DNA of 50,948 nt from Bacteroidota bacterium (GTDB taxonomy: Bacteria > Bacteroidota > Bacteroidia > Chitinophagales > Chitinophagaceae): the NCBI GenBank assembly GCA_018268035.1, contig JAFDXI010000058.1, positions 1-50,948 of the forward strand, given 5' to 3'. Within the stretch, counting starts at the first letter, position 1. Every line of letters starts with the position of its first letter. Shown here piece by piece: positions 1 to 50,948 of the stretch. A program made the translations under genes and the position numbers. Under the pieces are notes generated by a model that saw nothing but the letters and a program-made list of their open reading frames with translations, had not been told where the DNA came from and did no database searches.

Positions 1-502
1 AATGATTTGGGCGAATAAAGCTATTTTTGACATAGAGAAAGTTGGTTTTGTTGTGCAACTCAAAGCTATTTGAGATACAGACAACTTTCTCTATTTTTTT
101 TAAAACGTTTAGGACGCTATTGGTAATTAATGTATCCTCCGGACCTACATAATTCGTAAAACCATAAAAACTCGGGGTAATATCTTTTGGAATAAAAAAA
201 CTATCTGTTCTCGGATTAATGAAAGAATTTATTGCTCCTGTATCTATTAAATTTAATTGGGCAGCAATCATTTTTTTAAGTAAAGCTACTTGGTAATTAT
301 TGTGCCAGGCACCCGCTGAATCTAATTTTTGTGAAGGTGTTTTACCTTTCAAAAGAAGTGTGTCTGGGAAAACAGACATATAATTTACTTCTGAACTTTG
401 AATTTGTTGTCCTAAAATTTTATCATTAAATTCATTTTTTGTGCAAGAAACATTTAATTAGGAGATTAAGATGCAGAGAATTAATAGGTTTAGATACTTC
501 AT
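1..502 (-). pseudogene. Partial lipoprotein gene with an in-frame stop in the signal peptide
   Basis: On the minus strand an ATG at 502-500 begins MKYLNLLILCILIS, then TAA at 460-458, and the same frame continues as LNVSCTKNEFNDKILGQQ and stays open for about 150 codons to the window edge. The hydrophobic start followed by a Cys and a polar stretch is a lipoprotein signal peptide, so the stop falls just before the lipidated Cys (443-445). No start codon lies between the stop and the Cys; the next Met (NYMSVFP) would lack export signals. The mature part has no recognisable domain. The gene runs off the window, so its length is unknown. I read it as a pseudogene made by one base change, or a sequencing error; a stop-codon readthrough case is less likely. 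Confidence 0.7.
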
Positions 503-639
503 ATAATTTAGATTGTTGAAGATTGAAAAAATCAGTGCAAAGTTGTACCTAAATAATATTTATGTAACGCATATTTTTTGTTAAATTGCTTTTGTGGCAA
601 TATTTACAGCATCAGTTTTCTCAATAGGATAATTGCATT

Positions 640-647
640 TAGATTTG
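640..647 (+). promoter_or_regulatory. Possible -7 promoter element for the acyl-synthesis operon
   Basis: TAGATTTG matches the Bacteroidota -7 consensus TAnnTTTG and lies about 30 bases before the TTG start at 679. No clean TTG -33 element sits at the expected distance, so this is a moderate call. Confidence 0.4.
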
Positions 648-678
648 CTGATAATACCATTTTCAAAACAAAGATCAT

Positions 679-1482
679 TTGTCAACACCATCACAACAGT
701 TTACAGGCTATTGGGCAGTTATCCTTGGCGGCTCCAGCGGTTTTGGTTTTGCGGCAGCAGAAAAGCTCGCAATGCATGGGATGAACATAGCTGTGCTGTA
801 TCGCGAAACAGCACATACTGAAAAATTATTATTACTCCGGTTTGAAGCGCTCGCCAAAGAAAATAATGTACGCATCCTTCCATTTAATATAAATGCACTG
901 GATGAAAACGGTCGTGCAAAATTCATTGAATCATTTTCAAAACAGGCTGGAAAAAATTGTGTGCGTTTATTATTACATTCCATAGCAAGGGGCAACTTAA
1001 AACCATTGATGGCAGAAAAACCGGAAAATAGTTTAACCACCGATGATATCCGGCACACCACTTATGCCATGAGCAACAGCATCATTGACTGGGCCAGGTT
1101 ATTATTACAAGAAAATTTGTTTAATAATGATGCCCGGATAATCGGGCTCACCAGCGCCGGTGCGGATAAATACTGGTCAGGTTATGCGGCGGTTTCCATC
1201 GCTAAAGCTTCATTAAAAAGCCTGGCAACGTATATGGCTGTTGAATTTGCAAAATACAATATCAAAACCAACCTGATTCAGGCGGGCATTACAGAGACTC
1301 CTGCTTTAAAAATGATTCCGGGCAACAGCAGTTTAATTGAGTTTGCAACAACAAATAATCCGTTGGGCAGGATGACAACGCCACAGGATGTTGCCAACGC
1401 CATTTATTTATTATGCACCGATGAAGCCGCCTGGATCAATGGCGCTTTGCTCCATGTGGATGGCGGCGAACATTGCCACTGA
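679..1482 (+). CDS. Enoyl-ACP reductase-like SDR (FabI/FabL type)
   Basis: This 267-residue short-chain dehydrogenase probably reduces an enoyl- or ketoacyl-ACP using NAD(P)H in the cytoplasm. The N-terminal Rossmann motif is GGSSGFG. The active-site region reads YAAVSIAKASL, giving Tyr-x6-Lys, the spacing of FabI and FabL rather than the Tyr-x3-Lys of ordinary SDRs, and the following ASLKSLATYMAVE resembles the FabI helix. The C-terminus (LCTDEAAWINGALLHVDGG) is typical of the family. The only in-frame start after the upstream TAA at 652-654 is TTG at 679; there is no ATG and no clear Shine-Dalgarno, which is common in this phylum. It is first in a five-gene operon with a FabZ-like dehydratase, ketosynthase, ACP and PPTase, which supports an acyl-ACP substrate. 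Enoyl versus ketoacyl reduction cannot be settled from sequence. Confidence 0.8.
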   Translation: MSTPSQQFTGYWAVILGGSSGFGFAAAEKLAMHGMNIAVLYRETAHTEKLLLLRFEALAKENNVRILPFNINALDENGRAKFIESFSKQAGKNCVRLLLHSIARGNLKPLMAEKPENSLTTDDIRHTTYAMSNSIIDWARLLLQENLFNNDARIIGLTSAGADKYWSGYAAVSIAKASLKSLATYMAVEFAKYNIKTNLIQAGITETPALKMIPGNSSLIEFATTNNPLGRMTTPQDVANAIYLLCTDEAAWINGALLHVDGGEHCH

Positions 1483-1496
1483 TTATCTTTGCCATC

Positions 1497-1946
1497 ATGT
1501 TTCAGGAAATTTTAGACCGGCTACCGTATAAATCTTCATTTCGTTTTGTGGATGAGATTACTGCATTGGACACAAACGGAATTACCGGTACTTATACTTT
1601 GCGAAAAGATTCATTTTTTTATGAAGATCATTTCCCTGGTAACCCGGTAACGCCCGGTGTAATTATCACAGAGATTATGGCGCAAATAGGATTAGTGAGT
1701 TTTGGTATTTATCTTTTATTGCAGGAAAAAGACTTAACAAATCCGAATGAAAATAAATTTCCATTGTTTACATCAGCAGATGTTTCATTTCTTAAAATTG
1801 TTCTGCCTGGTGAAAAACTTACAGTTGTTTCTAAAAAACAATATTTTCGTTTTAATAAACTAAAATGCTATATAGAAATAACGAATGAGAAAGCCGAAAT
1901 GGTAGCAAGGGGTTTTTTTTCAGGGATACTTAAAAATATAGATTAA
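1497..1946 (+). CDS. 3-hydroxyacyl-ACP dehydratase, FabZ-like
   Basis: This 149-residue hot-dog-fold protein should dehydrate 3-hydroxyacyl-ACP to trans-2-enoyl-ACP. It carries the FabZ active-site block HFPGNPVTPGVIITEIMAQ, with the catalytic His and the Glu that follows in the same motif. The opening ILDRLPYKSSFRFVDEI matches the usual FabZ start (I...LPhr.PF..vD.v). I chose the ATG at 1497; an upstream TTG at 1473 would add eight residues overlapping the previous gene. The gap to the SDR gene is 14 bases and to the ketosynthase 14 bases, so the genes are surely co-transcribed. It is probably not the housekeeping FabZ, which in Bacteroidota is usually fused to LpxC, but that is background knowledge and not shown here. 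Confidence 0.88.
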   Translation: MFQEILDRLPYKSSFRFVDEITALDTNGITGTYTLRKDSFFYEDHFPGNPVTPGVIITEIMAQIGLVSFGIYLLLQEKDLTNPNENKFPLFTSADVSFLKIVLPGEKLTVVSKKQYFRFNKLKCYIEITNEKAEMVARGFFSGILKNID

Positions 1947-1960
1947 AACATAATTGCATT

Positions 1961-3232
1961 ATGAGCAGGCGTGTAGTAGTTACAGGTTTAGGCGTTGTTT
2001 CACCAAACGGAGTTGGTGTACCTGCATTTCTGCATGCATTACAAAATGGCATATCAGGATTGAAGTTTATTCCGCTTTACCATGAATTAAATTTCATCAG
2101 CCAGGTAAGTGGTTTACCCGACTTTGATACCAATCAGTTGAAAGACTATATATCGGATGTAACTTATCATGGACTAAAAGTGAAGAATATCAGCTATGCC
2201 ATCAAAGCTGCTGCAGATGCATGGATAGATGCAGGCAACAGGATTTATGATGGCCAGGTACACAAGGATACCGGATGTGTATTTGGTAATAGTATTTGCG
2301 ATACCGATTTGATGAAACATGTGATTACAACAATTGATGCCAAACACAATCGTAAGCTTGGTTCCCGTGTAGTGGAGCAACTCATGAGCAGTGGCTCTGC
2401 TGCTTATATAACCGGTTTACTGGGTATTGGCAACCGGGTAATTACCAATTCGGCCGCCTGTGCTACAGGTTCTCAGGCAGTAGTATTGGGATATGAATAC
2501 ATAAAAAGCGGAATAGCCAAACGCATGTTGGTAGGCAGCACAGAAAGCGTAGATACATTTATATTTGGCACTTTTGATGCAATGCGGATATTGTCGAGAA
2601 AATTTAATGATGCACCGGAAAAAGCTTCCAGGCCGATGAGTGCAACCGCCGGTGGTTTTGTCGCTGGATCCGGCGCCGGCGCTTTAGTATTGGAAGACCT
2701 TGATTATGCTTTGGCAAGAAACGCGACTATTTATGCAGAAGTATTAGGCGGGGCCACCAATGCAGGGGCACAACTTGGTACCGGTACTATGACTGCACCC
2801 AATGCTGAAGGAGTCATCAATTGCATAACAGATGCGGTTAATAATTCGAATATTGATCCGAAAGATATTGATTTAATCAGCGGCCACCTGACTGCAACAC
2901 TGGCCGATAAAACGGAAGTAGAAAACTGGTCAAAAGCTTTAAACAGGAGAGGAGAAAATTTTCCCATCATCAATTCTTTAAAATCAATGATTGGGCATTG
3001 CCTGAGTGCAGCAGGTTCAATAGAAATTGTAGGTGTAATTTTGCAAATCATGCATCAGTTTGTACATCCTAATATTAATCTTGAAGACCCTGTGCCGGAA
3101 ATTATCGAAATTGCAGGCTTAAAGTCATTGCCTGTAAAAACAATAAACAAACAACTCAATATTGTTGCCAAAGCTAATTTTGGTTTCGGAGATGTGAATG
3201 CCTGTCTAATTTTTTCAAAATATAAAAAGTAA
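1961..3232 (+). CDS. Beta-ketoacyl-ACP synthase (FabF/KAS II-like)
   Basis: This 423-residue thiolase-fold condensing enzyme should catalyse decarboxylative condensation of an acyl chain with malonyl-ACP. It opens with RRVVVTGLGVVSPNG, typical of FabF. The catalytic triad is intact: Cys167 in AACATGSQ, His309 in SGHLTATLADKTE (the usual HGTST motif is changed to HLTAT), and Lys341/His346 in LKSMIGH. The variant HLTAT motif and a long insertion around residues 35-75 set it apart from housekeeping FabF. The stop codon overlaps the start of the ACP gene by one base (TAATG), so translation is probably coupled. It is the chain-building enzyme of the operon; a partner chain-length factor and a malonyl transferase are not present in the window. 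Confidence 0.9.
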   Translation: MSRRVVVTGLGVVSPNGVGVPAFLHALQNGISGLKFIPLYHELNFISQVSGLPDFDTNQLKDYISDVTYHGLKVKNISYAIKAAADAWIDAGNRIYDGQVHKDTGCVFGNSICDTDLMKHVITTIDAKHNRKLGSRVVEQLMSSGSAAYITGLLGIGNRVITNSAACATGSQAVVLGYEYIKSGIAKRMLVGSTESVDTFIFGTFDAMRILSRKFNDAPEKASRPMSATAGGFVAGSGAGALVLEDLDYALARNATIYAEVLGGATNAGAQLGTGTMTAPNAEGVINCITDAVNNSNIDPKDIDLISGHLTATLADKTEVENWSKALNRRGENFPIINSLKSMIGHCLSAAGSIEIVGVILQIMHQFVHPNINLEDPVPEIIEIAGLKSLPVKTINKQLNIVAKANFGFGDVNACLIFSKYKK

Positions 3233-3489
3233 TGAGCAGAGAAGAAATTTTTGAAGAGTTAAAGAAAGTATTGGAACCATACACAATGGATAAGATGTCC
3301 CTGAATACTATTAATGGTAAAACAGAGTTTGTCAGGGACCTTAAAATAAATTCAGCCAACCTGATTGACATCATCATTGATGCTGAAGACAGGTATGATA
3401 TTGAAGTGGACCCTGATTCTGCAGAAAAAATCCATGATGTTGATTCCTGTATTGATGTCATCATGGATAAACTGAAAGCCAGACAGTGA
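3232..3489 (+). CDS. Acyl carrier protein
   Basis: This 85-residue acidic protein is a dedicated acyl carrier protein. The four-helix pattern is clear, and the modified serine is in LKINSANLIDIII, corresponding to the DSL motif of ACPs (Asp replaced by Asn). The 4'-phosphopantetheine arm would be added by the PPTase encoded immediately downstream. The start overlaps the ketosynthase stop by one base, and the stop overlaps the PPTase start by GTGA. It is divergent from housekeeping AcpP in the DSL motif, so it most likely serves only this pathway. Confidence 0.88.
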   Translation: MSREEIFEELKKVLEPYTMDKMSLNTINGKTEFVRDLKINSANLIDIIIDAEDRYDIEVDPDSAEKIHDVDSCIDVIMDKLKARQ

Positions 3490-4139
3490 CAAGTACCGGT
3501 AATGATATCATTTCTTTAGAATTGACTGACCCCGTATTGACATGCAGGGAAAGATTTTATTCAAAACTGTTGAGTAAAACAGAGGTTGATTTATTTAAAA
3601 CAACAAGCCCATTAAAGTTTCCATTGGAAAGTTTTATCTGGCTGGCATGGAGCATAAAAGAATCTGTATATAAGTTTCATAAAAGGAAAAACCAGGAGAT
3701 TTTGTTTTCACCAACAAAAATTATTGTTCAAAAAATAAATTCCCCCACTGACAGATTTGAATGGAACAATAGAAAATATGAAGCTGTTTCTTTTGATGAA
3801 GCATTTTGTTTTTGTTGTGAAACCAGTTATGAAGGACAAAAATTTTTTACAAGGTCACTGGTATCTGAAACAATAATTTTTACTGTTGCCAACAACAGCA
3901 ACAGTTTTGAAAATGTTTGCTGGGGTATTCAATATATTGATGATGATAATTACATCAATCAATCACAAACAGTGAGAGATTTTATGTTGGGAAAACTTCA
4001 GTGTATTATTCCGAAACAACAAATAGTGATTGATAAAACAGGAGCAGGATATCCGGTTTTGAGAGAACAGGAAAACATCGCTGTTTCTTTCTCACATCAT
4101 GGACATTATGTGGCCTATTCTTTTGTGGCCGGTGAATAA
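3486..4139 (+). CDS. 4'-phosphopantetheinyl transferase
   Basis: This 217-residue protein should move the phosphopantetheine arm from CoA to the ACP encoded just upstream. The two metal/CoA motifs of the superfamily are present: TGNDIISLE near the N-terminus (GxD) and WLAWSIKESVYK around residues 52-63 (W..KEa..K). Start is a GTG at 3486 inside GTGA, overlapping the ACP stop. The C-terminal half (IAVSFSHHGHYVAYSF) fits the second pseudo-repeat of Sfp-type enzymes, but the length is nearer a compact Sfp than a 120-residue AcpS. Together with its neighbours it makes the module self-sufficient for carrier activation. Confidence 0.85.
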   Translation: MTSTGNDIISLELTDPVLTCRERFYSKLLSKTEVDLFKTTSPLKFPLESFIWLAWSIKESVYKFHKRKNQEILFSPTKIIVQKINSPTDRFEWNNRKYEAVSFDEAFCFCCETSYEGQKFFTRSLVSETIIFTVANNSNSFENVCWGIQYIDDDNYINQSQTVRDFMLGKLQCIIPKQQIVIDKTGAGYPVLREQENIAVSFSHHGHYVAYSFVAGE

Positions 4140-4143
4140 AATA

Positions 4144-4159
4144 AAAAACAACTGTTTTT
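4144..4159. terminator. Weak AT-rich hairpin between convergent genes
   Basis: AAAAACA-AC-TGTTTTT forms a 7-bp stem between the PPTase stop (4139) and the dapA stop (4194). It is all A/T except one pair, so termination is plausible in both directions but not certain. Confidence 0.4.
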
Positions 4160-4193
4160 ATTATTTATAAAAAAGTAAATCCTCTGCAAAAAT

Positions 4194-5078
4194 TTATTTC
4201 TTCAAATACTCTTTTATTTTTTCCTGGTATTTTTTGCTGAGGGGAACCAATGGTAAACGCAGATAATTTTTTATCAATCCTTTCTCGGTGAGAAAATCTT
4301 TTATACCTGCAGGATTATTTTCAACAAACATGAGCTCATAAGCTTCCACCAGTTTATCGTTGATTGATTTTGCTTTTTTGAAATCAAGCTTCAGGCTGGC
4401 ACGCACCATATCTGAAAATTCTCTTGGAAAAGCATTCGCAGCAACACTAATGACACCCTGCATCCCACAGGCAATTTGTGGCATTGCCAATGCATCATCA
4501 CCACTCACTACTAAAAAATCTTTAGGCACATCGCGCAATACTTTAATGCATTGTGCAAAATCTCCACCAGCTTCTTTAATTCCTCCAATATTTTCAACTT
4601 CATTAGCCAGTCTGATGATGGTGCCTGCATCTACATTTTTCGCTGACCTTCCCGGCACATTATAAATCAGGATAGGTTTGGGTGAAGATTTGGCAAGCGC
4701 TTTATAATGTTGATAAATTCCTTCCTGTGATGGCTTGTTATAATAAGGTGAAGTGCTCAACACAGCAACTGCATTATCCAATGGATATGTTTCAAGTTCA
4801 TGAACAATTTCATAAGTGTGGTTGCCACCAATGCCAACTACAACAGGCACACGCTTCTTCACGATATCATAAGTATATTTAATGATGTCTGTTTTTTCAG
4901 CACTGTGCAATGTAGGAGTTTCTGCTGTTGTGCCTAATGCAACAACAAATTCAACTTTGCCATTAATCACATAGTTGATCATATCCTTCAGCCCATCATA
5001 ATCAACATCATAATTTTTTTTAAAAGGAGTTACCAATGCTACTCCGGTACCGCTTAATGTATCTTTTAAAGAAGCCAT
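4194..5078 (-). CDS. dapA: 4-hydroxy-tetrahydrodipicolinate synthase
   Basis: DapA condenses pyruvate with aspartate semialdehyde, the first step of the lysine/diaminopimelate branch. The 294-residue protein has the TIM-barrel family landmarks: ALGTTAETPTL (usually GTTGE, here Ala for Gly), SPYYNKPSQEG, IYNVPGRS with Tyr139, and Lys168 in GGIKEA as the Schiff-base lysine. I start at the ATG at 5078 (MASLKDTLSGTGVALVTPF), which matches the family N-terminus; an upstream ATG at 5111 would add eleven residues with no family match. A 48-base gap separates it from the yebC-like gene upstream on the same strand, so the two may be co-transcribed. Confidence 0.93.
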   Translation of the reverse strand: MASLKDTLSGTGVALVTPFKKNYDVDYDGLKDMINYVINGKVEFVVALGTTAETPTLHSAEKTDIIKYTYDIVKKRVPVVVGIGGNHTYEIVHELETYPLDNAVAVLSTSPYYNKPSQEGIYQHYKALAKSSPKPILIYNVPGRSAKNVDAGTIIRLANEVENIGGIKEAGGDFAQCIKVLRDVPKDFLVVSGDDALAMPQIACGMQGVISVAANAFPREFSDMVRASLKLDFKKAKSINDKLVEAYELMFVENNPAGIKDFLTEKGLIKNYLRLPLVPLSKKYQEKIKEYLKK

Positions 5079-5126
5079 AAGATTTGTATTAAAAAATGAA
5101 AATTCATTCAACCACTCATTACAAAA

Positions 5127-5849
5127 TCAACCCATATTATGAAAGACCTTGCTGACATCATCATCCTGTTCCAGCCGCTCAATCAGTTTACTTACATCTT
5201 CCGCCTGAGCTTCTGTTACAGGCACTGTTGTGGATGGTATCCATTCTATCTCCGCACTCAATGGTGTGATGGATTTATCTTCGAGCGCTTTTTGCAGTTT
5301 GCCAAAGTCAACGAAAGCACAACGCAACACTATAATATCATTTCCGTTTTCATCAGTGCTTTCACCCATTTCTTCCAGGCCATAATCAATCAGATCCAAC
5401 TCGAGGTCATCTACCTGTAAACCTTCTGGATTTAATTTGAAGACGCCCATCTTTTTAAACTGGAAACTTACACTTCCATTATTGCCCAATGTGCCGCCGC
5501 CTTTATTAAAATGGCTTTTTACATTGGCCACTGTGCGTACATGGTTGTCTGTTGCAGTTTCCACTAACAAAGCAACACCGTGCGGAGCATATCCCTCGTA
5601 TAAAATCTCTTCATAGTTATCCATTTCTTTGCCCGACGCTCTTTTTATAGCTGCTTCTATTCTGTCTTTCGGCATGTTTACACTCTTCGCATTTTGCATA
5701 CAACGCCTGAGTGCAGGATTGGTAGCAGGGTCTGACCCACCAGCTTTTACTGCAATTGTAATTTCTTTTCCTATACGTGTAAACTGTTTTGCCATCCTGT
5801 CCCACCGGGCAAACATGGTAGCTTTTCTTACTTCAAAAATTCTTCCCAT
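5127..5849 (-). CDS. yebC: YebC/TACO1 family translation-associated protein
   Basis: The 240-residue protein is a full-length YebC family member, formerly called a transcriptional regulator and now linked to relief of ribosome stalling. The signature is visible in order: [43 protein letters not shown] split over residues 30-50, [28 protein letters not shown] and [19 protein letters not shown] start at the ATG at 5849 because MGRIFEVRK is the usual beginning (MGRxFxxRK); the open frame extends 29 residues upstream without family similarity. It lies directly upstream of dapA. Confidence 0.92.
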
Positions 5850-6053
5850 AAAATCAAACAAATACTTTAAGGCCTGCAAAGTAAAAACTTTGTGGTTGTG
5901 TTTAAAATGATTTTTGAAATACCAGGTTGTAAACAATGATTGGTGTAGCTAATTTCTAATTGATTTTTCAATGTAATAATTGAAATTTCTTTGAATAAAG
6001 TAGAAATATCGTGCCGGCATTTTTGAAAATATTATTTATCATTTTTAAAAAGA

Positions 6054-6088
6054 AAAGAGGTTGCACCAGTAATTGGTACAACCTCTTT
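6054..6088 (-). terminator. Rho-independent terminator of the coiled-coil gene
   Basis: AAAGAGGTTG (6054-6063) pairs with CAACCTCTTT (6079-6088), and after one C/A mismatch ACCA pairs with TGGT. On the minus strand a T-rich stretch follows. It sits 22 bases past the stop of the gene at 6110-7105. Confidence 0.8.
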
Positions 6089-6109
6089 TAAACATTGTGA
6101 ATAATTCAA

Positions 6110-7105
6110 TTAACCAAATAAACCGCCTTTTTTCAACAGTTTGGTGCCTTGTCCGATTTTATAACCGTTCTGATAAATTTCAATTTTATAGCTGCCTGTT
6201 TGATATTTTCCGCTTTCAGGTTTCCAGTCAAAACTTACCGGCATCCTTTTGCCTTGTTCATAATTTACAGTCACCTTATTGGTATAAACTTTTTCACCTT
6301 CATCCCTTGTATTAAATGTGCCGCTTCCATTACTTGGTATCGTTACCGGGTGGCCATCAGGTGAAGTAACGCAAACATATAAATCTTTATTACCACTGGA
6401 TGCAATACGATTTTCATCCAAATCAAATGAAATCCTAAAGACATCAGTCTTTTTTGCTTTTGTTACTTCTTTTTCTTTACCGCTTGATTTTATATCAATT
6501 GCTGTTATATTGATGTTGGAAGCATGCAAAGTGGAGCCAACATCTTCCACGTGTGCTTTTTCAGCAGATGTTTCTGTCAGTGCTTGTTCCACTCTTGTTT
6601 TCTGTGCTGTTAAAGTATCTCTTTGTGTAGTAAGGTCCTGATTGGCAGTTGTCAATGTTTGGTTTTCCTGTTTCAATTGTTCCACCTGTGCCAATAGATC
6701 TGTGATCTTTCCATTTAATTCATTAATCATTGCACGGGCTTTTTTCAGGTCACCATCTTTCTTTGCCAATTCAGTTTTAATCTGGCTTTTAAGATTATCA
6801 ATTTCCGTTTTACGGTCAGCCAGTTCGCCAGTAAGTTTTGTATTATCACCAGTCAAAGAATCCATTCTTGCCAGTGCATCATTATACTCTGCTTCAACTG
6901 CTGCACGGGAAGAATCTGCAGTAGTATATTGAGAAGTTATCTGATCTATTTTATTACTGGTCTGATTTTTATCATAAATAATATAACCCCATGTACCAAC
7001 CAAAGCGGCTATTAAGATTCCATAAATTAATGTTCTATTGTCTTTAGGCTTTCCTTCAGGTTGGTTACCAGACGTACCCGTTGAAGGATAATTACTGTAG
7101 CTCAT
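6110..7105 (-). CDS. Membrane-anchored coiled-coil protein of unknown function
   Basis: I do not recognise a named family. The 331-residue protein has a short hydrophilic N-terminus rich in Ser, Gly and Pro, one membrane segment around residues 26-44 (TLIYGILIAALVGTWGYII), a long coiled coil from about 55 to 195 with regular heptads (LTGELADRKTEIDNLKSQI is representative), and a C-terminal globular part from about 205 (NITAIDIKSS...) to the end that is rich in beta strands and ends in KLLKKGGLFG. The layout suggests a single-pass protein whose coiled coil and C-domain face the periplasm, or the cytoplasm if the orientation is inverted. The gene has its own terminator, and its start is only four bases from the divergent exonuclease reading frame. 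A structural or envelope role is inference only. Confidence 0.75.
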   Translation of the reverse strand: MSYSNYPSTGTSGNQPEGKPKDNRTLIYGILIAALVGTWGYIIYDKNQTSNKIDQITSQYTTADSSRAAVEAEYNDALARMDSLTGDNTKLTGELADRKTEIDNLKSQIKTELAKKDGDLKKARAMINELNGKITDLLAQVEQLKQENQTLTTANQDLTTQRDTLTAQKTRVEQALTETSAEKAHVEDVGSTLHASNINITAIDIKSSGKEKEVTKAKKTDVFRISFDLDENRIASSGNKDLYVCVTSPDGHPVTIPSNGSGTFNTRDEGEKVYTNKVTVNYEQGKRMPVSFDWKPESGKYQTGSYKIEIYQNGYKIGQGTKLLKKGGLFG

Positions 7106-7109
7106 ATAT

Positions 7110-7883
7110 ATGTTTTATTTGTTTGAGAATTTGCTTAATATTGAGAAAATATTTTTTTTGAATAGTACAATATCTTTATTTAACCTGCTCTTAATTGATA
7201 TTGAAACAGTACCCTGTTATCAAAGGTTCGAATTACTTCCCGACGATATTCAAATTCTTTGGGCGGACAAAATTTCCAAAACCGTGCCAGAAAATATACC
7301 ACCTGAAGAAAGCTACTTGCAAAAAGCAGGTATCCTGGCAGAGTTTGGAAAAATTGTTTGCATATCTATTGGCTATTTCTTTGAGGGGCCGGAAAGCAAA
7401 ATCAGCTTTAAAGTTAAAAGCATTTATGGTTTTGATGAAAAGGAAATTTTGCACAATTTTTTGCAGATCACAGATACCTTTAACAAAAAGCAACGTTTTC
7501 AGTTTGGCGGGCACAACATTAAGGAATTTGATATTCCCTATATCTGCAGGCGGCTGCTCATCAATAATATTCCATTACCCGGTTATCTGAGTTTACATGG
7601 CGCCAAACCCTGGGAAGTAGAAATGGCTGATACATTACAATGGTGGAAATTTGGTGATTATAAAAATTATGTTTCATTACACCTGCTCGCCAATATATTA
7701 GGCATTCCCAGTTCAAAAGGCGATATGGATGGCAGTAAAGTGAGGGAAGTTTATTATGAAGAACAAAACCTTGAACGCATAGCAACCTATTGTGAAAAAG
7801 ATGTAATAGTAGTGGCAAACATTATCCTGCGTTTTAAAAATATGCCCTTGCTGAAAGCAGAAAATATCCTGTTTGTAAAATAG
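7110..7883 (+). CDS. Predicted 3'-5' exonuclease, PolB-like (DEDD fold)
   Basis: The protein belongs to the family described as a predicted 3'-5' exonuclease related to the PolB exonuclease domain. The three DEDD motifs are visible: LLLIDIETVP (Exo I, Asp/Glu), GGHNIKEFDIPYICRR (Exo II, HN...FD) and IATYCEKDVIVVANI (Exo III, Tyr-Cys-x2-Asp). Length is near 257 residues. The ATG at 7110 is only four bases from the divergent ATG of the coiled-coil gene, and the first 27 residues do not look like family sequence; a TTG at 7158 or another non-ATG start closer to LLLIDIET may be the true one. Likely role is trimming DNA or RNA 3' ends in repair or turnover; the substrate is unknown. Confidence 0.8.
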   Translation: MFYLFENLLNIEKIFFLNSTISLFNLLLIDIETVPCYQRFELLPDDIQILWADKISKTVPENIPPEESYLQKAGILAEFGKIVCISIGYFFEGPESKISFKVKSIYGFDEKEILHNFLQITDTFNKKQRFQFGGHNIKEFDIPYICRRLLINNIPLPGYLSLHGAKPWEVEMADTLQWWKFGDYKNYVSLHLLANILGIPSSKGDMDGSKVREVYYEEQNLERIATYCEKDVIVVANIILRFKNMPLLKAENILFVK

Positions 7884-7894
7884 TAGTACAATCA

Positions 7895-7926
7895 TTGTTA
7901 TCGTTTGTAAAAAGCTTCTATATTTG
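7895..7926 (+). promoter_or_regulatory. Promoter of tRNA-Phe
   Basis: TTG at 7895-7897 and TATATTTG at 7919-7926 are separated by 21 bases, matching the Bacteroidota sigma-factor consensus TTG / TAnnTTTG. The tRNA begins ten bases after the -7 box, where transcription or a very short 5' leader would be expected. Confidence 0.75.
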
Positions 7927-7935
7927 CACCCCGTT

Positions 7936-8008
7936 GGTGCGGTAGCTCAGTCGGTAGAGCAAAGGACTGAAAATCCTTGTGTCGGCGGTTCGATCCCGCC
8001 CCACACCA
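7936..8008 (+). tRNA. tRNA-Phe (anticodon GAA)
   Basis: A full cloverleaf can be drawn: acceptor GGTGCGG / CCACACC, TA at 8-9, D arm GCTC-AGTCGGTA-GAGC, anticodon arm AAGGA-CTGAAAA-TCCTT with anticodon GAA at 7969-7971, variable loop GTGTC, T arm GGCGG-TTCGATC-CCGCC, discriminator A. The 3' CCA is not encoded (ACAA follows), as is common in the phylum. The acceptor stem has one C5-A68 mismatch (7940 and 8003). Strong promoter and terminator flank it. A broken partial copy lies 300 bases downstream. Confidence 0.95.
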
Positions 8009-8010
8009 CA

Positions 8011-8036
8011 AAGACCTCTGATAATTCAGGGGTCTT
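8011..8036 (+). terminator. Terminator after tRNA-Phe
   Basis: AAGACCTCTGA (8011-8021) pairs with TCAGGGGTCTT (8026-8036) around a TAAT loop: eleven pairs, one of them T-G. A short pyrimidine stretch follows. It starts two bases after the tRNA. Confidence 0.75.
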
Positions 8037-8045
8037 CTTATCTCT

Positions 8046-8306
8046 ATGTATTGTGTTTATATCCTCTATTCTCATTCATCTGGTAAAACATATACAGGTT
8101 ACTCAAACGATGTAGCAAGACGACTTACTGAACATAACTTTTTAGAAATCAAAGGTTTTACACTTCGCTATCGTCCTTAGGTTCTTATTTATACTGAATG
8201 TTTTGATTCTAAAACTCATGCTATCAAACAGGAAAAATTTTTTAAATCTGGTAAGGGTCGGGATGTTGTAAAGACTATCGTAAATAAATATTTACATAGC
8301 GTATGA
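8046..8306 (+). pseudogene. GIY-YIG endonuclease gene broken by an in-frame TAG
   Basis: The 87-codon frame reads MYCVYILYSHSSGKTYTGYS at the start, with VYILYS and TYTGYS forming the GIY-YIG core, then DVARRLTEHNF with the catalytic Arg. At codon 45 (8178-8180) TAG interrupts RYRP*VLIYTECFD; in intact relatives this position is usually Trp (RPWxLVYxE), so a single TGG to TAG change explains it. The rest, KTHAIKQEKFFKSGKGRD, has the conserved Glu-Lys-x-x-Lys-Ser-G region and the frame ends at TGA 8304. These small nucleases resemble COG2827 proteins. It sits between an intact tRNA-Phe and a partial copy, which suggests a tRNA-associated mobile element. Confidence 0.85.
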
Positions 8307-8314
8307 GTGCGGTA

Positions 8315-8329
8315 TCCGCCTCGGGCGGA
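8315..8329 (+). repeat. Short hairpin element in the tRNA copy
   Basis: TCCGCC-TCG-GGCGGA is a 6-bp stem with a three-base loop. It stands where the D arm of the parent tRNA was. Related units occur at 8361-8375 and upstream of dcd. Confidence 0.7.
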
Positions 8330-8360
8330 AAAGGACTGAAAATCCTTGTGTCGGCGGTTC

Positions 8361-8375
8361 TCCACCTGAGGCGGA
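8361..8375 (+). repeat. Second short hairpin element in the tRNA copy
   Basis: TCCACC-TGA-GGCGGA is the same type of unit as 8315-8329 with one mismatched pair. It lies inside the T loop of the degenerate tRNA copy. Confidence 0.7.
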
Positions 8376-8581
8376 CCGCCCCACACCACAAAACGAGCAG
8401 TTGTTCAAATTAAGAATAGCTGCTGCTTTATTTGAATGAATCAATTTCTTTTTGATTTATTCCGGATGGATATAAAAATATTAATGAGATAGTAGTACAG
8501 CCAGGTTTTTCAGAAAAAATTTTCAGGTACTCATGAAATTTTAAAATAACAAAATCAAATATCCATACTATTAAAAAAAAT

Positions 8582-10102
8582 CTACTGATACAAGCCTTTA
8601 CTCAATCCAAGCAATTCTTCAATCAACATCCTGTCATTGCTCAACCTCGGCACTTTATGCTGACCGCCTAATTTACCTTTTTGCTTTAGCCATAGATTAA
8701 AAAAACCTTTCCTCAGTTTATGAACAATTGGCATACGCAAAGCAATATTTTTATGTCGCTTGGCTTCATAATCACTGTTCAGGTTTTTTAAAGAAGAATC
8801 CAGTTCATAAACAAACTGATCCAGGTTAGCTGGCTCTTTTTCAAATTCAATTAACCACTCATGGGCTCCATTATCTTTCTGGCTGAAATAAACCGGCGCC
8901 GCAGTGTAATCATTGACAAGCGCCCCTGTTTTTTCACAAGCCATTGCAATTGCCGTATCAGCATTTTCCACTATTACTTCTTCGCCAAAAGCATTCATAA
9001 AATGTTTTAGCCTGCCACTCACTTTGATGCGGAACGGATAAGTGGAAGTAAACTGTATGGTGTCACCAACAAGATACCGCCACAGGCCGGCATTGGTTGA
9101 AATCACCAGCGCATATTGTTTTCCAATTTCCACTTTATTTAAACCAATTGTTTTGGGGTGTGGTTTCCCATATTCTTCCACCGGCATAAACTCATAAAAT
9201 ATACCGTGATTTAAAAACAACAACATCCCATCTTCTTCCAGGTTGTCCTGTGCTGCAAAAAATCCTTCACTGGCATTATACATTTCCATATAATGCACAC
9301 CATCGCCAATCAGCTTCCTGAAATTTTCTTTGTATGGAGTGAATGAAACACCACCATGCATATAGAGCTCAAGGTTAGGCCAAACTTCTTTCAATGTTTT
9401 TTTGCCAGAAAGCTCAAGGATACGTTTTATCAAAATCTGTGTCCATGTAGGCACCCCGGAAATAGAAGTTACATTTTCGTTGATGGTGGACTGTGCCAAT
9501 GATTCAATTTTTTTCTCCCATTCATCAAGCAATGCGATGGAGAGGTCAGGTGTGCGTATCCAATGTCCCCACACCGGCATATTCTGCATCAACACTGCAC
9601 TCAGATCGCCAAAAAATATTTCTTCATTCAACTGGCTCACCTGGTGGCTGCCACCTATCACCAGCCCTTTCCCGGTTAATAAATTACTGTCAGGGTTGAA
9701 TTGATAATATAAGGTGAGTACATCTTTACCACCCTGATAATGACAATCTTCGAGGCATTCTTCTGTTACCGGGATAAACTTACTTTTATCGCTGGTGGTG
9801 CCACTGCTCTTTGCAAACCAGTTAACAGGTGAATTCCATAACTGGTTTTGTTCACCCTTCATCAGCTTTTGTATCCAGGGCTTCAGGTCATTATATTCCT
9901 GTATGGGTACATTTTCTTTAAATTCTTTAATCCTGAAAAGGTTTTTGAAATTATGTTTCCTGCCAAATGCTGTATGCTGGCCATGCGTAACAAGATCCTG
10001 CAATATTTCACGCTGTGCCAATACCGGGTTGTCCATCCATTCCTGAATGTTGTTATACCTCAACCTGACAAGCCTCGATATCGTTGGCGAAATTAATTTC
10101 AT
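8582..10102 (-). CDS. GH3-family acyl-adenylating protein
   Basis: This 506-residue protein belongs to the GH3 auxin-responsive-promoter family, ANL-like enzymes that adenylate carboxylic acids and, in plants, conjugate them to amino acids. The phosphate-binding motif is WFAKSSGTTSDKSKFIPVT around residues 90-108 (SSGTT-x-KxK). MEMYNASEGFFAAQD and YRYLVGDTIQFT-like segments (LWRYLVGDTIQFTS, then FRIKVSGRLKHFMNAFGEE) are the nucleotide-binding and hinge motifs. The C-terminus (LGGQHKVPRLSNDR) fits the family in Bacteroidota, where the substrate is unknown. It follows the inositol oxygenase gene on the same strand with a gap of about 100 bases, so co-transcription is possible but not shown. Confidence 0.88.
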   Translation of the reverse strand: MKLISPTISRLVRLRYNNIQEWMDNPVLAQREILQDLVTHGQHTAFGRKHNFKNLFRIKEFKENVPIQEYNDLKPWIQKLMKGEQNQLWNSPVNWFAKSSGTTSDKSKFIPVTEECLEDCHYQGGKDVLTLYYQFNPDSNLLTGKGLVIGGSHQVSQLNEEIFFGDLSAVLMQNMPVWGHWIRTPDLSIALLDEWEKKIESLAQSTINENVTSISGVPTWTQILIKRILELSGKKTLKEVWPNLELYMHGGVSFTPYKENFRKLIGDGVHYMEMYNASEGFFAAQDNLEEDGMLLFLNHGIFYEFMPVEEYGKPHPKTIGLNKVEIGKQYALVISTNAGLWRYLVGDTIQFTSTYPFRIKVSGRLKHFMNAFGEEVIVENADTAIAMACEKTGALVNDYTAAPVYFSQKDNGAHEWLIEFEKEPANLDQFVYELDSSLKNLNSDYEAKRHKNIALRMPIVHKLRKGFFNLWLKQKGKLGGQHKVPRLSNDRMLIEELLGLSKGLYQ

Positions 10103-10205
10103 ATCAGTAAGGCAAATTAAGGAAATGAAATTAAATAGTTACTGATTATCCTCAAACAAAACAGTTACATGACAAAACAACTCAAAAAATAAACAAAGCC
10201 TGGAA

Positions 10206-11099
10206 TTAAAATTTTAATTCTGATGGTAAATATTTAGCTACCAAATCTTCATAATAAGTCCTCAATATTTTCCAGTCAGGTGGTGTTGGATTTTTTGAAT
10301 ACAAATCATACGGATTAAACAATCTTACCCATTTCAACATATTGCGGTCATGGTCATCCATTAAATAATCATAAGCGCCTTCTCTATGCCAGGGATAAAA
10401 TGAATGATACCGCAACATGTATAACCCTTCTTCAGGCAAACAATCTTTGGCAAGATGATAAACGTATTCATCATGGCCCCAACTCATCGTTACATTCCGC
10501 AAACCACAATTGGGTTGATACACACCATATTTTGAATTGTATCTTTCATCACTGTAATCCGGGTTGTTTTTAAAAAATTCAGGATACACAATTTTATCTG
10601 AATAAGCACAACCTACCGGAAATGTATCTCCTACCACTGCCCATTGTGGCTCGCCAAACAAACAAAGCACTTTACCCATATCATGCAATAAACCCACACA
10701 CACCATCCAGTCAGGATGGCCATCTTTCCTGATTGCTTCTGCAGTCTGCAATAAATGCTGAAACTGGTCAAGATCTGTATCAGGATCTGAATCATCCACT
10801 AATTGGTTTAGAAAATTAAATGCATCCCACACCGGCATTTTCTTCTTATCAAATTTTAAATACTCAGCTCTTTTTTCCTGTACAAAATCATAAGTTTGAT
10901 ATGTATGGTTTAAGCGATAAAACTCCCGTACAGTATCCCTTCCTGGTTCATCATAATTCCTATATTCATCTGTTGATTTTGATGTGGCAATTTCTTCCGG
11001 ATCCGGATACCTTTTTAATAAATCATCTTCCCATTCATCCAAACTATTTAAAGGATCTTTTTCTGTGGCAGTAAACTGATTATTTGTTGTTGCTCCCAT
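10206..11099 (-). CDS. Inositol oxygenase (MIOX)
   Basis: MIOX cleaves myo-inositol with O2 to D-glucuronate using a mixed-valent di-iron centre. The 297-residue protein aligns by eye to the animal enzyme along its length. Iron ligands can be placed: His115 (DQFQHLLQTAE), His139-Asp140 (GLLHDMGK), His209 (SWGHDEYVYH), His232 region (RYHSFYPWHREGAYDYL) and Asp265 (FNPYDLYSK). The HD-domain core and the substrate Lys in LHDMGK are retained. It has no signal peptide, so it should act in the cytoplasm. The divergent sodium/solute symporter at 11446 could supply the inositol; that link is inference from position. Bacterial MIOX is uncommon compared with the Iol dehydrogenase pathway. Confidence 0.92.
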   Translation of the reverse strand: MGATTNNQFTATEKDPLNSLDEWEDDLLKRYPDPEEIATSKSTDEYRNYDEPGRDTVREFYRLNHTYQTYDFVQEKRAEYLKFDKKKMPVWDAFNFLNQLVDDSDPDTDLDQFQHLLQTAEAIRKDGHPDWMVCVGLLHDMGKVLCLFGEPQWAVVGDTFPVGCAYSDKIVYPEFFKNNPDYSDERYNSKYGVYQPNCGLRNVTMSWGHDEYVYHLAKDCLPEEGLYMLRYHSFYPWHREGAYDYLMDDHDRNMLKWVRLFNPYDLYSKNPTPPDWKILRTYYEDLVAKYLPSELKF

Positions 11100-11381
11100 A
11101 TCAAAATTTTTAGAGGACTAAAGTTATTAAATAATGTGTAAACACATACCTATATACTAATTAATTACCTCCCCTGCTAATCAAGGCAATTAATGTTACA
11201 ATAGAAAATTATTGCTGAAAGCAGTTGAAAGTTTAAACAATAATTGAAACATATTTTTTAAAAATTGATTACAAGCTTTTGTTTTAAACATCATAAAAAT
11301 TATTTCAACAATGCATGTTAAAGAGGCTGTTTTTTAAAACCTACTGAAACAATATATCAGCCAAAAATATTCTTTGATTCA

Positions 11382-11391
11382 AAACCGGTTT
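11382..11391. promoter_or_regulatory. Palindromic operator candidate before the symporter
   Basis: AAACCGGTTT is a perfect 10-base palindrome with a central CG, the form bound by many LacI/GalR-type repressors. It lies 54 bases before the symporter ATG in the 346-base gap between the divergent MIOX and symporter genes. Apart from this I see only AT-rich sequence in that gap and no clear promoter. Confidence 0.35.
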
Positions 11392-11445
11392 AGGATTGAA
11401 CGTTAGAAAACTTTACATTGTGTGGCAAAAGAAACCATCCCACTC

Positions 11446-13107
11446 ATGAAATTGCATGTAGCCGATTATCTCATCATACTGGTATATTTCGCATTTGTAA
11501 TAACAGTTGGATTTGTTATTAAGCGTAAAATAAAATCAAGCAACGACTTTCTTACCTCTTCGAGGAGTATCCCTTTATGGATAACCAGCCTTGCATTTAT
11601 TTCAGCCAACCTCGGTGCTCAGGAAGTATTGGGCATGGTTGCCAGTGGCGCCAAGTATGGTATCATGACTGTTCATTTTTACTGGGTGGGCGCCATATTT
11701 GCGATGGTTTTTTTAGCAATATTCATGATGCCGTTTTATTATGGAAGCAAAGCCCGCAGTGTACCAGAATATTTATCTATGCGTTTTGATGAAAAAACAC
11801 GTGGATTGAATGCAGTTTCTTTTGCAGTGATGACAGTATTTTCCTCCGGCATTTCATTGTATGCACTGGCAAAATTATTGGAAGTTATTTTGCATTGGGA
11901 CTTTAATGTTTCCATCGGGCTGGCAGCAGGAATAGTAATGGTCTATACTTTTTTAGGTGGTTTAACAAGCGCAGTGTATAATGAAGTATTGCAGTTTTTT
12001 TTAATCGTGTTGGGTTTATCTCCACTCGTTATAATTGCTTTACATGATGCCGGTGGCTGGGCTAATGTAAAGGCACAGTTGCAACCACAGTTAACACATG
12101 CCTGGAAATATATGGGCAACGCCAATGACAACCCGATGGGCATCAATTTTATTTCTTTGATTTTTGGTTTGGGCTTTGTGATGTCGTTTGGTTATTGGTG
12201 CACAGATTTTTTAGTGGTGCAGCGGGCCATGATTGCAAGGAACATGGGTGAAGCACAAAGGACACCGGTGGTAGCAGCCATTCCAAAAATGCTGATGCCG
12301 TTAATTGTTGTATTGCCCGGCGTCATTGCCATAGCGTTAGTTCAGCCTGCCCTTCAATCTAAAGGCTATTCTATTCCATCAACAGCAAGTGGAGAACTGG
12401 ATTATACAATGACATTGCCTTCTCTTATTGCACATTATTATCCAAGTGGTTTGCTGGGTGTTGGTATTACAGCGCTAATCGCTTCTTTCATGAGTGGTAT
12501 GGCAGGAAACGTTACTGCTTTTAATTCTGTTTTCACTTATGATATTTATCAATCTTATTTTGTAAAACACAAATCAGATAAACATTATTTGTGGGTAGGA
12601 AAATTTGTGACTGTCTTTGGTATTTTATTTTCAATAGCCACTGCATACATTGCAAAAAGCTTCAACAACATCAATGATTTCCTGCAGCTTGTTTTCAGCT
12701 TTGTAAACGGCCCCTTGTTTGCTACTTTTTTATTGGGTATGTTCTGGAAAAGGACAACGGGTCATGGCGCTTTTTTTGGTTTACTCGCAGGCACTGTTGC
12801 AGCTGCGCTCACACATGGATTAACAATTGCTGAAGGCAAAGGCGGTTGGATTGCACCTATGTTTGAAATTAAAAGCGGCATGGGTCAGGCTTTTATAGTG
12901 GCTTCTGTTTCATGGATAGCCAATTTCTGCATCACCATTATCGTCAGCTTATTTACAAAACCAAAACCCGATGAATCATTGCGGGGGCTTGTATATTCAT
13001 TAACTGAGATACCAAAATACCATGAACAAAAATGGTATTTACGCGTGGTGCCTTTGGGTATCCTGCTCATAGCAATTACTATTCTTTTAAATTTAATCTT
13101 CTTCTGA
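11446..13107 (+). CDS. Sodium/solute symporter (SSS/SGLT family)
   Basis: This 553-residue polytopic inner-membrane protein is a sodium:solute symporter. About 13-14 hydrophobic segments can be counted, beginning with YLIILVYFAFVITVGFVI. The family sequence SRSIPLWITSLAFISANLGAQEVLG (split around residue 45) and the SGMAGNVTAFNSVFTYDIY region in helix 8, which includes the sodium-site serine, are typical of sugar-type members. ARSVPEYLSMRFDEKTR is the conserved intracellular loop. I start at ATG 11446 (MKLHVADY); a GTG at 11422 would add eight residues. Next to MIOX and a GH78-like glycosidase, it probably imports inositol or a sugar released outside the cell. The solute is not determined by sequence. 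Confidence 0.9.
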   Translation: MKLHVADYLIILVYFAFVITVGFVIKRKIKSSNDFLTSSRSIPLWITSLAFISANLGAQEVLGMVASGAKYGIMTVHFYWVGAIFAMVFLAIFMMPFYYGSKARSVPEYLSMRFDEKTRGLNAVSFAVMTVFSSGISLYALAKLLEVILHWDFNVSIGLAAGIVMVYTFLGGLTSAVYNEVLQFFLIVLGLSPLVIIALHDAGGWANVKAQLQPQLTHAWKYMGNANDNPMGINFISLIFGLGFVMSFGYWCTDFLVVQRAMIARNMGEAQRTPVVAAIPKMLMPLIVVLPGVIAIALVQPALQSKGYSIPSTASGELDYTMTLPSLIAHYYPSGLLGVGITALIASFMSGMAGNVTAFNSVFTYDIYQSYFVKHKSDKHYLWVGKFVTVFGILFSIATAYIAKSFNNINDFLQLVFSFVNGPLFATFLLGMFWKRTTGHGAFFGLLAGTVAAALTHGLTIAEGKGGWIAPMFEIKSGMGQAFIVASVSWIANFCITIIVSLFTKPKPDESLRGLVYSLTEIPKYHEQKWYLRVVPLGILLIAITILLNLIFF

Positions 13108-13118
13108 AATTATCCATC

Positions 13119-13298
13119 ATGCAAAAGAAATTCACAGAACTCAGCTTTATCATCGGTACATTTTTCCTGATCATATCCATTATTCTGATAACCGGTTTTT
13201 TTACAAGCGACTTACTGCATTTTGATAACAATCTTTTTGCAGGTATAGGTTTCTTTGTTTTTGGCGCAATCATGATTTTAATTACACCAAAAAAATAA
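13119..13298 (+). CDS. Small two-helix membrane protein
   Basis: The 59-residue protein starts at ATG 13119, eleven bases after the symporter stop, and has two hydrophobic segments (IIGTFFLIISIILITGFF and LFAGIGFFVFGAIMILI) separated by a short polar loop, ending in a basic PKK tail. I do not recognise a family. The tight spacing suggests it is co-transcribed with the symporter and may be an accessory subunit, as small proteins are for some SSS transporters; this is inference. Confidence 0.6.
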   Translation: MQKKFTELSFIIGTFFLIISIILITGFFTSDLLHFDNNLFAGIGFFVFGAIMILITPKK

Positions 13299-13360
13299 TC
13301 ACAATATATTTTTATCTGAATTTTATTTTCACGATTAATAATTCTCCCAACAATTATGCT

Positions 13361-15760
13361 ATGCAAAAGATTTCGCTTATAGTTATTTTTATTTTCTGTT
13401 GTAGCTTATTAAAGGCACAGGAAATTAATCCCGACATACTTTCAAAAACATGGTCGGCAAATTGGATTGATGTGCCACATTCCGATCCTCATGACTATGG
13501 TATTTATCATTTCAGGAAGAAAATTATTTTGGATTCAAAACCTGCACAGTTTATCATCCATGTATCAGCAGATAACCGTTATAAACTTTTTGTAAACGGC
13601 CAGCTTGTTTCTATTGGGCCTGCAAAAGGAGATTTATATCACTGGAATTTTGAGACATTAGACATAGCTCCATTTCTTAAAAAAGACAGCAATGTCATTG
13701 CTGCCGTAGTCTGGAATTTTGGTTTCGAAAAACCAGTCTGGCAGACATCCTTTCGCACAGCATTCATATTGCAGGGAAACACAAAGGCAGAGGAAATATT
13801 TAATACAGATGCATCCTGGAAATGCCTGGCAGATAGTGCCTACAGTCCTTTGTATCCTCAGTTAATTTATTCTTATTATGCTGCAGGTGCCACAGAAAAA
13901 GTTAACATGAACAAATATCCAGTTGACTGGAAAAATATAAACTTCGATGATTCCAAATGGTCAGCTGCGCATGAATTATATAATGGTATCCCAAAATATG
14001 CTAACAACTGGAGCTCAAGCTGGATGCTGGTTCCAAGGCAAATTCCATTGATGGAATTAACACCACAACGTTTGCATACAATAAGAATACAAACCAATAT
14101 TCATGCAGGTAATGAATTCCTTGAAGGTAATCAGCCTGTACAAATTGCTCCAAATACAACAGCACATCTTTTACTCGACCAGCAATATCTTACCAATGCA
14201 TTTCCGGTAATACAATTCAGTAAAGGAAAAGATGCCGATATACAACTCACTTATGCAGAAGCTTTGTACATTGATGAACCGGATAACAAAGACTGGCGTT
14301 CGCAATCACAGAAGGGTGACCGCAATGTTATTGAAGGAAAACATATCGTTGGTGTGAAAGATGAAATTATTTCCAATGGCGGGGATGGGCAATCATTTAC
14401 TTCACTTTCATTCAGGACATACCGTTATATAGCACTTGATATCACAACAAAGGATGAAGCCCTAACAATCAATGATTTTTATGGAGTTTTTACAGGTTAC
14501 CCATTCAAAATGAATGCAACATTTTCAACGACGGATACACTGTTGAAAAAAATTCTTGAAGTGGGTTGGCGTACTGCCAGATTAGATGCTTATGAAACTT
14601 ATATGGATTGCCCTTACTATGAGCAACTGCAATATATTGGTGATAGCCGCATACAGGCATTGGTGAGTTTGTATAATTCAGGTGATGACAGGTTGATGCG
14701 CAATGCCATTGAACAAATTGCAAATTCAACATTGGCAGAAGGTTTAACTGAAAGCCGTTTCCCACACAACATCCACCAGGAAATCCCAACTTTTTCTTTG
14801 ATATACATCAGCATGCTGCATGATTATTTTATGTATCGTGGTGACAGTAATTTTATAAAAAATAAACTGCGCATATCAAGACAGGTGTTATCATTCTTTC
14901 ACCAGTTACAACAAAAAGATGGAAGTGTCATACATGCGCCATATTGGGAATTTACAGATTGGGTGGATGCGCCAGGATGGAATTCGGGTGTTGGCCCTAT
15001 TGGTGAAGATGGCTGTTCTGCAATTCTCGATCTTCAATTGCTGATGGCTTATCAATCTGCATATAGTATGGAAAAAAGTATTGGCATGAAAGATTATGCC
15101 ATGCAGTATGCGTCACAAATAGATTTGCTGAAAAAAACAATTAAAGAAAAATATTGGGAGGGCAGCCGGAAAATTTTTGCCGATACAAAAGACAAAAAAT
15201 ATTTTTCACAACATACCAATGCACTTGCTATCATTACTGGTGTAGTAAATGGTGTTGATGCTCATCAGTTGGGAGAAAAAATATTGAAGGACACAACAAT
15301 TGCAACAGCATCAGTTTATTTCAGGTATTATTTATACCAGGCTTTGACAAAAGCTGGTTTTGGAAATGATTATCTCAGATGGTTAGGCATCTGGAAACAA
15401 AACCTGAAAATGGGTTTAACAACATGGGCAGAGACTGATGATGTTAACCGTACACGCTCTGATTGCCATGCATGGGGCAGCAGTCCAAATATTGAATTGT
15501 ACAGAATAGTTTTGGGAATTGGCAGCGATGCTCCTGGTTTCAGTAAAGTAAAAATTGAACCACATCTGGGTGAACTGAAAAATGTTTCCGGCTCTATGCC
15601 ACATCCAGAAGGTAACATTTCTGCTTCTTATGTTTTGCAGCAAAACAAATGGAATATTTCCATCACACTACCTTCAAAAATCAGCGGAAACTTTATTTGG
15701 AAAGGGAAAGAATATCCTCTGAAAGCTGGTGAAAATAATTTTACCATTGCAAATAATTAG
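13361..15760 (+). CDS. Alpha-L-rhamnosidase-like glycoside hydrolase (GH78)
   Basis: The 799-residue protein has a signal peptide (KISLIVIFIFCCSLLKAQ), N-terminal beta domains with the rhamnosidase signature HVSADNRYKLFVNGQLVSIGP, and a six-hairpin (alpha/alpha)6 catalytic domain from about residue 385. The DCPYYEQLQYIGDSR block around residues 416-430 carries the conserved acidic residues of GH78 (D-C-P-x-x-E-x-x-x-x-x-G-D). Later come WEFTDWVD and TWAETDDVNRTRSDCHAWGSSP, followed by a small C-terminal beta domain. It should remove terminal rhamnose or a related sugar in the periplasm or outside. The gap from the small membrane protein is about 60 bases, so it may be part of the symporter operon. 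Confidence 0.85.
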   Translation: MQKISLIVIFIFCCSLLKAQEINPDILSKTWSANWIDVPHSDPHDYGIYHFRKKIILDSKPAQFIIHVSADNRYKLFVNGQLVSIGPAKGDLYHWNFETLDIAPFLKKDSNVIAAVVWNFGFEKPVWQTSFRTAFILQGNTKAEEIFNTDASWKCLADSAYSPLYPQLIYSYYAAGATEKVNMNKYPVDWKNINFDDSKWSAAHELYNGIPKYANNWSSSWMLVPRQIPLMELTPQRLHTIRIQTNIHAGNEFLEGNQPVQIAPNTTAHLLLDQQYLTNAFPVIQFSKGKDADIQLTYAEALYIDEPDNKDWRSQSQKGDRNVIEGKHIVGVKDEIISNGGDGQSFTSLSFRTYRYIALDITTKDEALTINDFYGVFTGYPFKMNATFSTTDTLLKKILEVGWRTARLDAYETYMDCPYYEQLQYIGDSRIQALVSLYNSGDDRLMRNAIEQIANSTLAEGLTESRFPHNIHQEIPTFSLIYISMLHDYFMYRGDSNFIKNKLRISRQVLSFFHQLQQKDGSVIHAPYWEFTDWVDAPGWNSGVGPIGEDGCSAILDLQLLMAYQSAYSMEKSIGMKDYAMQYASQIDLLKKTIKEKYWEGSRKIFADTKDKKYFSQHTNALAIITGVVNGVDAHQLGEKILKDTTIATASVYFRYYLYQALTKAGFGNDYLRWLGIWKQNLKMGLTTWAETDDVNRTRSDCHAWGSSPNIELYRIVLGIGSDAPGFSKVKIEPHLGELKNVSGSMPHPEGNISASYVLQQNKWNISITLPSKISGNFIWKGKEYPLKAGENNFTIANN

Positions 15761-15955
15761 CGTTGCCAATCATTCATGATTTGATTTAATTGTGCAATGT
15801 TTGCAACAATGCAGCTTATATCTATCTAAAAAATAAAGAGGCTAAACAAATTGTTTTAGCAGGATTGAACTGGTATCGTTGTTGCTGCATTTATATCAAT
15901 GAAGAATTTTTAATTTTTGAAATATAAGATTTCTTATAACACCAGTAAATGCAAA

Positions 15956-16498
15956 ATGCCGGGAGTAATTCAAAAAGAAATATGGACGATTGGACATTCA
16001 ACAAGAACACTTGAGCACTTTATTGAAATGTTACAATCATTCAACATAAAATTATTGGCTGATGTTCGCAGCTTTCCCGGTTCACGAAAATTCCCTCAAT
16101 TCAACAAAGAAAATCTTGAACAATCATTGCCACAATATGGTTTTGAATATATCCACATCAAATCATTAGGTGGCAGGAGGGCTGTAAAAAAAGACTCAAA
16201 AAATATTGCCTGGCACCATCCTGCTTTTCGGGGTTATGCTGATTATATGGAAACCGATGATTTCAAAAATGGCATAGATATTTTGGAAAATATTGCGCTG
16301 CAGCAACGCACTGCTTATATGTGTTCTGAAGCTGTATGGTGGCGTTGCCACCGTTCTATGATTTCTGATTTTTTAAAACTCCGTGGATGGACAGTTTATC
16401 ATATTATGGAAACAGGCAAAGCAACAGAGCATGATTATACTCAACCTGCAAGCATTATTAACGGCCAACTGGATTATCATGGACAAACACTTTTATAA
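15956..16498 (+). CDS. DUF488 domain protein
   Basis: The 180-residue cytoplasmic protein belongs to the DUF488 family. Typical features are IWTIGHSTRTLEHFIEML near the start, LLADVRSFPGSRKFPQFN, IHIKSLGGRR, HPAFRGYADYMETDDF and the cysteine segment AYMCSEAVWWRCHRSMISDFL with two Cys residues and the conserved CxE-x-W/RCHR pattern. Function of the family is unknown; the motif suggests a nucleic-acid or thiol-dependent enzyme. I start at ATG 15956; the frame is open from a TTG at 15917, which adds thirteen unlikely residues. A lipoprotein gene follows after 38 bases on the same strand. Confidence 0.85.
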   Translation: MPGVIQKEIWTIGHSTRTLEHFIEMLQSFNIKLLADVRSFPGSRKFPQFNKENLEQSLPQYGFEYIHIKSLGGRRAVKKDSKNIAWHHPAFRGYADYMETDDFKNGIDILENIALQQRTAYMCSEAVWWRCHRSMISDFLKLRGWTVYHIMETGKATEHDYTQPASIINGQLDYHGQTLL

Positions 16499-16536
16499 CT
16501 CTTTTATCAGAATCTTTTATCTTGCCTGAAAAAATA

Positions 16537-17313
16537 ATGAAAAAAATTGCCTGCATCTTTTTATTTTTTATAGCAGGTTGCAGCACTGCAACAGAATTGA
16601 ATAATTTGAATGGCGCCTACCTGTTGCAACAGCAGAATATGAAGAACAAAGATGTTGATACAACGACTTTTGAAAACCGTCAACTGAAAATTTATGCAGG
16701 TAATGTGATGATGTATGTTTTGTTTAACCCTTCACAGGATGCTTCTGCTTTCGCAGTGGGCAGGTATTCTTTTGCTTCAGGAAAACTTGCAGAAAATATC
16801 CTGTACAATGCTACCGAAAACCTGCAGAACAATATAGCCTTTTCCGATACTGTACAAATTGAAAAAAATGATTCTGGGTATGTGCAGGTAACGTCAAGGC
16901 CAATGGGTGCAAAAGGAGCAGTAAAAGTTACAGAAACATATTTAGCTGCCGGCGCTAATGCCACTTCGTTAGTAGATGGCGTATGGAAGCAGGTTTCATC
17001 TTATGCCCTGCGTGGTAATGATACCATCAGGCACAACGATATTGAATACAAGGCTTTTTATTCCGGTTATTTTTCCTACGGTGATTATTACACCGACACC
17101 CTTCAGCAAAAAAGAACAGGTATCAGCTACGGCACTTTTTCTATGGATAGCAGCCATAACCTTACTGAAACTATTACTGCATCTACATGGCCTGAGCTAA
17201 CTGGTAAAACTTTTGTTTTAGGTATTACCAAAAGCGGCAAAGACAGTTTTACCCAGGTTACTTATAATCCGACCGGTGATAAAGAAATATCGGTGTATGA
17301 AAGGATAAAATAA
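16537..17313 (+). CDS. Lipoprotein with two related beta domains
   Basis: Start at ATG 16537 gives a lipoprotein signal peptide KKIACIFLFFIAGC with lipobox IAGC, then STATELNN. The mature 240 residues appear to be an internal duplication: LNGAYLLQ pairs with VDGVWKQV, LKIYAGNVMMYV with YKAFYSGYFSYG, AFAVGRYSFASGKLAENI with GISYGTFSMDSSHNLTETI, and VTSRPMGAKGAVKVTETY with VTYNPTGDKEISVYERI. Each half looks like a lipocalin-like beta barrel. I recognise no named family. It should sit in the inner or outer membrane facing the periplasm. A role in binding a small ligand is only suggested by the fold guess. Confidence 0.75.
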   Translation: MKKIACIFLFFIAGCSTATELNNLNGAYLLQQQNMKNKDVDTTTFENRQLKIYAGNVMMYVLFNPSQDASAFAVGRYSFASGKLAENILYNATENLQNNIAFSDTVQIEKNDSGYVQVTSRPMGAKGAVKVTETYLAAGANATSLVDGVWKQVSSYALRGNDTIRHNDIEYKAFYSGYFSYGDYYTDTLQQKRTGISYGTFSMDSSHNLTETITASTWPELTGKTFVLGITKSGKDSFTQVTYNPTGDKEISVYERIK

Positions 17314-17672
17314 ACCACGAGTAAAACAACATTATTTTTTACAGGAAAGCTTCGCATTATTTACATTCTTTTTTTCTAAAAGCTGAATGTGACAAATAAA
17401 GTTACAGCAGTTACAACGAGGTTGTTTTATAGTCATTCTTAATAAAGACAATTTTCTTTTAGTTTTTTTTGTACAATAAAATATTGTTATCCTACAAGGT
17501 AATTTAACCTTATAATCTTTTCTCTCACCAGAGGCAAATGATATTACAGCTACACCAACAATTTATTTTTTTTTCTTATACAGCTAAGTTCCCGATTGCG
17601 GAATAGTTTCTACTGATTATGACAATCTTAAAATCTCTGGCAGAGAAATTTTTCCAATTTTTCAACTATGCA
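17314..17672. other. Intergenic gap without a gene
   Basis: This 359-base AT-rich stretch separates the convergent lipoprotein and radical SAM genes. I see no reading frame with coding character. Two small inverted repeats are present (AAGGT-AATTTA-ACCTT and CTCTG-GCAGAG), neither followed by a T run. Confidence 0.6.
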
Positions 17673-18782
17673 TTAAAACAAACTCCCCTGCGTTCCCGGC
17701 CTTTTAAATTTTGAACGGTCAAGGCTCCAGTCTTCTGCATTCATGCCATATAATTTTCCATATTTACGGTATTGCTGTGCCACCAGTTGAGCTATGGGGC
17801 CTTCACCCCGCATACGCACACCCCACCGTGTATCATTCACCTGCCCATCATGGCTTTTCTCAATCAGGTGCCATACTTTATCTGCACGGTCAGCAAAATT
17901 TTTGTAGAGCCAGTCGCGAAATAAAAATTTAATAGCGCCATTCAACCGGATAAAAGTATAAGCAGTAAAAGTCGCTCCGTTATCCCTTGCCGCTTTCATG
18001 ATACGTTGCATCTCATGTTCATTCAATCCCGGTATCATCGGCCCCATCATGATGCCCATGCGCACACCAGCAGTACTCAACTCATTAATCACCTTTAATT
18101 TTTGTTTGGCTGTTGTTGTACGCGGTTCCATCACCCTTCTCAAATCTTCATTAAAAGATGTTATAGATACCATCGCCGATACAATATTTTTCTTCCCCAT
18201 TACCGACAACACATCTTTATCTTTTAATATCCATGAATTTTTTGTGAGGATGCCGACAGGCTGGTTAAACTCGTTGCACACTTCAAGCAACCCTCGTGTC
18301 AAACGGTATTTCTGTTCTGCAGGCTGATAACAATCAGTGTTGCCACTCAGCATGATGGGTGTTGCATCCCAACGCGGATGCATTAAAAATTTGCGCAACA
18401 ACTGTGGTGCATTTTTTTTCACGATAATCTTTTGTTCAAAATCCATCCCTGCACTGTAGCCCCAGTATTCATGCACATTGCGGGCATAACAATAAATGCA
18501 GGCATGCTCACAACCTGCATAAGGATTCATACTATAACTCATACCTACATCGGGGCTCTCCACTTTGTTGACAATTGTTTTTACTTCCTGTTCCAGGTAA
18601 ATAGTAGGCAAAGATTTTTCTTCCCAGTCATCAATCGCTTCTACATTTTCTTTTGAAACTTCATTGATTAAAAACCTGTTTTTAGTATTGAACTGTGCAC
18701 CGCGGCCATAATGATATTGCGTTGTTTCTTCCTGTTGCTTTGGCCGTGGTTGTGCATTGGGGTTGCCTGCTATGTTTTTCAT
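17673..18782 (-). CDS. SplB-like radical SAM protein (PA0069 family)
   Basis: The 369-residue protein is a radical SAM enzyme of the PA0069/Rv2578c type, related to spore photoproduct lyase. Cys91, Cys95 and Cys98 in GCEHACIYCYARNVHEYWG form the CX3CX2C 4Fe-4S site. Other family blocks are MSYSMNPYAG, MLSGNTDCYQPAEQKYRLTR, GILTKNSWILKD and MGPMIPGLNEHEMQRI. The N-terminal GRGAQFNTKNRF is also characteristic. The family is implicated in DNA or nucleobase chemistry, but its substrate is not established. It is 151 bases downstream of the UmuD-like gene on the same strand, in line with a damage-response island. Confidence 0.9.
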   Translation of the reverse strand: MKNIAGNPNAQPRPKQQEETTQYHYGRGAQFNTKNRFLINEVSKENVEAIDDWEEKSLPTIYLEQEVKTIVNKVESPDVGMSYSMNPYAGCEHACIYCYARNVHEYWGYSAGMDFEQKIIVKKNAPQLLRKFLMHPRWDATPIMLSGNTDCYQPAEQKYRLTRGLLEVCNEFNQPVGILTKNSWILKDKDVLSVMGKKNIVSAMVSITSFNEDLRRVMEPRTTTAKQKLKVINELSTAGVRMGIMMGPMIPGLNEHEMQRIMKAARDNGATFTAYTFIRLNGAIKFLFRDWLYKNFADRADKVWHLIEKSHDGQVNDTRWGVRMRGEGPIAQLVAQQYRKYGKLYGMNAEDWSLDRSKFKRPGTQGSLF

Positions 18783-18933
18783 AAAAAATTTTTTCTTTCA
18801 TCTTTATTTATTACTTCATTTTATGGAAGCTGTTGATGTGCTTTTATTAAAATATATAACGCTATAGAGTAACCTGCCTTCCGCAAAACATACATACTTT
18901 ATTGAAATACTATAACCCGTTGCTCAAAATTTT

Positions 18934-19446
18934 TTAATAAAACCTTTGTGCTTTACCATATTTATCTTTTTGATTAAGCACGCTTTTATTTTTTACAGCA
19001 AAGAGGCTGCGCTCCATCACATGGATTACGCAGGTCACCACACCCCACACATGGCTGCGGTCGTCAAACGTTGGGAGTATTATATTACTCATACGCTGGT
19101 TGGCACAAAGCAACTCCACATTATTTTGACTACGTTGTATGCGGCGCACCAACAACTCGCCATCAAGGATGGCTACAATCACTTTACCGCTGGCAGGCCG
19201 CAGGCTGCGATCAACAATTAAAATGTCACCGCTGAAGATGCCGTCATCTATCATCGCATCGCCATTCATGCGAAAGAAAAATGTGGCGGGCTTGTTTAAA
19301 ATCAGTTGCTCATTGAGGTCAATGCCGCGTTCCATATAATCATCGGCGGCTGCGCCAAAACCGTTGGCATTAGCGGTCCTTACATCATGCTGTGAAAAAT
19401 TTTTGCTGCCGGTATAGGCAGCATTATAACCCGTTTCCCTTTCCAT
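18934..19446 (-). CDS. UmuD-like S24 protein lacking the catalytic Ser and Lys
   Basis: The 170-residue protein is homologous to UmuD: residues 29-56 (GFGAAADDYMERGIDLNEQL...) follow UmuD around its cleavage site and core (GFPSPAADYVEQRIDLNQLL), FRMNGDAMIDDGIFSGDILIVD follows the SGDSMIDGGISDGD block, and ILDGELLVRRIQ follows VDGEFTVKKLQ. In E. coli UmuD, Ser60 and Lys97 form the self-cleavage dyad. Here these positions are Ala64 (codon GCG) and Arg101. Both substitutions should abolish autoproteolysis. A 30-residue N-terminal arm and a C-terminal tail of about 20 residues (SLFAVKNKSVLNQ...) are unlike UmuD. There is no DNA-binding domain, so it is not LexA. It probably forms the dimer partner of UmuC in a fixed state. 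It is divergent from the 2H and umuC genes. Confidence 0.88.
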   Translation of the reverse strand: MERETGYNAAYTGSKNFSQHDVRTANANGFGAAADDYMERGIDLNEQLILNKPATFFFRMNGDAMIDDGIFSGDILIVDRSLRPASGKVIVAILDGELLVRRIQRSQNNVELLCANQRMSNIILPTFDDRSHVWGVVTCVIHVMERSLFAVKNKSVLNQKDKYGKAQRFY

Positions 19447-19463
19447 ATACTAATTTTTTATTG

Positions 19464-19492
19464 ACTAAATATTTTAGTAAAATTAAACTAAA
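19464..19492. promoter_or_regulatory. Operator-like inverted repeats between UmuD-like and 2H genes
   Basis: ACTAAATATTTTAGT (19464-19478) is a perfect palindrome around TAT with half-site ACTAAA, and a third ACTAAA lies at 19487-19492, so TTTAGT/ACTAAA also forms an inverted repeat. It is 18 bases from the UmuD-like start and 60 bases from the 2H gene start. A shared repressor controlling both directions is a reasonable guess. I cannot place a consensus -7 box here. Confidence 0.5.
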
Positions 19493-19551
19493 TAATTTAT
19501 CTTAGCGGCTGGTTAGTAAAAAATATTTCCTCACAGTTTACAACTTTGTAT

Positions 19552-20160
19552 ATGCAGGATGGGTTAGCATTTTTACCCGGTTTCAGCGGGTGGCAGGTAG
19601 CGGGCAGCACGTATGAATATTTGCTGGTAGCATATCCCCCCGGTGAAATATTTGAGCGGGTGCAGGAAGAAAAGAAAAAATTTTCTTCCTGCCACACAAC
19701 AGGCAGAATAGAAACAACTCAACCGCACATTGCCATCGCCGGTTTCAGGGCGAGCGAAGCAATGGAAGCGCGGCTTATTCAATGGATGCAAAAAATAACC
19801 GGCAGCCAGGAAAGGTTGCCTGTAATGTTGAATAATTACAGCGGCTCACCTTCTGCCAACACAGTGTTTATACGGGTGCAGTATCCCGGGCCATTCCGGC
19901 AATTTGCCGCTTCATTACAACCTGTCAATGAGTATATAAAAGACAACGGTTTTCCGCCGTTGCATATCATGAATTGCCCACACATCAACATTGCTAAAAG
20001 CCTGCAGCAACAGGTGTATGAAAAAGCTATCATGGAATACTCACGTAAAACATTCAACGCAGATTTTATGGTGGATGAACTGGTGTTGCTGAAACAGCAA
20101 AATCAGTATGATACTTGCAGGCAGGTAAGCCGGTTTAAGTTGGGTGCTTCGCTCAATTAA
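19552..20160 (+). CDS. 2H phosphoesterase / 2'-5' RNA ligase-like protein, copy 1
   Basis: The 202-residue protein has the two-lobed layout of the 2H superfamily. The motifs are His59 in TQPHIAIAGF and His144 in NCPHINIAKS. Canonical motifs are HxT or HxS, so both His are kept but the following Thr/Ser are Ala and Asn. EYLLVAYPP at the start and a C-terminal LVLLKQQNQY strand match the fold. It is followed by a paralogue with the opposite loss. Start at ATG 19552, preceded by an in-frame TTG at 19546. First gene of a likely three-gene unit ending in umuC. Activity as a cyclic phosphodiesterase or ligase is doubtful; a binding role is possible. Confidence 0.75.
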   Translation: MQDGLAFLPGFSGWQVAGSTYEYLLVAYPPGEIFERVQEEKKKFSSCHTTGRIETTQPHIAIAGFRASEAMEARLIQWMQKITGSQERLPVMLNNYSGSPSANTVFIRVQYPGPFRQFAASLQPVNEYIKDNGFPPLHIMNCPHINIAKSLQQQVYEKAIMEYSRKTFNADFMVDELVLLKQQNQYDTCRQVSRFKLGASLN

Positions 20161-20301
20161 ATAGTATTATATAGTTGCATCTGCCATTCAATAATCATTG
20201 ATTTTTCATGATAGCAACTGCACAGATGATGATGAAAAATTTTATTATCAATCTTCCGCGCAGTGATGTGCAACAACCTATTTTTTAAAACAAGACATTA
20301 A

Positions 20302-20976
20302 ATGAAACATCCCCTCATCATACAGGAATATTTAAACGAAGCCGAAACGCATGTGATGCCTGCCGAATATTTGTTGGTATTGCAACCACATGAAACTTTG
20401 TGTAATGATATCAAATCAATCAAAGAAAAATTTGCAGCCGCTTATCATCACGAAGGTGCAAAAAAAGGTTTGCCTAATATTACCCTTGCCCGTTTCAAAC
20501 AATTTCAATCAACAGAAATGTATATCAGGCAAAGCCTGCGCAACAATGCAAGAATATTAGCGCCATTTAAAATTGAACTAAAAGATTTCGGCAGCCTTCC
20601 ATCACACACCATCTTTATCAATGTTGTAAGCAAAGTGGCAGTGATGCATGCTGTAAAAATATTGAGGCAACAGGCACAAAAATTTATGAAACTTGATAAA
20701 GATAATAAGCCGCATTTTATAACAGAGCCCCGCATCACTATTGCCAGGAAATTGCAGGCCTGGCAATATGAAAAAGGCCGGCTGGAATACGGGCAAGCAA
20801 GTTTTCATGGCCGGTTTATTGCAGATGGTGCAGTGCTGCTCAAGCGAAAACAAAACGAATATTATAAACCTGTTGAGAAATTTTTATTTGAAGGAAAGAA
20901 AGCAACTATACGACAAACAAACCTGTTTACTACTACACCATTTCCTGAAAGAGACGATACATCTTTGATGAAATAA
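20302..20976 (+). CDS. 2H phosphoesterase-like protein, copy 2, catalytic His lost
   Basis: The 224-residue protein is a paralogue of the gene at 19552: EYLLVLQPHETL matches EYLLVAYPPGEI, GLPNITLARF matches TQPHIAIAGF, TEPRITIARK matches NCPHINIAKS and AVLLKRKQNEYY matches LVLLKQQNQYDT. The motifs fall at the same positions, 59 and 144, but here Asn and Arg replace both His while the Thr two residues later is kept (NIT, RIT). It should therefore be inactive as a 2H phosphoesterase. A C-terminal extension of about 30 residues (TIRQTNLFTTTPFPERDD) follows the fold and contains QTNLF, which resembles a beta-clamp-binding motif. It ends seven bases before umuC. Confidence 0.75.
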   Translation: MKHPLIIQEYLNEAETHVMPAEYLLVLQPHETLCNDIKSIKEKFAAAYHHEGAKKGLPNITLARFKQFQSTEMYIRQSLRNNARILAPFKIELKDFGSLPSHTIFINVVSKVAVMHAVKILRQQAQKFMKLDKDNKPHFITEPRITIARKLQAWQYEKGRLEYGQASFHGRFIADGAVLLKRKQNEYYKPVEKFLFEGKKATIRQTNLFTTTPFPERDDTSLMK

Positions 20977-20983
20977 AAATAAT

Positions 20984-22336
20984 ATGCTGCCGCAAAAAAT
21001 ATTTACACAAAACCATCATATCAAAAGCCTTCCTTTTGACGGGCAGAAAAATTTTTATGCGTTGGTTGACTGCAACAGTTTTTATTGTTCGGCAGAAAGG
21101 GTTTTCCGGCCTGAACTGGCTGAAAAACCGGTGGTGGTGTTGAGTAATAATGATGGCTGCATCGTAAGCCGCAGTGATGAAGTAAAAGCATTGGGCATTG
21201 ATATGGCAGTACCATATTTCAAGGCAAAGGAAGTGATTGAAAAATATGATGTGGTCACCTTTTCATCCAACTATAACCTTTATGGCGATATGAGTTGGCG
21301 GGTGATGGAAACACTGCGCATGCTGATGGGTGATCAAAACGTGGAAGTGTATTCAGTGGATGAATCATTTGTCAATATGCAGGCAGTGCCATTTGAAAAA
21401 CTGGAGTTTGCCGCCATCCAGATCAGGGAAACAGTGGAACAGTGGACGGGCATCAAGGTATCAGTGGGAATAGCGCCAACAAAAACACTCAGCAAGGTGG
21501 CCAATCATATTGCCAAACGCGATAAGAAAAAAACAAACTGTGTTACCATTTTGAAAACAGCAGAAGATATACTGGATGCATTACTCAATACACCTGTGGC
21601 GGATATCTGGGGTGTGGGCCGGCAATATGCGGAAAAGCTGAAGGGCTTTGGCATCCTTGATGCTTATCAATTGTCGCAAATGCCAGAAGCGTGGGCAAGG
21701 AAAAACCTGGGCGGTGTGGTGGGCCTGCGGCTGATAAAAGAATTAAAAGGCGAACCGTTTATTGTAATGAAGGAAGCATTGACAGAAAAGAAAATGATTG
21801 CCACCACCCGCATGTTTGGAGCTGCTGTGCGTGATAAACAAAGCATCAAAGAGGCCGTTGCTACCTACACCTCAAGAGCTGCTGAGAAGCTGCGCCGCCA
21901 GTATGGTGCAGCTTCGGTGATCAGCGTTTTTGTTTTGCCAAAAATGCCGCAGGCCGGTGATGGCCATTTCTCTTATGGCCCATATATGAGCCACTGCATC
22001 CGGTTGCCGCATGCCACTTCAGCCACCGGTGAACTGATAAAAGCCGCGATGAATATCGTTGACCGCATTTATGAAGAAGGCAGGTCATATAAGAAAGCAG
22101 GCGTGGTGTTGAGCAGCATCGTACAGGACACTTCGGTGCAGGGGAATTTTTTTGTTCCTCATAAAAATAATAACAACCGCATCCTGATGAGTATGATGGA
22201 TAATATCAACTTCAGCATGCGGGATGACATTTTAAAGTTTGCAGCCAGCGGCACCCACCGCAACTGGAAGATGCGGCAGGAGTTTCGCAGCCCGCGTTAT
22301 ACTTCAAGATGGGATGAGTTGTGCGAGGTGAAATAA
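20984..22336 (+). CDS. umuC: Y-family DNA polymerase V catalytic subunit UmuC
   Basis: The 450-residue protein is a translesion polymerase of the UmuC branch. The palm motifs are FYALVDCNSFYCSAERVF (catalytic Asp) and EVYSVDESFVNM (catalytic Asp-Glu); VSVGIAPTKTLSKVANHIAK and the HhH region VADIWGVGRQYAEKL follow, and the little finger runs from about residue 255 to 370. The C-terminal SPRYTSRWDELCEV is the DUF4113 tail seen in UmuC proteins. An internal basic 18-residue N-terminal extension precedes the conserved start. It is normally activated by cleaved UmuD and RecA; here the neighbouring UmuD-like protein cannot cleave itself. It begins seven bases after the second 2H gene. Confidence 0.95.
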   Translation: MLPQKIFTQNHHIKSLPFDGQKNFYALVDCNSFYCSAERVFRPELAEKPVVVLSNNDGCIVSRSDEVKALGIDMAVPYFKAKEVIEKYDVVTFSSNYNLYGDMSWRVMETLRMLMGDQNVEVYSVDESFVNMQAVPFEKLEFAAIQIRETVEQWTGIKVSVGIAPTKTLSKVANHIAKRDKKKTNCVTILKTAEDILDALLNTPVADIWGVGRQYAEKLKGFGILDAYQLSQMPEAWARKNLGGVVGLRLIKELKGEPFIVMKEALTEKKMIATTRMFGAAVRDKQSIKEAVATYTSRAAEKLRRQYGAASVISVFVLPKMPQAGDGHFSYGPYMSHCIRLPHATSATGELIKAAMNIVDRIYEEGRSYKKAGVVLSSIVQDTSVQGNFFVPHKNNNNRILMSMMDNINFSMRDDILKFAASGTHRNWKMRQEFRSPRYTSRWDELCEVK

Positions 22337-22461
22337 ATCATCAATAACGTGCTTTGCATTTGCGTTGTCCTTGTTCACAATAAATCTGATAGATAAAATG
22401 AAAATAATTTTGATTAATAATACCTCAGTGTATGACAACATCAACAAAACGAAATATTTTT

Positions 22462-24894
22462 TCAACCATTCACCCTTTCCATTTCATCTGTAGCGCCACT
22501 GCTGTGTTTAATGGTTTTGATTGGCTTACCAAAACGCCAGGTAAATGCTACTGTAAACACACGGCTGTCGCGGCGAATGATAAAGTATTCATCAGCATGT
22601 TCAAAATCCGTATTGCCTTCCATCACCTGTGAATGAAAGATATCGCGAATGCTGAGTTTAATCGTTGCCCTTTTATTGAATAAAGATCTTGAAATCGCTG
22701 CATTCAATTGCCCGGTAGGCATCAATGCTTCCTGCAGATCATTGCGTGAACGGCCGGTATAAAAGCCCGAAAGTTCTGCAGTGTATTTGTCATTAATGAT
22801 AAACAGGTTATTCATGCTAAAGCTGAATTGCATTACATCAGAAGCATAATCATTCCATACATAACCTTTTAGTTTTTTATAATTCAAAACAAATTCACCG
22901 GTTAAATTCCACCATTTAAAAATATCCAGTTGCGGGCTTATGGATAAATCAGCTATATAAGCATTGCCCACATTGCCCTGTGAATAATATAAAATACCCG
23001 TGCTGTCTGTTAGAAACAATTGTGAAAAATAATCTTTGATTACACTGTAACTAAGTGTTGTCGTAAGCAGTGATTTATACTGATGGGAAAGCTCAAAATT
23101 CCAGGTGTATTGTGGTTTAAAATAGGGGTTGCCGGTTTCGTACGTGTACTTGTTAATAATGAAAACAAACGGGTTCAATGAATGAAATGCCGGCCTGTCA
23201 ATTCGCCGGCCTGTAGTAAATGTAAAACCGTTGGAAGAATCTGCCTGCCATGTTACTGAAGCAGTAGGAAATAACCCATCATACTGTCTTGTGAAAGATG
23301 AATCTTTCCGCATCGCATTGCCCAACTGATTTGCTTTATAACTGGTGTTTTCATAACGCAGGCCAAGCTGTGCAGATATTTTATCTGACTGATAGTGCAG
23401 GCTTGCATAAGCTGCATTGATGTTTTCAGTATAAATAAAATGATTGCTTTTACCATAATCCGGCATCCATTCAATACCATTAAAATAATCATAACTGGCA
23501 GTGTTATCAGTATTGATATGAGATGTTTTTGCACCGGCTTCCAGGTGAGCTGTTTTGTCCAATTGCAAACTGTAATCAGCTTTTGCTGTAAAAATTTTTA
23601 ATGTGGATGGAAGATTACCTTTTGATGCATCTGAATTGCCACTACCCGAAAGTTCTTTGTTTGAAAAATATGGATTGCTTGTGATATCATAATGCAACCA
23701 GTCAACATCTGCACTTATATCCTGCTTTTTATTGATAGTGTGTTTAATATTAAAATTGATACCACCATTCTTAAAACTATAATGAGAATTGCTGGTTGTT
23801 TTAATGCTTGAATCAATATTATTGTTGGCATTCAGCCAGGTGGCTGTTGCATCAGAACTGCCATTTCGTTTTGCTAAAGTTCCATTGAAGACAAGACCTA
23901 AAGTAGTATGTGACGTTGCATAAAAATCAATGCCAGTTTTTAAAGTGTGGTTATTGCTTTTGCCCATAAAAAGTGTAGGCTGGTCAAGGGTTGCAATGGT
24001 GTGACCTGCATCATCAGAATATGTTCTCAATGCATACAAATCGCTGTAACTTTTATTATAATTATCGCTGTAAGTAATAAATGTATTAAACCTGCCATTC
24101 CTGTAATTCAGTACGATGCTGCTATTGTCCTTTGGATATCTTCCCTGGGTGTATGCTGAAGTTATTGTTCCATTAAAGCCCTTTTGTTTATTCTTTTTTG
24201 TTTTTATATTGATGATACCTGCATTACCACTTGCATCATATTGTGCAGGTGGGTTCGTCATCAGTTCAATTTGTTCTACCTGTGATGAGCTCATCCCTGC
24301 CAGGAGGTTGTTCAGATCGGTGCCGGATAAATATGTTTGTTTGCCATCAATCAAAACCAGGACACCTTGTTTTGCACGCAGGCTTATTGTTCCATTCCTG
24401 TCAACTGTAACGCCGGGAGATTTTTCCAATACATCCAATACACTTGTGCCTGCATTACTGGGTGATGCATCAACATTTACGATCACATTCCCTTCTTCGT
24501 GCTGGATTAATGGTTTGCGTGAAGTAACTGTCACGCTTTGCAATGCATTAGTTGTAGGCTGTAGTATAAAAATAAAATTGTTTGTGCCTTTTTTATCAAT
24601 AGAAATCTTAGAAGAATCAGTGATATAACCTGCAAAACTTATATTGAAATAATATTTGTCGAAAGGAATGTTTTCAAGCAGCACATTGCCTTTGTCATCT
24701 GTAAGGTCTGATTTAATTAATGTATTATCTGATAACCGTATTAAACTTACAATAGCTGCTTCCAGCGGCAATTGTTGTTCATTCTTCACAGTTACAAATA
24801 TGCGTGTGCTATCATGCGGATTACGGCCAAATGTTGCTGTAACAATCATTACAGACAGGCTGAATAATAGAAAATTTTTGCAACGGAAAATCAT
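22462..24894 (-). CDS. Outer-membrane beta-barrel protein with carboxypeptidase-like domain
   Basis: The 810-residue protein has a signal peptide (FLLFSLSVMIVTATFG), a carboxypeptidase-like regulatory domain at about residues 30-115 (RIFVTVKNEQQLPLEAAIVSL...ILQPTTNALQSVTV), a plug domain (VLDVLEKSPGVTVDRNGTIS, VLVLIDGKQTYLSG, VEQIELMTNPPAQYDASGNA) and a C-terminal barrel rich in alternating aromatic strands (ATVTWQADSSNG-like segments and GRRIDRPAFHSLNPFVF). This is the TonB-receptor-like family often called outer membrane beta-barrel family protein. Ligand unknown; no SusD partner is next to it, so it is not a classic SusCD pair. It is convergent with umuC. Confidence 0.85.
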   Translation of the reverse strand: MIFRCKNFLLFSLSVMIVTATFGRNPHDSTRIFVTVKNEQQLPLEAAIVSLIRLSDNTLIKSDLTDDKGNVLLENIPFDKYYFNISFAGYITDSSKISIDKKGTNNFIFILQPTTNALQSVTVTSRKPLIQHEEGNVIVNVDASPSNAGTSVLDVLEKSPGVTVDRNGTISLRAKQGVLVLIDGKQTYLSGTDLNNLLAGMSSSQVEQIELMTNPPAQYDASGNAGIINIKTKKNKQKGFNGTITSAYTQGRYPKDNSSIVLNYRNGRFNTFITYSDNYNKSYSDLYALRTYSDDAGHTIATLDQPTLFMGKSNNHTLKTGIDFYATSHTTLGLVFNGTLAKRNGSSDATATWLNANNNIDSSIKTTSNSHYSFKNGGINFNIKHTINKKQDISADVDWLHYDITSNPYFSNKELSGSGNSDASKGNLPSTLKIFTAKADYSLQLDKTAHLEAGAKTSHINTDNTASYDYFNGIEWMPDYGKSNHFIYTENINAAYASLHYQSDKISAQLGLRYENTSYKANQLGNAMRKDSSFTRQYDGLFPTASVTWQADSSNGFTFTTGRRIDRPAFHSLNPFVFIINKYTYETGNPYFKPQYTWNFELSHQYKSLLTTTLSYSVIKDYFSQLFLTDSTGILYYSQGNVGNAYIADLSISPQLDIFKWWNLTGEFVLNYKKLKGYVWNDYASDVMQFSFSMNNLFIINDKYTAELSGFYTGRSRNDLQEALMPTGQLNAAISRSLFNKRATIKLSIRDIFHSQVMEGNTDFEHADEYFIIRRDSRVFTVAFTWRFGKPIKTIKHSSGATDEMERVNG

Positions 24895-25075
24895 ATAGCA
24901 AAATAAAAATTGGTATGTTAATTTATTTTTGAAAAGTGTTTAACGGTTGTTTTAAATGGATGAAATGATTAAAAAAATTTCGGGTGTTTATGGAGTATTT
25001 TAAATATTTTGACTTTAATCAGACAATAGGTTAATAATACATAAAACAAAAATGTTTAAACAATAAAACATCAAA

Positions 25076-25471
25076 ATGAATGTATCAAAAAATGAATTGA
25101 CAGGAATTGACCAAACAGATATAAATAATGCCATTCATCACAGAAAATATATTTTTATGATTACACCAGGAGAAGTAAAAGGTATCGCCTTAACATTTGA
25201 AAATACAGGTGAAAAACCTCATTTTAACCGTAGAGCTTTTACAGTGAATGGAAAAATATTTGCAACATTATCTTTTGAAGATGAGACATTGAATCTAATG
25301 TTTGATCAACAAACGCAATTTATTTTTTGTCCACCCGGGAGTGATATTATTTATCCGGTGCCCAATAAATGGGGATTGAAAGGAGCCACAACCATCAATT
25401 TAAAAAAGGCAGAAAAAAAATTAGTAAAAAAAGCTTTGGAGGAAGCTTACAGGTTGAGAAAAAATAAATAG
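25076..25471 (+). CDS. MmcQ/YjbR family DNA-binding-like protein
   Basis: The protein fits the MmcQ/YjbR family: EVKGIALTFENTGEKPHF, the FTVNGKIFATLSF block (F.V.GKiFA.l) and the final GLKGATTINL...LVKKALEEAYRLR (GW..v.l......l..l...ay). The frame gives 131 residues from ATG 25076; most relatives start near the internal ATG at 25157 (MITPGEVKGIAL), which leaves about 104 residues, so the start is uncertain. Family members have a CyaY-like fold and are assumed to bind DNA, without a settled role. It stands alone between divergent and downstream regulatory sequence. Confidence 0.75.
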   Translation: MNVSKNELTGIDQTDINNAIHHRKYIFMITPGEVKGIALTFENTGEKPHFNRRAFTVNGKIFATLSFEDETLNLMFDQQTQFIFCPPGSDIIYPVPNKWGLKGATTINLKKAEKKLVKKALEEAYRLRKNK

Positions 25472-25544
25472 CAAAACTTTTTTACAGATTTTATTGCAGA
25501 TACAAATTCAAAAACTATTGTATGAAAATAGGAGAAGCAAAGGC

Positions 25545-25588
25545 TCCACCCACCAAAGGCGGGCAAGCTCCACCAAAGGCGGGCAAGC
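25545..25588 (+). repeat. Tandem 20-base repeat related to the tRNA-copy hairpins
   Basis: Two units of the form CTCCACCAAAGGCGGGCAAG stand head to tail; the first has a four-base insertion near its start. Each contains CCACC-AAA-GGCGG, a 5-bp stem-like core with one mismatch that matches the TCCACCTGAGGCGGA unit at 8361-8375. Confidence 0.6.
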
Positions 25589-25754
25589 ATCTCTCAAAAG
25601 AAGATGGATAGCAATTAGCCTGATTAATAATTAAGCTATTAATAATATCACAAGCTTCAAACTCAAAAACTTTTATGCTTAATTGTTGAAATCCACATTC
25701 ATCCTGCAAAAAAATATTTTGGATTATTGCTGAACAGGTTTTCTTTTGCTGAAA

Positions 25755-25843
25755 GGCTGCGGGATAGAGCGGTTACCCCGCTGATGGTTTTGTGCAAAGG
25801 TTTTGTGGCGGAGTAAAAGCGAAAGCCCGTACTACAGCTCTAT
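25755..25843 (+). ncRNA. Candidate structured RNA or leader before dcd
   Basis: A GC-rich patch in AT-rich surroundings with several possible helices: GCTGCGGG (25756-25763) against CCCG (25826-25829) and CAGC (25835-25838); AGCGG-TTACC-CCGCT (25768-25782); a GC-GAAA-GC tetraloop at 25819-25826; and, as an alternative, ATAGAGC (25764-25770) with GCTCTAT (25837-25843). It ends 43 bases before the dcd start. I cannot match it to a named RNA family. It could be a small RNA, a leader of dcd or a dispersed repeat. The rest of the gap 25472-25885 holds the tandem repeat above and no gene. Confidence 0.4.
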
Positions 25844-25885
25844 AGCAATTCAAAAGCTGACAGCCCCAACAAAAAATTTTATAAG

Positions 25886-26422
25886 ATGATTCTTTCCGAC
25901 AAACGTATTTTAGAAGAGATTGAAAAAGGTACGATTAAACTGCAGCCATACAACCGGGAATGCCTGGGCAGTAACAGTTATGATGTGCATTTGGGCAAAT
26001 GGCTGGCTACATATCGTGAACATATCCTGGATGCAAAAAAACATAATGAGATAGAACATTTTGAAATCCCTGATGAAGGTTTTGTTTTGTATCCACACAT
26101 TTTTTACCTCGGCGTTACTGAAGAATATACAGAGACGCATGCGCATGTTCCTTTTCTTGAAGGTAAAAGTTCAACAGGCCGGTTGGGCATTGACATACAT
26201 GCTACAGCAGGTAAAGGTGATGTGGGTTTTTGCGGGCACTGGACTTTGGAAATTTCTGTCAAACAACCAGTGAAAGTATATAAAGGCATGCCGGTGGGGC
26301 AGTTGATTTATTTTCCTGTGGATGGTGAAATTGAAGTGAAATACAATCAAAAGAAAAATGCCAAATACAGTCAACAACCTGACAGGCCGGTTGAAAGTAT
26401 GATGTGGAAGAATAAATTTTAA
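25886..26422 (+). CDS. dcd: dCTP deaminase
   Basis: Dcd converts dCTP to dUTP, the main source of dUMP for thymidylate. The 178-residue protein shows MILSDKRILEEIEKGTI at the start, SNSYDVHLG, the nucleotide-binding block EGKSSTGRLGIDIHATAGKG with Ser95/Ser96 and Arg99, and HWTLEISVKQPVKVYKGMPV where Glu122 is the catalytic glutamate (E138 in E. coli). GQLIYFPVDGEI closes the trimeric beta fold. The tail ends WKNKF. A possible structured RNA lies upstream and a strong terminator follows, so the gene is probably a single transcription unit. Confidence 0.95.
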   Translation: MILSDKRILEEIEKGTIKLQPYNRECLGSNSYDVHLGKWLATYREHILDAKKHNEIEHFEIPDEGFVLYPHIFYLGVTEEYTETHAHVPFLEGKSSTGRLGIDIHATAGKGDVGFCGHWTLEISVKQPVKVYKGMPVGQLIYFPVDGEIEVKYNQKKNAKYSQQPDRPVESMMWKNKF

Positions 26423-26449
26423 TGGGTACTTTCAATATTTATTACAAAG

Positions 26450-26482
26450 AGACTGCATGGTAAAATGTGCAGTCTTTTTTTT
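26450..26482 (+). terminator. Rho-independent terminator after dcd
   Basis: AGACTGCA (26450-26457) pairs perfectly with TGCAGTCT (26468-26475) and runs into a track of eight T residues. Confidence 0.9.
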
Positions 26483-26543
26483 GAAAGTGGTTCGTTTGCT
26501 TTTTAAAAATAAATGATAACAATTCGTCATCATTAAATGCACT

Positions 26544-26551
26544 TAATTTTG
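26544..26551 (+). promoter_or_regulatory. -7 promoter element of the DUF1684 gene
   Basis: TAATTTTG fits TAnnTTTG and ends ten bases before the ATG at 26562, so the transcript would have almost no 5' leader. The -33 region reads TTC rather than TTG. Confidence 0.45.
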
Positions 26552-26561
26552 TAGGGCAATT

Positions 26562-27161
26562 ATGAAAAATTATTTTGTTGTTTTTATCTTATTATGTTTG
26601 AGTGCGAGTTGTTCTGCTCAAACAGATACTGCTGCTGCCAATGATACAAAACGTTTCCAGGGTGAATTGAGAACTGAGTATGAAAACCCTAATACTTCGC
26701 CATTGAGCGTATCTGCGAAAAAGGATTTTAAGGGCATTCATTTTTTCCCATTCAGTGAAAAATATGTGGTGGATGCAAAATTTGTAAGGACACCACAGGA
26801 AAAACCTTTCAAGATGAGTACTTCGGGCGGTGTGCGCAAAACCTATATCAAATATGCTGAAGTCTATTTTACAATTGATGGTAAAGAGTATAAACTGAAT
26901 GTGTATCAATCGCAGGACCTCATCAAAACAGAAGAGTATAAAGATTATTTATTCATTCCTTTTACTGATGCAACCAATGGAGTGGAAACGTATGAAGGCG
27001 GGCGATATATTGACATCAATATCCCGGGCAGTGATCATATACAGATAAATTTCAACAAAGCATATCATCCATATTGTGCCTATACGGAAGGATACAATTG
27101 CCCGATACCTCCGCCTGAAAATAAATTGCCGGTAAGAATTGAAGCAGGAGTAAAATATTAA
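26562..27161 (+). CDS. DUF1684 family lipoprotein
   Basis: The 199-residue protein starts with a signal peptide (NYFVVFILLCLSASC) that could be lipidated at the Cys. The family block is clear: RKTYIKYAEVYFTIDGKEYKL, DYLFIPFTDATNGVETYEGG, RYIDINIPGSDHIQINFNKA and YHPYCAYTEGYNCPIPP ending PPENKLPVRIEAGVKY, which carries the two conserved Cys and the ENxLPvxIxAGE-like end. The family's biochemical role is unknown. It is tail-to-tail with the HNH gene, overlapping at the stop codons by four bases. Confidence 0.88.
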   Translation: MKNYFVVFILLCLSASCSAQTDTAAANDTKRFQGELRTEYENPNTSPLSVSAKKDFKGIHFFPFSEKYVVDAKFVRTPQEKPFKMSTSGGVRKTYIKYAEVYFTIDGKEYKLNVYQSQDLIKTEEYKDYLFIPFTDATNGVETYEGGRYIDINIPGSDHIQINFNKAYHPYCAYTEGYNCPIPPPENKLPVRIEAGVKY

Positions 27162-27916
27162 TCTGTCACTTTCACATGGCTCCAGTTTTCACCACGTTTT
27201 ATCCTGTAAATCTGCATATCGCTCACTTTAAATTGTTTCACCAGACTTTTCACTGGCTTGCCCTGTTTCAATAATTTTTTCAATTGCACTACTTTTTCAA
27301 AACTGAGTTTTGCAACTTTAGGATTGGGGCGTACATTCTTCCTGCGTGCCTTTTTTTCTTTTATTACACTCGGGCTTTTTTGCTGGTGTTTGTAATTTTC
27401 TTCAGGTGACATCCATTTCAGGTTGTCAGCACGGTTATTGAGTTTATTAAAATCAATATGGGCAACTACAGTTTGATCCGGTCTGTGTTTTAATAAAAAA
27501 TATTCAGCCACCAACCTGTGCACCAATGCGTGATAGTGAATGGTCCTGCCTTTTACATCATCCATAAACTTTTTATGGAGGTCGCTTTTAAAAGACTCAA
27601 GCAAATCGGTCGTTTCCTTAATCACCCTTTTATTTTCTTTACCGGCGATTTGTTGTTTCAGTTTTGCTGATAACTTATCCGCTTGTTTTTTGAGATTTTT
27701 CAACCTCGTTTCTGTTTTTGGATCTCTCGGAGTAAAAAACTTTAAACGGACAATGCGATAGCCATTAATAGATGAGCCTTTCAGGATGTCGCCATCTGAA
27801 TCTCTGTTGAAACTTCTGAGTCGTCCAAAATTTGAAACTTCTAATCTGTAATCATTACTGAAGTCAAAATCGAACTGAACTTCTTTCCATCTTTCACCCG
27901 GAAAACTTTTTACCAT
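27158..27916 (-). CDS. NUMOD4 and HNH endonuclease domain protein
   Basis: The 252-residue protein looks like a free-standing homing-type HNH nuclease. An N-terminal NUMOD4 domain (ERWKEVQFDFDFSNDYRLEVSNFGRLRSF, in two pieces, then GYRIVRLKFF) is followed by a basic helical insertion (about 75-125), an HNH core (HRLVAEYFL, VVAHIDFNKLNNRADNLKWM, with HIDxxxxNN..NL.W) and a C-terminal helix-turn-helix-like segment (SFEKVVQLKKLLKQGKPVKSLVKQFKVSDMQIYRIKRGENW) of the NUMOD1/resolvase type. It has no obvious intron or target nearby. The helical insertion between the two domains is longer than in usual phage versions. Mobile-element origin is likely; current activity is unknown. Confidence 0.88.
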   Translation of the reverse strand: MVKSFPGERWKEVQFDFDFSNDYRLEVSNFGRLRSFNRDSDGDILKGSSINGYRIVRLKFFTPRDPKTETRLKNLKKQADKLSAKLKQQIAGKENKRVIKETTDLLESFKSDLHKKFMDDVKGRTIHYHALVHRLVAEYFLLKHRPDQTVVAHIDFNKLNNRADNLKWMSPEENYKHQQKSPSVIKEKKARRKNVRPNPKVAKLSFEKVVQLKKLLKQGKPVKSLVKQFKVSDMQIYRIKRGENWSHVKVTD

Positions 27917-28110
27917 AAAATAATTTTGTCTTGTTTAGAAACTATTTCAGGGGCCTGATTGAAAACAACATTTTATAATAGCATCGGAACAATATTAATA
28001 AAAAATTCCGGAGCATACAATTTATAATTTTTATATATGGGGAAATTAACAGCTTATGATGTAAGAATTACTCATTTACCAAAATAAAAATTTACAGGCC
28101 ATTTTAAAAA

Positions 28111-29961
28111 ATGGCTACATTTAAAGATTCATTTCTTCACAAAATCAATTCGTTTATGAAACCAGATTTACAAAAACACCTTTATCTTCATCAACCTTTG
28201 CTGCAAAGAAGTTTGAATGTATTGTTTACTTTTCTGTGTTTTAATTTTTTTGCTGTGCAGGCAAACAGCCAGGGTACATGGTCATCATTAACCAATACTG
28301 CACCAAATCCCAACCTGGGAGGGATGATACTGCTGTCTGATGGTACAGTATTATGCAAAACATCTGCCGGTGGCACAGATGGTATTGGTAATCTCTACAA
28401 TAAATTAACACCTGATGCAAACGGTAGTTATGCTAATGGCACCTGGTCATCTATTGCACCTATGAGTAAAACAAGATTGTATTATGCATCCCAGGTCTTG
28501 AAAGATGGCAGGGTATATGTTGCCGGTGGTGAATATGGCACAGGTGGTTCAGCAGGTGAAACGTATAACCCATTGACGAACACATGGGCCAACAATGGTG
28601 CTATCGGAAGTTTTGTTAGTGATGCCAATTCTGAGATTCTTGAAAACGGAACAGTGTTACAGGCACTTGTATCAGGCAATTTAAAAATCACAAAGATTTA
28701 TGATCCTGCAACCAACTTATATTCACCAGGACCTACCTGTGTGGGCATCCATAATGAATCTGTGTGGGTAAAGCTCCAGGATAACAGTATTCTATTTGTT
28801 GACAGGGGCTCAAACAAATCTGAAAGATTTATCCCTGCATTAAACCAATGGATAGCTGATGCCAATGTACCTGTTTCATTGTATGATCCGTATGGACTTG
28901 AAACAGGCGGAGGTGTATTATTACCTGATGGCCGTGCTTTCTTCCTCGGTTCATTAGGACACAATGCAATTTATACCCCCAGTGGATCTACTGCACCGGG
29001 ATCATGGGCTGCAGCAGCAGATTTTCCAAATGGCCAGGGCACACCAGATGCACCTGCTGCTATGATGGTAAATGGTAAAGTGCTTTGTGCAGTTTCTCCA
29101 GTACCTACTGCCTCCAACCATTTTCCATCTCCAACATCTTATTATGAATATGACTATACTAATAATTCCTTCACACGTGTAAATGCTCCCGGTGGTGGAT
29201 TAACAACACCGGTTTCTGTTTATGAAACCAATATGATTGATTTACCTAACGGGCAGGTTTTATTTGGTGTGCAGGGTTCAAACCAATATTATGTTTATAC
29301 ACCTGATGGATCACCATTGGCTTCCGGCAAACCAACTATCACAAAAATCCAAAAAGCAGGTAAAGGAGTTTTCCGTTTTACTGGCCATTTATTTAACGGC
29401 ATTTCTGAAGGCGCCACTTATGGTGATGACTGGCAGATGAATAGTAACTACCCGATTGTGCGTATTACTGTTAACGGTAAAGTATATTATGCAAGGACGT
29501 ACAACTGGAATAGTACAGGTGTGATGCGTGGTAATTTGAACGACACAGTTTTAGTTGCACCACCTAAAGGTTTGCCTCATGGTACTTATTCAGTTGTAGT
29601 TGTTGCCAATGGTATAAGCTCCAATCCATATTCATTTAGCTTTGCACCAGCAGACGATCAGGGTAATGGTGATATGATTATTGCTGATAACAAGCTGTCT
29701 TCATCAATCAATAAAGTGAGTGTCTATCCTAACCCTGCTCCTTCACATACAACGCTGGAATATAATTTAGCAAAAACAGGATATGTAAACATCAGCCTGG
29801 TTGATGCAAAAGGTAATACTATTAAAGATTTAAAGAAAGGAACAATGCAACAGGGATATCATACACTGCCGGTTAGTACTTCCGGTTTATCAAAAGGAAT
29901 GTATTTTATCAATATGGTTACGGATAATGGTGTGCTTACAACAAAACTCGTCGTTCAATAA
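28111..29961 (+). CDS. Secreted galactose-oxidase-like kelch protein with type IX sorting domain
   Basis: The 616-residue protein has a long N-terminal basic region and signal peptide ending near AVQANSQG (start may be the ATG at 28156), followed by kelch-type repeats (GGMILLSDGTVLCKTS, YYASQVLKDGRVYVAGG, VLLPDGRAFFLGSLGHNAIY, MIDLPNGQVLFGVQGSN), then an Ig-like domain (about 405-510, resembling the galactose-oxidase DUF1929 domain) and a C-terminal type IX sorting domain (VSVYPNPAPSHTTLEYNL...GMYFINMVTDNG...TKLVVQ). It should be exported through the outer membrane by the type IX system. The copper-site residues of galactose oxidase cannot be confirmed by eye, so enzymatic function is open. 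Confidence 0.8.
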   Translation: MATFKDSFLHKINSFMKPDLQKHLYLHQPLLQRSLNVLFTFLCFNFFAVQANSQGTWSSLTNTAPNPNLGGMILLSDGTVLCKTSAGGTDGIGNLYNKLTPDANGSYANGTWSSIAPMSKTRLYYASQVLKDGRVYVAGGEYGTGGSAGETYNPLTNTWANNGAIGSFVSDANSEILENGTVLQALVSGNLKITKIYDPATNLYSPGPTCVGIHNESVWVKLQDNSILFVDRGSNKSERFIPALNQWIADANVPVSLYDPYGLETGGGVLLPDGRAFFLGSLGHNAIYTPSGSTAPGSWAAAADFPNGQGTPDAPAAMMVNGKVLCAVSPVPTASNHFPSPTSYYEYDYTNNSFTRVNAPGGGLTTPVSVYETNMIDLPNGQVLFGVQGSNQYYVYTPDGSPLASGKPTITKIQKAGKGVFRFTGHLFNGISEGATYGDDWQMNSNYPIVRITVNGKVYYARTYNWNSTGVMRGNLNDTVLVAPPKGLPHGTYSVVVVANGISSNPYSFSFAPADDQGNGDMIIADNKLSSSINKVSVYPNPAPSHTTLEYNLAKTGYVNISLVDAKGNTIKDLKKGTMQQGYHTLPVSTSGLSKGMYFINMVTDNGVLTTKLVVQ

Positions 29962-29982
29962 AAATTTTCATTTTAAAAAAAG

Positions 29983-30017
29983 AAGCTGTTCAATTGTTGA
30001 GCAGCTTTCTTTTTTTT
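29983..30017. terminator. Bidirectional terminator between convergent genes
   Basis: AAGCTGTTCAA (29983-29993) pairs with TTGAGCAGCTT (29997-30007), eleven pairs with one T-G, around TTG. T runs follow on the plus strand and A runs precede it, so it can serve both the secreted kelch gene and argH. Confidence 0.88.
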
Positions 30018-31389
30018 ATGACAATAATTTATTGATAGCAGCCAGGTATTTTTCAAAATGAAAATTTTTAATCGCATTATTCATATTGGCAATAATATTG
30101 TCATTCATTAAGTTGCCAATACTGCCTTCATGGTGCTGACGTTCTGCATTGGTATGTGTTGGCGGAATAAAACTTCCATCGTCCACCTGCTTCCCGATTA
30201 TTTTATATGCTTCCCTGAAAGGCACACCTTTCATCACCAATTCATTCACTGCATCCACAGTAAACAAGTATTTATATTTCTCATCAGAGAGAATATCTTT
30301 TTTCACTTCAATATTATTCAACATCAATGAAGCGATGGAGAGGCAATCTTTCAATGTGGTAAAAGCAGGGAATAAATGTTCTTTCAACAATTGTAAATCG
30401 CGGTGATAACCTGAAGGCAGGTTGGTGGTCATCATCATGATTTCATTTGGTAAAGCTTTTACCTGGTTGCAATGTGACCGTATCAATTCAAAAACATCAG
30501 GATTTTTTTTATGTGGCATGATGCTGCTGCCTGTTGTTAATGTTGAAGGAAATGAGATGAAACCAAAATTCTGGTTGATGTATAAACACACATCCATTGA
30601 AAATTTTGCGAGTGTGTCAGCAATATTTGCCAGTGCAGATGCAACAATCCTTTCAGTTTTTCCACGGCTCATTTGTGCATATACCACATTGTAATGCAGA
30701 TCATCAAAACCGAGCAATGCTGTTGTCAAACTCCTGTTGACAGGAAATGAAGAACCATAGCCAGCCCCAGATCCCAAAGGATTTTTATTGACAACATCAT
30801 AAGCTGCTTTTAAAACATTGATATCATCCACGAGGCTTTCTGCATAAGCGCCAAACCATAAACCAAATGATGAAGGCATTGCCAATTGCAAATGGGTATA
30901 GCCGGGCAACATATCATCTTTATGATTTTCGCTTTGCTCAATCAATATTTCAAAAAAAGAACGGGTAGCATAAACAAGCTGTTCAATTTCACTTCTTAAA
31001 AATAATTTCAGATCAACCAACACCTGGTCATTGCGGCTGCGGGCTGCATGTATTTTTTTACCGGTATCGCCTAATTGTTTTGTAAGCAAGAATTCTATTT
31101 GTGAATGGACATCTTCCACATCAGGGCTAATTGAAAAACGATTTTCGTTTTCAGAATTTTTATTTGGTTGTGTTGATTGATAAATTTTTTTTAATTCATT
31201 CACCAACGATGAGCTTTCTTCAATAGTCAACAGCCCGATAGTTGCCAGCATTTTTGCATGCGCAATATTTCCCAACACATCAAAAGGCGCCAGCAGCAAA
31301 TCAAATTCTCTGTCATTACCTACAGTGAATTTTTCTACCTGTCCTTCTTCTTCGAGTGGGTCATTATTATTTTTTTGCCAGAGCTTCAT
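30016..31389 (-). CDS. argH: Argininosuccinate lyase
   Basis: ArgH splits argininosuccinate to arginine and fumarate, the last step of the pathway. The 457-residue protein carries the fumarase/aspartase signature GSSIMPHKKNPDVFEL with the catalytic serine loop. KIHAARSRNDQVLVDLKLFL, LPGYTHLQLAMPSSF and LGSGAGYGSSFPVNR are standard ArgH blocks. A run of Asn-rich residues near 70-90 is not typical but is not disruptive. It is the last gene of the arginine operon; the stop is inside the bidirectional terminator. Confidence 0.95.
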   Translation of the reverse strand: MKLWQKNNNDPLEEEGQVEKFTVGNDREFDLLLAPFDVLGNIAHAKMLATIGLLTIEESSSLVNELKKIYQSTQPNKNSENENRFSISPDVEDVHSQIEFLLTKQLGDTGKKIHAARSRNDQVLVDLKLFLRSEIEQLVYATRSFFEILIEQSENHKDDMLPGYTHLQLAMPSSFGLWFGAYAESLVDDINVLKAAYDVVNKNPLGSGAGYGSSFPVNRSLTTALLGFDDLHYNVVYAQMSRGKTERIVASALANIADTLAKFSMDVCLYINQNFGFISFPSTLTTGSSIMPHKKNPDVFELIRSHCNQVKALPNEIMMMTTNLPSGYHRDLQLLKEHLFPAFTTLKDCLSIASLMLNNIEVKKDILSDEKYKYLFTVDAVNELVMKGVPFREAYKIIGKQVDDGSFIPPTHTNAERQHHEGSIGNLMNDNIIANMNNAIKNFHFEKYLAAINKLLS

Positions 31390-31437
31390 ATCAAAAATAA
31401 TTTCTTGTAACAGAATAATGACAACTGATTGATGATT

Positions 31438-32577
31438 CTACAACACAACTCTTTTCAACAACTGAATATATCCTTCAATACCGTTTTTAATTTCATCAAC
31501 AAAAATAAACTCATCAACGCTGTGGCTCCTGGCGCTATCACCAGGCCCCATCTTTAATGCAGGAAAAGACATCAGCGCTTTATCACTGGTAGTGGGTGAA
31601 CCGTAATAAGATTTGCCCAACTCAATCCCTGCTTTTATCAATGGATGATTTAAAGCAATACCTGTTGACCTTAATCTTAAACTCCTTGGTGAAATAACAG
31701 ACCCGATATTTTGTTGAATGGTGTGAATCACTTCTTCAAATTCATACAACTCATTTACACGGATATCAACTGTAAATTTACATTCTGCAGGCACCACATT
31801 GTGTTGTGAACCCGCATTGATGATGGTAACACTCATCTTGTTGGGACCAAGCAGTGATGAAATTTTTTCAAACTTAAAATTGTGCAGCCATTCAATATCC
31901 TTCATCGCTTTATAAATAGCATTCACACCTTCATCCCTTGCTGCGTGTCCTGCTTTGCCTTGTGCAGTACAATCCAATACCAGCAAACCTTTTTCAGCTA
32001 CTGCCATATTCATTAATGTTGGCTCACCAACAATTGCACTCCAATCTTTATATGATTTATCATTATCTCCCTGCAAGCTTTTAAAACCATCATCATTCAA
32101 CAATAATTCAATACCATTATTACCACTGATTTCTTCTTCAGCAGTTGCAGCAATTACGAGATTGAATGGCAGGTTTTGCTGATGATAAAAATGAATAAAT
32201 GCTGTAATCAATGACACAAGGCAACCACCTGCATCATTGCTGCCGAGGCCATATAACTTATCATCTTCAATAACCGGTTGAAAAGGATCTTTCGTGTATT
32301 GTTTATTCGGCTTTACAGTATCATGATGAGAATTGAGCAGGATGGTTGGCAGGTTAACATCAAAATATTGATTGGTAGCCCAAACATTATTCAGCAACCT
32401 GTTGGTAGAAATATTTTTTGATTGAAGAAACTGTTCAATCAAATCTGCTGTCTTATTTTCTTCCCTTGAAAATGAAGGGACAGCAATCAATTGCTGTAAC
32501 AAACTGATAGCTTCTTCAAAAACATCATCACTCAATCGGGTATCACTTGCAGAATTATATTTTTCGTTTTTGTTCAA
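31438..32577 (-). CDS. argE: M20 deacylase of the arginine pathway (ArgE-like)
   Basis: The 379-residue zinc peptidase-family protein should remove the acyl group from an acylated intermediate. Metal-site blocks are LLNSHHDTVKPNKQ, LGSNDAGGCLVSLI, IAATAEEEISG and a late His in SARSHSVDEF; GKAGHAARDEGVNAIYKAM is the dimerisation domain. Because ArgF' acts on acylated ornithine, the substrate is more likely N-acyl-citrulline than N-acetylornithine. In Bacteroidota the acyl group may be succinyl. It lies 48 bases upstream of argH and 13 bases after argB. Confidence 0.88.
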   Translation of the reverse strand: MNKNEKYNSASDTRLSDDVFEEAISLLQQLIAVPSFSREENKTADLIEQFLQSKNISTNRLLNNVWATNQYFDVNLPTILLNSHHDTVKPNKQYTKDPFQPVIEDDKLYGLGSNDAGGCLVSLITAFIHFYHQQNLPFNLVIAATAEEEISGNNGIELLLNDDGFKSLQGDNDKSYKDWSAIVGEPTLMNMAVAEKGLLVLDCTAQGKAGHAARDEGVNAIYKAMKDIEWLHNFKFEKISSLLGPNKMSVTIINAGSQHNVVPAECKFTVDIRVNELYEFEEVIHTIQQNIGSVISPRSLRLRSTGIALNHPLIKAGIELGKSYYGSPTTSDKALMSFPALKMGPGDSARSHSVDEFIFVDEIKNGIEGYIQLLKRVVL

Positions 32578-32590
32578 AAGATGTTTTTAT

Positions 32591-33520
32591 TTATGCTGTT
32601 ATCAAAGTTCCCATTGCATTGGCAGATGTATTTTGAATTAAATCACCTGCATCGCCAATCAAAACTTCATGCACACCTGCATCAATGGCAGCAAATGCAT
32701 TTTCAATTTTTGGGAGTATGCCTTCAAATAATTTTTTATCCCTGATCAACTGTTTGTATTTTTCTTTTGTGATGCGGGGAATTACAGAATTGTCATCTGC
32801 AACATTTTCCAAAACTCCTTTTTTTTCAAAACAATAAATCAATCTTACATCATACAGTTTTGAAAGTGCAATTGCAATTGTTGCTGCGATGGTATCAGCA
32901 TTGGTATTTAAGATATGACCCATTCCATCGTGTGTGAGTGGAGCTAACACCGGCACAAAGCCGGCAGCGATAATTTTCTCCAGGTTTTCCACCTGCAACT
33001 GTGATTGATCAATATCACCTACCCATCCAAAGTCAATCATCTCTTCTGACCCATTACTGTTTGCAATTTTTTTTGGAGGCCTTTTTTTTGCAGGAATAAT
33101 ATTTGCATCAGCGCCTGTCAATCCAATAGCATTGCAATGAAGTGATTGCAATTGAGCAACAATTCTTTTATTCACCAACCCGCCATACACCATCGTTACC
33201 AAATCAATAGTTGCATCATCTGTAACCCTCCTACCGTTAATATATTTCGATGTTATACCAAGTTTATTGCCCGTATCGGTTGCAATCTTCCCGCCGCCAT
33301 GCACCAACACTGCGTTATAGCTTTGAGCAGTTGAAACTGTTGTCACAAAAATTTTTGAGAATTCATGCAGGAATGATGACAGTTTATCATTGTCATCAAT
33401 AATGTTGCCACCTACTTTTACCACGAATAATTTTTGCCTGCTACTATTTTTCAAACCTGTAGCATCATATTTATCAGCCGATGGGGCATAAGAAAATTTG
33501 TCCAGGTAAGTCATGCTCAT
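32591..33520 (-). CDS. argB: Acetylglutamate kinase (or succinyl homologue)
   Basis: ArgB phosphorylates the gamma-carboxyl of N-acylglutamate. The amino-acid-kinase fold shows VKVGGNII, AVLVHGGGKIATDTGNKLG, GLTGADANI, VPVLAPLTHDGMGHILNTNADTIAA in pieces and a C-terminal KIENAFAAIDAGVHEVLIGD. Length 309 is slightly longer than many homologues because of an N-terminal extension of about 30 residues. Position in the operon between argF' and argE supports the assignment. Whether it uses acetyl- or succinyl-glutamate is not visible. Confidence 0.92.
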   Translation of the reverse strand: MSMTYLDKFSYAPSADKYDATGLKNSSRQKLFVVKVGGNIIDDNDKLSSFLHEFSKIFVTTVSTAQSYNAVLVHGGGKIATDTGNKLGITSKYINGRRVTDDATIDLVTMVYGGLVNKRIVAQLQSLHCNAIGLTGADANIIPAKKRPPKKIANSNGSEEMIDFGWVGDIDQSQLQVENLEKIIAAGFVPVLAPLTHDGMGHILNTNADTIAATIAIALSKLYDVRLIYCFEKKGVLENVADDNSVIPRITKEKYKQLIRDKKLFEGILPKIENAFAAIDAGVHEVLIGDAGDLIQNTSANAMGTLITA

Positions 33521-33548
33521 AAAAAATATGTAGTTGCAAAAATTGCTC

Positions 33549-34559
33549 TTACCGAATATCGGAAGATTTTAAAATACTGCTGATTACTGCCTGTGCAGCC
33601 CAAACACGGTTAGCTGCCTGTTGTGTTACAATGCTGTTAGCGCTGTCTAACACTTCATCACTTAACTCAACATTTCTTCTCACAGGAAGGCAATGCATCA
33701 CCTTTGCATGATTGGTAATTTTTAATTTTTCTTCAGTCAACATCCATTGCGGGTCATTTTCATAAATCTTACCATAGTCATTGTAAGTGCTCCAGTTTTT
33801 TACATACACAAAATCTGCATCCTTCAATGCCTCATCCTGGTTATGTGTGATGGTAGCGCCTTTTGTAAACTCTTCTTTTAGTTCATAATCCTGTGGATGG
33901 GCAATGACAAAATCAGCTTCACCCCATGCATTGATCCATTGCGAAAAGCTATTGGCAACACATTGTGGCAAAGGTTTTACATGAGGCGCCCATGTTAAAA
34001 CAATCCTGCTTTTGTTACCTTTTTTTAATGATGGAAATTGATGTTGCTGCTCCACAATGGTGATGATGTCAGTTAAACTTTGAAGTGGATGCAATGTTGC
34101 GCTCTCCAAACTTATTACAGGTACGCCACAATATTTAATAAACTGTGTGATGTATAATTCACTGTAATCATCTTCCCTGTTTTTTAGAGATGGGAAAGTC
34201 CTGATGCAGAGGATATCAAAATAACTACCGAGCACCGGCGCCGCATCTTTGATGTGTTCAACAGAGTTACCACTCATGATAGCGCCTTCTTCAAACTCCA
34301 ATGCCCAGCCTTCTTTGTCCACATTAAAAACTATTGCATCCATACCAAGATTAGCTGCTGCCACCTGCGTGCTTAACCTTGTGCGCAAACTCGGATTTAA
34401 AAATAATAAACCTATTCGTTTCCCTGCACCTAGGTTTTTATCCATTAAAGGATTGGCTTTATATTTTAATGCATCTTCAACGAGCGTATTGATTGCATCG
34501 CTCAAACCAGTTGTTCCGGGGAACGGTTGTAAATCTTGTACAGATGTAAATTGTTTCAA
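33549..34559 (-). CDS. N-acyl-ornithine carbamoyltransferase ArgF'
   Basis: This 336-residue transcarbamylase belongs to the N-acetyl/N-succinyl-ornithine group, not to classical ornithine carbamoyltransferase. The carbamoyl-phosphate motif is NPSLRTR rather than STRTR. The region EEGAIMSGNSVEHIKDAAPVLGSY corresponds to the 80s loop that separates acetyl- and succinyl-specific enzymes. SLESATLHPLQSLTD, LTWAPHVKPLPQCVANSF (including a family-specific KPLPQ) and MHCLPVRRNVELSD follow. It would carbamoylate acylornithine to acylcitrulline. Eight bases separate it from argD upstream and 28 from argB downstream. Confidence 0.9.
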   Translation of the reverse strand: MKQFTSVQDLQPFPGTTGLSDAINTLVEDALKYKANPLMDKNLGAGKRIGLLFLNPSLRTRLSTQVAAANLGMDAIVFNVDKEGWALEFEEGAIMSGNSVEHIKDAAPVLGSYFDILCIRTFPSLKNREDDYSELYITQFIKYCGVPVISLESATLHPLQSLTDIITIVEQQHQFPSLKKGNKSRIVLTWAPHVKPLPQCVANSFSQWINAWGEADFVIAHPQDYELKEEFTKGATITHNQDEALKDADFVYVKNWSTYNDYGKIYENDPQWMLTEEKLKITNHAKVMHCLPVRRNVELSDEVLDSANSIVTQQAANRVWAAQAVISSILKSSDIR

Positions 34560-34567
34560 TGTGCTGA

Positions 34568-35812
34568 CTATGTATTTATCTCAATAATTTCTTTTGATTC
34601 CTCTTGTGGTGGTGCTTTCATTTCAGCGATAGCTTCCTGCAAAGTATCTAAAAACTCGTCCACCTGTTTACGGGAAATATTCAGTGCCGGTAATAACCTT
34701 ATGGCATTGGGTTTGGCCTCGCCTGTGAAGATGAAATAGTCATTCAGTAATTTTTTTCGCAGGTCTTTGATTTCGTCCGGCACATCAAAACCAACCATCA
34801 ATCCTTTTCCACGAACATTGTCTATGCCATCTATTGATTTTAATTTATTGATGAGATACATGCCACGTTGCTTAGTCATCTCAACGAGGTTATCGTTTTC
34901 AATTACTTCAAGCACTGCAAGAGCAGCAGCGCAGGCAAGATGGTTGCCTCCGAAAGTAGTGCCCAACAATCCATGTTTTGCTTTGATGTAAGGCGCTATT
35001 AAAATGCCGCCAACAGGAAAACCATTGCCCATACCTTTTGCCATAGAATAAATATCTGCATTGATACCTGCATGGTCCAATGCAAAAAATTTCCCGCTCC
35101 TGCCATAACCACACTGCACTTCATCAGCAATCATAATTGCATCATTGGCATCGCACAACCTTCTTATCAATTGCAAAAAACTTTCTGTCGCCACATTGAT
35201 GCCGCCAACACCCTGTATGGCTTCAACAATCACAGCAGCCACTGTATTACCATTCGTTTGGAAATATTGTTTTAGTGCAGCTTCATCATTGAAAGGAAGA
35301 AAATCAATATTGGAAGTTTCATTTACCGGCGCAACAATATTTTTATTATCAGTTGCTGCAACAGCAAGTGATGTGCGGCCATGAAAAGCTTTATTAAAAG
35401 CAACAATTTTTTTTCTGCCTGTATGAAATGATGCGAGTTTTAATGCATTTTCATTGGCTTCAGCACCACTGTTTACAAGAAACAACTGGTAACCGTTTTT
35501 TCCACTCACCGCAGCCAGTTTATCTGCAAGCTGTTGTTGAAGCGGTATGTGAACAGAGTTAGAATAGAATGCAATTTTTTCCAACTGCTCTTCAATTCTT
35601 TTCACCCAATGCGGATGTGTGTGGCCGATGCTGATTACTGCATGGCCGCCATAAAAATCCAAATACTGTGCACCATTTTCGTCCCACACATAAGAGCCTT
35701 GTGCTTTGGTGATGGTGATGTTGTTTAACGGATAAACGTCAAATAGTTGTACACCTTTCCCAGCTTCAGTGGATTCAGGTTTGTTTTCTTTTTCTTTGAT
35801 GGAATTATTCAT
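34568..35812 (-). CDS. argD: Acylornithine aminotransferase
   Basis: ArgD is a class III PLP aminotransferase making N-acylornithine from the semialdehyde. The 414-residue protein has FLVNSGAEANENALKLA, AFHGRTSLAVAAT, IVEAIQGVGGINVA, IMIADEVQCGYGRSGKFFA, the PLP lysine in YSMAKGMGNGFPVGG and TTFGGNHLACAAALAVLE. It has a long, acidic, low-complexity N-terminus and a Pro/Glu-rich C-terminal tail (APPQEESKEIIEI) that are not part of the fold. It lies between argC (40-base gap) and argF' (8-base gap). Confidence 0.94.
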   Translation of the reverse strand: MNNSIKEKENKPESTEAGKGVQLFDVYPLNNITITKAQGSYVWDENGAQYLDFYGGHAVISIGHTHPHWVKRIEEQLEKIAFYSNSVHIPLQQQLADKLAAVSGKNGYQLFLVNSGAEANENALKLASFHTGRKKIVAFNKAFHGRTSLAVAATDNKNIVAPVNETSNIDFLPFNDEAALKQYFQTNGNTVAAVIVEAIQGVGGINVATESFLQLIRRLCDANDAIMIADEVQCGYGRSGKFFALDHAGINADIYSMAKGMGNGFPVGGILIAPYIKAKHGLLGTTFGGNHLACAAALAVLEVIENDNLVEMTKQRGMYLINKLKSIDGIDNVRGKGLMVGFDVPDEIKDLRKKLLNDYFIFTGEAKPNAIRLLPALNISRKQVDEFLDTLQEAIAEMKAPPQEESKEIIEINT

Positions 35813-35852
35813 ATAAAATTTTTTTTGCTGCCTTATGCTTTTGTGGGAGAGG

Positions 35853-36932
35853 CTAAAAATAATTTGCTTTTAATTTTAATCCTGTTGTTTCATCAAGGCC
35901 AAACAACAGGTTCATATTTTGAACAGCCTGGCCTGATGCACCTTTTAATAAATTATCCAAAGCAGAATGTACTACCAATTTACTGCCAACTTTTTCAAGT
36001 TGTATCAAACATTTATTGGTATTCACCACCTGCTTCAAAAAGATGGCTTCACCACTAACGATTGTAAATACTGAATCACTGTAAAACTTTCTATATAACT
36101 CATTCAGTTCAGCCAGTGAAAGTTCACAATGTACGGTGGAGCTGATAAAAATCCCTCTTGTAAAATCGCCTCGCCAGGGAACAAATGACAATTGTATATC
36201 ATTGTTTTTTTGTAGTTGTGTCAATGATTGCATCAGCTCTCCGAGATGTTGATGGGTTAAAGTTTTATAAGCTTGTATGTTATTGGCCCGCCAGCTAAAA
36301 TGTGCAGTGGATGAAAGTGACTGGCCTGCACCTGTTGAGCCTGTAATACCCGTTGTGTAAACATCATCCAACAGTCCTTCTTTAGCTAAAGGCAACAACC
36401 CCAACTGGATGGCTGTAGCAAAACAACCAGGATTGGCAATGTTGCGGGCTGACTTTATTTCTTTTTTATTTAATTCAGGCAAACCATAAATAAAGTTGCG
36501 GTTTTTATGATGCGCTGTATGTGTCAGCCTGAAATCGTTGGCCAGGTCAATAATTATAATATCATCAGCAATTTCATTTTCCGATAAAAACTTTTTTGAA
36601 TCACCATGACCTAAACATAAAAACAATACAGTTTTATCATGCTTTATTCCGGAAGATGCTTTGCCCAACAACATTTCGTTGAAATGGTTATCACCTGCAA
36701 ATTTTAAATCAGTTTCACCCAGTAAATCCTGGTGCACTTTAGCAACAGGGTTGCCTGCATTGCTTTTACTATGGATAAATGCAATTTCGACATCAGGGTG
36801 ATTGATCAGCAAACGGATTAATTCACCACCTGTATAACCTGCGCCACCAATTATACCAGCCCTTATGGATTTATGTTTTCCATTTGTAGCGTTTATTGAT
36901 TTGCTATTATATAATTTTTCTGCGTTCATCAT
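35853..36932 (-). CDS. argC: N-acyl-gamma-glutamyl-phosphate reductase
   Basis: ArgC reduces N-acylglutamyl phosphate to the semialdehyde using NADPH. The 359-residue protein shows the Rossmann start GIIGGAGYTGGELIRLLI, the catalytic Cys in ARNIANPGCFATAIQLGL, GITGSTGAGQSLSSTAHFSWRA in pieces and LSFVPWRGDFTRGIFISST (the usual FTPHL/VPM variant). SALDNLLKGASGQAVQNMNLL is the family C-terminal block. An N-terminal extension of about 23 residues precedes the fold. Gap to argG upstream is 146 bases. Confidence 0.94.
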   Translation of the reverse strand: MMNAEKLYNSKSINATNGKHKSIRAGIIGGAGYTGGELIRLLINHPDVEIAFIHSKSNAGNPVAKVHQDLLGETDLKFAGDNHFNEMLLGKASSGIKHDKTVLFLCLGHGDSKKFLSENEIADDIIIIDLANDFRLTHTAHHKNRNFIYGLPELNKKEIKSARNIANPGCFATAIQLGLLPLAKEGLLDDVYTTGITGSTGAGQSLSSTAHFSWRANNIQAYKTLTHQHLGELMQSLTQLQKNNDIQLSFVPWRGDFTRGIFISSTVHCELSLAELNELYRKFYSDSVFTIVSGEAIFLKQVVNTNKCLIQLEKVGSKLVVHSALDNLLKGASGQAVQNMNLLFGLDETTGLKLKANYF

Positions 36933-37078
36933 TTATATCTAAATCTTATTAGCTACCTGCATCAAAAAAATCTTGCATCATGGAATCAACGATTATTAAA
37001 AAAACATAAAGCCTGTATCAAAAAAAATATTTTTAAAACAACTGTCTTTGTTCAAAAATAAAACATGTTTTTCTCCTA

Positions 37079-38332
37079 TCATTGTTCTTTGTCATCATTA
37101 GCATGCAGGTTCATAAACATTGCCGTCTGGTTGCCAAAAATTTTACTGAACCCACGCACATCTTCACCGGTAAAACCAGTATTCATTTCGCCATATTTTC
37201 CAAACCTGCTATTCATTAAATCGTTGCTGCTTTCAATACCTGCGATTTGAAAACGATAAGGCATGAGTTGCACAAAAACATCACCTGAAACATTTTGTTG
37301 CGAGCTGTACAGGAATGCTTCAATGTCGCGCATGACAGGGTCAAGTACCTGGCCTTCATGCAGCCAGTTGCCATAAAAATTGGCAATAGTATCTTTCCAG
37401 CTCAACTGCCATTTGGTGAGTACATGTTTTTCCAAAGCATGGTGTGCTTTAATGATAATCATTGGCGCTGCTGCTTCAAAACCCACACGGCCTTTTATGC
37501 CGATAATGGTATCGCCCACATGGATGTCCCTGCCTATACCATAAGGCCCGGAAATTTTTTGTAAGTATTGAATAGCTTCAACGGGATGATTAAAGACATT
37601 ATCATTGACATCAGTTAATTCACCTTTTTCAAAATGCAATTTCACTTCTTCAGTATCGTGTTTTGTAACTTGTGTGGGCCACGCCGATTCAGGCAACACA
37701 CCTTTACTGTTTAAGGTTTCCCTGCCGCCAACGCTGGTGCCCCATAAACCTTTGTTGATAGAGTAAACTGCTTTTTCAAAATTCATCTCAACACCTTTCT
37801 GTTTTAAATAAGCAATTTCATCTTCACGGCTGAGTTGCAAGTCACGTATAGGTGTGATAATTTGAATATTGGGAATCATGATGTGAAAGACCATATCAAA
37901 ACGCACCTGGTCGTTGCCTGCACCTGTGCTGCCATGGGCCACTGCTTTTGCGCCAATTTTTTTTACGTGCTCAGCAATATGTAAAGCCTGCACCAGCCTT
38001 TCAGCACTAACACTCAAAGGGTAAGTATTATTCTTCAAAACATTCCCGAAAACAAGAAATTTGATTATCCTTTCATAATAATCATTCACTGCATTGACTG
38101 TGGTATGTGATGCTACACCAAGGTTATAAGCATGTCGTTTAATCGCTTCTAATTCGCTATCGCTGAAACCACCAGTGTTGATGATAATACTATGCACTTC
38201 ATAGTCCATGTCATCGGTTAAATATTTCACACAAAAACTTGTGTCTAACCCGCCGGAGAAACCTAAAACAATTTTGCTACCTGCACCTGCAAGCGGTGTT
38301 TGATGTTGCTGATTACCTGAAGTGGATAACAT
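37079..38332 (-). CDS. argG: Argininosuccinate synthase
   Basis: ArgG ligates citrulline and aspartate with ATP. The 417-residue protein has the PP-loop VLGFSGGLDTSFCVKYL, AVAHGSTGAGNDQVRFDM, GLWGTSVGGRETLN (the substrate loop) and SGPYGIGRDIHVGDTI followed by KGRVGFEAAAPMIIIKAHHALE. The start MLSTSGNQQHQ is a short polar extension. It is second in the operon, 91 bases after the argA-like gene. Its presence before argC is the gene order seen in Bacteroidota operons. Confidence 0.95.
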   Translation of the reverse strand: MLSTSGNQQHQTPLAGAGSKIVLGFSGGLDTSFCVKYLTDDMDYEVHSIIINTGGFSDSELEAIKRHAYNLGVASHTTVNAVNDYYERIIKFLVFGNVLKNNTYPLSVSAERLVQALHIAEHVKKIGAKAVAHGSTGAGNDQVRFDMVFHIMIPNIQIITPIRDLQLSREDEIAYLKQKGVEMNFEKAVYSINKGLWGTSVGGRETLNSKGVLPESAWPTQVTKHDTEEVKLHFEKGELTDVNDNVFNHPVEAIQYLQKISGPYGIGRDIHVGDTIIGIKGRVGFEAAAPMIIIKAHHALEKHVLTKWQLSWKDTIANFYGNWLHEGQVLDPVMRDIEAFLYSSQQNVSGDVFVQLMPYRFQIAGIESSNDLMNSRFGKYGEMNTGFTGEDVRGFSKIFGNQTAMFMNLHANDDKEQ

Positions 38333-38423
38333 ATCTTATTTAGTGTAATTATTTTTTTTCAATATTGTTTTGACTGTATCAAGTTGTGGTTATGATCACC
38401 CTGTGTGATGCACCTGTAAATCT

Positions 38424-39146
38424 TTATGAAAAAAATACCGGTAAAATGTATGACAATATTTTTTTTCTTTTCTCTTCTTTTTCAGTCGGCTTCTTTTTGT
38501 CTTTTTTCTGAAAGGCTTTTAAAAATCCGTATTGTTTGAAGCGCATAAACCGCTCGTAAATCCTGCTGTTTTTTTCAAAGACTTCTTTTGTTTCTTCAGG
38601 GCTGTCATGGTCTGCAGAGTCATACAACATGGCCGTGCATAAACAGTTTTTTCTTCCTTTAGACATGAGGATGTCATAATTGACGCAGCTTTTACACCCT
38701 GCCCAAAAGGTTTCATCCTGTGTAAGCTCGCTATAGGTAACCGGCTTGTAACCCAGGTCACTGTTGATTTTCATTACAGCAAGACCAGTGGTTAACCCAA
38801 ATATTTTGGAAGCAGGATATTTCTTTCTTGACAGATCGAATATCTTTTGTTTAATCTGTTTGGCAACACCTGTTTTCCTGAAAGGTGGTGAAACTATGAG
38901 GCCACTGTTGGCAACAAACTCTTTGTTGCTCCATTCTTCAATATAACAAAAACCCACCCAGGTATTATCGGAGGTAAATGCAATGACTGCTTTGCCTTCA
39001 TTCATTTTTTCTATGATGTAAGCTTCACTGCGTTTGGCAATGCCGGTGCCACGGGCTTTGGCAGATTCTTCCATTTCTTTTACAATGGTTGCTGCAAAAT
39101 CAGCATCACCACTATTGGCTATACGTACTATTACTTTTTGTTCCAC
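38424..39146 (-). CDS. argA: GNAT N-acylglutamate synthase-like protein of the arginine operon
   Basis: This 240-residue GNAT protein is first in the operon and corresponds in position and size to the Bacteroidota acyltransferase that forms N-acylglutamate, reported for Bacteroides as N-succinylglutamate synthase. The GNAT core (VIVRIANSGDADFAATIVKEM, AVIAFTSDNTWVGFCYIEEW, LIVSPPFRKTGVAKQIKQ) includes the acyl-CoA-binding segment PPFRKTGVAKQI (Q/RxxGxG/A). A C-terminal extension has a cysteine set C-x2-C-x13-C-x-C (GCKSCVNYD, KNCLCTAML), which could bind a metal or Fe-S cluster, and a Lys/Glu-rich tail. The name argA is functional and tentative. Confidence 0.7.
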   Translation of the reverse strand: MEQKVIVRIANSGDADFAATIVKEMEESAKARGTGIAKRSEAYIIEKMNEGKAVIAFTSDNTWVGFCYIEEWSNKEFVANSGLIVSPPFRKTGVAKQIKQKIFDLSRKKYPASKIFGLTTGLAVMKINSDLGYKPVTYSELTQDETFWAGCKSCVNYDILMSKGRKNCLCTAMLYDSADHDSPEETKEVFEKNSRIYERFMRFKQYGFLKAFQKKDKKKPTEKEEKRKKILSYILPVFFS

Positions 39147-39180
39147 TTTGTTTGATTATTGATATGAATTAAATGATGCA

Positions 39181-39202
39181 GTGCAACAATCATTTGTTAC
39201 AC
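39181..39202 (-). promoter_or_regulatory. Hairpin before the arginine operon
   Basis: GTGCAACAA (39181-39189) pairs with TTGTTACAC (39194-39202), nine pairs including one T-G, with a four-base loop. It lies 35 bases upstream of the argA-like start and downstream of the possible leader peptide. No T run follows on the minus strand, so it is not a simple terminator. Confidence 0.45.
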
Positions 39203-39233
39203 CTGCGGGCATAGACATGCATGACTGGAAAGA

Positions 39234-39299
39234 TTAAATTCTCGGTCGTCGTGCCGGTCGGAAACAAAATGGATTGGAAGATAAAACAACACTCACCAA
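39234..39299 (-). promoter_or_regulatory. Possible arginine-rich leader peptide of the arginine operon
   Basis: On the minus strand a frame starting at TTG 39299 (or GTG 39296) ends ...NPFCFRPARRPRI and a TAA at 39236-39234. Four of the last eight sense codons are Arg (three CGA, one AGA). The stop is 88 bases before the argA-like start, with a hairpin between. Another hairpin (CTCACCA / TGGTGAG, 39292-39310) covers the possible start. The setting fits ribosome-mediated attenuation, but the peptide has no ATG and the frame remains open upstream by chance AT-rich sequence, so this is tentative. The rest of 39147-39692 has no gene. Confidence 0.35.
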
Positions 39300-39632
39300 A
39301 GTGTGGTGAGAAACATGAAGACTGTTATGTGTTGTGTATGTTTTCAACTTCAGTTCAAGATAAAAATTGTGAACCAATATTTTTTTGAGGGGGTAAAAAT
39401 AATAATGTTTGAAATATAAATGCGTTAATTTTTTTTTGAAACGAACAAGTGTTTGTTTGAATAAAATATTTTTGCTTTTTATCAAATAAAAAAATTGAAT
39501 CAACATTTGGTTTTTATTGTTGCAGCAAATAAAGAAAAAGATTTTATGGCCATTCAATTGATAGAATATAACAAATTTTTAATGATGCTATTACAAACTG
39601 AATAAGTGAAAGCTTTTTAAAGTTTGGAACCC

Positions 39633-39640
39633 TATTTTTG
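39633..39640 (+). promoter_or_regulatory. -7 element of the DUF3078 gene
   Basis: TATTTTTG fits TAnnTTTG and lies 53 bases before the ATG at 39693. I see no -33 TTG at the normal spacing. Confidence 0.45.
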
Positions 39641-39692
39641 CGAGGTCAACAATTGAATATAATCAATACAGGAAATAATTAAAACAAATACT

Positions 39693-40616
39693 ATGAAAAG
39701 AACGATGATCGCAATCCTTGCACTTTATTGTTATACGGCAAATGCACAGGATGCTACTGTACAAAGTATGAAGACAGACGCCTCTAAAACCATCACCAAA
39801 GACCCAAATGATACCATACCTAAGACATGGAAAACAGGTGGGTTGTTCAGCCTGAACCTGGCACAAGGTTCACTGAGCAACTGGGCAGCCGGTGGCGATA
39901 AATTTTCTTTCTCAGCTAACACATTAATCAATGGTTATGCTTTTTACAAAAAAGGCAGGCATAGCTGGGACAATAATCTTGATTTTAATTTAGGCTATAT
40001 CAATACAACGAGCCTGGGAACAAGAAAAAATGATGACCGTTTTGAATACCTTTCTAAATATGGTTATGCTCTCAACCCCAAACTTAACCTCAGTGGTTTA
40101 TTTGATATCAGGACACAGTTTTTCAAAGGATATACTTACCCTGATGCCACAACAAAAACATATTCATCCAATTTCTTCGCACCGGCATATATTATTTTAA
40201 GCCCTGGTTTTGATTATCACCCGGTAAAAAATCTTACCATTTTTATTTCACCTGCCACAGCCCGCTGGATCATTGTAAGTGATACTGTGCTTTCTACATT
40301 GTATGGTGTAGCAGCAGGCAAGAAAAGTGATTTTCAGTTTGGCGCATTTGCTTCTATTGGATATACTGCAAACCTGGGCAAGATTGTTACTTATACCGGC
40401 AAGCTGGATATGTTTTCAAATTATAAACACAATCCGCAGAACATAGATTTATATATGACAAACCTGTTCGCTGCAAAAATCTCAAAAATACTTTCTGTTA
40501 CCTATAGCCTGTCTTTGATATATGATGATGATATCAGGCAGTTTGGCCCCAATTTAGATGCACCAGGGTTACAGTTGCAATCACTAATTGGTGTAGGCTT
40601 ATTGGTGAAATTGTAA
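39693..40616 (+). CDS. DUF3078 outer-membrane protein
   Basis: The 307-residue protein has a signal peptide (RTMIAILALYCYTANAQ), then a family block WKTGGLFSLNLAQGSLSNWAAGGDKFSFS, typical of DUF3078 (G....n..Q..l.nW.aGG). The rest is alternating amphipathic strands with aromatic ends (NNLDFNLGYINTT, YALNPKLNLSGLFDIRTQF, YIILSPGFDYHPVKNLTIFI, TYSLSLIYDDDIR), ending GVGLLVKL, as expected of an outer-membrane barrel of about 12-14 strands. Function is unknown; the family is confined mainly to Bacteroidota. A terminator follows. Confidence 0.88.
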   Translation: MKRTMIAILALYCYTANAQDATVQSMKTDASKTITKDPNDTIPKTWKTGGLFSLNLAQGSLSNWAAGGDKFSFSANTLINGYAFYKKGRHSWDNNLDFNLGYINTTSLGTRKNDDRFEYLSKYGYALNPKLNLSGLFDIRTQFFKGYTYPDATTKTYSSNFFAPAYIILSPGFDYHPVKNLTIFISPATARWIIVSDTVLSTLYGVAAGKKSDFQFGAFASIGYTANLGKIVTYTGKLDMFSNYKHNPQNIDLYMTNLFAAKISKILSVTYSLSLIYDDDIRQFGPNLDAPGLQLQSLIGVGLLVKL

Positions 40617-40640
40617 TTGATAATTTTATTATTGAGAAAG

Positions 40641-40674
40641 CAGGTAGTAGAATTTTTGCTACCTGTTTTTTTTT
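40641..40674 (+). terminator. Rho-independent terminator after the DUF3078 gene
   Basis: CAGGTAG (40641-40647) pairs with CTACCTG (40659-40665) and is followed by a run of nine T residues. Confidence 0.9.
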
Positions 40675-41096
40675 AAAATAAATATCATCTAAATATTTTG
40701 CGCTTTTGAGATAATGTTTGGCCAATATATTTCAGAACGAAGCAAAACAAAAGTTCATTGCATAAACATTACCCTGGCTATTACAAATGAGAATGTGGCT
40801 TGTAGTGTATTATTATAGATCCAAAATTAGTTTCAATTTTCTTTGAGCAACATAAACTGTTCTCCTGTTATCTTACCCATCTTTTTTATAAAATGTTTCT
40901 TCACTGATGCTTATATGTAGATGATGTTTATAAAGCCAATCGCAGAATAAAAAAAAGCAAACCTCAAAGTTTGATAAACATTTTAAGAATATACAACTGT
41001 ATCATCATAATGCAACAAAGACACCGTTCAGTCCTGCTTTTGGTAATACTGTATGGCATTCGTCTTTTTTATAGTCACTACTTATCAATTTTGTTA
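40675..41096. other. Intergenic stretch without a gene
   Basis: These 422 AT-rich bases lie between the DUF3078 terminator and the stop of the SDR gene. I see no coding frame, strong hairpin or promoter that I can support. Confidence 0.6.
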
Positions 41097-41795
41097 TCAA
41101 TGCTCTGTAAAATATGGTATATTATCAATAGAATGCATCTTGGCTTTTTTCGACATATCATCAATTAAAACTTCTTGCATGCCCTGGCTAATTGCAATTA
41201 ATGAATGATATGCAACAGAATGAGGTGATAATTTTATTCCTGAAAAGTTGGACATCATATTTGTGTCAATAAAACCTGCGTGAATAGCTGTTACTTGAAT
41301 ACTATGATGCTTAAGTGCAATTCTCATATCATTTGTTAGAGATAATGCTGCTGCCTTTGACATACAATAGGCCAAATTGCCATGACCATTTAGCCAACAT
41401 CCGGCTGAAAGAACATTTGCAATAACCCCTCCGCCATTTTTAATCAATGTTGGCGCAAAAGACTTGCTTACCGACAACATACCAAATAAATTTGTTTCAA
41501 AAACGTCTCTTACGACTTCCATTGTATTATCATCAAGCAGATTTGCTTTACGATAAATTCCTGCATTATTTATCAACATATTTATATCAAGAATCAAACT
41601 TGACTGATTTTCTATATTTTTCTTATTTGTAATATCAAGTTCTATTGGGATTACTCCTTTAGTCGTTATCGTATCCGGTTTTCGTGTAGCAGCATATATT
41701 TTTTTTGCGCCCATTTCCAAAAGCACCTGGGTAAATGCAAGCCCCAATCCTCGATTGGCGCCTGTTACTAAAACAACTGAATCTTTTATTTTCAC
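41097..41795 (-). CDS. Short-chain dehydrogenase/reductase
   Basis: The 232-residue protein is a classical SDR: VVLVTGANRGLGLAF (cofactor site TGxxxGxG), INMLINNAGIYRKAN (NNAG), NVLSAGCWLNGHGNLAYCMSKAAALSL with the Ser and Tyr-x3-Lys catalytic residues, and IHAGFIDTNM in the PG-motif position. It is 10-15 residues shorter than most because the C-terminal substrate loop is compact. Substrate is unknown; it is not close in motif to the FabI-like SDR at 679. The neighbourhood is decayed, so it may be a recent import. Confidence 0.85.
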   Translation of the reverse strand: MKIKDSVVLVTGANRGLGLAFTQVLLEMGAKKIYAATRKPDTITTKGVIPIELDITNKKNIENQSSLILDINMLINNAGIYRKANLLDDNTMEVVRDVFETNLFGMLSVSKSFAPTLIKNGGGVIANVLSAGCWLNGHGNLAYCMSKAAALSLTNDMRIALKHHSIQVTAIHAGFIDTNMMSNFSGIKLSPHSVAYHSLIAISQGMQEVLIDDMSKKAKMHSIDNIPYFTEH

Positions 41796-42534
41796 GTTAA
41801 TAATTTTAATCGTTTGTTTTTCACTTTACTGACACATCAGTTTTCGTTCATCCTTTCAGGCAATTTTCTGAACACAAAGTTTCATTTTTTTCTAAAGTTC
41901 ATTAGAAATTTAAAGCTTCATGTTTATAGTCAGATCGTATGACACAAAAACCATCAGGCGCATTTTTGATTCTCTACATTTCAAATAAACTATTAATTAC
42001 TTTATTGAAATAAGAAAAAGTTCTTGCTCCTTTTGTGCCAAATTGCATACGCAGCATTTTACTTTTAAATGAACGAATTTCTGGGAAGCTTACAATTAGC
42101 AAACTAAAAGCAGAGAATTTATTCGTCGTCCCGCTTTATTGGCAATGCCTTTATTGAAGGTTCTACATTTTCATCTCTATCAACTGTTACTTTCAATTGA
42201 CCTTCCTGCTTAACTAAGTTGACCTTAAATTCCAATGAATCTAACTTTTAAACTATATAAAGGGACAGTCAATTTCAGGAAGCAGGCTGCTTTTATTAAA
42301 AAGGGTAAGCTTTTGATCCAAAGCCATGCACCATACAACAATAATAACACAACATCAAAGATAAAAAGGCTGCTCTTGCCCGGCTCATTTAAACTTATAT
42401 ATTCAGTATTTACATTCCTGATTTATTTTATAATTTTCATTATATCTGGTCGTTGATTAATCATAAAATTATTTTCGGTTCAAGAATTTTCCTGAAATTT
42501 AAAAAACACACTTGCACTATAACGAAAAGTAAAA
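41796..42534. other. Degenerate gap with remnants of minus-strand coding sequence
   Basis: No intact gene is visible. On the minus strand two short frames have coding-like composition: 42235-42119 (TTG start, EFKVNLVKQEGQLKVTVD to RDDE, stop) and 42135-41974 (FPEIRSFKSKMLRMQFGTKG to VINSLFEM, stop). They overlap in different frames and neither has a convincing start, so they may be fragments of a former gene. A 73-residue plus-strand frame at 42235-42456 (a hydrophobic tail, no RBS) looks accidental. Confidence 0.4.
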
Positions 42535-43492
42535 ATGAATATCACTATGCTTGAAATATTGCTGGATGAAAACAAACTATATGGTGATATAAACAAAGAA
42601 TTATTCCTTGAAAAACTAAACATGGTATTTTCAAAATTCAAAGAGGCTGCTGATACCTTTTTATTTTCACATAAAGGAGTTTGCTTTTCAGAAAATTGCC
42701 CCAACATTTCTTGCAGGGGTTATTCATTTGTGGGTAATAATTCCCAAAAACATATTGATTTCGTTTTCATGAATCAGAAAAAGAAATTGAAACGATTAAC
42801 CAATGCAAAGGGTTTTCAACAATGGATAAAACGATTGAAAGGAAAAATTTAATTCTCATTGATATACAATTAGATGAGATGGTAAGCTTTAAACCATCTG
42901 AAGAAATTTTGATCAAAAGCCAAAAATGTATATTAGCTTATGAAGAACTCATGCAACACCAAAACTCTGTAACTAATAAAGAAATATACTGCGACTGGTT
43001 AGAGAAGCACTATGATTTGTTCAAATCATTTGACTCCACACCAATCATCTATACTGACCTTATTCAGTTTTATGATCTCTATTATATAATCAATGAACTC
43101 AATGACAGTTTGCAATACAATGATGCTGCAACTGAGCAATTGAAAGTTTTCAAACTATAGATAAAAACAACGAACAACAGTTGCTAAAATGGCTAATTGA
43201 ATATGAAAGGATTGGCTATAATCATTATCAGTTTAATTAAAACGCTTTTGACTTTGAAAATCCAGAAAATAGTGTGTATTTTCAGGTTGCTAAATTGAAA
43301 ATAGATACATCAGATTTTATTGAGATTGCAAAATTTTAATATTTGTTTGATGAATATTTTTGGGAAAGACATGAGAAATACACCACCTTTAGTCATGAAG
43401 CATCTATAAAATATTTAACGAACTGTAAAATGTCAAAATACATTGATTCTTTATCTTATCACTTAAACAAAAGAGGTATTAAATTAGAATAG
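42535..43492 (+). pseudogene. Decayed gene of unknown family with frameshifts and stops
   Basis: Three frames in succession carry coding sequence. Frame 1 (42535-42852) has MNITMLEILLDENKLYGDIN and a cysteine block HKGVCFSENCPNISCRGYSF. A second frame from 42822 contains SFKPSEEILIKSQKC and continues to 43160. A third frame picks up at about 43136 (ESFQTIDKNNEQQLLKWLIEY), crosses TAA at 43238 and TAA at 43337, and ends at TAG 43490-43492 with SYHLNKRGIKLE. Acidic/aromatic composition is uniform across the shifts, so this seems to be one gene broken at least four times. It has no recognised domain. It could also be two overlapping genes followed by a fragment. Confidence 0.6.
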
Positions 43493-43673
43493 TACATTAT
43501 TAAAGACAGAATTGCAATTTGAAGCACGCATACCATACAAAGCCTGAATTTTCAAATATGGTTTCTTGTCTTTTTCTGAAAATGATTGACATGATATTGC
43601 TAATTTGCTTACACATAAATTGAATTATAAAGAAAATGTTATCGCAGAATATTTAATAGGAAACAAGTATTAA
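43485..43673 (+). pseudogene. Second decayed gene fragment
   Basis: In another frame NSTLLKTELQFEARIPYKA is interrupted by TGA at 43545, continues IFKYGFLSFSEND, TGA at 43587, then HDIANLLTHKLNYKENVIAE and YLIGNKY to TAA at 43671. Both TGA codons would read well as Trp, so single G-to-A changes can account for them. Unknown family. It may be a downstream part of the same former locus. The rest of the gap to 43853 has no gene. Confidence 0.5.
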
Positions 43674-43853
43674 AATTTGGTATAGATATTTGAATCATCT
43701 GAAACAGAGTTTTAATATAACAGGGGAGAAAAACTAACGCGAAAAAGATAACATACCAAATAATTTGACCATGTGTTATTTTAAATCCGATACTACTTTG
43801 ACTAACCAATCAAATAGCATAACTAATTACTCTTCATCACAAAAAACTAGCCT

Positions 43854-44300
43854 ATGTGTACAGTATCAGATAATTTAAAGCTTTGTACTTGTAAAGTAAA
43901 AAATGTTAAGCAACTTAAAGATTATTGGATTCTAAAAAGACCAACAGAAAAGACCCTCTGGGTGGAAGGGATCATATTAATACCTAAAGGCATTGATAAA
44001 AAGTCCGACAAATTAAATCAGGCAATCATACTTAAACAGTTAAATAATGGTAACTGTTTCGACATAGAAATACAGCATAATGAAAATGATATCTTAGAAT
44101 TACATTTTTCTTATAAGTTTGAACCTGAAAATAATCAACCATTATTTTTCAATAGTGATTATTTAGTTTATGCTTTCAAATTTGAAAAAGGCAAGTGGAA
44201 GATAGATGAGTATGATCCTTTTGAGATGGATTTTTACGAAGTTCATAAAGGGAAAATTGTAAGTCCATCTTCAAAACAAAGCAACAACAAAAAATTATAA
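43854..44300 (+). CDS. Hypothetical protein, 148 residues
   Basis: Start at ATG 43854 gives MCTVSDNLKLCTCKVKNVKQLKDYWILKR, then alternating strands (TLWVEGIILIPKG, CFDIEIQHNENDILELHFSY, LVYAFKFEKGKWKIDEYDPF) and a Lys/Ser-rich tail. The three N-terminal Cys (C2, C11, C13) and the beta-rich body suggest a small cytoplasmic domain. No family is recognised. Coding character is good and no frame break is seen, in contrast with the decayed genes upstream. The gene ends 130 bases before the serine hydrolase stop on the other strand. Confidence 0.6.
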   Translation: MCTVSDNLKLCTCKVKNVKQLKDYWILKRPTEKTLWVEGIILIPKGIDKKSDKLNQAIILKQLNNGNCFDIEIQHNENDILELHFSYKFEPENNQPLFFNSDYLVYAFKFEKGKWKIDEYDPFEMDFYEVHKGKIVSPSSKQSNNKKL

Positions 44301-44429
44301 CACAATATAAAATTTGCTTTGCACCAAATAACAGCGCAAATGCAGTAGGCGTTATTAAAGAATAATATGGTGGAGATCCAAACTTATTTTAAGCCATATA
44401 TAGAAAATCCTCTTTCAGATTAAACGCAT

Positions 44430-46247
44430 CTACTCATTTTTCCTTATTGCCCTGAAAGTACCATTTGGCTGGATGGATAGCATTTCTATAACTTCTCCTT
44501 TTTCATTCCTGTTGAATTGTACACTAAACCCATTTAAATTCTTTAATGAAAATTTATCATTTTCAATGGGCACGAGTTCATATTCCGGTTGACCGGTTAC
44601 AAACATGTACAATATATCTCCGCCTTTCGTATATATTCTGATGTTAACACCACTGATTTCATAATTACCCACATAAGCCTGCAAACTGTCTTTTGAAATT
44701 TCTCTCGCTTTTAGTGTGCGGGTAAATACAATTGGTTCTACTGATGGTTCCAGGTTAATAGAAGCGCTTTCAATGTCACCATGGATATTGGTATGGAACT
44801 GCATTTTTGTGGATGCATCCGAAGTATCAACACCATCTTTTGGGTCCACAAAAAATGCTGTAAACACATCATAATGATAGTGGCGTAACCAAAATAATTT
44901 TGCTCCCGCAGAAAATAATAATGAATCATTTTTTAGGATTATATCAAAAATGCCATAACCGGGATTTGAATAACTACCTTCATAACTTTTAAGTTCATGC
45001 GAAGTTTTTGTGTTTTGTTTTTGATCAGATACAATACTTCTCAGTGCTTCTATTTGTTTGACCTTTGCTGAATCAGCAGTCCTTTTCAATTTTGATTGCC
45101 AATCAAGATATTTCAATCCAAGCATCCTGTCTGTAATAATATTGCGGATGATTGATGGAACAGGTGAACCATTCTGATTGGCCAAAACAACAATGCCAAT
45201 GCTATCAGATGGAAAGAAACATGTGTTGGCACTAAAGCCATCAATATTACCGCCATGATTTACCCTGTAATGGCCACGATATGAATCAATAAACCAACCA
45301 AAACCATAATTGCTTAAAAAAATATCAGGCTCCTCTTTTGAGGGCAAACCAGCACCTATCACCATCTGTGAACTCATTGCCTGAGTGGTATATGATGCAG
45401 GAATAATTTCTTTACCATTATATTTTCCGCCATGTATCCATGTTACCAACCATTTTGCCATATCATTCACACTGCTGTTGATGCTTCCTGCAGGTGACAT
45501 CGCAGCAATATCATAATAGTCCATTTTCTTTATGATGCTGTCATGTACTACATCATAGCCGAAAGCTGCATCACTACTTTTTTCCCATTCTGCAAGAGTT
45601 ACATCAGAAGAATCCATACCAAGTGGTTGAAAAATTTTTTGCCTGATATTATCTTCCCAACTTTTACCGGTTATTTTTTCTGCCACCATACCCTGCAGCA
45701 TAAACATAAAATTATTGTATTGCCATATCTGCCTGATATCAGCAGAAGGTTTCAGGAATTGTATGCGGTGCATCAGCGTATCCATAGAATGGGTCTGAAA
45801 CAAATACCATGAATAATCATGCCGAGGCAAACCTGTCCGGTGACACATCATATCACGTAGTGTTACATGATCATTGAGTTCATCATTATAAAATTTCAGT
45901 TCAGGTAAATAATTACGTACTGGTTTATCAAAATCAACTTTGCCATCTTTATTCAACATACCCAGCAATGAAGCAGTAAAAGCTTTTGTGCAGGATCCAA
46001 TAGCAAATAATGTATTCGTTGTTACAGGGATTTTATTCTCATAATCACGGTAACCAAATCCTTTCGCATAAACTACTTTATTTTTTTCCACTACTGCAAC
46101 TGCAAAACCTGCTGCATGCCATTCATTAAGCACCCGTGCAAAAGCAGTATCAAGGCCGGCAAAACGTTTATCTTCCGATGTTTTTCCTTTTTGCGCAAAA
46201 GACGAAATTGTCAATAAGCAAAGCAGTAGTGCAACTATATTCTTCAT
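44430..46247 (-). CDS. Serine hydrolase, beta-lactamase/class C-like, with DUF3471-type tail
   Basis: The 605-residue protein has a signal peptide (KNIVALLLCLLTISSFAQ) and a penicillin-binding/beta-lactamase fold with all three motifs: SxxK at Ser85-Lys88 (AIGSCTKAF), YxN at Tyr177-Asn179 (WQYNNFMFML) and HGG in RVNHGGNIDGF. After about residue 400 two related C-terminal beta domains follow (HELKSYEGSYSNPGYGIFDI and LQAYVGNYEISGVNIRIY), the DUF3471-like type. It should act in the periplasm as an esterase or D-aminopeptidase-like enzyme. The start at ATG 46247 was chosen over an ATG at 46280 because the signal peptide begins there. Confidence 0.88.
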   Translation of the reverse strand: MKNIVALLLCLLTISSFAQKGKTSEDKRFAGLDTAFARVLNEWHAAGFAVAVVEKNKVVYAKGFGYRDYENKIPVTTNTLFAIGSCTKAFTASLLGMLNKDGKVDFDKPVRNYLPELKFYNDELNDHVTLRDMMCHRTGLPRHDYSWYLFQTHSMDTLMHRIQFLKPSADIRQIWQYNNFMFMLQGMVAEKITGKSWEDNIRQKIFQPLGMDSSDVTLAEWEKSSDAAFGYDVVHDSIIKKMDYYDIAAMSPAGSINSSVNDMAKWLVTWIHGGKYNGKEIIPASYTTQAMSSQMVIGAGLPSKEEPDIFLSNYGFGWFIDSYRGHYRVNHGGNIDGFSANTCFFPSDSIGIVVLANQNGSPVPSIIRNIITDRMLGLKYLDWQSKLKRTADSAKVKQIEALRSIVSDQKQNTKTSHELKSYEGSYSNPGYGIFDIILKNDSLLFSAGAKLFWLRHYHYDVFTAFFVDPKDGVDTSDASTKMQFHTNIHGDIESASINLEPSVEPIVFTRTLKAREISKDSLQAYVGNYEISGVNIRIYTKGGDILYMFVTGQPEYELVPIENDKFSLKNLNGFSVQFNRNEKGEVIEMLSIQPNGTFRAIRKNE

Positions 46248-46534
46248 ACAATTTTTGTTTAGTGAATAGCTTAAAATCAATCATAGCAATTGATGGCAAT
46301 CATTTCCTTAAAAAATATAATATTGCCCGGGAAATGTTTGTGATTATTCTTCATTGAACAATCTGAACAGATAAAAATAACAATGGAAGAAGACTTTGCA
46401 AAATAACCGATAGCATTTCTTTTTAGTACAAGATGGTTTGGATGAACCATAACTTTATTAATGAACTTTTTCAAAAAAAATGAAAATAAATCATTGTTGT
46501 CCGATTAAATATGATAGCCCTTTGCTTTTCAAGA

Positions 46535-46616
46535 CCTCACCCCCAACCCACTCTCCAAAAGAGAGGGGGCTTAAAACCATTTAAGAGAAAGTAATGCAAA
46601 CCCTTCTCTTTTGGAG
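46535..46616. repeat. Inverted-repeat element in the gap before murQ
   Basis: CCTCACCCCCAACCCACTCT opens a GC-rich element; CTCCAAAAGAGAGGG (46553-46567) is the inverted match, with one bulged base, of CCCTTCTCTTTTGGAG (46601-46616). This resembles the dispersed ACCCCC..CTCTCC...GGAGAGGGGG repeat found between genes in many genomes of the phylum. The rest of 46248-46773 is AT-rich and without a gene. Confidence 0.7.
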
Positions 46617-46773
46617 CTATGTATTTAAGATGATTTATTTAAAACTTATGCAGAGGCATTAAACTAAAAAAAATTCACCATCCCTCATTACTTAATCCTT
46701 ATACAACCACGCTCCTTATTTTTTCTCATCTTATTTGTTTTTGTTCACCCATGTCAGCTTTACCTTTGCAACC

Positions 46774-47583
46774 ATGCTTAGTACAGAACAACCATCTCAT
46801 TACCGGCATCTCGAAAAAATGAGTACCGGAGAAATTATCAAACATATCAATGACGAAGATAAAACCATAGCATTTGCTGTTGAGAAAGCTTTACCTCAAA
46901 TAGAAAAACTGATTGAAGCGCTCAGTGATAAAATGCTTGCCGGTGGCAGGCTTTTTTATATTGGTGCAGGCACCAGTGGCAGGCTCGGCATTTTAGATGC
47001 GAGTGAATGCCCGCCCACTTATGGCGTGCCTTATGAATTAGTGGAAGGTTTAATTGCCGGTGGCAGAGATGCAATCGTGCGGGCTGCAGAATTTGCAGAA
47101 GATGATGCGCAACAGGGATGGCTCGACATTCAATCAAAAAATATTAATGATAAAGATTTTGTAGTGGGCATCGCCGCCAGTGGCACCACACCTTATGTCA
47201 TTGGAGCATTGCAACAATGCAGGAAAAATAAAATCTCCACAGGATGCATTACCTGTAATGAGGGTACGCCATTGGCTGCTAATTCAGATTTCCCGGTTGT
47301 AGTAATCACAGGCCCTGAATTTGTTACCGGCAGTACCAGGATGAAAGCAGGCACTGCACAGAAAATGGTGTTGAACATGATTTCAACAACAGCTATGATT
47401 CAACTGGGAAGGGTGGAAGATAACAACATGGTAAATATGCAACTCAATAATGATAAACTGATTGACCGCGGTGTAAAGATGCTGATGCAGCAAAGCGGTT
47501 TAAAAGATTATTCAAAATCAAAAGATCTGTTGATCCGTTCCGGCAGTGTGAAAAAAGCAGTGGAGGTCATCCAAAAATCTTAG
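46774..47583 (+). CDS. murQ: N-acetylmuramic acid 6-phosphate etherase
   Basis: MurQ cleaves the lactyl ether of MurNAc-6-P to give GlcNAc-6-P and lactate, recycling cell wall sugar. The 269-residue SIS-domain protein has FYIGAGTSGRLGILDASECPPTYG in pieces (catalytic Glu in DASECPPTYG), VGIAASGTTPYVIGAL and GPEFVTGSTRMKAGTAQKMVLN. It is somewhat shorter than the E. coli enzyme at the C-terminus, where the UBA-like helices are only partly kept. ATG 46774 gives the standard start; an upstream ATG would add thirteen residues. No murP or anmK partner is in the window. Confidence 0.95.
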   Translation: MLSTEQPSHYRHLEKMSTGEIIKHINDEDKTIAFAVEKALPQIEKLIEALSDKMLAGGRLFYIGAGTSGRLGILDASECPPTYGVPYELVEGLIAGGRDAIVRAAEFAEDDAQQGWLDIQSKNINDKDFVVGIAASGTTPYVIGALQQCRKNKISTGCITCNEGTPLAANSDFPVVVITGPEFVTGSTRMKAGTAQKMVLNMISTTAMIQLGRVEDNNMVNMQLNNDKLIDRGVKMLMQQSGLKDYSKSKDLLIRSGSVKKAVEVIQKS

Positions 47584-47647
47584 TTGTATAGTTGAGATTT
47601 TCTGGTTATCTTAGAATTTGGAAACTGCTTAAAAAATATTTCAAATC

Positions 47648-47667
47648 CCTGCTGGCTTGCCGGCAGG
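47648..47667. repeat. 20-base near-palindrome
   Basis: CCTGCTGGCTTGCCGGCAGG forms nine pairs (one T-G) around TT, 16 bases before the ATG at 47683. It is GC-rich in an AT-rich gap, like other short palindromes of the phylum, and could mask translation of the following gene. Confidence 0.6.
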
Positions 47668-47682
47668 AAAAAATGATAACAC

Positions 47683-48918
47683 ATGAAAACAAAATCTCTA
47701 CTCCTTCTTTGTTTAACGCTTGTTTCAATTACAATTTTTGCGCAATCAAAAACATATTTCGCTGTTACAGGCGAAGAATATGGAAATGTGAACTGGATTG
47801 CTTTCCGTCAGTTTGATGCTGCAACAAAAACACCCGTCAGAACTTTATACATCCCCACTCAAAACAATGAAGTGGTGTATGATGCAGTGAGTGGCAGGCA
47901 AATTGTAAATAACGATGCCCAACTGGTAACGCCCACTGCCACCAACAAAACCTGCGGATGTATCAATAGCAAGATGGCAGCTGCCATTGCTTATGATGCA
48001 AAAAACAACCGTATTTTTTATACGCAAATGATGGGTACACAATTGCGTTATCTTGATTTGAATGCAACTCCGCCAAAATCTTATGCAATAACAACACAAT
48101 CACTCAAGAGTTTTCCTAACCAGCCAGGAGAAGCATCTGTGATTACCCGCATGACAATTGGTTCTGATAATTATGGTTATGCACTCACCAACGACAACAG
48201 TCATTTAATCAGGTTCTCACTTGGTAAAAAACCTGTGATTACAGACCTCGGTGGTTTGATGGATGCCAAATCAAATGGAGAAAATTCAGTGAAAGAAGCT
48301 TATAAAAGCTGGGGGGGCGATATGATAGCTGATGCCAAAGGAAATCTATACTTATTTGATATGCAACGAGGGGTTTATCTTATCAACCCCAACACCAGAT
48401 TGGCTACATATTTGGGAAACATCAAAAATATCCCTGAAGACTACACCATCAATGCAGCTATGGTGGAATCAGGTGGTAATGTTATCGTTGGCAGCTCTAC
48501 TAATACCACCAATTATTACCGTGTTGACCTCACCACTTTAGAAGCAACGGTTGTTGAAACAAATACAGACAAGGTTTATAACGTATCTGACTTTGCGAAT
48601 GCAAACTTTGCTTTTGCAAAAGGCAATAACAGTAATGCTGTTGCTGTTACGCTGAACAAAGACAAAGTAAGCCTCTATCCAAACCCGGTTAATAATAATG
48701 TCATTTATTTAAGGTTCAACAATGTTGCCAAAGGAAACTACATGATACAGTTAGGTGATATGGAAGGAAAATCTTTGGTACAAAAATCAGTCAACATTGC
48801 GGGCACACAAACTGCATCACTTGCAACTTCTGGAATGGCATCCGGAGTGTATGTGGTAAGGGTTGTCAATGATAAAGGTGAAAATCTTTACAATGGGAAT
48901 GTAGTTATCAGCAGGTAG
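47683..48918 (+). CDS. Secreted protein with type IX sorting domain
   Basis: The 411-residue protein has a signal peptide (KSLLLLCLTLVSITIFAQ), a body with beta-propeller-like repeats (AAAIAYDAKNNRIFYTQM, DNYGYALTNDNSHLIRFS, WGGDMIADAKGNLYLFDM, INAAMVESGGNVIVGSS) and a C-terminal type IX sorting domain (KVSLYPNPVNNNVIYLRFNN, GVYVVRVVNDKGE, GNVVISR). Two Cys in NKTCGCINSKMAA may bridge. It has no recognisable catalytic motif. It should be displayed or released by the type IX system, like the kelch protein at 28111. Confidence 0.82.
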   Translation: MKTKSLLLLCLTLVSITIFAQSKTYFAVTGEEYGNVNWIAFRQFDAATKTPVRTLYIPTQNNEVVYDAVSGRQIVNNDAQLVTPTATNKTCGCINSKMAAAIAYDAKNNRIFYTQMMGTQLRYLDLNATPPKSYAITTQSLKSFPNQPGEASVITRMTIGSDNYGYALTNDNSHLIRFSLGKKPVITDLGGLMDAKSNGENSVKEAYKSWGGDMIADAKGNLYLFDMQRGVYLINPNTRLATYLGNIKNIPEDYTINAAMVESGGNVIVGSSTNTTNYYRVDLTTLEATVVETNTDKVYNVSDFANANFAFAKGNNSNAVAVTLNKDKVSLYPNPVNNNVIYLRFNNVAKGNYMIQLGDMEGKSLVQKSVNIAGTQTASLATSGMASGVYVVRVVNDKGENLYNGNVVISR

Positions 48919-48940
48919 ATTTTTCTTTTTCATAATGTTT

Positions 48941-48968
48941 ACCCGGGGATTTTTCTCCGGGTTTTTTT
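48941..48968. terminator. Terminator between convergent genes
   Basis: ACCCGGGG (48941-48948) pairs with CTCCGGGT (48955-48962), eight pairs with one G-T, followed by seven T residues. It lies between the type IX-secreted protein and the DUF983 gene stop. Confidence 0.88.
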
Positions 48969-48988
48969 GCCTGATCAATACAACAATA

Positions 48989-49444
48989 TTACCAGTTACC
49001 CATTTGTTCCTTCACCACTCTTTCCGGGTCTTTTGCTTTTTTTGATTCCCATTCCGGATCATATTTCACAAACCAGCTCAGCCATAGTGATCTTGATAAA
49101 CGCATTAAAACGGGTTGCATCGCTATTAAAAAAAATGAATTGAAACCCAACCACCAAAACACGCTGTTATCACTGAATGAAATGCCTAACAAAATCCACC
49201 ATGCAACAAATGTGGCTACAGACAATGCAACAGACAATGCATAACTAACATAACCGGTGCCATAATAAAATCCAACTTCAATATCAGTAACCTGCCCGCA
49301 AACAGGGCAACGCTCTTGCATTTTCATATACTTTCCCCCTTTTAAGGCATAAGCATTTTTTGATGTGAAAATACCCCCCCGCCTGCATCTCGGGCAACGA
49401 TTGTTCAATACACTTAACAGATAAGATGGTTTAGCTGCTGCCAT
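48989..49444 (-). CDS. DUF983 membrane protein with zinc-ribbon
   Basis: The 151-residue protein has two CxxC pairs (RCPRCRRGGIF and ERCPVCGQV) that form a zinc ribbon, DIEVGFYYGTGYVSYAL, and two to three hydrophobic segments (ALSVALSVATFVAWWILLGI, WLGFNSFFLIAMQPVLM). This is the DUF983 family of inner-membrane proteins. The role is unknown. It starts about 30 bases after the murF stop on the same strand, so the two genes may be one unit. Confidence 0.88.
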   Translation of the reverse strand: MAAAKPSYLLSVLNNRCPRCRRGGIFTSKNAYALKGGKYMKMQERCPVCGQVTDIEVGFYYGTGYVSYALSVALSVATFVAWWILLGISFSDNSVFWWLGFNSFFLIAMQPVLMRLSRSLWLSWFVKYDPEWESKKAKDPERVVKEQMGNW

Positions 49445-49473
49445 CAGAAAAATTTGTGCGAAGGTAATTTTTT

Positions 49474-50763
49474 TTACTTCGAGAAAGCAGTTAAAACTTT
49501 TTCCATCTGCATGCTGCGGCTACCTTTAATCAGTAAATAAGCATCCTGGAAATTTTGCTGCTGCAGATAACTGCCAGCTTCTTCTGCTGTATCAAAAAAG
49601 GTAAAGCTTTGATGTGTTGTTTTAAAATTTCCGCCCACTAAAATAACCTGCTGAAAATTTTTCCTGCTAATCAGTTCAACAAGTTTTGCATGTTCATCAA
49701 CGCTCTCCTCACCCAATTCCATCATACCACCTAACACAAGAATTTTATTGTTGGAATGGATGTGCTCAAAATTTTCAATCGCTGCTTTCATACTGGTTGG
49801 GTTAGCATTGTAAGCATCAAGAATTATTTTAATGCTACCACTTTCGATGAGTTGTGAACGGCTATTGGAGGGGATATAATTTTCAATAGAAGATTTTATT
49901 TTTTCATCAGGCACTGAAAAATATTTTCCTACTGTTGCAGCACATAAAATATTCGGTAGATTATAATCACCTACAAGATGTGTCAGAATATTGGTAAATG
50001 ATGTGCCCCCTGTAAATCCTACTTCGAGATACGGTTCAGATGATTTGATGTTGCCTGTAACAAAACCATTTTTTGTGCCATACCAAACTATTTTTTTAAT
50101 GTCTCTGCCCATCTCGTGCAGATAATCATAATCATCAAAAGCAAAAACAACACCATCATGTGCACGGATAAAATCATACAACTCACCTTTTCCTTTTTTC
50201 ACACCTTCAATACCACCAAAACCTTCCAGATGTGCTTTGCCTACATTTGATATGATACCGAATGTGGGTTGAGCAATTTTGCAATAACCTTCAATTTCTT
50301 TCTGATGGTTGGCACCCATTTCTATCACTGCTATCTCTGCATCATTTTTTATTTTTAAAATAGTGAGCGGCACACCTATATGATTGTTGAGGTTACCTTC
50401 TGTTGTATAAGTGATAAATTGTGAAACAAGCACTGCATGGATAAGTTCTTTTGTAGTCGTCTTACCATTGCTGCCGGTGATGGCGATAAAAGGAATATTA
50501 AATTGTTCCCTGTGATATCTGGCAAGTTGTTGCAAAGTATCCAGCACATTATCCACTTGTATCAGACGCTTGTCTCTTGCTCCAACGGCTTCGTCAATCA
50601 CTGCATAAGCAGCGCCCATCTCAAGCGCTTGCATAGCAAATTGGTTGCCGTTAAAATTTCCTCCTTTTAATGCAAAGAAAATATCACCCTGTTTCAGTTT
50701 TCTTGTGTCTGTTTGCACAGAAGGGAATTGCAGATAGATTTTATATAAATCAGCTATGTTCAA
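49474..50763 (-). CDS. murF: UDP-MurNAc-tripeptide D-Ala-D-Ala ligase
   Basis: MurF adds D-Ala-D-Ala to UDP-MurNAc-tripeptide in the cytoplasm. The 429-residue protein has the Mur-ligase architecture: N-terminal domain with SVQTDTRKLKQGDIFFALKG, ATP loop AITGSNGKTTTKELI at about 95-109, IGVPLTILKI, VIEMGANHQKEIEGYCKIAQ, NVGKAHLEGFGGIEGVKKGK and the C-terminal LDAYNANPTSMKAAIENF. LVLGGMMELGEES completes the pattern. Length is a little short but complete. The remaining 185 bases to the window edge hold no gene I can support. Confidence 0.95.
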   Translation of the reverse strand: MNIADLYKIYLQFPSVQTDTRKLKQGDIFFALKGGNFNGNQFAMQALEMGAAYAVIDEAVGARDKRLIQVDNVLDTLQQLARYHREQFNIPFIAITGSNGKTTTKELIHAVLVSQFITYTTEGNLNNHIGVPLTILKIKNDAEIAVIEMGANHQKEIEGYCKIAQPTFGIISNVGKAHLEGFGGIEGVKKGKGELYDFIRAHDGVVFAFDDYDYLHEMGRDIKKIVWYGTKNGFVTGNIKSSEPYLEVGFTGGTSFTNILTHLVGDYNLPNILCAATVGKYFSVPDEKIKSSIENYIPSNSRSQLIESGSIKIILDAYNANPTSMKAAIENFEHIHSNNKILVLGGMMELGEESVDEHAKLVELISRKNFQQVILVGGNFKTTHQSFTFFDTAEEAGSYLQQQNFQDAYLLIKGSRSMQMEKVLTAFSK

Positions 50764-50948
50764 TGTAAAATGTTTGTTGCAAGATAGAGAGGGAAAAGAA
50801 AAAATAAATTTATATATGATAATACACTACCATCCGGACTTTTTTTAAAAACACAGGATAATGTCCATGAAAGTATTGATTTTACTGCATTATTAAATAT
50901 ACTTTTTGGAATAAAAGTCTCCTATCAGAAACTAAAAGATTTCTGACG

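Follow-up and report, generated by a model that had tools for sequence, protein, structure and literature searches.

Self-cleavage of UmuD is the textbook switch of DNA polymerase V (Pol V), and the locus described here raises the question of what a UmuD that appears to have lost this reaction is doing beside a UmuC polymerase. The locus occupies positions 17673-22336 of the window, by which we mean the whole 50,948-nucleotide stretch of Chitinophagaceae DNA that was analysed. We propose, with a probability of roughly 60%, that this is a Chitinophagaceae cassette for translesion synthesis and repair, under SOS control and centred on the sliding clamp, with an uncleavable UmuD; we infer the clamp binding, the protein contacts and the function.

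Rechecking of the coordinates placed five genes where the original prediction, made from the DNA letters, had put them, and the gene calls agree with its arrangement of a radical SAM and a UmuD-like gene running one way and two 2H-like genes plus umuC running the other. The minus strand encodes a PA0069-family (SplB-like) radical SAM protein of 369 residues (17673..18782), in which a CxxxCxxC motif is seen by eye and which matches Pfam Radical_SAM and NF033668 (450.5 bits, cut-off 360), followed in position by the UmuD-like S24 protein (18934..19446; NF007621, 123.2 bits against a cut-off of 110). On the plus strand lie the 2H-like protein H2a (19546..20160, with the ATG at 19552 a likelier start than 19546), the 2H-fold protein H2b (20302..20976) and the Y-family polymerase UmuC (20984..22336). 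UmuC retains the catalytic D, D and E and scores above cut-off for Pfam IMS, IMS_C and DUF4113; its best NCBIfam match is NF002955, at 368.6 bits and so under the cut-off of 431.

The shared control region that had been predicted between the divergent units was found to contain an SOS operator, ACTAAATATTTTAGTAAAATTAAACTAAA (19464..19492, no strand assigned), with CTAA-N5-TTAG at 19465-19477. In the main text of PMC8565304 this pattern is the Bacteroidetes SOS operator, tested in other species and regulated by a non-canonical LexA of the XRE-S24 type, and the regulon described there further resembles our locus in having umuDC and splB members. Here the pattern stands in the promoter and the genome holds a boxed regulator: the same SOS box precedes the window genome's own recA and its XRE-S24 repressor, a protein whose dyad looks intact. 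Such a box before recA was not found outside the window's family. Within group A, our name for the 98 dead-type UmuD proteins and their loci (window included), 90 of 98 loci also have CTAA-N5-TTAG close to the start of umuD. The full 29-base form occurs once in the genome, at the cassette locus, and not at all in the control. Genome-wide, the strict operator pattern gave 4 matches against 15 for the reversed control, i.e. no enrichment, and a large regulon deduced from pattern counts was rejected; since the number of matches falls below the control, position and conservation were used as the evidence for the operator. One of the 4 strict matches (L151) looks like chance. We conclude that the cassette is very probably under SOS control.

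The protease-dead state of the UmuD-like protein, predicted from the window, was borne out by sequence across group A. In the window the Ser-Lys dyad is absent, with Ala at the E. coli Ser60 position and Arg at the Lys97 position, and the Cys/Ala-Gly cleavage site is replaced by Asn-Gly (Cys24 to Asn), while the N-terminal arm is kept. Throughout group A, Lys97 is lost in 97/97 readable rows and Ser60 in 92/98 (kept in 6/98), and the cleavage residue is Thr in 85, Asn in 9, Ser in 3 and Pro in 1, never Ala or Cys. This type was found in 97 of 195 family genomes, within the upper score band of the UmuD search. Among 396 genomes of the class, UmuD matches of E 1e-63 or better came from 8 genomes, all among the 11 that belong to the window's family; outside it the best E was 6.6e-39. 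Of 20 UmuD loci fetched from this set, the 8 from the family read A/R, and the remaining 12 read S/K and have an Ala-Gly site. By our own count there were 43 weaker UmuD matches, 23 of which were fetched as group B; this assignment is by score, and one member, L128, looks A-like, with a dead dyad and an adjoining 2H gene. It is almost certain that the UmuD-like protein is uncleavable.

UmuD relatives that need no self-cleavage are already represented by the HumD type, a pre-processed UmuD' whose gene begins at the UmuD' start, as do 6 of the 23 group B umuD genes. In contrast, group A UmuD keeps its arm, with exactly 27 residues ahead of the cleavage residue in 73/98. An arm-bearing, uncut protein could be a brake: in E. 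coli uncut UmuD2C is the checkpoint form, and the dead UmuD may mimic it, restraining UmuC until another signal frees it. Conservation in group A UmuD does indeed peak at residues 24-46, the region of the former cleavage site, where the mean top frequency is 0.95 (0.65 at 61-142); in the monomer model this segment is mostly of low confidence, as expected of a binding peptide. The arm is likewise low-confidence in that model (mean pLDDT 70.8), and the mean conservation of its first 23 residues is no higher than the core's. However, it would be odd for one operator to induce both a polymerase and its permanent inhibitor, and a search at E up to 0.001 returned the UmuD-like protein as the sole match in the window's genome, leaving no second UmuD to relieve the inhibition. 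We regard the brake as unlikely, although it is the best placed of the alternatives, and uncut UmuD as probably a working Pol V subunit.

Both 2H proteins belong to Pfam PF13563 (2_5_RNA_ligase2; 33.4 bits for H2a and 31.0 for H2b, cut-off 27). They had been described as degraded, with a shared decay of their motifs. Both window copies do lack the full pair of HxT/S motifs, but they do so differently: H2a reads HxA..HxN in the motif alignment, with both His present and both Thr absent, whereas H2b reads NxT..RxT and has lost both catalytic His. Among relatives the decay is patchy, with both His in 38/76 H2b and neither in 15/76 (these 76-row counts leave out two distant 2H paralogues, L039_10402 and L044_7821). 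Because of this patchiness, decay appears to be tolerated and was rejected as a defining feature; since 32/76 carry a full HxT/S..HxT/S, catalysis may matter in many species. The AlphaFold2 model of H2b (mean pLDDT 89.3) has an exposed, low-confidence tail with a short helix at 205-208, and its best Foldseek match is YjcG (2d4g, E 2.8e-9), followed by CPDase and LigT. H2b thus resembles the 2H proteins YjcG, LigT, CPDase and AKAP18 in predicted fold, and differs from them in its conserved C-terminal QxxLF tail, its patchy loss of catalytic His and its SOS context.

This tail holds the clamp-like QTNLF segment noticed at the outset (residues 205-209; 20914..20928, plus strand). By analogy with E. 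coli UmuC, we take the short motif QxxLF to be clamp-binding in Bacteroidota. Q..[LIM][FL] falls within the last 30 residues of 74/78 H2b proteins (74/76 without the two paralogues), compared with 4.9 in shuffles; two rows, L089 and L120, were dropped as their ends are cut by contig ends. The radical SAM protein ends in a second candidate, QGSLF (17676..17690, minus strand), and the motif is present in the last 20 residues of 75/77 family copies (shuffles 2.7) and, across the phylum, in the last 14 residues of 24/30 copies (shuffles 1.5). UmuC carries QGNFF (22139..22153, plus strand) in the place of E. coli QLNLF; this matches the looser form of the motif only. Among the 90 group A UmuC proteins covering the site, 85 have Q..[LIM][FL] and 89 have Q..[LIMF][FL], but the motif of UmuC is not specific to the cassette, as 18/20 group B UmuC also carry one. 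In H2a it is barely enriched (7/50, against 3.7 by shuffling), and a KQVNVF-like C-terminal segment considered as a clamp motif was instead read, from alignment with H2b, as the last strand of the fold. Standalone 2H proteins have a clamp-like motif in 2/19 cases. Taken from these sequences, binding of H2b to the sliding clamp is likely.

At the clamp, H2b may be an active 2H phosphoesterase that trims ends which are blocked or carry a cyclic phosphate, such as at sites where ribonucleotides have been put in by the error-prone polymerase; the window and some relatives would then have lost the activity. The proteins with both His or the full motifs favour this, as do the modelled fold, nearest to YjcG, CPDase and LigT, and the retention of both His in 10 of 13 2H rows from UmuD-less loci (1 of the remaining 3 being unreadable). 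Against it, both His are replaced in the window's H2b (by N and R), 15/76 H2b have neither, and a quick tree shows 18 changes of the two-His state but two of the tail. We consider an active enzyme at the clamp a little less likely than the brake, and rate the chance that H2b acts without catalysis as even.

Conservation of the neighbourhood, on which the prediction of a common module depended, was clear: group A loci contain umuC in 91/98, a 2H gene in 83/98 and the radical SAM gene in 77/98, and in 81 of the 83 2H-bearing loci the 2H gene is directly divergent from umuD. Group B has 2H in 1/23. The partners were not quite those predicted, however. The 2H pair and dead UmuD had been cast together as partners or sensors of the polymerase, but the closest companion of 2H is the radical SAM gene, which is present in 67/70 2H loci and 1/10 loci without 2H (Fisher test on 67/3/1/9, p = 9e-9, uncorrected for genome relatedness and leaving out 18 loci with short flanks; some loci scored 2H-less may hold copies too diverged for the profiles used). 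One comparison kept 80 of 271 relatives. UmuD-UmuC with neither companion occurs at 11 loci, and in some genomes 2H and radical SAM stand behind SOS boxes without a clear UmuC. On gene content, then, the cassette is two modules on one promoter, dead UmuD-UmuC and 2H-radical SAM (the latter with one or two 2H-like proteins), which are separable because each occurs without the other.

This separability also suits a simpler account, in which the genes adjoin only through a common SOS operator and form no common complex; among UmuD-less loci, an SOS box of its own lies no more than 600 bases from the 2H gene in 11/11 tested (of 13). Such clustering would not predict the same kind of clamp-like motif in three different proteins of the locus, nor the co-occurrence of 2H and radical SAM far beyond chance. 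It is also at odds with the fusion of a 2H domain to a Y-family polymerase in 3/11 genomes of another family of the class, and because such fusions exist a polymerase link of 2H is plausible. One of them (L244) has a DnaE-type gene (DNA polymerase III alpha-type) after it, with no DnaE match beside the other two in the fetched stretch; a quick tree (support 0) spoke neither for nor against a common origin of the fused domain with H2a/H2b. We judge mere clustering improbable. Processing of UmuD in trans by another protease is very improbable, for although all 98 proteins retain the glycine that follows the former site and the genome has an XRE-S24 protein with an intact-looking dyad, none of the 98 has Ala or Cys ahead of the bond, unlike the S24 site in the main text of PMC8565304.

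These considerations allow us to hypothesise a mechanism for the clamp-centred cassette. On damage, the non-canonical LexA repressor would be cleaved and all five proteins made. UmuD would pair with UmuC uncut, and Pol V would thus be turned on by transcription alone, with no UmuD-to-UmuD' step. At damage sites the sliding clamp would become a tool belt carrying the radical SAM protein, UmuC and H2b. The main task of H2b, tethered there, would be binding, whether of nucleic-acid ends, of a nucleotide or of neighbouring enzymes; its phosphoesterase chemistry would be dispensable, and lost in the window's genome.

The cassette resembles E. coli Pol V (UmuD'2C) in its UmuC, whose catalytic residues are intact, whose clamp-like motif sits at the equivalent position and which has a DUF4113 tail, as well as in its UmuD-family partner and SOS control. 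It differs in that its UmuD lacks the self-cleavage determinants and keeps the arm, and in the 2H and radical SAM genes on the promoter. Like ImuB, H2b would be a catalytically decayed protein that is a candidate clamp binder in a cassette for error-prone repair, but ImuB is a dead Y-family polymerase, whereas H2b has a 2H fold and an active polymerase as its neighbour. The Bacteroidetes PolY2-DnaE2 system, as given in the main text of PMC6511836, has a Y-family polymerase ahead of a DnaE-type gene, as does L244, whose polymerase is 2H-fused and presumably of the PolY2 group; the window cassette, in contrast, has UmuC and no DnaE gene. That main text has no mention of LigT, RNA ligase or phosphoesterase. 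Similarly, the main text of PMC8565304 has no words beginning ligase, phosphoesterase or clamp, and no mention of a dead UmuD was found in its Results and one Discussion section. Apart from that paper, none among the matches listed from the open-licence PMC literature addressed the cassette's questions.

It is possible, at somewhat less than even odds, that this family of environmental bacteria has done away with the proteolytic switch of Pol V and built a new damage tool belt around the clamp. A 2H-fold protein whose catalysis is dispensable would then represent a new class of accessory subunit for translesion synthesis and connect, on a single clamp, an error-prone polymerase with a SplB-like enzyme that reverses lesions. 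A widespread, arm-keeping and apparently uncleavable UmuD is a natural test of what cleavage does, and the clamp-like motifs provide 2H proteins and the radical SAM family PA0069 with a concrete role in DNA repair that is quick to test. Together these data suggest a toolkit for damage repair arranged unlike the textbook one of E. coli.

All five genes of the cassette, those for the radical SAM and UmuD-like proteins on the minus strand and those for the first and second 2H-like proteins (H2a and H2b) and UmuC on the plus strand, were found where the original prediction had placed them. A single UmuD match was found in the window's genome at E values up to 0.001. As a query, the window's UmuD found matches in 121 of 195 genomes of the family, falling into two bands. 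All 97 upper-band loci (E of roughly 6e-32 or better), which come from 96 genomes besides the window's, were fetched and, with the window counted, provide the 98 proteins of group A; 23 of 43 in the lower band were fetched as group B. A search of the neighbourhood across Chitinophagaceae, as had been proposed, showed it to be conserved: within the fetched stretches of the 98 group A loci there is a 2H gene in 83, umuC in 91 and a radical SAM gene in 77, and in the 23 group B loci a 2H gene in one and umuC in 20. The umuD and 2H genes are directly divergent in 81 of 83 loci. The most frequent layouts, with a slash at the divergence point, are umuC-umuD / 2Ha-2Hb-rSAM (n = 29) and umuC-umuD / 2Hb-rSAM (n = 26); that of the window, where umuC and the radical SAM gene are swapped relative to the commonest, occurs seven times, the window counted.

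The determinants of self-cleavage are lost from group A UmuD (E. coli numbering). All 97 rows that can be read there have Arg in place of Lys97, the Ser60 position is occupied by Ala in 90 of the 98 proteins, Ser in six and Thr in two, and in all 98 the position preceding the scissile bond holds T, N, S or P. In group B, Ser and Lys are both retained in 13 of 23. Six of the 23 start with a Met at the cleavage position (L129, L138, L139, L141, L144, L146); all six lack the catalytic Lys, and by sequence these frames resemble a ready-made UmuD'. The dead UmuD is widespread in the window's family. When a group A profile was run against 396 genomes of the class, E values of 1e-63 or better were found only in this family, in eight of the 11 genomes that represent it there; the best match outside it was 6.6e-39, and outside matches mostly start around position 25, with the longest of them starting at position 6. 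Twenty loci were fetched from this survey, of which the eight of the window's family carry Ala and Arg and the other 12 carry Ser and Lys with an Ala-Gly site. Among the matches listed, no open paper reported a family-wide dead UmuD.

Group A proteins have kept the N-terminal arm; in 73 of the 98, 27 residues come before the old cleavage site, and Y11, G13, K15 and Q19 are near-invariant. Their best-conserved stretch, residues 24-46, runs across the old site with a mean top-residue frequency of 0.95 (0.52 for residues 1-10, 0.63 for 11-23 and 0.65 for 61-142); alignment with the E. coli protein indicates that part of it is conserved in ordinary UmuD too. In the monomer model, pLDDT is below 50 over most of residues 1-44. 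Because this stretch is conserved yet predicted to be disordered, we infer that it may be a binding peptide. The uncut UmuD would act as a Pol V subunit; alternatively, it may be a brake.

In group A, 90 of 98 regions have the box CTAA-N5-TTAG close to where umuD starts (0.9 in shuffles); in group B, 15 of 23 do (0.26 in shuffles). In the window's own genome the same box stands just ahead of recA and ahead of an XRE-S24 repressor gene adjoining ssb (L152:722-1510), which has two boxes and a dyad intact by eye and is likely the SOS regulator. Among relatives, counting the own genome, it precedes recA in 11 of 28 readable loci (0.28 in shuffles), all from within the family, and XRE-S24 genes in 17 of 28, paralogues counted (0.24 in shuffles). 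A bare count of the pattern across the window's genome showed no enrichment. A second copy in the window, at 10799-10811, lies inside a long minus-strand frame (10206-11099) and is probably there by chance. PMC8565304 describes CTAA-N5-TTAG as an SOS operator with a non-canonical LexA and lists Chitinophagaceae among families with large regulons under it. Since both operator and LexA match that account, SOS control is already known, and what is new here is the content of the cassette.

The C-terminal QTNLF of H2b (residues 205-209) had been noted as resembling a clamp-binding peptide, and this putative segment proved to be conserved: Q..[LIM][FL] is present in 74 of 78 sequences (4.9 in shuffles), or 74 of 76 once two distant paralogues are set aside, and in 79 of 80 of a named set (80 kept of 271 relatives, whose genomes partly overlap the family set). 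The pattern occurs in seven of 50 H2a proteins (3.7 in shuffles) and, in other families, in two of 19 standalone 2H proteins. Of 77 radical SAM proteins, 75 end in QG[RKS]LF or a similar motif, both misses being short, broken-looking frames, as do 66 of 72 named copies, with contig-cut copies still counted; across the phylum, 24 of 30 PA0069-family proteins (L360-L389) have a QLxLF-type end, and the window's copy is at 17676-17690. UmuC has a motif at the site of E. coli QLNLF, the clamp motif of that protein, in 85 of 90 sequences, or 89 when Phe, which the window has, is also accepted, and in 17 or 18 of 20 from group B. H2b may share the sliding clamp with UmuC and with the radical SAM protein. 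Among the matches listed, no open paper connected a 2H protein with the clamp or with a translesion polymerase, or a SplB-like radical SAM protein with the clamp.

The catalytic site of the 2H proteins has changed repeatedly. In H2b (n = 78), Q205 and L208 are conserved at 96% and 95%, against 65 and 67% for the catalytic His residues, and a quick tree gives 18 changes of the two-His state and two of the tail. The H2b model is confident over about residues 20-197 (mean pLDDT 89.3), followed by a low-confidence tail with a short helix at 205-208; in the PDB it is closest to YjcG (2d4g, E 2.8e-9), with plant CPDase and LigT next and AKAP18 lower. A His outside both catalytic motifs, at residue 102 in GS.PSHTI (20605-20607), is present in 76 of 78 sequences, more often than the catalytic His, and is a possible binding-site residue. 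H2b would work chiefly through binding; alternatively, it may be an active enzyme.

In another family of the class, three of 11 genomes encode a Y-family polymerase with a C-terminal 2H domain in one protein (L244:268-2076, 602 aa; L245:1483-3258, 591 aa; L268:838-2778, 646 aa), the third genome having 7% contamination. Pfam IMS and 2_5_RNA_ligase2 scored above cut-off in both fusions scanned. A DNA polymerase III alpha-type gene follows the L244 fusion; none lies within the fetched stretches of the other two. A PolY2-DnaE2 pair is described for Bacteroidetes in PMC6511836, whose main text has no match for 2H terms; the fused polymerase may be PolY2 and the alpha subunit DnaE2. A quick tree neither supported nor rejected a sister relation of the fused domain to H2a/H2b. 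In a fourth genome of this family, a PA0069-like radical SAM gene (L271:2713-3795), ending QQLNLF, adjoins a Y-family polymerase gene.

We also evaluated the association of 2H and radical SAM genes at the 80 loci flanked on each side by 4 kb or more, leaving out 18. Both were present in 67, 2H alone in three, radical SAM alone in one and neither in nine (p = 9e-9, kinship among genomes ignored). H2b lacks a umuD within the stretch at 13 loci, including six Niabella and two Pinibacter records. Seven such genomes (G013, G021, G707-G711) were searched for UmuC; six gave weak matches only, with E values between 3e-15 and 1e-9, which we regard as DinB-like, and the seventh has UmuC elsewhere. CTAA-N5-TTAG was found within 600 bases ahead of H2b in 11 of 11 loci tested among the 13, twice in seven. 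SOS-boxed 2Hb-radical SAM genes in genomes with only weak UmuC matches, at E values around 1e-9, occur in Niabella (L177, L210, L223) and Pinibacter soli (L229). Because H2b and radical SAM genes carry SOS boxes without umuD, and mostly without a clear UmuC, they look like an independent SOS operon, to which the polymerase module appears to have been added, or from which it was lost.
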